From: Chromatiales bacterium
GTDB lineage: Bacteria; Pseudomonadota; Gammaproteobacteria; SpSt-1174
Direction of reading: 5' to 3'
Assembly: GCA_014762505.1 (NCBI GenBank)
Contig: JABURS010000010.1
Location: 1 to 38,670 of the forward strand
DNA length: 38,670 nucleotides
How positions within the stretch are numbered: position 1 is the stretch's first letter; each line of letters opens with the position of its first letter. Positions 1-38,670 of the stretch are shown here, piece by piece. Both the position numbers and the translations under genes were made by a program. The notes under the pieces were generated by a model. It saw only the letters and a list, made by a program, of their open reading frames with translations, searched no databases and was not told the origin of the DNA.

Positions 1-278
1 GGCGGGGGTTCGAGCAGGCGCAGGGCGAGCGATTGCTGCTGGCGCACCACCTGCACGAGGAGTTCGCTGCCGCGCAGCAGGGCCGTCTGGGCGTTCACCG
101 GCACGTCCACGCGGCCGATCCGCAGGGTGGCCACCTGGCCCGGCTGTCCGGTCCCCTGTTGCACCAGGGCCTTCATCACCTGGCCGTCGCGCCAGCTCGC
201 GGTGCCCTCCGGCAGCGGGCGCGGCGGGCCGGCGGGGCCCGGTGGCGGCGGCGGGCCGGGTGGGGTCAGCGTGGCCAT
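1..278 (-). CDS. FliK-like protein, N-terminal part (truncated by window edge)
   Basis: An open minus-strand frame begins at ATG 278-276 and runs off the left edge, giving about 92 residues. The first 22 residues are a proline/glycine-rich stretch. The following segment reads GQVATLRIGRVDVPVNAQ, then TALLRGSELLVQVVRQQ. It resembles the beta-rich repeats (G-x-L-x-I-G... L-x-x-G-x-x-L-x-x-x-V) found in FliK-like proteins of Gammaproteobacteria, which help set flagellar hook length. The start lies 14 bases after the stop of the upstream EAL-HDOD gene, so the two probably form one transcript. No strong ribosome-binding site is seen. The family call rests on a weak pattern only, and the conserved FliK C-terminus would lie outside the window. 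Confidence 0.5.
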   Translation of the reverse strand, partial: MATLTPPGPPPPPGPAGPPRPLPEGTASWRDGQVMKALVQQGTGQPGQVATLRIGRVDVPVNAQTALLRGSELLVQVVRQQQSLALRLLEPP

Positions 279-291
279 GGCGGCAGGCGGG

Positions 292-1506
292 TCATGAGGT
301 GGGGCCGGCCACCTCGGCAAACAGGGTGTCCGCCCAGTTCAGGGCCTCGAAATAGGCCTCGGTCTGTACGGCGGTATCGAAGCGGCGGGCGGCCGCGGAT
401 TCCCAGTCGCCGCGTTCGTAGCTGATCACGGTCTGCAGCAGCTCGCCGGCCGGCCCCGTCTGTTCGATCAGGGCCCGGCGCACGTCGTCGGCCAGGGGCA
501 GGGTGTCCATGAGGGTCTGCATGGGGGCGTCGAGCAGGGCATCGAGGGTGGAGAAGAGGCCGACGGTGAAGGCCTTGTTCGGCTCCAGCCCGCTCAGCTG
601 TTTCGCGAGGAGCTCGCTCATGCGGGCGCGGATCATAGACAGGCGGATGAGTTCGTCGGGCTTGTCATAGATCTCGCTCAGCGTCATCAGGGCCGCCAGG
701 CTGCGGATGGTGTTCTGCCCGAGCATCATCACCGCCTGGCGGATGGAGTCGATCTTGCGCCCCAGGCCCAGGTAGGCGGAGTTCACGTAGCGCAGGACCT
801 TGTAGCTCAGGGTGACGTTCTGGCTGATCAGCTCGACCAGGTCGTCGAGCTCGGCGTCCGGGTTCTGCAGCCGGGCCAGCAGCTGCATGATGGCCAGGCG
901 GTTGCCGGGGATGCGCTGGGCATCCAGGATCTTCGGCCGGCACAGGAAATAGCCCTGGAACATGTCGAAACCGAGTTCCTGGCAGAGGTCGAAGTCGCCC
1001 TGGGTCTCGACCTTCTCGGCCACCAGCTTCAGGCCGCGCTGCTTGAGGTCGGCGACGATCTCGGGCAGTCGGCTGCGGTCCATGGCCATCAGGTCGATCT
1101 TGATCACGTCCGCCACCGCGAGCAGCGGGTCGTGGTCCTCCCCGCCGATGTAGTCGTCCACCGCGATCTCGAAGCCGCGCTCCTTGAGGCCGCGTACGGC
1201 CGCGATGATCTCGTCGGTGATCTGTACCGTCTCGAGGATCTCCAGCGTCACCCGCTCCGGCGGGAAGGGGATGGGGGCTTGCCCCAGCAGGAAGCGTTCG
1301 GTCAGGTTGATGTAGCCGCGCTTGTTGCCGAGTACCGTGTCCAGCCCGAGCTCGGTGAGGGTGTTGACGATGACGCTGGAGGTGGCGCGGTCGCCATCGA
1401 AGCTGCCGGCCGTGGCATCCGGTCCGGCCCGATAGAGGAGCTCGTAGGCGCGTACCCGCATGCCCTTGTCATAAATGGGCTGGCGCCCGAGAAAGATCTT
1501 GTCCAT
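292..1506 (-). CDS. EAL-HDOD domain signalling protein
   Basis: A 404-residue protein with an N-terminal EAL-like domain (about 1-205) followed by an HDOD domain (about 205-395). The N-terminus, MDKIFLGRQPIYD, and the YELLYR motif are typical of the YuxH/CdgJ group. The EAL domain keeps ExLxR (ELLYR), ExxE (EILE) and AEKVE. The catalytic loop DDFGxG is replaced by DDYIGG, so c-di-GMP hydrolysis is doubtful. Such proteins often act by binding partners and influence motility. ATG 1506 was chosen over GTG 1527 because the family conserved region starts there and an AGGCGGG lies upstream. The gene is divergent from the chemosensory operon, with a 271-bp shared upstream region, and probably co-transcribed with the FliK-like gene. 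Confidence 0.9.
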   Translation of the reverse strand: MDKIFLGRQPIYDKGMRVRAYELLYRAGPDATAGSFDGDRATSSVIVNTLTELGLDTVLGNKRGYINLTERFLLGQAPIPFPPERVTLEILETVQITDEIIAAVRGLKERGFEIAVDDYIGGEDHDPLLAVADVIKIDLMAMDRSRLPEIVADLKQRGLKLVAEKVETQGDFDLCQELGFDMFQGYFLCRPKILDAQRIPGNRLAIMQLLARLQNPDAELDDLVELISQNVTLSYKVLRYVNSAYLGLGRKIDSIRQAVMMLGQNTIRSLAALMTLSEIYDKPDELIRLSMIRARMSELLAKQLSGLEPNKAFTVGLFSTLDALLDAPMQTLMDTLPLADDVRRALIEQTGPAGELLQTVISYERGDWESAAARRFDTAVQTEAYFEALNWADTLFAEVAGPTS

Positions 1507-1563
1507 CGAGGATGGCCCGCCTGCCACGTCCGGAAGAATATAAGTATCTGTTTATCAATTATT

Positions 1564-1584
1564 TTGCCCGACTACCAAGGGCAA
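1564..1584. promoter_or_regulatory. 6-9-6 inverted repeat in the divergent intergenic region
   Basis: TTGCCC (1564-1569) and GGGCAA (1579-1584) form a perfect dyad with a 9-bp spacer. It lies in an AT-rich patch upstream of the EAL-HDOD gene. The centre-to-centre distance (15 bp) would place both half-sites close to one face of the helix. It could be an operator or a chance dyad; no regulator can be assigned. Confidence 0.25.
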
Positions 1585-1676
1585 CATTATCACAAAGCCC
1601 GGGAGCGTACATGCCCGCCGGTGAGGCCCTGTTTGGGGAAAACGCCCATGGGCGAAAGACCCTCGTGCGCCTAGCT

Positions 1677-1703
1677 TAAGGCTGTACCTGCACGAGACGA
1701 TCA
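1677..1703 (+). promoter_or_regulatory. Sigma-28 (FliA)-like promoter of the chemosensory operon
   Basis: TAAG (1677-1680), exactly 15 bases, then GACGATCA (1696-1703). The enterobacterial sigma-28 consensus is TAAA-N15-GCCGATAA, so 9 of 12 positions match with the exact spacing. Transcription would start near 1710, leaving a leader of about 68 bases before ATG 1778. Sigma-28 commonly drives late flagellar and chemotaxis genes, which agrees with the operon content. This is a motif match by eye, not an experimental promoter. Confidence 0.5.
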
Positions 1704-1777
1704 TCACAGATCGGGGATTCCGGGGGGCATCCACAGCAGGATCGGTCATCAGTCGACAGCTAAGGAAGGACGGCATC

Positions 1778-2650
1778 ATGCGCGAACACCGTGAATTCAG
1801 GATTCTGCCCCTCGGCATACACGCAGACGAACTGCAGGTGCTGCGTCGCATACTGAGGATCTCCGCCGGCACGGCACGTGCCTACGAACTCACCGACGAT
1901 TACCGGATCGAGCCCGGCAAGATCCTCCTGGTGAATGCCGATGATCGGCAGGCCATGCACCACTGGCAGACCATGTACGTCGCCGACGACGGACGCGCCA
2001 AGCTGCCGACGATCTTCGCCGTCGCCGCCGCCCGCCTGCAGCCCGATGCCGGGCGGCGCGAGATCCCGCAACCCTTCCGCGCCACCCTGGTGCTCAATGC
2101 CCTCGATCAGATCACCGTCGAGGAGCTGAATTTCATTCCGGAGCTGACCATTGGCGACGAGGCCGGGGGCGAGGAGACCGGCATCTCGACGGCGCGCCTG
2201 CAGGCCATGCTGGCCCATCGCGTGAGCGAGGCGCCGGCGCAGTATCGCGCGATGGTGGTCGACGACAGTCTGCCGGTGCGCAAGCAGCTGGAGATCGAGC
2301 TGCGCATGCTCGGCGCCGAGGTCGCCCATGCCGAGAACGGCGAGCAGGCGATGGCACTCAGCCAGGACGGTGACTACGACATCATCTTTCTCGACGTGAT
2401 GATGCCCGGCATCGATGGCTACAAGGTCTGCAAGGCCATCAAGCGCGACCAGCGTACGCGCAACATCCCCGTGGTCATGCTCACCGGCAAGTCCTCGCCC
2501 TTCGACAAGGTGAAGGGCACGCTCGCCGGCTGCGACACCTATCTCACCAAGCCGCTGCAGCACACCGAGTTCCAGTCGGTGGCGCGCAAATATCTCTCGG
2601 TAAGAAATGCTCCCGCGCCGCAGGCCTGGGAAGTGGCCAATACCTACTGA
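1778..2650 (+). CDS. Response regulator with atypical N-terminal domain (PilG-like position)
   Basis: A 290-residue protein. The C-terminal half (about 155-275) is a receiver domain with the acidic pair D162-D163, phospho-acceptor D206 (FLDVMMP), T236 (MLTGK) and K258 (LTKPL), so it should be phosphorylatable. The N-terminal 125 residues are not a standard domain. They show alternating hydrophobic strands (FRILPLG, ILLVNADD, LPTIFAVAA) that could be a degenerate receiver without the phosphorylation site. There is no DNA-binding or enzymatic output domain, as expected for a chemosensory output regulator. ATG 1778 has a good AAGGAAGGA site. It is the first gene of the operon, 22 bp before the second receiver protein, where PilG stands in Pil-Chp operons. 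Confidence 0.85.
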   Translation: MREHREFRILPLGIHADELQVLRRILRISAGTARAYELTDDYRIEPGKILLVNADDRQAMHHWQTMYVADDGRAKLPTIFAVAAARLQPDAGRREIPQPFRATLVLNALDQITVEELNFIPELTIGDEAGGEETGISTARLQAMLAHRVSEAPAQYRAMVVDDSLPVRKQLEIELRMLGAEVAHAENGEQAMALSQDGDYDIIFLDVMMPGIDGYKVCKAIKRDQRTRNIPVVMLTGKSSPFDKVKGTLAGCDTYLTKPLQHTEFQSVARKYLSVRNAPAPQAWEVANTY

Positions 2651-2672
2651 CACACAGCTGGAGAACGAAGGC

Positions 2673-3038
2673 ATGACGATCAACAAGGTGCTTCTGGTAG
2701 ACGACTCTCCCGCCGATCTGGCGCATATCCGTACCATCGTGAGCGGCGCGGGCTACAGCGTGGTGACGGCCACCTCGGGCAAGGAGGCCGTGGAACTGGC
2801 CCGGGCCGAACGGCCCGACCTCATCTTCATGGACATCGTGATGGAAGGGGCCGACGGCTACGAGGCCTGCCGGCAGATCACGAAAGGCGGCGAGACACGC
2901 AATATCCCGGTGGTCTTCGTCAGCAGCAAGAACCAGAAGGCCGACCGGGTCTGGGCCGAGCTGCAGGGGGGCAAGGCACTGATCAGCAAGCCCTTCACCC
3001 CCGACCAGATACTCGACCAGATCCGGGCGCTGAACTGA
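2673..3038 (+). CDS. Single-domain response regulator, PilH/CheY-like
   Basis: A 121-residue stand-alone receiver with D10-D11, phospho-acceptor D54 (IFMDIVM), S84/S85 and K106 (ISKPF). It has no output domain. In Pil-Chp systems PilH-type regulators act as a phosphate sink or as the second output of the histidine kinase, and the gene order here (regulator, regulator, CheW, receptor, CheA) matches that layout. ATG 2673 follows GGAGAACGAAGGC and starts the protein directly at the first receiver strand (INKVLLVDD). An in-frame ATG at 2607 lies within the preceding gene and adds unrelated residues, so it was rejected. Its likely partner is the CheA-like kinase at 6887-9817. Confidence 0.9.
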   Translation: MTINKVLLVDDSPADLAHIRTIVSGAGYSVVTATSGKEAVELARAERPDLIFMDIVMEGADGYEACRQITKGGETRNIPVVFVSSKNQKADRVWAELQGGKALISKPFTPDQILDQIRALN

Positions 3039-3069
3039 TAGCCCGGTCCGCTGCGCCAGGCAGGACGAC

Positions 3070-3588
3070 ATGCAGACAGACGACAACAGGGAATGGCTGG
3101 ACCCGCGTACGGCGCTGAGCCGTTTCTCCTTCGACCCGGGGCTGCTGGAACGCCCCGTGACGGAGGAGCGCGAGATTCCACGCTACGGCTACCGCATCGG
3201 TTCCTTCAACCTGCTGGTGGCGCGCGGCGTGAACAGCGAGGTGATGCAGCTGCCGGCCGTCAGTCGCATTCCCTCCATGCCGGCGCATCTGCGGGGCATT
3301 GCCAACATCCGCGGACACCTGGTGCCGGTAATGGACCTGCATCACCTGCTCCAGACCGGACGGGACGGCAGCCGCGAGCAACGCTGCCTGATGATCGACA
3401 GTGGCGCCCACGTGCTGGCCGTGCTCATCGATGGCTACCCGGTGACGGTGCGACTTGCCGAGGGCATGCGCAGTCTGACACTGCCGGGCGTGATCGGCGA
3501 GCATGCCGCGGTCCGTGCGTCAGCGGAGGGTGGTCTGTGGATCGACCTCGATCATCGCGCCCTGTTCCGGTCGCTGTCGGCGGCGTAG
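3070..3588 (+). CDS. CheW-domain coupling protein (PilI-like)
   Basis: A 172-residue protein with one CheW domain at about 35-170. Segments typical of the fold include IGSFNLLVARGVNSEV, the HLRGIANIRGHLVPVMDL core and the LAVLIDGYPVTVRL strand pair. CheW/PilI proteins couple the receptor signalling tip to the CheA P5 domain in chemosensory arrays. It sits 31 bp after the PilH-like gene and 59 bp before the periplasmic binding protein gene. The N-terminal 35 residues are an extension, common in PilI. It is one of three CheW-like proteins in the operon (others at 9810 and 10301), besides the CheW-like domain of the kinase itself. Confidence 0.9.
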   Translation: MQTDDNREWLDPRTALSRFSFDPGLLERPVTEEREIPRYGYRIGSFNLLVARGVNSEVMQLPAVSRIPSMPAHLRGIANIRGHLVPVMDLHHLLQTGRDGSREQRCLMIDSGAHVLAVLIDGYPVTVRLAEGMRSLTLPGVIGEHAAVRASAEGGLWIDLDHRALFRSLSAA

Positions 3589-3647
3589 TTCTCACGGGTT
3601 TCGGTACAACGCAGCGCTCCATCACAACGCAGTCAGGGAAGTCTTCT

Positions 3648-4934
3648 ATGAAAACCACAGTCATTGGATTCGGTGCGGGTTCTCCTGCGATCAGGTCGGC
3701 GACCAGGACGGGTCTCCTCTCGATGTTTCTCGGCATCTTCGCCCTGTTGTCCGCCCTGCCGGTACAGGCGGCCCAGGGGGTCACGGGCGATACCATCCGC
3801 GTGGCCGGTGTCATGGACCTGGAAGGGCGTTCACGCGGCCTGGGGCTCGGGATGAAGCGCGGTATCGAGGCGGCCTTTGCCGGGCAGCGCGTGCGGGGCT
3901 ATCGCATCGAGTACGTCACCCTGGATGATTCCTATACGCCGGAGAAGACCATCGAGGCCACGCGCTCGTTGCTGGATCAGGACGTCTTCGCCTTCGTCGG
4001 CAACGTCGGCACACCGACCGCCAAGGTGGCCCTGCCGTTGCTGGCGGAACGCGGCGTGCCGGCCGTCGGATTCTTCACCGGTGCGGGACTGTTGCGGCCC
4101 GGTGTGGGTGACGTGGTGAACTTCCGCGCCAGTTACGTGCAGGAGACGGCCGAGGTCATCAACAAGGCCATCGACGCCGGGGTGCCGGTCACCGGGATCT
4201 GCGCCTATGTGCAGAACGACGCCTATGGCATGGCCGGGGTGGAAGGCATCCGCCAGGCGCTGTCCGGTCGTCCGGGTACGCGCAACATCATCGAGGCACT
4301 CAACCGCATCATCGACATGGAAGGCGAGGATCCGCCGCGCAACGGCATCGGTCCGGTCGGCGTGTATCAGCGCAACACCTTCGTCTCGCGCGACGGCTAT
4401 GACTCCCTGAAGGCCTGGGAGGCGGGCAATGGCGTCCGCTGCCAGGTGGTCGTCAGCGTCGGCACCTACAACTCGATCGCGCGCTTTGTCGGTTACTCGC
4501 GTTATCGCGGCGACGACTGGATCGTGAGCGCCGTGTCCTTCACCGGGGCGGACGATTTTCGCAAGGCACTGGACGATCTCCAGGTGCATGACCGCGTGGT
4601 CATGACCCAGGTGGTGCCGCCGCTGGACTCGGATCTGCCCATCGTCGCCCAGGCGCGCAGGGCCCTGGGCGATGACTTCGGCTACGTGACCCTGGAAGGC
4701 TATATCGTCGGCCAGATGTTCCTGGCCGCCCTCGAGCAGGTGGAGGGGCCGATGACGCGGGAAAATTTCCTGCGCGCCGTGCGTGGCAAGGTCCTCGACG
4801 TGGGCGGGCTCTCCCTCGACTTCCGGCGCGACAACCAGGGTTCGGACCTGGTGGTCTCGACCTATCTCGACGGCGGCGAGTACCGCGCCATGACGTCCGG
4901 CGACTGGCGTCGCCTGATTGCGGCCGGCCGCTAG
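3648..4934 (+). CDS. Periplasmic branched-chain amino-acid-type substrate-binding protein
   Basis: A 428-residue protein with an N-terminal signal peptide (hydrophobic GLLSMFLGIFALLSALPV, probable cleavage after VQAA near residue 42). The mature part is a type I periplasmic binding protein of the LivJ-like family (Peripla_BP_6). It begins GDTIRVAGVMDLEGRSRGLG and contains FVGNVGTPTAKVALPLLAE and VPAVGFFTGAG. Such proteins normally deliver ligands to ABC transporters, yet no permease or ATPase gene is nearby. The gene lies between the CheW gene and the PilJ-like receptor gene, 42 bp before the latter. The inference is a ligand-binding co-receptor that docks on the receptor's periplasmic domain. 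An upstream in-frame ATG (3093) overlaps the CheW gene; 3648 was chosen for the signal peptide and a GGGAAG ribosome site. Confidence 0.92.
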   Translation: MKTTVIGFGAGSPAIRSATRTGLLSMFLGIFALLSALPVQAAQGVTGDTIRVAGVMDLEGRSRGLGLGMKRGIEAAFAGQRVRGYRIEYVTLDDSYTPEKTIEATRSLLDQDVFAFVGNVGTPTAKVALPLLAERGVPAVGFFTGAGLLRPGVGDVVNFRASYVQETAEVINKAIDAGVPVTGICAYVQNDAYGMAGVEGIRQALSGRPGTRNIIEALNRIIDMEGEDPPRNGIGPVGVYQRNTFVSRDGYDSLKAWEAGNGVRCQVVVSVGTYNSIARFVGYSRYRGDDWIVSAVSFTGADDFRKALDDLQVHDRVVMTQVVPPLDSDLPIVAQARRALGDDFGYVTLEGYIVGQMFLAALEQVEGPMTRENFLRAVRGKVLDVGGLSLDFRRDNQGSDLVVSTYLDGGEYRAMTSGDWRRLIAAGR

Positions 4935-4976
4935 TCCGGCGTCCTGCCCCATGAATGCCCATCACGGAGACCTGGC

Positions 4977-6863
4977 ATGAACATCATCGAACGGTTCAAT
5001 CCCATACGTCGGCTGCGCATCGGCTTGCGGCTCATGGTGCTGATCGCGGCCCAGATCCTGATCCTGATGATCATCGGCGTGGCCGCGATCACCGGTCTGC
5101 AGTTCGCGGCCTCCACGACCGGCGAGCTCAACGAGACGGTGTCCGAACAGGTGCAGCTCAACCGCATCGCCACCGTGGTGCAGGGCGGGCTGCTCGGTAC
5201 GGCCAACGACGTCTATCGTGGCACCATCACCTGGGGTGAGGCGAACAGGCGGCTGGCCGAGTCGCAGCAGGCCTTCGACCAGCGCTGGGCGGAATACGTG
5301 GAACAGACCGGCCGGCGCGACGAGGCCGCCACGGCACCACTGCAGCAGGGCATGAACGGTGTGCATGCCGCCTTTGCCGAGCTGACCAAGCTGATCGCGC
5401 GCGAGGACCGCGCCAACCTCTCGCTCTACGTGCTCAACGACCTGGATGCCTCGGTGGCGCCCTTCCTCACCCGCCTGGAATCACGTATCGCGGCCGGTCA
5501 GCAGGCCTCGCAGGAACAGTTCGCGGCCTCCACGGCGGCCAACGCGGCCTTTCTCTACGGGGCCCTGGCGCTGGTGCTGATCGGCGGGCTGTTTGCCGCC
5601 CTGCTGGGCTGGGTCATCTACCGTTCCATCGTCAACCCGATTCGCGATATCGCCGACACGGTGGAGCGTATCTCGGAGGGGGATTACAGTGCCCGTACCG
5701 ACGTGGTCTCGCACGACGAACTGGGCGACCTGGCGCAGGCCTTCAACAGGCTGCTGGATGAGCGCGTGAATGCCCTGGTCAAGGCCGAACGGGAGAGCGA
5801 GCGACTCAACAACTCGGTCATCGGCCTCATCAAGGCGGTGAGCCAGCTGGCGCAGCAGCGTGACCTCACCGTGCGCGCCCCGGTCTCGGAAGACATCACC
5901 GGTGCCATCGGCGACTCCCTCAACCTGCTGGCCAACGAGACCGCGAACATCCTGCTCGGTGTGCGCGAGATCTCCCACCAGGTGGCGCAGGTCTCCCAGC
6001 AGGTGAAGAGCCAGTCCGACACCGTGATCGAGGTGGCGCGCCAGGAGTATGACGAGGTGCTGACCACGGCCGATCTCCTGCGCCAGTCGGTGAATGCCAT
6101 GGCACACATCGCCGAGGACGCGCGCCTGGCCAACGAGCGTGCCGACCGTGCCTCGAAGAACACCGACGAGGCCGCCGAGTCGGTCATCAAGTCGGTACAG
6201 GGTATCAACTCGATTCGCGAGACCATCAGCGAGACGGAAAAACGCATCAAGCGCCTGGGCGAGCGTTCCCAGGAAATCACCGGGATCGTCAACCTCATCG
6301 GCAGCATTGCCGAACGCACCCATATCCTCGCGCTCAACGCCAGCATGCACGCGGCCTCCGCCGGCGAGGCCGGGCGCGGCTTCGCAGTGGTGGCGGACGA
6401 GGTGCAGCGCCTGGCGGAAAACGCCCGCGAGGCCACGGCCCAGATCTCGACCCTGGTGAACAACATCCGCGTGGAGACGGCCGATACGGTGCAGACCATG
6501 AACCTCGCGATCACCCAGGTGGCGGAAGGTACGCGTCTGGCCGAGCGGGCAGGCGACAGCATGCGGCAGACGCGCGCGGCCACCGAGGAACTGGTGTCCT
6601 CGGTGCAGCAGATCGCCACCAGTTCGGATGCCCAGGCCTCCGCCAGCCGCGCCTTGCTCGAGCGTGCGCGACAGATCCAGTCCAGTACCGAGAAGACGGG
6701 CAAGGAGCTCCAGGCGCAGACCCAGAGCACCGAGGCGCTGGTGCGGTTTGCCGACCGTCTCGTGCAGGCCATCGGCGTGTTCCGCCTGCCGCAGCCCAGG
6801 ACCGAGAAGTTCGGTGATACGCAGCAGATCGAATCCATGGATGAGGCACGCCGGGTCGGCTGA
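4977..6863 (+). CDS. Methyl-accepting chemotaxis receptor, PilJ-like
   Basis: A 628-residue membrane receptor. TM1 (about 18-42), a periplasmic helical domain (43-190), TM2 (191-216), a HAMP domain (about 213-265), a second HAMP-like linker (about 283-330) and a long cytoplasmic coiled coil. The signalling tip (about 441-481) reads IGSIAERTHILALNAS, then MHAASAGEAGRGFAVVADE. This differs from the classical tip (QTNLLALNAAIEAARAGE) as in PilJ-type receptors, with THI for TNL and SMHAAS for AIEAAR. There is no CheR-tethering pentapeptide at the C-terminus, and no cheR or cheB gene in the window. It probably senses ligands directly or through the binding protein encoded just upstream and signals to the CheA homologue 23 bp downstream. 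Confidence 0.92.
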   Translation: MNIIERFNPIRRLRIGLRLMVLIAAQILILMIIGVAAITGLQFAASTTGELNETVSEQVQLNRIATVVQGGLLGTANDVYRGTITWGEANRRLAESQQAFDQRWAEYVEQTGRRDEAATAPLQQGMNGVHAAFAELTKLIAREDRANLSLYVLNDLDASVAPFLTRLESRIAAGQQASQEQFAASTAANAAFLYGALALVLIGGLFAALLGWVIYRSIVNPIRDIADTVERISEGDYSARTDVVSHDELGDLAQAFNRLLDERVNALVKAERESERLNNSVIGLIKAVSQLAQQRDLTVRAPVSEDITGAIGDSLNLLANETANILLGVREISHQVAQVSQQVKSQSDTVIEVARQEYDEVLTTADLLRQSVNAMAHIAEDARLANERADRASKNTDEAAESVIKSVQGINSIRETISETEKRIKRLGERSQEITGIVNLIGSIAERTHILALNASMHAASAGEAGRGFAVVADEVQRLAENAREATAQISTLVNNIRVETADTVQTMNLAITQVAEGTRLAERAGDSMRQTRAATEELVSSVQQIATSSDAQASASRALLERARQIQSSTEKTGKELQAQTQSTEALVRFADRLVQAIGVFRLPQPRTEKFGDTQQIESMDEARRVG

Positions 6864-6886
6864 CCGGGGCGTGATCGGGGGAACGC

Positions 6887-9817
6887 ATGAACCAGGCCAT
6901 GGCGGTTGCCGAACTCTCGCCGGAGAACCGTGAATACCTCGAGCTGATACGCGCCGAACTCGAGGACATCACCGACGACCTGGTGGTGAGTCTGGAGGTA
7001 CTGCAGGCAGCGGCCACGCAGCCGGAACCGGCGGATACGCTGCTCGAGAGTCTCTCCGAGCAGGCCGGCCACGTGGCCAATGCCGCCCGGCTGATCGGGC
7101 TCGAGGGCCTGGCCATGGCGGCCGACGAGATCGCCGCCCGCCTGGGCGACCTGCGGGCCCGGCTGTCCGGGCTCACGGAGACACAGGTCGCCCTCATCGC
7201 GACCTGGCCGCGGGTGCTGGCGGGCTATCTGGATGCCTTTGGCGAGCCCCGGGCGGCCGATGCGGTGCTCGCCCTGCTGGCCGATACCGGCTGGCTCGAC
7301 GGTGCCCCCGACGATCCGGCGCGTCCGGGCGAAGCGGCCCTTGCCTCGCTGCAGGAGCTGCTGCTGAACCCGCGCTTTGCCGAGACGGAGGAGGCCCCGG
7401 CGCGGCCGGCCGAGGTCGGGCCGGAGGATGTCTCGCTGGCGGTGCCCGAGGGGGTGAACCCCGATCTGCTCGACGGGCTGCTGCAGGAGCTGCCGGCGCA
7501 GACGGAACTCTTCACCGCCGCCATCCAGCACCTGGTGGAGGCGGGTGCGGTCGAGGAGCTCGCCATCGCCCAGCGCATCGCCCATACCGTCAAGGGCGCC
7601 GGCAACGTGGTCGGCGTGCGCGGGGTGGCGAATCTCACCCATCACCTGGAGGACATCCTCGCCTTCCTGGATCGCCAGCGGCGTCCGCCGCCACATCCGT
7701 TGGGGCAGGCCCTGCTGCGCGCGGCCGACTGCCTGGAGACCATGAGCGACGCCCTGCAGGGGCGTGACGCGGAGCCGGCCGATGGACTCGCCGTGCTGCG
7801 CGAGGTGCTCGACTGGGCGCGCCTAATCGATACCGAAGGCGAGACCATCTTCAGCCTGCCCATGGTGGAGACACCGCCGGGCCTGCAGGCGGTCGAGTCC
7901 CCCTCGCCATCACCGGCGGCTGAACCGGCCTTGCCGACACTGACGCCCGGGCAGGAACAGGAGGAGGCCGCGACCTCGACCCTGCGCATCTCCTCCCTGC
8001 TGGCCGACGAACTGCTGCGCCTGTCGGGCGAGGGCATGATCACGGTCGGCCAGCTACAGGAGCAGCTGCAGCGTGCCGCGCGTGCCGTGCGGGTGGCGCA
8101 GGCGCACAACGACGTCCTGCATACCCTGGCCAGTGAGCTCGAACACCTGGTGGACGTGCGCGGCATGGCGGGGCTGTCCGGTGCTGTCGCGGCGCCGGAT
8201 GACTTCGACCCCCTGGAGATGGACCGATACAACGAACTGCATTCCTTCTCCCGGCGCCTGGTCGAGGCGGTGACCGACAACATCGAACTGACGCGCGGCC
8301 TGGCCGAACAGATGGACGACCTGGCCACCCTGGTCGCCGACCAGGACCAGGCCAACCGCCAGACCCAGGAGACGCTGCTCAAGACGCGCATGGTGCCGGT
8401 TTCCACCATCGTGCCGCGGCTGCGCCGGGGCGTGCGCCAGGCGGCGAGGCTCACCGGCAAGGACATCGAGCTGCGCTTGCAGGGCGAGGACGAGCAGATG
8501 GACAGCGAGGTGCTGCAGGAGCTCGTCGATCCGCTCATGCACCTGCTGCGCAACGCCATCGACCATGGCATCGAGTCGCCGGAGCAGCGCCGGTCCCTCG
8601 CGCACAAGCCCGCGCAGGGGCAGGTGGCGGTGGGTTTCCGCCGCCAGGGCGACCGGCTGGTGGTCACGGTCGCGGACGATGGGGCGGGTATCGACACCCG
8701 CGCCGTGGAACACCGTGCCCGGGAGCTGGGGCTGATCCAGGGCGAGGCGGTACCCGCCGAGCGCGACCTGCTGCAGCTGGTGCTCACCCCGGGCTTCAGC
8801 ACGCGGCGCGAGGTCTCGCAGGTGTCGGGGCGGGGCATCGGCCTGGATGCCGTGAATGCCACCCTGCGCGGCATGAAGGGCGCGCTGAGTATCGACAGCC
8901 TGCCGGGCGAGGGCGCCCGTTTCGAGCTGTCGATCCCGGTCTCGCGCCTGTCCTCGCATGCCCTGCTGGTCCGCCTGGGCGAGGACGTGCACGCCGTCTC
9001 CACCCGTGGTGTGGAGGAGATCCTGCCGGTCGGCTCCGGCGTCTTCGAGCGCCTGGGCGAGGCGCAGCTCTACCGGCTGGGGAACGAGGCCTGCGCGGTG
9101 CGCTACCTGCATGACCTGATCGGCAGCGGGCATTCCCCGGGGGCGTCTGCCGAACACGAGAATCCCGACCTGCCCGTGCTGCTGGTGCGCGATCCCGCGG
9201 GGCAGCGGGTGGCCATCCGCGTCGACGCGGTGCTGGATGCGCGGCGCCTGGTGATCAAGCCGCTGGGCCCCTACGTGCCCCGCAGCCCCGGGCTGCTGGG
9301 GGGCACCATTCTCGGTGACGGGCGCGTCGCCCCGGTGATCGATCTGCCGGAGCTGCTGCAGGCCCCGCTGGTCCCGCTCGCGCGGCGGCCGGCGGCAGAG
9401 GGCGCGACCGCGGGCCCGACACCGGGACCGGCTGCGGAGTCGCGTCCGGTGGCGCTGGTGGTGGACGACTCGCTGAGTGCACGCCGGTCCATGGCGCAGT
9501 TCGTCCGCGACATGGGTTTCGAGGTGCGTGCGGCACGCGATGGCATGGAGGCCGTGGAGCTGATCGCCAGCAGGCGCCCCGACCTGATCGTGGCCGATCT
9601 CGAGATGCCGCGCATGAATGGCCTGGAACTGGCCGCCCATCTGCGCAACAACGAGTCCACGCGACGCCTGCCCTTTGTCATGGTGACCTCGCGTTCCACC
9701 GAAAAACACCGTGCGCGTGCCCGCGAATGCGGCATCGAGCATTACATCGTCAAGCCCTTCGGCGACGAAGAGTTGCTCGACGCCATACAGGATGCCATGG
9801 AGGTGGCCCATGCCTGA
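6887..9817 (+). CDS. Hybrid chemosensory histidine kinase, CheA/ChpA(PilL)-like
   Basis: A 976-residue kinase. Domains: a degenerate Hpt-like region (about 15-90, no phosphorylatable His at the expected site), an intact Hpt with H233 in IAHTVKGAGN, a dimerisation helix pair (about 365-500), a GHKL ATPase (N-box LLRNAIDHGIE at 553-563, G1 DDGAGID at 597-603, G2 GRGIGLD at 648-654), a CheW-like domain (about 688-825) and a C-terminal receiver (D860-D861, acceptor D904, K956). The receiver on a CheA protein is typical of ChpA/PilL. ChpA of Pseudomonas has many more Hpt domains, so this is a short form. It should phosphorylate the PilG/PilH-like regulators. Its last 8 bases overlap the next CheW gene. 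Confidence 0.95.
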   Translation: MNQAMAVAELSPENREYLELIRAELEDITDDLVVSLEVLQAAATQPEPADTLLESLSEQAGHVANAARLIGLEGLAMAADEIAARLGDLRARLSGLTETQVALIATWPRVLAGYLDAFGEPRAADAVLALLADTGWLDGAPDDPARPGEAALASLQELLLNPRFAETEEAPARPAEVGPEDVSLAVPEGVNPDLLDGLLQELPAQTELFTAAIQHLVEAGAVEELAIAQRIAHTVKGAGNVVGVRGVANLTHHLEDILAFLDRQRRPPPHPLGQALLRAADCLETMSDALQGRDAEPADGLAVLREVLDWARLIDTEGETIFSLPMVETPPGLQAVESPSPSPAAEPALPTLTPGQEQEEAATSTLRISSLLADELLRLSGEGMITVGQLQEQLQRAARAVRVAQAHNDVLHTLASELEHLVDVRGMAGLSGAVAAPDDFDPLEMDRYNELHSFSRRLVEAVTDNIELTRGLAEQMDDLATLVADQDQANRQTQETLLKTRMVPVSTIVPRLRRGVRQAARLTGKDIELRLQGEDEQMDSEVLQELVDPLMHLLRNAIDHGIESPEQRRSLAHKPAQGQVAVGFRRQGDRLVVTVADDGAGIDTRAVEHRARELGLIQGEAVPAERDLLQLVLTPGFSTRREVSQVSGRGIGLDAVNATLRGMKGALSIDSLPGEGARFELSIPVSRLSSHALLVRLGEDVHAVSTRGVEEILPVGSGVFERLGEAQLYRLGNEACAVRYLHDLIGSGHSPGASAEHENPDLPVLLVRDPAGQRVAIRVDAVLDARRLVIKPLGPYVPRSPGLLGGTILGDGRVAPVIDLPELLQAPLVPLARRPAAEGATAGPTPGPAAESRPVALVVDDSLSARRSMAQFVRDMGFEVRAARDGMEAVELIASRRPDLIVADLEMPRMNGLELAAHLRNNESTRRLPFVMVTSRSTEKHRARARECGIEHYIVKPFGDEELLDAIQDAMEVAHA

Positions 9818-10304
9818 GCCCCGCCCCGTCGCCCCCGCCTTTCTGCGTTTCGATCTCTGCGGCCAGCCCTTCGCCTTGCGCCAGTCGTGCCTGGTCTCGC
9901 TGGAGTACATCGAGGACGTGGTGATGAGCGAGGCGGAAGACGCTGTCCGCGGCGAGATCCGTCTCGGTTCACGCATGATCCCGGTCTTCGAACTGGCGGC
10001 GTGGCTGTTGCCGGAGGTGCTGGACGATGAGGCCGGCCGGCGCATGGCGCTGGTGATCCGGGCCGGCGAGACCGTGTTCGCCTTCCTGGTGGATGCGGCC
10101 CAGGCCGTTGCCGCACAGGGGCTGCGACTGCACGAGCTGCCTGCGTGCATGCAGGGTGCCGGTCCCTACGAGGGCGTGCTCGAGCACCGTCCGGCCGCGG
10201 GCGAGATCGAACTGGCCCCGGCACTGGATGCCGACCGCCTGGCCGGGCTGTTGCCCCTGTCCGCCGCAGTCCCGGCATCGCGACCGGGGAGTCTCCAGCC
10301 TTGA
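9810..10304 (+). CDS. CheW-domain protein, ChpC-like
   Basis: A 164-residue protein with a CheW fold: FLRFDLCGQPFALRQSC at the start, then EIRLGSRMIPVFELAAWL and MALVIRAGETVFAFLVDAA. It is probably an adaptor between receptor and kinase, equivalent in position to ChpC at the 3' end of Pil-Chp operons. ATG 9810 overlaps the stop of the kinase gene (ATGCCTGA), indicating translational coupling. An in-frame start at 9711 lies inside the kinase gene and adds a low-complexity leader, so it was rejected. The next CheW-like gene starts on this gene's stop codon. Confidence 0.88.
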   Translation: MPEPRPVAPAFLRFDLCGQPFALRQSCLVSLEYIEDVVMSEAEDAVRGEIRLGSRMIPVFELAAWLLPEVLDDEAGRRMALVIRAGETVFAFLVDAAQAVAAQGLRLHELPACMQGAGPYEGVLEHRPAAGEIELAPALDADRLAGLLPLSAAVPASRPGSLQP

Positions 10305-10771
10305 CCCTGCGGGCCTGGCTGCTGGAGGCCGCGTCGGGAGGCATGGTCGCGATCGGCGAGCGGGAGATGGTGCACGTGCTGGATGACTACCGCTCCTGGC
10401 CGGTGCCGCTCGCCCCACGTGGCTGCGATCGCCTGTTGCTCTGGCAGGGGCGCGTGCTGCCCGTGATGGACCTCGCCGCCCGCCTCGGGCGAGAGGCCGG
10501 GCAGGGCGGTGCACGCGCCGGCGTGGTGGCCTGGTCGGTTGCGGATGGCGCGATTGCCTTTGGTGCCCTCGTGCTGCACTCTCTACCCATCGCCGAGGAG
10601 CTGGGCGAACCGCGTGCCGCGGCCATCGAGGACGTGCCGGCACAGTGGCGGGCGTACAGTCATTCGGCCTTCTTCCGGCAGGACGAGGTGGTGCCGGTAC
10701 TCGACCTGGCCGCGCTCTTCGCCGGCGGTCGGCAGGCACGGGAACAGGCGCAGGGCAGACCAGGGACCTAG
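10301..10771 (+). CDS. Second CheW-like adaptor, probable TTG start
   Basis: A protein of about 156 residues with CheW-like segments: MVAIGEREMVHVLDD, LLLWQGRVLPVMDLAARLG, GAIAFGALVLHSLPI and a C-terminal FFRQDEVVPVLDLAALF. Two 'VLPVMDL/VVPVLDL' strands suggest a divergent CheW core. No ATG is placed at the expected N-terminus. TTG 10301-10303 overlaps the previous stop codon (TTGA) and gives LTLRAWLLEAA as the start. The alternative ATG 10343 would delete the first strand. Its stop abuts the ATG of the downstream kinase with no gap. It probably belongs to the same signalling array, perhaps serving a different receptor; this role is inferred from position. Confidence 0.75.
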   Translation: MTLRAWLLEAASGGMVAIGEREMVHVLDDYRSWPVPLAPRGCDRLLLWQGRVLPVMDLAARLGREAGQGGARAGVVAWSVADGAIAFGALVLHSLPIAEELGEPRAAAIEDVPAQWRAYSHSAFFRQDEVVPVLDLAALFAGGRQAREQAQGRPGT

Positions 10772-12094
10772 ATGACAGTTGCAGGGGGGAACAGCTTGCC
10801 GGGCATCCTGCGTGGTGTCCCGGCGCATGTGCTGGGATTCGGGCTGGTCCTGCTGCCGACGGCCGCCGTGGCGGCGCCGCCGTTCCCTGGCGACGGGTTC
10901 GCTCCTCTCCTGCCGTTGCTCGTTACGCTGCTGCTGGCCATCGCGGTCATTCTGGGCCTGCTGCTGTACCGATGCCGGTCAGCCGCCGTCCGCCGGCAGG
11001 ATCCCGCCGCGCCACTTGCCGCGCTGCTCGAACACCTGCCGGTCTTCTATTATCGAATCGATGCCCGCGGCTGTGTGACGGCCATGCACGGCCAGGGTGC
11101 CGCGTGTCTCGATGATGATCCGCAGGCGCTGATCGGTCGCCGTGTCTGCGAGCTGTTTCCGGGGGCCGGCGAGGCCGCCGAGCGGGCGCTGGCGGGCGAG
11201 CAGGTGCAGTTCGAGGCCCAGGGCGTGAGCCGCGACCGCCTGTGGTGGATCGCCTCCACCATCGTCCCCTCCGCCGGGGGTGCGCTGGGGCTGGGCATCG
11301 ACATCACCAGCCACAAGACCGAGGAGGTGAAGGCGGTGGGCCTGGCGCGGGAGAATCGCGAACTGGCCCGGCGCCTGGTGGAGATCCAGGAAGAGGAACG
11401 CAACCTGCTGGCGCGCGAGATGCACGACGAACTCGGGCAGTCGCTCACCGCCATACACACCCTGGCCACGGCCATCGGTCAGCGACAGGGCCAGCAGGAC
11501 CAGATTGATGATTCGCGTCCGGTGCATGACGTGGGCGCCCTGGCCGGTAACATCGTCGAGCTCTCGACGCGCCTCTACGACGTGGTGCGCAGCATCATGC
11601 ACCGCCTGCGCCCCGACGTGGTGGACGGACTGGACTTCGGCGACGCCCTGCAGACCTGCATCGACAACGCGCAGCTCGAGGCCATGGGCGTGCGGGTCGA
11701 TGTCGAGCTGCCCCAGTCGCTGGGCCCGCTGGACGACGTGGTGAAGATCTCCCTGTACCGCATCCTGCAGGAGGGGCTGACCAACATCGCCAAGTACGCC
11801 ATGGCCTCCCGGGTGCACATCCGCCTGACGCGAACCCCGGGCGCTGCACTGGCCGGCGGGGTGGAGCGGTTGCCGGACCGGCTGGAGCTGTGTATCACCG
11901 ACGATGGCGTGGGTATGGCGCCGGGTGCCTCCGCCGGGAGCGGGCGCGAGCGCCGCGGCAGCGGCCTGCGGGGCATGCACGAGCGTGTACATGCGCTGGG
12001 CGGGGAACTGTTCGTCGATTCCGCCCCGGGCAAGGGCGTGGCCATACGCGCCTGCCTGGACGTGGAGCCGTTTCGACCGAAGCTGTCAGTATGA
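10772..12094 (+). CDS. Membrane-anchored PAS sensor histidine kinase, NarX/DegS type (HisKA_3)
   Basis: A 440-residue kinase. Hydrophobic segments at about 18-36 and 46-66 form a membrane anchor, perhaps a hairpin. A PAS domain follows (about 82-180, from LLEHLPVFYYRIDARG), then a HisKA_3 dimerisation domain with LLAREMHDELGQS (phospho-acceptor H218) and a HATPase_c domain with the ATP-lid motifs DDGVGM and GSGLRGMHERV. The long sensory periplasmic domain of NarX is absent, so the PAS domain is the likely sensor. It begins directly after the CheW-like gene and is followed 29 bp later by a matching LuxR-type response regulator. This ties a classical two-component pair to the chemosensory operon. 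Confidence 0.93.
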   Translation: MTVAGGNSLPGILRGVPAHVLGFGLVLLPTAAVAAPPFPGDGFAPLLPLLVTLLLAIAVILGLLLYRCRSAAVRRQDPAAPLAALLEHLPVFYYRIDARGCVTAMHGQGAACLDDDPQALIGRRVCELFPGAGEAAERALAGEQVQFEAQGVSRDRLWWIASTIVPSAGGALGLGIDITSHKTEEVKAVGLARENRELARRLVEIQEEERNLLAREMHDELGQSLTAIHTLATAIGQRQGQQDQIDDSRPVHDVGALAGNIVELSTRLYDVVRSIMHRLRPDVVDGLDFGDALQTCIDNAQLEAMGVRVDVELPQSLGPLDDVVKISLYRILQEGLTNIAKYAMASRVHIRLTRTPGAALAGGVERLPDRLELCITDDGVGMAPGASAGSGRERRGSGLRGMHERVHALGGELFVDSAPGKGVAIRACLDVEPFRPKLSV

Positions 12095-12123
12095 ACAACT
12101 AGCAGGGACTGGAGAACAGGGAC

Positions 12124-12756
12124 ATGAAGACACGAATCTTGCTGGTGGACGATCACGCCATCGTACGGGCCGGCTTTCGCTATCTGCTGGAAACCGACCA
12201 CAGCTACGACATCCGCGAGGTCGATTCGGCCGAGGCGGCCTGCAGCGTGTACACCGAGTTCGCCCCGCAGGTGGTGGTGATGGACATGATGATGCCGGGC
12301 ATGGGCGGGCTGGAAGGCGTGCGCCGCCTCATCGCCAAGGACGAGGACGCCCGCATCCTGGTGCTCAGCATGCGCGATGACCCCGCCTTCGTCGCGCGCG
12401 CCACCAAGGCCGGGGCCCGCGGGTATGTGACCAAGCGCAGCGCGCCGGAGGAGCTCGACAAGGCCGTGCGCACCCTGCTGGCCGGGCGTCGCTATTTCAG
12501 CAGCGACGTCGAGGAAAAGACGGACGACCCGGCAGCGGGAAGCGACGAAGACCGGGTGAAGGCCCTGTCCGAACGCGAGTTCGAGGTCTTCTGCCTGCTG
12601 GCCGAGGGGCGTTCGGTGGTCGAGATCTCCGAGAGCCTGCACCTCAGCCCCAAGACCGTGAGCAACCATCGCTCGCACATCATGGAAAAGCTCGGCGCGA
12701 AGAACATCGTCGAGCTGACCCGCCTGGCGATACGCAGTGGCCTGATCGACGCCTGA
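12124..12756 (+). CDS. LuxR/NarL-family response regulator
   Basis: A 210-residue protein. The receiver (1-120) has D9-D10, acceptor D54 (VVMDMMMPG), an S/T site in VLSMRDD and the K of YVTKRSA. The C-terminal LuxR-type helix-turn-helix (about 145-205) reads LSEREFEVFCLLAEGRS, then LHLSPKTVSNHRSHIMEKL. It is the cognate transcription factor for the kinase at 10772-12094 (29-bp gap, ribosome site CAGGGAC). Overall it resembles UvrY/NarL-type regulators. It is the last gene of the signalling operon. Targets cannot be read from the sequence. Confidence 0.95.
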   Translation: MKTRILLVDDHAIVRAGFRYLLETDHSYDIREVDSAEAACSVYTEFAPQVVVMDMMMPGMGGLEGVRRLIAKDEDARILVLSMRDDPAFVARATKAGARGYVTKRSAPEELDKAVRTLLAGRRYFSSDVEEKTDDPAAGSDEDRVKALSEREFEVFCLLAEGRSVVEISESLHLSPKTVSNHRSHIMEKLGAKNIVELTRLAIRSGLIDA

Positions 12757-12880
12757 CGCCCCACGCATCATTCCTAGGGGGCTCCCGCCGCGAATCGACG
12801 GCAGCTGATCCAGCGCAATGTCCCGGCCGGCCGGCCGTACTACGCTCAGGGTGGCAGGACGGCAATCATGGAGGTGCGTG

Positions 12881-16518
<3,638 letters not shown>

Positions 16519-16522
<4 letters not shown>

Positions 16523-17538
16523 GCGGGATCGACCTGACGACGCGTTACCTCGGGCTCGCACTCGACCACCCGCTGGTACCCTCGGCCTCGCCGCTCAGCC
16601 GCTCGCTGGACAGTGCACGCCGCCTGGAGGACGCGGGTGCCGCGGCGCTGGTCATGCACTCGCTGTTCGAGGAGGCGGTGCATCACGAACAGGCCATGCA
16701 GGCGCGCTTCCTGCACCACCAGGAGATCGGTCATGCCGAGGCCGACAGTTTCCTGCCCCTGCCGACGAGCTATCTCAACGAGGTGGATGACTACCTGGAG
16801 ACCTTGCAGGGCCTCAAGCGACATCTCTCCATCCCGATCATCGCGAGCCTCAACGGCATGACACCGGACGGCTGGGTGAGTCACGGACGCGAACTGGCCG
16901 AGGCCGGGGCGGATGCCCTGGAGCTGAATGTCTACTACGTCCCGGCGAACGTCGAGGAGTCCGGCACCGAGGTGGAGGCGCGCTACCTGCAGCTTCTGCG
17001 CGAACTCAAGGCCAGCGTCGACCTGCCGGTGACGATGAAGCTCTCCGCCCAGTTCTCCGCCCCCGGACATTTCATCCGCCAGCTCGAGGCGGCCGGCGCC
17101 GACGGGGTGTCGCTCTTCAATCGCTTCTACCAGCCGGACATCGACATCGAGACCCGCGAGGTGGTGCCGCGGCTGGAACTCTCCACCTCCGTCGAGTCGC
17201 TGCTGCGCATCCGCTGGCTGGCCATACTGCACGACCGGGTGGGGCTGTCGCTGGCGGCCACCGGCGGCTTTCATGGCGTGGAGGACGTGGTCAAGGCGCT
17301 GATGGCCGGCGCCGACGTGGTGCATCTGTGCAGCGCCCTGCTGCGTCATGGTCCGGACTACCTGCGCGAGGTCCTCGCCGGCCTGCGCCACTGGCTGGAA
17401 CTGCACGAGTATGCGTCGGTGGCGCAGATCAAGGGCTGTGCCTGCCAGCGGCGGGCCATCGACCCGGCGGCCTTCGAGCGCGCCAACTACCTCGACGTGC
17501 TCGACAGCTACACCCCGGCCCCGGGCGTGCGGCGCTGA
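16519..17538 (+). CDS. Dihydroorotate dehydrogenase-like flavoprotein
   Basis: A 339-residue TIM-barrel protein of the 'dihydroorotate dehydrogenase-like' family. Visible parts: LGLALDHPLVPSASPLSRS at the N-terminus, IPIIASLNGMTPDGW, AGADALELNVYYVPA, LPVTMKLSAQF, AGADGVSLFNRFYQPDID and SLAATGGFHGVEDVVKALMAGADVV for the FMN phosphate site. Members often stand next to PFOR genes in bacteria (established association, from memory), so a role with PFOR rather than in pyrimidine synthesis is likely. The substrate is unknown. Its ATG overlaps the nifJ stop (ATGA), which implies coupled translation. Confidence 0.9.
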
Positions 17539-17548
17539 AGGAGGCCAT

Positions 17549-17938
17549 ATGAAAAAACCACGCATCAACTTCCTGGTGGACATCGCGGCCTTCGCCGCCT
17601 TCGTCTTCATGGCGGCCACCGGGGTGCTGCTGGTCTACACCCTGCCGCCGGGCAGCGGCCGCTGGGCGACGGTGTGGGGGCTCTCGCGTCACCAGTGGGG
17701 CGATGTACACCTGTGGCTGGCGGTGATCTTCCTCGCCATCGTCGCCCTGCACGTGGTGCTGCACTGGCGCTGGCTCGCCAGCATGATGAAGGGTGGTGCG
17801 CACCAGGCGCCGGGTTGGCGGCTGGTGCTGGGGCTGGTGAGTCTGCTCCTGATCATCGCCCTGGCCGTGGCGCCCTTCGTCACGGGGGTGGATGGCGGGG
17901 CGGTGATCGAACCGCGCGGGCCGTGGGGCGCGCGCTAG
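17549..17938 (+). CDS. DUF4405 membrane protein (possible b-type haem protein)
   Basis: A 129-residue protein with three predicted membrane helices (about 8-32, 54-74, 90-111). Four histidines (H48, H54, H68, H72) sit at the start and within helix 2 (RHQWGDVHLW, ALHVVLHW). This arrangement resembles haem-binding four-helix cytochromes, and DUF4405 is related to such proteins. It follows the PFOR and DHOD-like genes after a 10-base gap with a strong AAGGAGG site. It could pass electrons between this redox pair and the membrane; that role is an inference. Its stop codon overlaps, on the opposite strand, that of the next gene. Confidence 0.85.
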   Translation: MKKPRINFLVDIAAFAAFVFMAATGVLLVYTLPPGSGRWATVWGLSRHQWGDVHLWLAVIFLAIVALHVVLHWRWLASMMKGGAHQAPGWRLVLGLVSLLLIIALAVAPFVTGVDGGAVIEPRGPWGAR

Positions 17939-20703
17939 GGGTAGGGGTCGACGCTCAGGCCGAAGGCGTTGTCCCGGCACCAGTCGATGAAGTCGTCTGG
18001 CGCCAGCGGGCGATTGAAGTAAAAGCCCTGGGCGTAGTCGCAGTCCATGGCGCGCAGGGCCTGTGCCGTCCCCCGGTCTTCCACGCCCTCGGCGACCACA
18101 TCCAGCCCGAGGCTGTGGGCCAGGTTGATGGTGGAGCGCACGATGATGAGATCCTGCTCGTCCTCCAGCATGCTGGACACGAAGGAACGGTCGATCTTCA
18201 GTGCGTGCAGAGGGAGGCGCTTGAGATAGGCCAGCGAGGAGTAGCCGGTACCGAAGTCGTCGATGGACAGGCGCACGCCGAAGGCGCCGATGCGCTGGAT
18301 CTGCTCCAGCGCGCGGTCCGGGTCGCTCATCAGCGCGGTCTCGGTGATCTCGAGTTCCAGGCGTGAGGGGTCGGCCGGGTAGCGTTCGAAGAGTTCTTCC
18401 AGCCGGGTTCCGCAATTGTGGTCGAGCAGGTTGCGTACCGAGAGGTTGACGGAGACCGAGAGGTCCAGCCCGGCCTCGTGCCAGGCACGCAGCTGGATCA
18501 GCGCCTGGGTGACCACCTGCTCGGTGAGTGGCTGGATGAGGTCGCTCATCTCGGCGAGCGGGATGAAACGATCCGGCGGGATGATGCCCAGGCTGGGGTG
18601 ATGCCAGCGCACCAGGGCCTCGCAGCCGATGATGCGCTGATGGGCGATATCGATCTTCGGCTGGTAGTGCAGCACGAGCTGGCCTTCGCGGATGGCCATG
18701 CCCAGCTCGCTCATCAGCGTGAGGCGCTCGGGGGTGTTGGCATCCAGTTCGGGCCGGTAGAGCGTGACCGCCACCGAGGTGCGTTTGGCGGCATACATGG
18801 CCACGTCCGCGCAACGCAGCAGGGCATGGCTGTCGGTGCCGTGTTCGGGATAGACCGCCACGCCGATGCTGCCACCGATCTCCAGGTTCATGCCGCCCGC
18901 CTGAAACGGCTGGCGCAGTGCGTCCACGACGGCCTCGGCCATGCGGGTCGCCTCGACGGCATCGTCGACGCGTGGCAGCAGGACGGCAAACTCGTCGCCA
19001 CCCAGTCGGTAGCAGGAGGCAGACTGCCGATTCAGCGCCTGGCTGACACGCGGTCCGATGTGGCGCAGCAGGTCGTCACCGATCTTGTGTCCCAGGGTGT
19101 CGTTGACCTCCTTGAACCGGTCCAGGTCGAGCAGCAGCAGGGCCAGTTGCCGGCGTTCGTCATGCTGTCTCTCGATGGCGTCGCGGCAATCGTTGTGCAG
19201 GGCGGTACGGTTGAGCAGGCCGGTGAGCGGGTCGTGCAGTGCCTGGTAACGCAGGCCGTCGATATGCTGCACGTTGGCAATGGCCAGCGAGAGGGTGGTG
19301 CCGAGCGTACCCAGGGTGTCCAGGTCGGTTTCCTGTAACGGCATGGGTCCACGGAAGACCAGCGCCACCAGTCCCAGCATGTCACCGTGGGCGGCCAGCG
19401 GCAGCAGCGCGGCCGAGCGATAGCCGTCGGCGACGAGATGCTGCTTGATCTGGGGCTCGATACGCGAGTCGGCTTGGATATCCAGGCTCACCAGCAGCCG
19501 GCGTTCGCGTATGGCCAGTCCCGAGAGGGAGCCGTGTAGCGGCAGGGTGACACCGATGCCCCGCTCGACGGCGTTGAAGCCCCGCTCGTGCACCAGGCGC
19601 AGCGACTTTCTGTCCTCGCTCATGAGATAGAGTGCCACGTGCGGCGCCTGGCTCAGCCCGGTGAGCACGTCAACGGCCTCTTCGGCGATGCGACCGGTGT
19701 CGCGTATGCGGTGCAGCCGCATGGCCAGCCGGTTGATGAGTTCGAGCTGCTGGTTCTTTTGCTTCAGGGCCTGTTCGGACTCGCGCAGTGTCTGCTCCGA
19801 GCGCTTGCGCCGGGTGATGTCGCGCACGATGCCCTGCAGCAGCCGTTCGCCTTCGTAGTCGATGACACTCAGGCTCACCTCGGCGTCGAAGGTGCTGCCA
19901 TCGCCCCGCTGGTGTTGCCATTCGAAGAACTGTGGTTCGCCCTTGTCCGCGGCCTGGATGTGTTCGCGGGCGCGCAGCGTGGATGGCTTGCCGTCCGGTT
20001 GTAGCGGTGGAGACAGCCTGTCCGGGTGAAGTCCGATGATCTCCTCGCGGCGCAGGCCGAACATGCTCAGTGCGCGCTGGTTGCAATCGATGATGCGGTC
20101 GCCCTTCATGATGAAGATGGTGTCGCCTGCCAGGTTGAACAGGGCGCTGTAACGCGAGAGGTTCTCGTGCAGCTCGTTGTCTATGTGGCGGCGTTCCAGT
20201 TCCAGGCCCGACCAGGCAGCGAAGACATGCAGGATGCGTACGACACGTTCCGGATTCTCGATGGGCTGATGGGTGATGCCGACCAGGATGCCCGCTGCCT
20301 GGTCCCGGGAATCGCGCAGGGCGATACCGACATAGCCCTCCACCTCGAGCTGTTTGAGCAGGTCGGCCTGCGGGAAGCGCTCACGCACCCCGTGCGGAAT
20401 GATCAGTGTGGATTCCTGCAACGTGACGTCACAGGGAAGGTTGGGTAGCTCGTAGACCAGTTCGCCGCCCGACTTGCCATGCTGCGCCACGGCGAGGGTA
20501 CGGATGCGTCTCGGGGTGCCGGCCTGCAGCGCACCGATGAAACACATGTCGAGTTTCAGGGCGCGGGCCAGGGTCGTGACCAGGTGTTCGAAGAAGCCGG
20601 GGCCGGAGGCAGCCGCCATTTTGCGGCTGAGATCGGCCAGCAGCTCCGTCTCCTCGCGGCTGATCCCGGCGCGATCCTGTCCCGGTGGCACCGTGTCGGT
20701 CAT
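17935..20703 (-). CDS. GAF-PAS-GAF-GGDEF-EAL c-di-GMP protein
   Basis: A 922-residue soluble protein: GAF (about 20-190), PAS (about 190-320, ending in the typical GIVRDITRRKRSEQ), GAF (about 330-500), GGDEF (about 505-665) and EAL (about 680-915). The cyclase motif RLGGDEFAVLL is intact. The phosphodiesterase domain has EALVRW, ELEITET, DDFGTGYSS, KIDRSF and AEGVED, so both activities are possible. ATG 20703 was chosen; a GTG at 20760 adds 19 residues without a ribosome site. The gene is convergent with DUF4405, and TAG/CTA at 17935-17938 serves both stops. No transmembrane segment, so it probably senses cytoplasmic signals through GAF or PAS. Confidence 0.95.
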   Translation of the reverse strand: MTDTVPPGQDRAGISREETELLADLSRKMAAASGPGFFEHLVTTLARALKLDMCFIGALQAGTPRRIRTLAVAQHGKSGGELVYELPNLPCDVTLQESTLIIPHGVRERFPQADLLKQLEVEGYVGIALRDSRDQAAGILVGITHQPIENPERVVRILHVFAAWSGLELERRHIDNELHENLSRYSALFNLAGDTIFIMKGDRIIDCNQRALSMFGLRREEIIGLHPDRLSPPLQPDGKPSTLRAREHIQAADKGEPQFFEWQHQRGDGSTFDAEVSLSVIDYEGERLLQGIVRDITRRKRSEQTLRESEQALKQKNQQLELINRLAMRLHRIRDTGRIAEEAVDVLTGLSQAPHVALYLMSEDRKSLRLVHERGFNAVERGIGVTLPLHGSLSGLAIRERRLLVSLDIQADSRIEPQIKQHLVADGYRSAALLPLAAHGDMLGLVALVFRGPMPLQETDLDTLGTLGTTLSLAIANVQHIDGLRYQALHDPLTGLLNRTALHNDCRDAIERQHDERRQLALLLLDLDRFKEVNDTLGHKIGDDLLRHIGPRVSQALNRQSASCYRLGGDEFAVLLPRVDDAVEATRMAEAVVDALRQPFQAGGMNLEIGGSIGVAVYPEHGTDSHALLRCADVAMYAAKRTSVAVTLYRPELDANTPERLTLMSELGMAIREGQLVLHYQPKIDIAHQRIIGCEALVRWHHPSLGIIPPDRFIPLAEMSDLIQPLTEQVVTQALIQLRAWHEAGLDLSVSVNLSVRNLLDHNCGTRLEELFERYPADPSRLELEITETALMSDPDRALEQIQRIGAFGVRLSIDDFGTGYSSLAYLKRLPLHALKIDRSFVSSMLEDEQDLIIVRSTINLAHSLGLDVVAEGVEDRGTAQALRAMDCDYAQGFYFNRPLAPDDFIDWCRDNAFGLSVDPYP

Positions 20704-20893
20704 CCGGTCACCCGGGGGGTGGCAGGCAGTGCACAGGCGAGATGTGGGGGATGCGGGCACATGGCAACGATCATACGGGAAGAGGTGCTTTGGTTTGTAG
20801 TCCCGGGCGACAGTGTGCGAGTCGGTTTGGCATATCAGGAACTGCTGATGCGCAAGTGGATGATATGCAAGGCCTTCCGCCGGACCGCGGGTT

Positions 20894-20922
20894 TTGTCAA
20901 TTGCCGGTTACGGGTGTAGATT
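20894..20922 (+). promoter_or_regulatory. Sigma-70-like promoter for the alpha/beta hydrolase gene
   Basis: TTGTCA (20894-20899), 17-bp spacer, TAGATT (20917-20922). This gives 5/6 and 4/6 matches to the consensus with ideal spacing. Transcription would begin near 20929, about 24 bases before ATG 20953. It lies in the 249-bp region between divergent genes. Confidence 0.45.
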
Positions 20923-20952
20923 CCGAACAGGGCAGTCGTCGGGGAGCGATGG

Positions 20953-21798
20953 ATGATGGGCGCACAAAGATGGTCGGTTGTCTTGCTCATGCTGTTCGGC
21001 ATGTCGGCGTCATGGGCGCAGACCATCGAGCTCCCGGTCAGGGACCGGGTGATGGCCCGGGCCGACTACCAGGCCGGCGAAAAGGGCCGCCCCGCCGTCC
21101 TCATCCTGCATGGCTTCCTGCAGACACGGGAGTTTTCCACCGTTCGCCGCCTGGGCGAGGCCGTCCACGAACGGGGTTACAGCGTGCTTTCCCCCACCCT
21201 GAGCCTGGGCATCGATGCGCGCCTGCAGAGCCTGCCCTGCGAGGCCATCCACACCCATGACATGGCGCAGTCCGTACAGGAGCTCGGGCTATGGGTGGAG
21301 TGGCTGGTGGCGCAGGGCCATGAGCATATCGTCCTCGTCGGGCACAGTGCCGGCAGTGCCACGCAGGTGGCCTATCTCGACGCTACGCCGCACCCGGCGG
21401 TCAGGCAGGCCATACTCCTGAGCCTGGTGGCCTTCGGGCCCGGGCCGCTGTCCTTCGAGACCGAGGCCCATGCCGAGGCGGCCCGGGCGGCACTGGCCGA
21501 GGGTGGCGCCACGGTAGGGGAATACGCCATGGCCTTCTGCCGCCAGTACCCGGCCACCCCGGCCAGCTTTCTCTCCTACTACGACTGGTCGCGCGCGCGG
21601 ATCGGCGCGGCGCTGGGTCGAACGCGGATCCCCGTGCAGATCGTCATCGGTTCCGCCGACCAGCGCATGACGTCCGAGTGGGTGCGCATCATGCAGGACT
21701 CGCCGGCCGAACTGGTCGTGATCGAGGGGGCCAATCACTTCTTCCATGATGTCGCCGAGTTCGACCTGCTGGACGTGGTCGAGGGGTTGCTGCCGTGA
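20953..21798 (+). CDS. Exported alpha/beta hydrolase
   Basis: A 281-residue protein with a signal peptide (VVLLMLFGMSASWAQ, cleavage near residue 23). The alpha/beta-hydrolase fold is visible: ILHGFLQT (oxyanion strand/loop), nucleophile elbow GHSAGSA (catalytic Ser), acid in IGSADQRM and the histidine in GANHFFHD. The substrate is unknown; an esterase or lipase-like role in the periplasm is plausible. Ribosome site GGGGAGCG precedes ATG 20953. The GGDEF-EAL gene starts 40 bp downstream, which suggests an operon and perhaps a link between the hydrolase and the sensor domain. Confidence 0.9.
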   Translation: MMGAQRWSVVLLMLFGMSASWAQTIELPVRDRVMARADYQAGEKGRPAVLILHGFLQTREFSTVRRLGEAVHERGYSVLSPTLSLGIDARLQSLPCEAIHTHDMAQSVQELGLWVEWLVAQGHEHIVLVGHSAGSATQVAYLDATPHPAVRQAILLSLVAFGPGPLSFETEAHAEAARAALAEGGATVGEYAMAFCRQYPATPASFLSYYDWSRARIGAALGRTRIPVQIVIGSADQRMTSEWVRIMQDSPAELVVIEGANHFFHDVAEFDLLDVVEGLLP

Positions 21799-21838
21799 GT
21801 GGACGACAGTGCCAGTACCGCGGAGCTGGAGCGGCGGC

Positions 21839-24073
21839 GTGCTGAAGCGCCTTCTTCGGCCCATCTCCCTGTCCGCCTATGCGGGCATCTACATCGTCCT
21901 CACGCTGGGGCTTTTCACCCTGCTGGGCTGGTTTACGCTCGAGCAGCTGGAGCGGGCCGACCGGGACATCCGCTCGGTGCAGCGCGAGGCGGCCGCGGAG
22001 GAGTTCGCCCAGGCCCTGCAGCAGGCGGCGCTGCGGGTCCGCACCGAGGCCCGCGGACTGGCCGAGTGGGACGAGGTGCGTCAGCAGCTGGCCGAGACCA
22101 CCTACTACGCCTACTGGCGTGGCTACCGCATGCTCAAGTCGGATCTGCTGTCCGGTCATACCGAATCGGCGCATCTCTACGATGCAAGCGGCAATGGCCT
22201 GGTGGCACTGGGTGATACGGGCATGCCGCGGCAGATCGAGGGCCCCAATCCCCGGGTGACGCGGGAGGATGGGGCGTTGCACCTGTACGTCTTCGAGCCG
22301 GTGCACGGCGGCAGTGGCGGCGCGGTCATCGGTTATGTCGGTCTGAAAAAGGCCTTTGTGCCGTGGTTCATCGAGTCGAGCCGTTTCCACTACCTGGACG
22401 AGGGCAGCCTCGCGTTTTCCCTCCCCGAAGGCGGCCAGGTCGAGCTGGAGGAACTGGTCTCGCTGACGGACTATGCCCTGCGCCCCAACCCCCAGGCCGA
22501 TGCCGTGCGCGGCGTGATGGAGACGGCGGTGGTGCGTCTGGCACTGACCATCAGCGTGCTGGCCGTGCTGTTCTACGTGATGCAGGCCCTGCTGCTGGCC
22601 CTGCCGCTGCGTCGCCTGACGCGTGACATCGACCAGATGAAGCACGCCGCCCGACCCATGAAGATGCAGCACGGCGATACCTTCCTGCCGATTGCCGAGC
22701 TGGAAAAGGTGCGCCATTCGCTCACGGAGTATCAGCAGAAACTGAGCGAGGTGCACAGCCACCTCGATGAGAAGAACAAGACGCTCTGGGAGATGGCGCA
22801 CCACGACCCGCTGACCGGGTCCTACAACCGGCGCGCCTTCGATCTCGACTGGGCCAAGCTCAACGACGTGATCAGTGGACGGCGCATCGAGGTGGCCTTC
22901 CTGTTGTTCGACTGCAACCACTTCAAGGCGATCAACGACACCTACGGTCACCAGGTGGGGGACGAGGTCATCCGCGTGCTGGCCCAGTGCATCACCGAGG
23001 GCCTGCGCAAGGGCGACCGGCTGTACCGGCTCGGTGGCGACGAGTTCGCGACCATGCTGCTCAACTGCGGCGAGCAGGATGCGCGCCGGGTGGCCGAGCG
23101 CTGTGCCGAGCGGGTGAAGGCGCATGACTTCTCGGCCCTGGGTATCAAGGAGCCCGTGCGCCTGAGCATCGGGGTGTCGCTGTCTGCCGGCGGGGATGGC
23201 GCCAGCCTGGATGCGCTGCACTGGCAGGCGGATATCGCGATGTACCGTGCCAAGCGCCCCGATTCGCCGCCGATCCAGTTCTATCGCGAGGACATGGGTG
23301 ACGGGGCTGATGCCCTGGTCTCCAACCAGGTGGCCAGCGCGGTCTACGACGTGCTGCGCCACGGGCGCGACATCGAGATGCACTACCAGCCCATCATCGA
23401 CACCGCCACCGGCGAGACCGAGTATTTCGAGGCCCTGGCGCGTATCCGTCACGGCGAGGCGCTGCTGATGCCGGGCAGCTTCCTGCCGGTGATCGAGGCC
23501 CGCCGGCTGGAGCTGGAATTCGATGCGGCCGTGCTCGACGCCATCCTCGCCGACCTGGCGGCCGGGCTGATTCCCTCCGGTACCGGCGTGGCCATCAACC
23601 TCTCGGGGCACAGCGTGGTGAGTCCGCGCGTGCTCGACCGCCTGGCGGCCTTCGCGTCGTATCGCGCCGACTACAACCTCGTGCTCGAGGTCACCGAGAC
23701 GGCGCTGATCCGCCAGCTCGAGCCGGCCACGCGCAACCTGCGCCTGGCGCAGGAGCAGGGCTTTCGCGTGGCGCTGGACGACTTCGGCAGCGGTTATTCC
23801 TCGCTGCGCTATCTCGGCGACATGCCGGTGGATGTGGTCAAGTTCGACATCACCATGATCGAGCAGATGGCACGGGGTGGTGAACGCCGGCGCATGATGG
23901 AGCGCATCGCGCGCCTCATCACCGAGGCGGGCTATCGCCTGGTGGCTGAGGGCATCGAGACCGAGGCGGTCTTCGAGAGTATCCGGGCCGCCGGGTTCCA
24001 CGCCGCCCAGGGCTACCTCATCGGCCGGCCGGGGCGACCGCCGCAGCGGGGAAGGGTGAAGGGTGAAGGGTGA
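21839..24073 (+). CDS. Membrane CHASE4-like GGDEF-EAL c-di-GMP protein ending in a tandem repeat
   Basis: A 744-residue protein: TM1 (about 12-32), a periplasmic sensor domain resembling CHASE4 (about 40-225), TM2 (about 230-255), a coiled linker, GGDEF (about 320-480) and EAL (about 500-735). Cyclase motif RLGGDEFATML is intact. The EAL part has FEALARIRHG, EVTETAL, DDFGSGYSSLRY and AEGIETE. GTG 21839 follows GGAGCGGCGGC; the upstream ATG 21746 lies in the hydrolase gene. The last codons (RVKGEG, stop) are formed by the first units of a GGGTGAA array, the third of which supplies the TGA. The natural C-terminus may have been replaced or shifted by repeat expansion, but the EAL domain appears complete. 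Confidence 0.93.
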   Translation: MLKRLLRPISLSAYAGIYIVLTLGLFTLLGWFTLEQLERADRDIRSVQREAAAEEFAQALQQAALRVRTEARGLAEWDEVRQQLAETTYYAYWRGYRMLKSDLLSGHTESAHLYDASGNGLVALGDTGMPRQIEGPNPRVTREDGALHLYVFEPVHGGSGGAVIGYVGLKKAFVPWFIESSRFHYLDEGSLAFSLPEGGQVELEELVSLTDYALRPNPQADAVRGVMETAVVRLALTISVLAVLFYVMQALLLALPLRRLTRDIDQMKHAARPMKMQHGDTFLPIAELEKVRHSLTEYQQKLSEVHSHLDEKNKTLWEMAHHDPLTGSYNRRAFDLDWAKLNDVISGRRIEVAFLLFDCNHFKAINDTYGHQVGDEVIRVLAQCITEGLRKGDRLYRLGGDEFATMLLNCGEQDARRVAERCAERVKAHDFSALGIKEPVRLSIGVSLSAGGDGASLDALHWQADIAMYRAKRPDSPPIQFYREDMGDGADALVSNQVASAVYDVLRHGRDIEMHYQPIIDTATGETEYFEALARIRHGEALLMPGSFLPVIEARRLELEFDAAVLDAILADLAAGLIPSGTGVAINLSGHSVVSPRVLDRLAAFASYRADYNLVLEVTETALIRQLEPATRNLRLAQEQGFRVALDDFGSGYSSLRYLGDMPVDVVKFDITMIEQMARGGERRRMMERIARLITEAGYRLVAEGIETEAVFESIRAAGFHAAQGYLIGRPGRPPQRGRVKGEG

Positions 24074-24137
24074 AGGGTGAAGGGTGAAGGGTGAAGGGTG
24101 AAGGGTGAAGGGTGAAGGGTGAAGGGTGAAGGGTGAA
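24054..24137. repeat. Tandem heptanucleotide array (GGGTGAA)12
   Basis: Twelve perfect head-to-tail copies of GGGTGAA, preceded by a partial unit (GAA at 24051-24053). As the unit length is not a multiple of three, each copy shifts the frame. The unit contains TGA, so every frame stops within 21 bases. The array overlaps the last codons of the GGDEF-EAL gene. It is a simple-sequence repeat likely to vary by slippage; it has no spacers and is not a CRISPR. Confidence 0.97.
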
Positions 24138-24181
24138 GGTCCGGGAAGGACCAGGTGCAGGGCATCACAGGGGGGATAACG

Positions 24182-24210
24182 AAAAAGGGGTCAGGCATGG
24201 CCTGACCCCT
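24182..24210 (-). terminator. Rho-independent terminator after tRNA-Val
   Basis: A perfect 11-bp stem (AGGGGTCAGGC with GCCTGACCCCT, 24186-24210) around a 3-base loop. On the minus strand it is followed by five T residues (24186-24182). It lies 10 bp beyond the tRNA 3' end. It would also end any transcript reading through from the seven-gene operon upstream. Confidence 0.92.
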
Positions 24211-24220
24211 CGATGCGCAT

Positions 24221-24295
24221 TGGTGGGCGGTACTGGGATCGAACCAGTGACCCCTGCCGTGTGAAGGCAGTGCTCTACCGCTGAGCTAACCGCCC
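24221..24295 (-). tRNA. tRNA-Val, anticodon CAC
   Basis: A 75-base tRNA including an encoded CCA (minus strand of 24223-24221). The acceptor stem GGGCGGT pairs with ACCGCCC. The D-arm AGCTCAGCGGTAGAGC and the T-arm with GGTTCGATCCC are present. The anticodon loop is TTCACAC between CTGCC and GGCAG, giving anticodon CAC, which reads GUG. It has a promoter (24314-24342) and a terminator (24182-24210) of its own. Confidence 0.96.
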
Positions 24296-24313
24296 CCGAT
24301 GCGCAAGGCGGAC

Positions 24314-24342
24314 ATTCTATGAAGCGGTCCCGGGGGCGTCAA
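24314..24342 (-). promoter_or_regulatory. Sigma-70 promoter of tRNA-Val
   Basis: On the minus strand TTGACG (24342-24337), a 17-bp spacer, then TAGAAT (24319-24314): 5/6 and 5/6 matches. The bases after -10 are G/C-rich (GTCCGCC), as in promoters under stringent control. The start near 24307 leaves a short precursor leader before the tRNA. Confidence 0.75.
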
Positions 24343-24361
24343 CCTTTAATGCGGGGCGTCC

Positions 24362-24904
24362 TCATCCCCCGCCCAGCAGGGCATCGCGCAGGCGGTCGGA
24401 GAGCGGCCGCTCTCCGAGCCAGATGCCGAGGTAGGTGCGGGCGAAGTCCTCGCCCTCGATGCGGATCAGTGCCGTGTCGTTCAGCGCGAGCTCGGTGCCC
24501 GCGCCGGGCGCATAGCACAGGCGGTAGCGGTCGCCTTCGGCCACGTCGCGATAGGCCGCATGCAGGGCGTCGATGCGCGGGCGCAGCGGGGTGAGTTCCT
24601 CGTGCTGGCGGGCGAGGATGCGCTCGGCGGCCAGGACGAACTTGTCGCGGTCGAGCCCGACGCGGTAGACGAGCTCCAGGCAGGCAGGGGCGCCGCTCGC
24701 GAGCAGCTCGGGGGCGGGGGTCTGCGCGGGGCCATACAGGGCCGCGTCGTAGACGTGGATGAGGCGGGCGTAGTACACATCGCCCGTGCCCTTGAGCTCC
24801 AGCACGGTATCGCCGACCGCCTGCGTCGGGAGGAACACCCCGGTATCGGCCCGGGTGTTGCCCGCCATCCCCAGCAGCACCAGCAAGAGGACGAGGCGCC
24901 TCAT
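24362..24904 (-). CDS. Chalcone-isomerase-like exported protein
   Basis: A 180-residue protein with a signal peptide (LVLLLVLLGMAGNTRAD). The mature part looks like the bacterial chalcone-isomerase-like family: LELKGTGDVYYARLIHVYDAALYG at its start, CLELVYRVGLDRDKFVLAAE, YRLCYAPGAGTELALND and a C-terminal FARTYLGIWLGERPLSDRLRDALLGG. Members are usually not true chalcone isomerases; their role is unknown, perhaps lipid binding. It is the last gene of the minus operon that starts at 30404. Its ATG overlaps the preceding stop by four bases (ATGA). It has no terminator of its own before the tRNA gene. Confidence 0.88.
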   Translation of the reverse strand: MRRLVLLLVLLGMAGNTRADTGVFLPTQAVGDTVLELKGTGDVYYARLIHVYDAALYGPAQTPAPELLASGAPACLELVYRVGLDRDKFVLAAERILARQHEELTPLRPRIDALHAAYRDVAEGDRYRLCYAPGAGTELALNDTALIRIEGEDFARTYLGIWLGERPLSDRLRDALLGGG

Positions 24905-25212
24905 GTCCCGGCCCCCGCCTGCATGATCTCCACGGTATTGCCCTCGCTGTCCTGGATGTAGACCGAGCGGGTGCCGTCGCGGTGGGTGGTGAGGGCGCCG
25001 AAGCGGGCGGCATCCGGGTGGGAGAGCGCAAGATGCGGCGGGTGTTCGGCCGGTATCACCAGGGCGAGGTGGATGTTCGCCAGGCGCAGCAGGGCCCAGG
25101 TGGGGTCGCGATAGACCACCTCCAGGCGGAAGTGCTGGCGATACCAGTCCAGCGCGCGGTCCAGGTCCTCGACCTGGATGGCGACGTGGTGCAGGGCGTC
25201 GAGTGCGGGCAT
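24901..25212 (-). CDS. VOC-family (glyoxalase-like) protein
   Basis: A 103-residue single-module vicinal-oxygen-chelate protein. The start LHHVAIQVEDLDRALDWYRQ has the usual first-strand His. Later parts are YRDPTWALLRLANIHLALV and the end SVYIQDSEGNTVEIMQ, with the metal-ligand-like Glu. Enzymes of this fold act as metal-dependent isomerases, dioxygenases or resistance proteins; a dimer would be needed for a full site. The function here is unknown. It lies 3 bp after the DUF3833 stop and overlaps the next gene. Confidence 0.85.
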   Translation of the reverse strand: MPALDALHHVAIQVEDLDRALDWYRQHFRLEVVYRDPTWALLRLANIHLALVIPAEHPPHLALSHPDAARFGALTTHRDGTRSVYIQDSEGNTVEIMQAGAGT

Positions 25213-25215
25213 GCC

Positions 25216-25755
25216 TCAGCCTCCGGGTTTCTGGAAGAACAGGGTCACCTCGCCCAGGCGGATGCCGAACTTGCGCATGGTCGCCCGGTTGACCAGCACC
25301 CCGTCCTCGTGCAGGAACATCCAGTCGTCGAAGTGCACCTGGTAGGTCTTGCCATCCACCTCGAGCGCCAGGGTGTAGCGCCAGTTCAGTGCCTGGCCGT
25401 AGGCGATGCCCTCGGCCGTGCCCACCACGTCGTCGGCGCGGCCCTCGTAGCGGTGTGCGTCGAGCCGGCGGATGCGCCAGATGCGCTGGCTCTCCTCGCC
25501 GTCCCGCCAGTGGAAGTCCTCGGTGAGCACCAGCTCGTCGCCCTGCATCTCGCCACGGATGTCGACCGTGAACTGGCGTTTCACCTCGCCGTTGCGTCCC
25601 TGGAAGATGCCCCAGGCACGTGTCTCGCCCAGGAAGTAGTCCTCCAGGACGAATTCGGGCGTGGTGCCGGCGTAACGCTCGGGGTTCACGCTACAGCCCG
25701 TCAGGAGCAACAGCAGCAGGACGGCGAGCCCTGCCAGGGTGTGTGGATGGCGCAT
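25216..25755 (-). CDS. DUF3833 lipoprotein
   Basis: A 179-residue protein with a lipoprotein signal (LAVLLLLLLTGC, lipidated C21). The rest matches the DUF3833 pattern, with LEDYFLGETRAWGIFQGRNG, RQFTVDIRGEM, LTEDFHWRDGE, ADDVVGTAEG and the C-terminal RKFGIRLGEVTLFFQK. Such proteins recur in clusters with DUF1365, Cfa-like and SDR genes (from memory). It is probably a lipid-binding outer-membrane or periplasmic protein, but this is not proven. ATG 25755 has GGAGG 6 bases upstream. Its first 65 bases overlap the end of the transporter gene in another frame. Confidence 0.9.
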   Translation of the reverse strand: MRHPHTLAGLAVLLLLLLTGCSVNPERYAGTTPEFVLEDYFLGETRAWGIFQGRNGEVKRQFTVDIRGEMQGDELVLTEDFHWRDGEESQRIWRIRRLDAHRYEGRADDVVGTAEGIAYGQALNWRYTLALEVDGKTYQVHFDDWMFLHEDGVLVNRATMRKFGIRLGEVTLFFQKPGG

Positions 25756-27052
25756 GGGAATCCTCCGGCGTGGGGTTGTCGGTATCGAGCCGCGGCAGGC
25801 GCCAGGCCAGTGCGCCTGCCGCCAGCTTGAAGAAGATGGGCAGCCCGCCGTAGAGCAGGCCCAGGGCCAGCGAGGGTTCCGGTCCGGCCTCGGGGTCGAG
25901 CCCGGCCAGCGCCAGCAGCGGGAAGGCGATGCCCACGGCCAGGGCCAGGGCGAGCTTGGTGACCATGCCCCAGAGTCCGAACCAGGCGCCGGCCCGGGGG
26001 GCGCCGTCGCGGGCCTGGCGGCGCATGGCGAGGTCGGCCTGGATGGAGGCTGGCAGGGCGAGGTCGGCGCCGAGGCCCAGCCCGGAGACCAGGCAGATGA
26101 CGAGGAACAGGCCGGCATCCCCGGGCCCCAGCCAGGGCACGGCAAGAAAGGCCAGCGAGGCGACCAGCATGGAGGCGGCCCAGGCGCGCGCCTTGTCGAT
26201 GCGCCGGGCGAGCCAGAGCCAGGCCGGCAGGGCCAGTACACCGCTGACGAAATAGGCCGCGAGCAGGCCGCCGGTCCAGCCCGGGGCCTGCAGGTTGTGG
26301 GTGACGAAGAGCAGGAACAGGGTGGCCGGCAGGCCGTTGGCGATGCCGTTGAGGAGATAGGCCAGCAGCAGGCGGCGTCCGTGCGTGTCGCGGCGCAGGG
26401 CCTGGAAGAGGGTGCGCCAGCCCCGCGTGGCGGTGGCCGGGCTGTGCAGGCGGGGCGCCGGCGGGACACGCCAGAGGGCGATGGCCACGGCCAGCGGCAG
26501 CAGCCACCACAGCAGGCCGGCGAACCGGGCCAGCGTGGCCCCTGCGTCCCCGGCGATACCGAATGCGGCGGGCAGGGCCACGGCCGCCAGGGTACCGAGG
26601 ATCATGGCCCCTTCGCGCCAGGCGGCCAGCCGGCTGCGCTGATGATAGCGGTCCGGGCCCTGCGGCAGTTCCGCCCCCCAGGCACCGTAGGGCACGCTGA
26701 TGAGCGTCCAGCCGAGGTAGGCCACCAGCGTCCAGCCGAGCAGGTAGAGCCCGCCCGGGCTGCCGTCCGGGCGAAACAGCGACTCGATGCCGAGCAGCAG
26801 CAGGGGCACGCCCAGGGCGATGAAGGCCTTGCGCCCCAGGGCATGCCCCCGGTCGCTGAGCAGGCCGATGAGCGGGTCGCTCAGCACGTCGAGGCTGCGG
26901 GCGAGCAGCAGCACCAGGCCTACCAGGGCCAGGGGCAGGCCCAGGTCCTCGGCGTAGAAGGTGGGCAGGTAGACATAGAGCGGCAGGCCCAGCAGGGCCA
27001 GGGGCAGGCCCGGCAGGCCGTAGGCGACCAGGACTGTGCCGCGCAGCGCCAT
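25691..27052 (-). CDS. MFS/GPH-family transporter
   Basis: A 453-residue membrane protein with about twelve helices. Features of the glycoside-pentoside-hexuronide (MelB-like) group include RSLDVLSDPLIGLLSDR after helix 2, LISVPYGAWGAELPQGPDRYHQRS and FVTHNLQAPGWTGGLLAAYFVSG in the second half. Transporters of this group occur in light/singlet-oxygen lipid clusters (from memory), but the substrate is unknown; a lipid or lipid precursor is one guess. The last 20 or so residues, proline- and arginine-rich, are encoded over the DUF3833 gene start and may be an unconstrained tail. It begins 6 bp after the Cfa-like stop. Confidence 0.9.
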   Translation of the reverse strand: MALRGTVLVAYGLPGLPLALLGLPLYVYLPTFYAEDLGLPLALVGLVLLLARSLDVLSDPLIGLLSDRGHALGRKAFIALGVPLLLLGIESLFRPDGSPGGLYLLGWTLVAYLGWTLISVPYGAWGAELPQGPDRYHQRSRLAAWREGAMILGTLAAVALPAAFGIAGDAGATLARFAGLLWWLLPLAVAIALWRVPPAPRLHSPATATRGWRTLFQALRRDTHGRRLLLAYLLNGIANGLPATLFLLFVTHNLQAPGWTGGLLAAYFVSGVLALPAWLWLARRIDKARAWAASMLVASLAFLAVPWLGPGDAGLFLVICLVSGLGLGADLALPASIQADLAMRRQARDGAPRAGAWFGLWGMVTKLALALAVGIAFPLLALAGLDPEAGPEPSLALGLLYGGLPIFFKLAAGALAWRLPRLDTDNPTPEDSHAPSTHPGRARRPAAVAPDGL

Positions 27053-27058
27053 GTGGCC

Positions 27059-28297
27059 TCAGTCGCCGGTCCGGGCCAGCGCCACCTGCATGACGTTGGT
27101 GCGGCCCAGGCGGAAGCCGGCCTCGCAGTAGGCGAGGTAGTAGTGCCACAGACGCAGGAAGCGCTCGTCGTAGCCAAGCCCGCGGATGCGGTCCTGCTGT
27201 GCCGTCACCGCCTCGTCCCAGCGGCGCAGGGTGAGGGCGTAGTCGTGGCCGTAGAAGTCGCGCGAGACGGTCTCCAGGCCCACGGCGGCCGCCTCGCGGT
27301 CGAAGGCCGCGACACTGGGCAGCATGCCGCCGGGAAAGATGTAGCGCTGGATGAAGTCCGGCCGGCGGCAGTAGTCGTGATAGCGCGCCTCGTCGATGGT
27401 GATGACCTGCAGGGCCGCGCGACCGCCGGGTTTGAGGCGGTGCGCGAGGGTGTCGAAATAGGTCGGCCAGTAGGCCTCGCCGACGGCCTCGAACATCTCG
27501 ATGGAGACGATGTGGTCGAAGCGCTGGTGCAGGTGGCGGTAGTCCCGCAGCTCCAGACTGACGCGGTCTTCCAGGCCTTCCTCGCGCACCCGGCGCCTGG
27601 CCCAGGCCAGCTGCTCGCGCGACAGGGTGATGCCGGTGACGCGAAAGCCCTGGCGGGCGGCGTGGCAGGCAAAGCCGCCCCAGCCGCAGCCGATCTCGAG
27701 GATGTGGTCGCCGGGACGGGCGTCGAGGCGGTCCAGCATGGTCTGGTACTTGCGTGCCTGGGCCTCGGCCAGCGGTTCGTCGGGGCGGGCGAACACGGCA
27801 GCCGAGTAGGTCATGGTCGGGTCCAGCCACAGCCGGTAGAAGTCGTTGCCGAGGTCGTAGTGGAAGGCGATGTTGCGGCGGCTGCCCGCGAGGCTGTTGG
27901 CGTTGAACAGGTGGCGCAGGCGGTCGGTCAGCCGCGCGGCGAGCCGGCCCTGCGCCAGGCCGGCGAGCTGCGGCTGGTTGAGGGCCAGCAGCTGCAGCGT
28001 ATCGGCCAGGTCGTCGGCCTCCCAGTCGCCGGCCATATAGCCCTCGGCCAGGCCCAGCGCACCGCGCAGCAGGACGCGACGGGTCAATGCCAGCGGTCGG
28101 TTGAGCTGCAGGTGTGCGGTGGGGCCGGGGTGGCGTTCGCCCAGCAGGTGGCGACTGCCGTCCGCAAGGCGCAGGTCCAGCTGTCCGGTCTGGATGCGCG
28201 CCAGGGCCGCCAGCAGGGGGCGGGCGGAAAGCGGGGGTTGTCCGGGGCGCGGGCCGGCCTGTGCCAGGCGCGAGCGGTCGACCTGTTCGTATGACAT
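27059..28297 (-). CDS. Cyclopropane-fatty-acid-synthase-like SAM methyltransferase
   Basis: A 412-residue Cfa-family protein. An N-terminal lipid-binding region (1-115) is followed by NIAFHYDLGNDFYRLWLDP, the SAM motif LEIGCGWGGFACHAA and DFIQRYIFPGGMLPS. It should methylate unsaturated acyl chains of membrane phospholipids. Two residues important in E. coli Cfa are not kept by my alignment: the Cys of YSCAYW is Ala (YSAAVF), and the His of LLHTIGS is Gln (ALQVITID). The Glu of the EMFEAVGE segment is present. This fits the Cfa-like subgroup linked to DUF1365 and FAD oxidoreductase, which may make products other than cyclopropanes. It starts on the DUF1365 stop (ATG/TGA overlap). Confidence 0.92.
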   Translation of the reverse strand: MSYEQVDRSRLAQAGPRPGQPPLSARPLLAALARIQTGQLDLRLADGSRHLLGERHPGPTAHLQLNRPLALTRRVLLRGALGLAEGYMAGDWEADDLADTLQLLALNQPQLAGLAQGRLAARLTDRLRHLFNANSLAGSRRNIAFHYDLGNDFYRLWLDPTMTYSAAVFARPDEPLAEAQARKYQTMLDRLDARPGDHILEIGCGWGGFACHAARQGFRVTGITLSREQLAWARRRVREEGLEDRVSLELRDYRHLHQRFDHIVSIEMFEAVGEAYWPTYFDTLAHRLKPGGRAALQVITIDEARYHDYCRRPDFIQRYIFPGGMLPSVAAFDREAAAVGLETVSRDFYGHDYALTLRRWDEAVTAQQDRIRGLGYDERFLRLWHYYLAYCEAGFRLGRTNVMQVALARTGD

Positions 28298-29079
28298 CAG
28301 CTGATCTCCTGTGCCGGTGGCTCGGGTTTGCGGTGAAAGCGCGCACCCTTGAGCCGGATCTTGAGTGCCTGCCAGTGGATGAGGGCCATGACCTTGAAGG
28401 TGAGAAAGGGAATGGAGATGGCCGCGCGCAGCAGCTCGGCCGTGGTAAAGGGGCGGCGTTCGCCCACCTGGGCGGCGGTCAGCATCAGCGACATCCCGCC
28501 GTCATCCTGCGGCGCGAACTCGCGGATCACCACCTGCAGGGTCTCCTCCGGTTCGCCAAGGCGGAAGTGATAACGCGCCTGCATGCCGATGAAGGGCGAG
28601 ACGTGGAAGTGCTTGTCGCGCTGCTGGCGCACCGGCCAGGCCATGGGCCGACCCTGCTCGTGCAGCAGGTAGCCGTGCTTCTCGCCGAAGGTGTTGCGCA
28701 CCTCGCAGAGCACGGCGCGCAGCTGCCCGTCGCGGCCATGGCAGTACCACAGCGCCAGCGGGTTGAAGACATAGCCCAGCACGCGCGGGAAGCACAGCAG
28801 GGTAATGCGCCCACCCTCGAGGTCGATGCCGTGGTCGGCGAGGATGCGCTCGATCCAGGGGCGCAGCGGCGAGCCGTCGCGCGGGCCGTGATCGCGGTCG
28901 TAGACGGCGAACAGGTTGGGCCGGTTGTGGGCAAACAGCCGGGAGCCGGCCGCCGCCTCGTCCAGCCGGTCGATGTCCAGCAGCAGCGAATAGACCCGGT
29001 AGGCGAAGCGGTAGCGCACCGGAAACAGGCGCCGGTGCATCACCTCGCCGCGGTAGAGGCTGGCGGCCGGGGTGTTCAA
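28297..29079 (-). CDS. DUF1365 protein, probable TTG start
   Basis: A protein of about 260 residues of family DUF1365. Conserved parts: ASLYRGEVMHRRLFPVRYRF near the start, LLLDIDRLDE, LFAHNRPNLFAVYDRDHG, LLCFPRVLGYVFNPLALWYC, GEKHGYLLHEQG and KHFHVSPFIGMQARYHF. Its biochemical activity is unknown, but it is nearly always found between an FAD-dependent oxidoreductase and a Cfa-like gene, as here. TTG 29079 overlaps the stop of the preceding gene (TTGA) and gives the expected N-terminus. ATG 29040 would remove the conserved ASLYRG segment. Confidence 0.88.
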   Translation of the reverse strand: MNTPAASLYRGEVMHRRLFPVRYRFAYRVYSLLLDIDRLDEAAAGSRLFAHNRPNLFAVYDRDHGPRDGSPLRPWIERILADHGIDLEGGRITLLCFPRVLGYVFNPLALWYCHGRDGQLRAVLCEVRNTFGEKHGYLLHEQGRPMAWPVRQQRDKHFHVSPFIGMQARYHFRLGEPEETLQVVIREFAPQDDGGMSLMLTAAQVGERRPFTTAELLRAAISIPFLTFKVMALIHWQALKIRLKGARFHRKPEPPAQEIS

Positions 29080-30404
29080 GAGGCCACCGCCTCGGGCACG
29101 GCGGCCGGCAGGGGGGTGTCCTGCCCGGTCTCGAGCCAGGGCGCCGTGATGCCGAAGCCTTTCTGTACCAGCTCCACCGAGCTGCGCAAGGCATCCTCGT
29201 GAAAGCCGTAGCCGGCATAGCTGCCCGTGAACCACAGCCGGTCGACACCCTGAATACAGCGCAGCTGCTGCTGGGCGCGCAGGGCCTGCAGGTCGAACAC
29301 CGGGTGATGGTAGGTCATCTCCTCGATCACGCTGCCCGTGGCCGGTTCACGCAGGGGATTCAGGCTCACGAACAGGTCCGGCACGCCCGCCTCCAGCCGG
29401 TGCAGGCGGTTCATCCAGTAGCTCACCGAGACGCGGTCGCCGCCGCGTCCGCCCTCGGCCAGGTAGTTCCAGGAGGACCAGACCTTGCGTCGCCGCGGCA
29501 TCAGCCGGGCGTCCGTGTGCAGCAGGGCATGATTGGCCTGGTAGCGGAAGGCGCCGAGCACCGCCGTCTCGGCAATGCTCGGGCGCTCGATCAGGGCCAG
29601 GGCCTCGTCGGCGTGACAGGCCAGCACGATCTCGTCGAAGCGGTGCAGCTTGTCGTCGGCAGTGCGTACCCAGGGACCGGTGTCGGCCCGGCCGACGCGG
29701 ATGGCCGGGCGATCGCTGTGTGCCTCGGGGCCGATGTCATGCAGCAGCCGGTTGACGTACTCGCGCGCGCCGCCGGTGACCGTGCGCCACTGGGGGCGGT
29801 TCTTCAGGTCCAGCAGACCGTGGTTGCGGAAGAACTGCAGGAAGCTGGTGGCCGGGAACTCGGCCATGGTGTGCGTCGGGCAGGACCAGATCGCCGCGGC
29901 CATGGGCAGCAGGTAGTGGTCGCGCAGGCGGCGGCCGAAGCGGCCGCGCCGGAGGTATTCGCCCAGGTTCAGGTGGTCCGCGTCCCCCGTTTCCAGCGAG
30001 CGCTTGGCCAGGCGGTTGAAGCGCAGGATGTCGGCCAGCATGCCCCAGTAGGGCGGGCTGGCCAGCTGGCGGCGCTGGGCGAACAGGGTGTCGAGGCTGG
30101 AACCCGCGTATTCCAGGCGGCCGTCGGCGATGGAGGCGGCGAAGGACATGTCCGTGGCCTGGGTCGGCAGGCCCAGGTGGGCAAACAGGCCGGTGAGGTG
30201 CGGGTAGTTGCGCTCGTTGTACACCACGAAACCGGTATCGATGCCCTGCGGGCCCAGCGGGGTGTCCACGGTCACCGTGTGGGTGTGGCCGCCGAAGTAG
30301 CGGTTGCGCTCGAACAGCGTCACGCGGTGCTCGCGGGCGAGCAGCCAGGCGGCGGACAGGCCGGCGATACCGGCGCCGATGACGGCGATGTGCTTGCGGC
30401 TCAT
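29076..30404 (-). CDS. FAD-dependent oxidoreductase (amine oxidase-like)
   Basis: A 442-residue flavoprotein. The N-terminal Rossmann motif IAVIGAGIAGLSAAWLL, acidic E32 and the GGHTHTV segment bind FAD. The later IDTGFVVYNERNYPHL, WSCPTHTMAEFPATSFLQFF and GVDRLWFTGSYAGYGFHEDAL match the NAD(P)/FAD-binding proteins found with DUF1365 and Cfa-like genes. It probably oxidises or desaturates acyl chains, together with the methyltransferase; related proteins were linked to furan fatty acid synthesis in Rhodobacter (from memory). First gene of the minus operon. ATG 30404 follows AAGGAG; an upstream in-frame start at 30479 lies beyond the promoter and was rejected. Confidence 0.93.
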   Translation of the reverse strand: MSRKHIAVIGAGIAGLSAAWLLAREHRVTLFERNRYFGGHTHTVTVDTPLGPQGIDTGFVVYNERNYPHLTGLFAHLGLPTQATDMSFAASIADGRLEYAGSSLDTLFAQRRQLASPPYWGMLADILRFNRLAKRSLETGDADHLNLGEYLRRGRFGRRLRDHYLLPMAAAIWSCPTHTMAEFPATSFLQFFRNHGLLDLKNRPQWRTVTGGAREYVNRLLHDIGPEAHSDRPAIRVGRADTGPWVRTADDKLHRFDEIVLACHADEALALIERPSIAETAVLGAFRYQANHALLHTDARLMPRRRKVWSSWNYLAEGGRGGDRVSVSYWMNRLHRLEAGVPDLFVSLNPLREPATGSVIEEMTYHHPVFDLQALRAQQQLRCIQGVDRLWFTGSYAGYGFHEDALRSSVELVQKGFGITAPWLETGQDTPLPAAVPEAVAS

Positions 30405-30429
30405 GCGGGACTCCTTTTGCGGTCTGGTA

Positions 30430-30460
30430 ATCTTATACAAGAGTTGTACAATATTGGCAA
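30430..30460 (-). promoter_or_regulatory. Promoter of the lipid operon with CarH-type 11-bp repeat operator
   Basis: On the minus strand TTGCCA (30460-30455), 17-bp spacer, TATAAG (30437-30432), a near-consensus sigma-70 promoter. Within it are two head-to-tail 11-mers, TTGTACAACTC (30451-30441) and TTGTATAAGAT (30440-30430). A bound protein would cover the spacer and -10. Transcription would begin near 30425, about 21 bases before ATG 30404. The element matches 23 of 29 positions with the SDR promoter at 33187-33215. It lies 40 bp from the ATG of the divergent glutathione peroxidase gene, which may be co-controlled. Confidence 0.75.
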
Positions 30461-30499
30461 CCCGCAATCTGCCGGACACCGTCCGGATGGAGAACCGTC

Positions 30500-31045
30500 A
30501 TGCCGATCCGTTACTTTCTGCTGCTCGCCGTGCTGCTGGCCGGTGGCCTGCCCCCGGTCCAGGCCGGCTGCCCCGATACCCTGGATTTCCATCTGCGCCC
30601 GCTGGCCGGGGAGACCCCGGTGCATCTCTGCGAGGCCTATGCCGGCCAGGTGGTGCTGATCGTGAACACGGCCAGCAAGTGCGCCTACACGCCACAGTAC
30701 GAGGGGCTTGAAAAGTTGTACGCTGAGTACAAGGACAGGGGGCTGGTCGTGCTGGGATTCCCCTCCAACGACTTCGGCAACCAGGAGCCGGGCGACGAGG
30801 CGGCCATCCAGGGCTTCTGCCGCATGACCTATGGCGTGCAGTTCCCCATGTTCGAGAAGACCCATGCCGCCGAGCGCAACGCCGACCCGCTCTACCGCCT
30901 GCTCGGCGAGCGGGCCGGGGAGTACCCGCGCTGGAACTTCCACAAGTACCTGCTGGATCGCGAGGGCCGCCTGATCGGCAGTTTCGCCAGCCAGGTGGGT
31001 CCGGAGGACCCACGCCTGCGCCGCGCCATCGAGGAGGCCCTGTGA
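30500..31045 (+). CDS. Periplasmic glutathione peroxidase-family thiol peroxidase
   Basis: A 181-residue protein with a signal peptide (FLLLAVLLAGGLPPVQAG). The GPx motifs are NTASKCAYTPQY (peroxidatic C61, not selenocysteine), FPSNDFGNQEPG (Q95) and RWNFHKYLLDREG (W145, N146). C107 in FCRMTYGVQFPMF is at the position of the resolving Cys of thioredoxin-dependent members. It should reduce hydroperoxides, possibly lipid peroxides, in the periplasm. Ribosome site GGAG precedes ATG 30500. It is divergent from the lipid operon across a 95-bp region holding the TTGTACAA operator, and its stop overlaps the next start. Confidence 0.93.
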   Translation: MPIRYFLLLAVLLAGGLPPVQAGCPDTLDFHLRPLAGETPVHLCEAYAGQVVLIVNTASKCAYTPQYEGLEKLYAEYKDRGLVVLGFPSNDFGNQEPGDEAAIQGFCRMTYGVQFPMFEKTHAAERNADPLYRLLGERAGEYPRWNFHKYLLDREGRLIGSFASQVGPEDPRLRRAIEEAL

Positions 31046-31782
31046 TGACGGATGTCGCAATGAAGGACGCGCTGCAGCGCGAGGCGGGAAAGGCCGAGGT
31101 GGTGGTGTTCCGCTCCGGGCTGACGGATACCCGCGCGCTGGGCGAGTGGCTCACGGCCGCAGGTGTGGCGCATGCCTTTGTCGACATGCCCATGGGGGAG
31201 GCGGGCGAGCGTGCCCGGTTCCACGCGCTGCGGGAGCTGACGGGCTGGCCGATGCTGCCCATGGTGTTTCATAACGGGGACTTCGTCGGCGGGGAGCGGG
31301 AGCTGCGCGCGCGCCTGGCGCCGGCAGATGCATCACGGGCCGAGGCGCCCTGGCCGGGCGTCACGCAGGCCTGGCTGCGGGGGCTGGGCTACGGCGGGCT
31401 CATCCCCTTCGTCGCCGCGGCGGTGGCCCTGGGGGTCTGGCCGGCCGGCCAGGGACTGCTGCTGCCGGCCCTGCTGGGCTACGCGGCGGTGATCCTGTGT
31501 TTTCTCGGTGCCGTGCACTGGGGGCGGGTGCTGGCCGCGCCCGGGCGGTCCGATGCCGTCATCCTTCTGGCCTGGGGTGTCACCCCGTCGATCCTCGCCT
31601 GGTGTGCGCTGCTGCTGCCGGCAGCCTACGGGCTTGCGGCCTTCATCCTGTTATTCGCCCTGGCCCTGGCGGTGGACCATCGCCTGCTCGGCGCCGGCCA
31701 TAGCGCCTACCTCTCCCTGCGCCGTCGCCTCACGGCCGTGGTGGCGGGGGTGCTGGCGGTGGCCTGGCTGCTGGTGGGGTGA
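31045..31782 (+). CDS. DUF3429 membrane protein with N-terminal glutaredoxin-like domain lacking cysteine
   Basis: A 245-residue protein. Residues about 15-92 look like a glutaredoxin fold: VVVFRSGLTDTRALGEWL, then TGWPMLPMVFHNGDFVGG, which resembles the cis-Pro and glutathione-binding segments of monothiol glutaredoxins. The active-site CxxC/CxxS is absent; the domain has no cysteine. Residues about 108-245 are a DUF3429 membrane domain with four to five helices (LGYGGLIPFVAAAVALGVW, YAAVILCFLGAVHWG). ATG 31045 overlaps the peroxidase stop (TGATG); GTG 31042 is an alternative. The pairing suggests a redox or glutathione-related membrane role; no function is assigned. Confidence 0.85.
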   Translation: MTDVAMKDALQREAGKAEVVVFRSGLTDTRALGEWLTAAGVAHAFVDMPMGEAGERARFHALRELTGWPMLPMVFHNGDFVGGERELRARLAPADASRAEAPWPGVTQAWLRGLGYGGLIPFVAAAVALGVWPAGQGLLLPALLGYAAVILCFLGAVHWGRVLAAPGRSDAVILLAWGVTPSILAWCALLLPAAYGLAAFILLFALALAVDHRLLGAGHSAYLSLRRRLTAVVAGVLAVAWLLVG

Positions 31783-31795
31783 AGTCGCGAGTCGC

Positions 31796-31831
31796 GTAGG
31801 AGCGCCTTTTCTCTGTGACCCCTGTGGCTCC
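31796..31831. repeat. Dispersed intergenic repeat (GTAGGAGC plus TTTTCTCTGTG)
   Basis: GTAGGAGCGCC (31796-31806) is joined to TTTTCTCTGTGACCCCTGTG (from 31807). Both parts recur in the intergenic region at 38244-38607. The site lies in the 78-bp gap between convergent genes. The rest of the gap is a pyrimidine-rich stretch without a clear terminator. Confidence 0.7.
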
Positions 31832-31860
31832 CGGTCTTTTACTCCTCTCTCCTTACCGCC

Positions 31861-32250
31861 TCACTCCTCACGCCCCAGACAGATCCCGTCGCGGCAGCGG
31901 CGGGTGTAGCGCCAACGGGCGAAGCGGCGGTAGAGGAGATCGATGAGGGGCAGGAGGTGCAGGGCGCTGACGAGCCGGGCCAGCCAGCGATAGCCCGGCA
32001 GCTCGCGCCAGATGGCGGCGAAGGCCCAGGCACCGCTGACCAGCCGGCCCTCGGCATCCAGGGCGTGCAGCCGGCGCATGGCCTGCTCGGGCGTCACCTC
32101 ATGGGCCTCCAGGGGCGTGGGGTCGGCGGCGATGTCCAGCCAGTGTACGCGGCCGTCGCGGTCGAGACGCCGGTAATGCGCGACTTCGCGCCGGCAGAGG
32201 GGACAGCTGCCGTCGTAGAACATGGTGGTCCGGGTGGCGGGGCGGTTCAT
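31861..32250 (-). CDS. DCC-family thiol-disulfide oxidoreductase (DUF393)
   Basis: A 129-residue protein with the family signature TTMFYDGSCPLCRREV (D13, C16, C19), then LDIAADPTPLEAHEVTPEQA and MRRLHALDAEGRLVSGAWAF. DUF393/DCC proteins have a thioredoxin-like fold and a CxxC; their substrates are mostly unknown. It is translated in overlap with the CarH-like regulator stop (ATGA at 32250-32247), so the two are a coupled pair under the regulator's promoter. Its presence adds to the redox character of the cluster. Confidence 0.9.
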   Translation of the reverse strand: MNRPATRTTMFYDGSCPLCRREVAHYRRLDRDGRVHWLDIAADPTPLEAHEVTPEQAMRRLHALDAEGRLVSGAWAFAAIWRELPGYRWLARLVSALHLLPLIDLLYRRFARWRYTRRCRDGICLGREE

Positions 32251-33188
32251 GTGCGCTCGTCGCGGTTCGCGAAGTGGTCGCGGATGTGGCGAATGGCGGT
32301 GGGGGTGTCGGTGCCCAGCGCCACGGCCCCGGCGCGGGTGATGGCATCGGCCGCGAGCACGGCGCTCTGGCCGCCGACGAAGACCGGGCCGTCCGTGGCC
32401 GCCACCAGGGCGCCCAGGTCGCGGCCGAAGCGGCTGTCCGTCTGGCCGGTCGAGCCGGACAGCAGTACGCCGTCGCAGCCGCTGCGCGGTGCGGCCGCCG
32501 CAAGGTCGTCCAGCGGCATGTCGGCACCCAGGATGACGAAACCCAGACCGTGGGCGCTGGCGGCCAGGCAGAACAGCAGCAGCCCCAGTTCATGGTGCTC
32601 GCCCGGCAGGCAGGCGGCCAGCAGGCGTGGGCGGGGGTTGCGCGTGGCCAGGTGATGCAGGCGCGCGCCGAGCTTGTTGCGCATGTAGGTGCCGAAGAAG
32701 TGCTCCTCGGCGATGCCGCCGGGCTGGTCGCGCCAGCGTTCGCCGAGTTCGCGCAGCAACGGGATGATGAGGTGATCGGTGACCACGTCCACCGGGTACA
32801 GCGACAGGGCCTCGTTGTAGCTGGCGTCCAGGGCCGCCTCGTCGAAGCGGGTAATGGCCCGGAGCATGCGCTCACGATGCGCGCGCCAGGTATCGGGCAG
32901 TCCCTCCTCCTCGACCGGTTCGCTGGCGAGCCGGGCAGGCACCCGGCTGATGGGCACGCCCCGGTTCACCAGGTCGACGACATGATTGATGAGGTCGATG
33001 TCGGCCTGGGTATAGAGGCGATGCCCCTTGGGGGTGCGATGGGGTGCGATCAGGCCGTAGCGACGCTCCCAGGCGCGGAGCGTCACGGCGTTCACACCGG
33101 TCAGCTGGGAGACCGTGCGAATCGGGAACAGGCCTTCCTGCTGCAGGTCGGCCTCGTCCCGGCCAGGGGATGCGGATATCGAGGTCAT
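32247..33188 (-). CDS. MerR-type transcription regulator with cobalamin-binding domain (CarH/LitR-like)
   Basis: A 313-residue regulator. The N-terminal MerR helix-turn-helix (about 21-90) reads FPIRTVSQLTGVNAVTLRAW, then RTPKGHRLYTQADIDLI. The C-terminal part is a B12-binding module with the CarH signature W-x9-EH (W152, E162, H163) in the helical cap and ExHxxG (E197, H199, G202) for the lower cobalt ligand. In CarH/LitR proteins adenosylcobalamin makes a DNA-binding tetramer that light breaks apart. The residue after W152 is Arg, where Thermus CarH has the His that ligates cobalt after light exposure (from memory). ATG 33188 starts the protein close to the HTH; no ribosome site is evident. 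It probably represses itself and the divergent SDR through the operator at 33196-33217. Confidence 0.93.
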   Translation of the reverse strand: MTSISASPGRDEADLQQEGLFPIRTVSQLTGVNAVTLRAWERRYGLIAPHRTPKGHRLYTQADIDLINHVVDLVNRGVPISRVPARLASEPVEEEGLPDTWRAHRERMLRAITRFDEAALDASYNEALSLYPVDVVTDHLIIPLLRELGERWRDQPGGIAEEHFFGTYMRNKLGARLHHLATRNPRPRLLAACLPGEHHELGLLLFCLAASAHGLGFVILGADMPLDDLAAAAPRSGCDGVLLSGSTGQTDSRFGRDLGALVAATDGPVFVGGQSAVLAADAITRAGAVALGTDTPTAIRHIRDHFANRDERT

Positions 33189-33250
33189 GGCAATCTTGTA
33201 CAAGTCTTGTATGATGATTCTATGCCAAAACCATGCAGTCTGTACAACAG
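33187..33250 (+). promoter_or_regulatory. SDR promoter with CarH-type 11-bp repeat operator
   Basis: ATGGCA (33187-33192), 17-bp spacer, TATGAT (33210-33215) form a sigma-70-like promoter for the SDR gene. The spacer and -10 contain the 11-mers TTGTACAAGTC (33196-33206) and TTGTATGATGA (33207-33217). A weaker third unit TTCTATGCCAA follows at 33218, and CTGTACAACAG at 33240 is in the same 11-bp register. The element matches the lipid-operon promoter over 23 of 29 positions. The regulator's own ATG (33188-33186) touches the -35, so its transcript must cross the operator and autoregulation is expected. Confidence 0.72.
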
Positions 33251-33264
33251 CGGGGGAACGAAAC

Positions 33265-34020
33265 ATGTCTGAGACACGCGTGGCCTGGGTGACCGGGGCG
33301 AGCGGCGGCATCGGCCGTGCCCTGTCGTTGCGCCTGGCAGGGCAGGGCTGGCAGGTGGCCGCCTCCGCCCGGGGAGAGGAAAAACTCCGCGAACTGGCGG
33401 CGCAGGCGGACGGCCGCGTGCAGGTGCATCCGCTGGACGTGACGGATGCCGCGGCCACCGAGGCCGTGGTGGCCGCGATCGAAGAGCAGCACGGCCCCAT
33501 CGAGCTGGCCGTGCTCAACGCCGGCGACTACCAGCCCATGCCGGCCGACGCGTTCGATGCCGAGCTGTGTCACCGGCTGATGACGGTGAACTACCTCGGC
33601 GTGGTGCACGGCCTGGCCGCCCTGCTGCGGCGCATGCGTGCGCGTGGGCGCGGCGAGATCCTCATCATGGCCAGCGTGGCCGGTTATCGCGGCCTGCCGC
33701 TGGCCGCGCCCTACGGTGCCACCAAGGCCGCGCTCATCAACCTGGCCGAGTCGCTGCGCGCAGAGCTCGGTCACGCCGGGGTGGTGATACGCGTGGTCAA
33801 TCCGGGCTTCGTGCGTACCGATCTCACGGCACAGAACGACTTTCGCATGCCGGCACTCATGCCGGTGGAGGCGGCGGCCGAGGCGATCGTCGCCGCCATC
33901 GGCGGGCGCAGCTTCGAGATCACCTTCCCCAAGCGCTTCACCTATGTATTGAAGGTCCTGCGCATGCTGCCCTATGCGCTCTACTTTCCGCTTGTCCGTC
34001 GCATGACGGGGCAGGGGTGA
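33265..34020 (+). CDS. Short-chain dehydrogenase/reductase
   Basis: A 251-residue classical SDR. NAD(P) motif TGASGGIG (10-17), LDVTD (57-61), LNAG (84-87), catalytic S137 (IMASVAGYRG) and Y150-x3-K154 (YGATK), followed by VVNPGFVRTDLT. It reduces or oxidises a carbonyl/alcohol; the C-terminal FPKRFTYVLKVLRMLPYALY is hydrophobic, perhaps for membrane or lipid contact. SDRs of this kind are usual partners of the Cfa-like/DUF1365 clusters, which suggests a lipid substrate. ATG 33265 follows GGGGGAACG. An upstream in-frame ATG at 33115 lies in the regulator gene and was rejected. The NTF2-like gene follows after 4 bp. Confidence 0.94.
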   Translation: MSETRVAWVTGASGGIGRALSLRLAGQGWQVAASARGEEKLRELAAQADGRVQVHPLDVTDAAATEAVVAAIEEQHGPIELAVLNAGDYQPMPADAFDAELCHRLMTVNYLGVVHGLAALLRRMRARGRGEILIMASVAGYRGLPLAAPYGATKAALINLAESLRAELGHAGVVIRVVNPGFVRTDLTAQNDFRMPALMPVEAAAEAIVAAIGGRSFEITFPKRFTYVLKVLRMLPYALYFPLVRRMTGQG

Positions 34021-34024
34021 GGGC

Positions 34025-34462
34025 ATGTCCAGCCAGCGACTGCAGCGTTATGCCGATTTCTTCGAGCAGCTGACGCCCGAGGCACTGGATGCCCTTGACC
34101 GCGTCCTGACCGGGGACGCCCGATTCAAGGACCCGTTCAACGACGTGCACGGCCTGCCCGCCATCCGCCGCATCTTCGCCCACATGTACGCGGTGACGGA
34201 GGCCCCGCGCTTCACGGTGCTGGGCATGGCGGAATCGGCCGATACCGGCTACCTGCACTGGGAGATGCAGTTCGCCCTGCGGCGCCGGCCGGCACGCATC
34301 TGGCGCATCGAGGGCATGAGCCGGCTGTGCTTTGCCGAAGACGGGCGGGTACGTGAGCACGTGGACTTCTGGGACCCGCTGGAATCCCTGCTCGCGCGCC
34401 TGCCGCTCGTCGGCGCCCTGTTCCGGCTGCCGGTGCGCCTGTTGCGCACGCCGCAGGCCTGA
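34025..34462 (+). CDS. NTF2/SnoaL-like protein
   Basis: A 145-residue protein of the nuclear-transport-factor-2-like fold. YADFFEQLTPEALDALDRVL leads to the typical FKDPFNDVHGLPAIRRIFAHM, and the end strand is VREHVDFWDPLESLLARLP. It has no signal peptide. Proteins of this kind travel with the SDR in photolyase/lipid clusters (from memory) and may bind or isomerise a small hydrophobic ligand. The gene is coupled to the SDR (4-bp gap, GGGGTGAGGG ribosome site) and so falls under the CarH-type operator. Confidence 0.88.
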   Translation: MSSQRLQRYADFFEQLTPEALDALDRVLTGDARFKDPFNDVHGLPAIRRIFAHMYAVTEAPRFTVLGMAESADTGYLHWEMQFALRRRPARIWRIEGMSRLCFAEDGRVREHVDFWDPLESLLARLPLVGALFRLPVRLLRTPQA

Positions 34463-34596
34463 ATGTGGCAGGACTGTGTCGGCTCGCCCCGGCGACTGGT
34501 CTGCATGGCCGCTCTCGGCTAGTCTGGCCTCACAGAATGAAGAAGGCGGGCCATGAGGGCCCCCAGACTACGCGAATGCACCCCGTGCCCAGAGAG

Positions 34597-37227
34597 ATGA
34601 CAGATGATTCCGGTGTCCGCCTGCCCGGTGTTGAGGTGCCGGTGGCCCATGTCGGCTATTGCTGCCGTGACGATGCCACGCTCGCCACGCTGGCCCTGCA
34701 GGGGGACGTGGAACGCCTGACCGGCCTGCCTGCCGCGCGCCTGCTTGGGGAGCCGGCACTCTGGCTCGAGCGTGTCCATCCCGACGATCGTGCCCTGCTG
34801 CATGCCGCCCGTGCAGCCGCCGATGCCGGGGCACTGACGAGCTGTGAATACCGTTTTCTGCATGCCTGCGGCGACTACCTCTGGCTGCGGGATGAGTTTC
34901 TGCGCGAGACAGACCCGGTGCATGGCAGGGTGCTGCGCGGCTGGCGTGGTGATATCACCCGGGCGGTGCGCAGCGAGGCCCTGCTCGCCAAGCTCAACCG
35001 TGCCCTGGAGACGCGCCGCCACTGCGATGCGGTGCTGGTGGCGGCCGACGACGAACAGCAGCTGCTGCGCGATTACTGCACCAGCATCGTCGATCAGGGC
35101 GGTTATCGCCTGGCCTGGATCGGCTTTGCGAAGGATGAGGCCGAGCGGCGCGTGCAGCCGGTGGCCGCCGCGGGCTTCGAGGCCGGCTACATGGACGGGC
35201 TGCGGATCACCTGGGATGCGGACGATCCGCGGGGGCGCGGGCCGACGGGCACGGCGGTGCGCGAGCGACGGCCGGTCATAGTGCGCGACATCCTGCGCGA
35301 TCCCCGTTTCGAACCCTGGCGGGACCAGGCACTCAAGCGGGGCTACCAGTCCTCCATCGCCCTGCCGTTGATCCTCGGTACCGGGCTGCCCGGCGTGCTC
35401 AACATCTATGCCGACGAACCGGACGCCTTCGATCACGAGGAGGCGCGCCTGCTGCGCGAGGTGGCCGACGACCTCGCCTTCGGCCTCGAGTCGATGCGGG
35501 CGCGTCGCGCGCGCGAGCTTGCGGAGGAGGCCCTGCGCCGCAGCGAGGAGCGCTTCCGCGAGCTGGTCGGTGCCATTCCGCACGGCGTGCAGGAATCAGA
35601 CCTCGAAGGGCGCATCACCTATTCCAACGTCGCCATGCATCGCATCCTCGGGGTGGAGCCCGGAAGCCTGGTGGGGCATTACATCTGGGACTTTCATGCC
35701 CCGGAAGAGCAGACGCAACTCAAGGCGCATCTCGCCCGGCTGGTCACCGAACTGCCGGAACCGACACCCTATTACGGGCGCAATTTCACCCCGGCAGGCG
35801 AGCCGGTGGACCTGCAGGTGGACTGGACCTACAAGCACAACGACCAGGGCGAGCTGACCGGTTTCATCTCCGTGATCACCGATATCACCGAGCGCAAGCG
35901 CTCGCAGGAACAGCTCAATCACCTGGCGCATCACGACCCGCTCACCGGGCTGCCCAATCGTTTGCTGTTCAACGACCGCCTGGAAACGGCCGTGGCCCAC
36001 GCCCAGCGCGAGCAGTACGAGCTCGCGGTACTGTTCATCGACATCGATCACTTCAAGAACATCAACGACAGCCTGGGGCATCCGGTGGGCGACCGCTTTC
36101 TGCGCCTGGTGGCCGAGCGCATCATCGCGGCCTTGCGCGCCAGCGACACGCTCGCGCGCCTGGGCGGCGACGAATTCATCGTCATGCTCGACGAGATCCG
36201 CGGCCCGCACGATGCGGGTGTGCTGGCCAGCAAGCTGCGCGACTGTTTCCTCGAGCCCTTCGTGGTGGACGAACACGTGCTGCATCTGACCGTGAGTATC
36301 GGTATCAGCCTGTTCCCGCGCGATGGCAGGGATGCCGCCACGCTGGTGCGCAATGCCGATGCAGCGATGTATCGCGCCAAGGACGAGGGGCGCAACGATT
36401 TCCGTTTCTACACCAGCGATCTCACCGAGTCGGTATTCGAACGCCTGACGATGGAGTCGGCGTTACGCGGTGCACTGGAACGCAACGAACTCCGGATCCA
36501 TTATCAACCGCAGGTCAACCTTCGAACCGGAGCCGTGGTCGGTGCTGAGGCCTTGCTGCGCTGGCAGCGACCGGAAGGCATGGTGTCGCCCGCGGCCTTC
36601 ATCCCGCTGGCGGAAGAGTCGGGCCTCATCATCCCGATTGGCGAGTGGGTGCTGGAGACGGCCGCCATGCAGATGCAGCGCTGGCTGGACAGCGGTATGA
36701 GGCTGGAGCGTATGGCGGTGAACATCGCGGCCAGCCAGATCCAGCGTGCCCCGCTGGCGAAGATGGTCCGCAGGGCGCTGGAAGGCAGTGGCCTGTCACC
36801 CGGGATGCTGGAGCTCGAGATAACGGAGAGCTCGATCATGCACGGTACCGAGCGCAACTTCGCCGTGCTCGACGAACTGAAGTCGCTGGGCGTGCGCCTG
36901 GCCATCGATGACTTCGGGACGGGCTATTCCTCCCTGGGTTACCTCAAGCGCATGCCCATCGACAAGCTGAAGATCGACCAGTCCTTCGTCTTCGAGGTAC
37001 CCGACAATGCCAACGACGTGGCCATCACCCGTGCCGTCATTGCCCTGGCACAGAGTCTCGGCATGAATGTGCTGGCCGAAGGGGTCGAGACACAGGCGCA
37101 GCGCAGGTTCCTGATCGAGCATGGCTGTGACTATGGGCAGGGTTATCTCTATTCGCGGCCGCTGGCCGCGGATGCCTTTGAAGACTGGCTGCGCAAGCAG
37201 TCGACCATTGCCGCCCCATCGGGCTGA
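34597..37227 (+). CDS. PAS-GAF-PAS-GGDEF-EAL c-di-GMP protein
   Basis: About 876 residues, no membrane segment. PAS (about 15-125), GAF (about 145-310), PAS (about 325-450, ending VITDITERKRSQEQ), GGDEF (about 455-615) and EAL (about 630-870). Cyclase motif LGGDEFIVML is intact. The EAL domain has GAEALLRWQ, ELEITES, DDFGTGYSSLGY and AEGVETQ, so it may make or degrade c-di-GMP. The start is uncertain: ATG codons at 34537, 34576 and 34597 share the frame and none has a good ribosome site; 34597 lies closest to the first PAS strand. The gene follows the SDR-NTF2 pair after 134 bp, and precedes the DUF523-DUF1722 gene by 7 bp. It may therefore link light control to c-di-GMP. Confidence 0.93.
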   Translation: MTDDSGVRLPGVEVPVAHVGYCCRDDATLATLALQGDVERLTGLPAARLLGEPALWLERVHPDDRALLHAARAAADAGALTSCEYRFLHACGDYLWLRDEFLRETDPVHGRVLRGWRGDITRAVRSEALLAKLNRALETRRHCDAVLVAADDEQQLLRDYCTSIVDQGGYRLAWIGFAKDEAERRVQPVAAAGFEAGYMDGLRITWDADDPRGRGPTGTAVRERRPVIVRDILRDPRFEPWRDQALKRGYQSSIALPLILGTGLPGVLNIYADEPDAFDHEEARLLREVADDLAFGLESMRARRARELAEEALRRSEERFRELVGAIPHGVQESDLEGRITYSNVAMHRILGVEPGSLVGHYIWDFHAPEEQTQLKAHLARLVTELPEPTPYYGRNFTPAGEPVDLQVDWTYKHNDQGELTGFISVITDITERKRSQEQLNHLAHHDPLTGLPNRLLFNDRLETAVAHAQREQYELAVLFIDIDHFKNINDSLGHPVGDRFLRLVAERIIAALRASDTLARLGGDEFIVMLDEIRGPHDAGVLASKLRDCFLEPFVVDEHVLHLTVSIGISLFPRDGRDAATLVRNADAAMYRAKDEGRNDFRFYTSDLTESVFERLTMESALRGALERNELRIHYQPQVNLRTGAVVGAEALLRWQRPEGMVSPAAFIPLAEESGLIIPIGEWVLETAAMQMQRWLDSGMRLERMAVNIAASQIQRAPLAKMVRRALEGSGLSPGMLELEITESSIMHGTERNFAVLDELKSLGVRLAIDDFGTGYSSLGYLKRMPIDKLKIDQSFVFEVPDNANDVAITRAVIALAQSLGMNVLAEGVETQAQRRFLIEHGCDYGQGYLYSRPLAADAFEDWLRKQSTIAAPSG

Positions 37228-37234
37228 AGACGAC

Positions 37235-38215
37235 ATGAGCAACGACATCGATAACGAGAACGGACAGACATTCGACCGCATCCGCGTCGGCATCAGCAGT
37301 TGCCTGCTGGGCAACGAGGTGCGTTTCGACGGCGGGCACAAGCGCGACTCCTACGTGGTCGGCACCTTGAGCGAATATTTCGATTTCGTCTCCGTCTGCC
37401 CGGAAGAGGCCATTGGTCTGGGTACGCCGCGCGAGCCCATTCGCCTGGTGCAGAAGTCCGACGGGGTACACGTGGTCGGCGTGAAGACCGTCACCCGTGA
37501 CGTCACCGAGGCCCTGCGCGCCTACGGCGAGAAGATGGCGCGGCAGATGACGGACATCAGCGGCTATATCCTCAAGCGCGCCTCGCCGAGCTGTGGCATG
37601 GAGCGGGTGAAGGTCTATACCGAGGCGGGCATGCCCGTGACCACGGCCAGCGGCAAATATGCCGAGGTCTTCATGCGCGAGCAGCCGCTGCTGCCGATGG
37701 AGGAGGAGGGCCGGCTGGGCGACCCGGTACTGCGCGAGAACTTCATCGTGCGGGTGTTCGTCTATCACCGCTGGCAGACGCTGGTGGCCGCCGGACTCAC
37801 CGCGCAGGCCCTGGTCGACTTCCACACCGATCACAAGTACCTGATCATGGCGCACGACCAGAACGCCTATCGCGAGATGGGCCGGCTGGTCGCGGAGGCC
37901 GGCACGCGCGACATGGAGGCGCTCGCCCGGGACTACGTCGTCGCGCTGATGACGGCGCTGAAACAGCGCGCCTCGCGTCGCCAGCACGTCAACGTGTTGC
38001 AGCACCTGTTCGGTTACGTGAGCAAGCACGTCGACGCCGCCGACCGCGCCGAGATGACCGAGATCATCGAACACTACCGCCAGGGCCTGGTGCCCCTGAT
38101 CGTGCCCATCACCCTGCTCAAGCACCACTTCCGCCGCCACCCCGATCCCTACATCGAACGGCAGGTCTACCTCACGCCGCATCCGAAGGAACTGATGCTG
38201 CGGAACCTGTTGTGA
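37235..38215 (+). CDS. DUF523-DUF1722 protein (YbgA-related)
   Basis: A 326-residue two-domain protein. DUF523 (about 15-165) has the cysteine motifs VGISSCLLGNEVRFDGGHKR (C23), CPEEAIGLGTPREP (C55) and LKRASPSCG (C120). DUF1722 (about 190-310) contains FHTDHKYLIMAHD, QHLFGYVSKHV and YLTPHPKELMLRNLL. In many Gammaproteobacteria such genes lie next to photolyase and cobalamin-MerR genes, which supports reading this region as a light-response cluster; no photolyase is seen here. The three conserved Cys could bind an Fe-S cluster (inference). The start is ATG 37235, 7 bp after the GGDEF-EAL stop, so the two are probably co-transcribed. Confidence 0.92.
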   Translation: MSNDIDNENGQTFDRIRVGISSCLLGNEVRFDGGHKRDSYVVGTLSEYFDFVSVCPEEAIGLGTPREPIRLVQKSDGVHVVGVKTVTRDVTEALRAYGEKMARQMTDISGYILKRASPSCGMERVKVYTEAGMPVTTASGKYAEVFMREQPLLPMEEEGRLGDPVLRENFIVRVFVYHRWQTLVAAGLTAQALVDFHTDHKYLIMAHDQNAYREMGRLVAEAGTRDMEALARDYVVALMTALKQRASRRQHVNVLQHLFGYVSKHVDAADRAEMTEIIEHYRQGLVPLIVPITLLKHHFRRHPDPYIERQVYLTPHPKELMLRNLL

Positions 38216-38243
38216 CGTGTGGCAAGCTACGAGTCGCAGGTCT

Positions 38244-38574
38244 CGTAGGAGCGCTGTTTATGCCCTCTGGGTGCAAGGCGCGATCAGGGGCGGCACGATG
38301 CCTGAGCCAGGGGGGCTAGCTCTCAAGCTGTTATAGCTACAGTGGACAAAGAGTTCACAGAGGTGGTGGGTCGCCGAGAGGGCTCGGCTCCTACCGCCAC
38401 TCGCCTCGCGACCAACTGTAGGAGGCCAGCCCCCTGGCCGATGGGGTATCGATATGGTGAGGTCATCGTCGAGAGGGTTCGGCTCCTGCGGGCATCGCCT
38501 TTTCTCTGTGCCTGCCGCGGTGCATCTGCAGGCGAGGTGCTATCCCTTGATCGCGCCTTGCAGCGCTCCTACGA
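38244..38574. repeat. Cluster of five REP-like elements (GTAGGAGC family)
   Basis: Five palindromic elements sharing GTAGGAGC/GCAGGAGC at one end: 38244-38286 (+, with a central insertion), 38370-38398 (-), 38418-38446 (+), 38464-38492 (-) and 38548-38574 (-). The first and last share GTAGGAGCGCTG and GCAAGGCGCGATCA. Elements two and four share GAGAGGGCTCGGCTCCT-like cores. Each can fold into a hairpin. They resemble the 'TAGGAGC' intergenic repeats of Pseudomonas and other Gammaproteobacteria. No gene is supported between 38216 and 38670. Confidence 0.8.
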
Positions 38575-38607
38575 ACCCCTGTTTTTCTCTGTGTCCTCCG
38601 TGGCGCT
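38500..38607. repeat. Two copies of the TTTTCTCTGTG dispersed repeat
   Basis: TTTTCTCTGTGCCTGCCGCG begins at 38500 and TTTTCTCTGTGTCCTCCGTG at 38583. A third copy is at 31807. All three stand next to a GTAGGAGC-type REP element. The function is unknown. Confidence 0.7.
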
Positions 38608-38616
38608 TAGACTTTC

Positions 38617-38670
38617 CGCCTAACGCCTAACGCCTAACGCCTAACGCCTAACGCCTAACGCCTAACGCCT
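38617..38670. repeat. Tandem heptanucleotide array (CGCCTAA)n, cut by window end
   Basis: Seven full copies of CGCCTAA plus five bases of an eighth, running to the last base of the window. The true length is unknown. It is a perfect simple-sequence array of the same unit length as (GGGTGAA)12 at 24054 but with an unrelated sequence. No spacers, so not a CRISPR. Confidence 0.95.

Follow-up and report, generated by a model that had tools for sequence, protein, structure and literature searches.

A probable UfaM methylase in a Chromatiales operon, with the active-site residues of its enzyme branch

The window analyzed here, a 38,670-nucleotide stretch of DNA from a Chromatiales bacterium (contig JABURS010000010.1), carries on its reverse strand (positions 27059 to 28297) a gene for a protein resembling cyclopropane fatty acid synthase (Cfa). 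This gene very probably encodes UfaM, the methylase for the first step in furan fatty acid synthesis, a level of confidence that applies to the identity of the enzyme and not to the nature of its catalytic base. The protein is an ordinary, well-placed further case of the published furan pathway, and its active-site changes, as judged from the sequences compared, are ordinary within the UfaM branch and not the oddity of a single protein. The activities of UfaM, UfaD, and UfaO have been published for R. sphaeroides and R. palustris, and R. sphaeroides UfaM is described as converting cis-vaccenate to 11-methyl-trans-12-octadecenoate (according to the available part of PMC7380195). In the pathway chemistry published for other species, UfaM begins with the SAM-dependent methylation of membrane phospholipid chains; the resulting C12 cation is quenched when chain C13, and not the added methyl, gives up a proton. 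The product is 11-methyl-trans-12-octadecenoate, which the FAD enzyme UfaD converts to a 10,12-diene. UfaO, the DUF1365 protein, then adds an O2-derived oxygen and closes the furan, and the furan fatty acid scavenges singlet oxygen. The likely product in the Chromatiales host, inferred from the gene content, is an 11-methyl-trans-12-octadecenoyl lipid and then a furan fatty acid.

The open reading frame is intact, begins with ATG, and encodes 412 amino acids with a Pfam CMAS (PF02353) match of 290 bits. As the original prediction had proposed, the SAM site is preserved (ILEIGCGWGG) and two residues differ from those of E. coli Cfa: in a phmmer alignment against 6BQC, with which MAFFT agrees, Cys139 corresponds to Ala166 and His266 to Gln297, the Cfa motifs YSCAYW and LLHTIG reading YSAAVF and ALQVIT. 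Two further replacements, Gly236 by Glu267 and His240 by Ala271, had been overlooked in that prediction. Glu239 (Glu270), Ile268 (Ile299), and Tyr317 (Tyr353) are unchanged. The predicted model of the protein (pLDDT of 84.1) has the two-domain Cfa fold, with Z scores of 37 to 38 to 5z9o, 7qos, and 6bqc; for E. coli Cfa (6bqc) the Z score was 37.0 and the rmsd 2.6 over 340 residues. In Cfa, Glu239, His266, and Tyr317 bind a bicarbonate that presumably accepts the ring-closing proton, according to the accessible text of PMC11387697. The Chromatiales protein has the Glu239 and Tyr317 of this ligand set, with Gln in place of His266, and so departs from the bicarbonate-binding pattern of cyclopropane synthases.

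The predicted Cfa fold and the retention of Glu239, Ile268, and Tyr317 are also what would be expected of a cyclopropane fatty acid synthase that still functions despite the loss of Cys139 and His266. E. coli cells carrying Halomonas UfaM, in which one peak was assigned to 11-methyloctadec-12-enoate, contained cyclopropanes as well, and E. coli has its own cfa (as reported in the accessible part of PMC12089945). We nevertheless regard a cyclopropane synthase as very unlikely, since the bicarbonate ligand His266 named in the accessible text of PMC11387697 is Gln in every one of the 112 open reading frames that group with the protein and since the operon context and the co-occurrence with DUF1365 genes also speak against it. 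The host genome, moreover, encodes a separate canonical Cfa (L001) with Cys139, Gly236, His240, and His266 and a score of 418 bits against E. coli Cfa; cyclopropane synthesis in this organism thus has its own gene.

The genes around the methylase make up a tightly packed run on the reverse strand in the order ufaD, ufaO, ufaM, MFS transporter, DUF3833, VOC, and chalcone isomerase-like, with overlapping stops and starts from ufaD through ufaM. The ufaD-type gene (29076 to 30404; ATG start) encodes an FAD oxidoreductase of 442 amino acids with Amino_oxidase and NAD_binding_8 domains, and its stop overlaps the start of the ufaO-type gene (28297 to 29079; probable TTG start). The latter encodes a 260-amino-acid protein with a PF07103 match of 281 bits, the only DUF1365 match in the genome, and its stop has one base in common with the ATG of ufaM. 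UfaD and UfaO homologs are thus present in the same genome as the UfaM-type gene. The FAD oxidoreductase had been called adjacent to the methylase; it does belong to the operon, but it lies two genes upstream, and the direct neighbor is the DUF1365 gene. Downstream, 6 bases past the ufaM stop, is the gene for an MFS_2 transporter-like protein (25691 to 27052), placed in the same gene order as in C. johrii (L038). It is followed by a DUF3833 gene (25216 to 25755; PF12915, 222 bits) of at most 179 amino acids, the uncertain start of which is an ATG inside the MFS gene, and, on the basis of domain matches, by genes for a glyoxalase/VOC-like protein of 103 amino acids (24901 to 25212) and a chalcone isomerase-like protein (Chalcone_3) of 180 amino acids (24362 to 24904). 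The chalcone isomerase-like partner is also found in the ufa clusters of Azoarcus and Cupriavidus. On the forward strand, domain matches identified an SDR oxidoreductase (33265 to 34020) and a SnoaL_2/NTF2-like protein (34025 to 34462), both of which also occur in the ufa clusters of Azoarcus, Cupriavidus, and Salinivibrio. Divergent from ufaD, across a candidate operator, is a forward-strand gene for a glutathione peroxidase (30500 to 31045; PF00255) with an N terminus that by eye is signal-like. A DUF3429 protein encoded at 31042 to 31782, also divergent from ufaD, has by eye a glutaredoxin-like start, and the pair looks like an oxidative stress neighborhood.

The combination of an FAD oxidoreductase, a DUF1365 protein, and a Cfa-like protein corresponds to UfaD-UfaO-UfaM as described in the available part of PMC7380195, which points to a methylated trans-unsaturated chain that leads to a furan. 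The earlier suggestion of a product other than a cyclopropane is therefore supported for its furan option, and a 10-methylene or 10-methyl product is less likely. Such a product would call for an enzyme of the BfaB/TmpB type, the 10-methylene chains of which would be reduced to 10-methyl chains by the FAD protein. BfaB and TmpB are likewise Cfa-like methylases with a redox partner, for BfaB an FAD protein (PMC7791843, in its accessible part); however, in a comparison by description only, the BfaB-pathway candidates of that source were picked for conserved bicarbonate-site residues and keep the site that the Gln266 protein does not, the DUF1365 partner fits UfaO, and the accessible part of PMC7791843 mentions no partner of the DUF1365 kind. 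We consider this reading even less probable than a cyclopropane synthase. The least probable of the readings considered is an enzyme like FufM that would methylate an already existing furan fatty acid. A Cfa-like methylase adjoining furan pathway genes would suit such a role, but the operon would then be without its first enzyme, and FufM (RPA0924), judged by its description in the available text of PMC7380195, is reported to be only 26% identical to UfaM.

The active-site residues were compared across 166 Cfa-like open reading frames from the loci of relatives, from Rhodobacterales and Pseudomonadota samples, and from E. coli, with some sampled regions picked by bit score so that both types were represented. 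In E. coli numbering, Gln266 was present in 112 of the 166; these 112 sequences all had Glu236, Glu239, Ile268, and Tyr317, and Ala240 was present in 111, with Ser in one. His266 was present in 53, with Gly236 in 48 and Glu236 in five, and with His240 in 52 and Ala240 in one; the one remaining sequence, a fragment (L019b), had a gap at this position. A two-group comparison left out the five Glu236/His266 sequences and the fragment (6 of 166), and because L013 and L242 are one gene, it included 111 distinct Gln266 rows; some Rhodobacterales genes occur both in the main sample and in the added named-locus set. Between these 111 rows and the 48 of the second group, positions 236, 240, and 266 were the only ones of 371 columns that were more than 90% conserved in both groups with different residues. 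Since the group labels were drawn from position 266, plus Gly236 for the second group, the independent findings are the Glu236 of the first group and column 240. Glu239 and Tyr317 were invariant in both groups.

The Chromatiales protein has the resulting Glu236/Ala240/Gln266 signature, a criterion that was derived here and is not a published one. We did not find the G236E/H240A/H266Q swap in print in the UfaM active-site literature that is open without subscription, and the words “bicarbonate” and “active site” are absent from PMC7380195 and PMC12089945. The lost residues, which the original prediction had treated as a special feature, are instead the normal state of a known enzyme branch, and its stress on the cysteine was misplaced. 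Position 139 varies across the branch (Ser in 93, Ala in 14, Cys in 4, and Gly in 1 of the 112 Gln266 proteins), so that the Cys change carries little information and was rejected as the key change. Chance or decay was likewise rejected as the source of the changes, because the signature is common to the clade, the tree places it in one clade, and Gln266 is shared by all of its 111 distinct proteins.

In a quick-mode tree, the 111 distinct Gln266 rows fell on one side of a branch with SH-aLRT support of 99; when nine rows were added and FastTree was used, support for this clade was only 0.707. Inside the clade are the enzymes of Cereibacter johrii (L119) and Luteovulum azotoformans (L122), and the Chromatiales protein thus shares a clade with the UfaM of C. 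johrii, which was used as a stand-in for the R. sphaeroides and R. palustris sequences. Both species are related to R. sphaeroides, C. johrii closely, and their ChrR proteins are 96% (C. johrii) and 89% (L. azotoformans) identical to its own; beside the chrR match of C. johrii is a ufaD-ufaO-MFS-DUF3833-SDR run that fits the five-gene RSP1091-1087 operon described in the available part of PMC7380195. Among the 80 ChrR loci returned, which did not include R. sphaeroides 2.4.1, a UfaD homolog was found in 75 and a UfaO homolog in 73. A Gln266 protein of 218 bits (L024) sits on a long branch in the clade, and an IMG/VR contig (L245) carries a UfaM gene close to the Rhodobacterales ones.

Two exceptions to strict coupling of the three residues were seen. 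A Methylophaga thalassica protein (L255), encoded at 4617 to 5855 on a plasmid, lies within the clade and has Gln266 with Gly236 and His240, which reads as a natural intermediate or a reversal as far as its sequence indicates; no DUF1365 is annotated near this gene in the stretch shown. The second exception is formed by the five Glu236/His266 sequences, which also have His240 and constitute a deep, separate branch of the tree. Together with the fragment L019b, these five make up a third Cfa-like type (the second Cfa-like open reading frame of L012, L019, L189, L192, L202, and L242), which has the motif E-M-x-E-H at 236 to 240 and, where covered (L019b has a gap), F-x-H-x-F at the 266 motif. 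Open reading frames of this type occur near the ufa operon in some genomes of the same class.

The association of the signature with the other pathway genes extends well beyond the window. Within 3 kb and on the same strand, 71 of the 112 Gln266 genes have a UfaO homolog, 71 have a UfaD homolog, and 70 have both, compared with none of the 48 canonical genes having either. A UfaO homolog is absent within 3 kb for the other 41 Gln266 genes; these counts include many loci with just 1.5 kb of flanking sequence, as well as R. sphaeroides-type species, where ufaM lies apart. Cupriavidus, Rhizobium tropici, Rhodococcus, Streptomyces, and Salinivibrio have their own versions of the ufa cluster, the R. 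tropici cluster being near a sigma factor and ChrR and the Salinivibrio cluster with a photolyase, and Azoarcus KH32C has the order MerR, FAD, DUF1365, Cfa, chalcone, MFS, DUF3833, SDR, and NTF2. Glu236/Ala240/Gln266 was found in all six of these named operons. Among 299 Pseudomonadota genomes, 94 have a DUF1365 match, and all 94 also carry a UfaM-type gene (Fisher P of ~5e-59, kinship being ignored). A UfaM-type gene is present in 113 of the 299, the label being given at ≥249 bits to the Chromatiales protein and the sequences having been read for 78 of the 113; since the 218-bit Gln266 protein L024, from outside this sample, indicates that such proteins can fall below the cutoff, the 113 may be an undercount.

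The DUF1365 match is missing in 19 of these 113 genomes. In two of the 94 genomes with a DUF1365 match, the match is only a C-terminal fragment (G189:C7:9069-9203 and G340:C42:246657-246818) just ahead of a UfaM-type gene that seems to be intact, which looks like decay of ufaO. Family f89 supplies 10 of the 19, and the four f89 enzymes that were read (L185, L193, L200, and L205) have AIQYI at the 266 motif; another f89 genome, G334, has DUF1365 and the motif ALQII. In the f89 genomes without DUF1365, the methyl-alkene may be the end product.

The conserved replacements suggest that a protein carboxylate, instead of bicarbonate, acts as the base. In cyclopropane synthases, the bicarbonate pocket serves to deprotonate the methyl; loss of His266 would weaken that pocket, and in UfaM the task would pass to protein carboxylates, namely the newly gained Glu267 along with the invariant Glu270. 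The UfaM product calls for a proton to be taken from the chain, and the nematode UfaM homolog FCMT-1 does lose a deuterium from its chain substrate (PMC10876521). We tentatively propose, at somewhat less than even odds, that the UfaM branch swapped its bound bicarbonate for the built-in carboxylate Glu236, with Ala240 and Gln266, thereby shifting deprotonation from the methyl to the chain. Mutants of the bicarbonate ligands of E. coli Cfa have reportedly been described by Courtois and Ploux. By analogy with other methyltransferases, a protein carboxylate is plausible as the base, and Glu267 and Glu270 are both candidates. In coclaurine N-methyltransferase, E204 and E207 lie by the transferred methyl, E204A reduces activity to 4 to 6%, E207A retains 60 to 75%, and the base is proposed to be H208 (PMC6099451, in its accessible part); the spacing of E204 and E207 equals that of positions 236 and 239 in UfaM, an equivalence by spacing and not by residue alignment. 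In BezA, according to the available text of PMC12471008, Glu170 deprotonates the cation of alkene methylation, and its position corresponds roughly to residue 270, rather than 267, of the Chromatiales protein (phmmer range offsets, 184 to 300 on 83 to 200).

This placement of the BezA residue, the invariance of Glu239 and Tyr317 in both groups, and the Gly at position 236 in the Methylophaga protein all favor another arrangement, in which the base is Glu270, or a bicarbonate bound to Glu270 and Tyr353, and the role of Glu267, Ala271, and Gln297 is confined to forming a pocket that turns C13-H toward this base. The presence of Glu236 in the whole set of Gln266 sequences is, however, hard to explain as mere shape, and we give this arrangement the same, below-even chance as Glu236. 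If the swap to Glu236 were true, three residues would decide between cyclopropane and furan chemistry, with ring closure giving way to double-bond migration, and activity should be independent of bicarbonate. It would also provide a compact rule for whether this fold yields a cyclopropane or a methyl-branched alkene, and it would open a way to engineer branched or furan lipids.

Control by light is suggested by a reverse-strand gene (32247 to 33188) for a MerR-type regulator of 313 amino acids, class I LitR/CarH-like, with a MerR domain and both B12-binding domains; the NCBIfam CarH model gave 146 bits and did not reach its cutoff of 400, and the regulator is therefore called CarH-like only. 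A candidate LitR/CarH operator, TTGTACAACTCTTGTATAA (30433 to 30451, reverse strand), precedes ufaD, lying within the spacer and −10 of a promoter read by eye, TTGCCA-N17-TATAAG; a promoter scan called none ahead of ufaD. A second candidate copy, TTGTACAAGTCTTGTATGA (33196 to 33214, forward strand), lies between litR and the SDR gene in the same register to ATGGCA-N17-TATGAT. Both 19-bp sites are 11-bp-spaced direct repeats that start 3 bases past the −35-like hexamer (TTGCCA or ATGGCA) and extend into the −10. The pattern TTGTACAANTCTTGTATRA, composed after the two sites had been seen, has two exact copies in the window and, with as many as 2 mismatches allowed, did not occur in any of 100 shuffles; there are no copies elsewhere in the 2.77-Mb genome at ≤3 mismatches, and a reversed control had one match in the genome. 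The 11-bp repeat pattern is absent from the ufa loci of Azoarcus, Cupriavidus, Salinivibrio, and R. tropici, and a related repeat pattern had no match in L249, L250, L254, L008, or L149, which may mean that the site is peculiar to the Chromatiales lineage. From these features we infer that the ufa operon is probably turned on by light through a B12-type LitR/CarH repressor and that the two sites are candidate operators joining the ufa, litR, and SDR genes. A search of the host genome for ChrR control gave no Cupin_7 match, which is a weak test.

Public records label the genes of the six named operons as encoding cyclopropane-fatty-acyl-phospholipid synthase family proteins, and VC1122 of V. 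cholerae, which is blue-light induced, is discussed as a cyclopropane synthase in the accessible part of its source. Furan lipid formation may thus be hidden in annotation, and the three-residue test could tell UfaM-type genes from those of cyclopropane synthases.

Compared with E. coli Cfa and other cyclopropane synthases, the Chromatiales enzyme is alike in predicted fold, SAM site, and the residues Glu239, Ile268, and Tyr317, and it differs from E. coli Cfa in having Gln for His266, Glu for Gly236, Ala for His240, and Ala for Cys139. Its likeness to the known UfaM enzymes of R. sphaeroides (RSP2144) and R. palustris (RPA2569), which likewise have UfaD and UfaO as partners, was judged via C. 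johrii, whose enzyme is in the same clade and has the same signature. In R. sphaeroides, ufaM is apart from the RSP1091-1087 operon and is induced through the ChrR system, whereas in the Chromatiales host ufaD, ufaO, and ufaM share an operon, with a B12-type LitR gene nearby. A regulatory parallel is provided by Pseudomonas, in which, according to the accessible part of PMC9758184, ufaM is light induced and linked to class II LitR; that cluster, with class II LitR and LOV, likewise has an FAD oxidoreductase, ufaM, an SDR, LitR, and TGTACA operators. Unlike the class II LitR of Pseudomonas, the host regulator keeps both B12-binding domains, as in class I, and its candidate sites are 11-bp-spaced direct repeats, in contrast to the TGTACA-N12-TGTACA of Pseudomonas.
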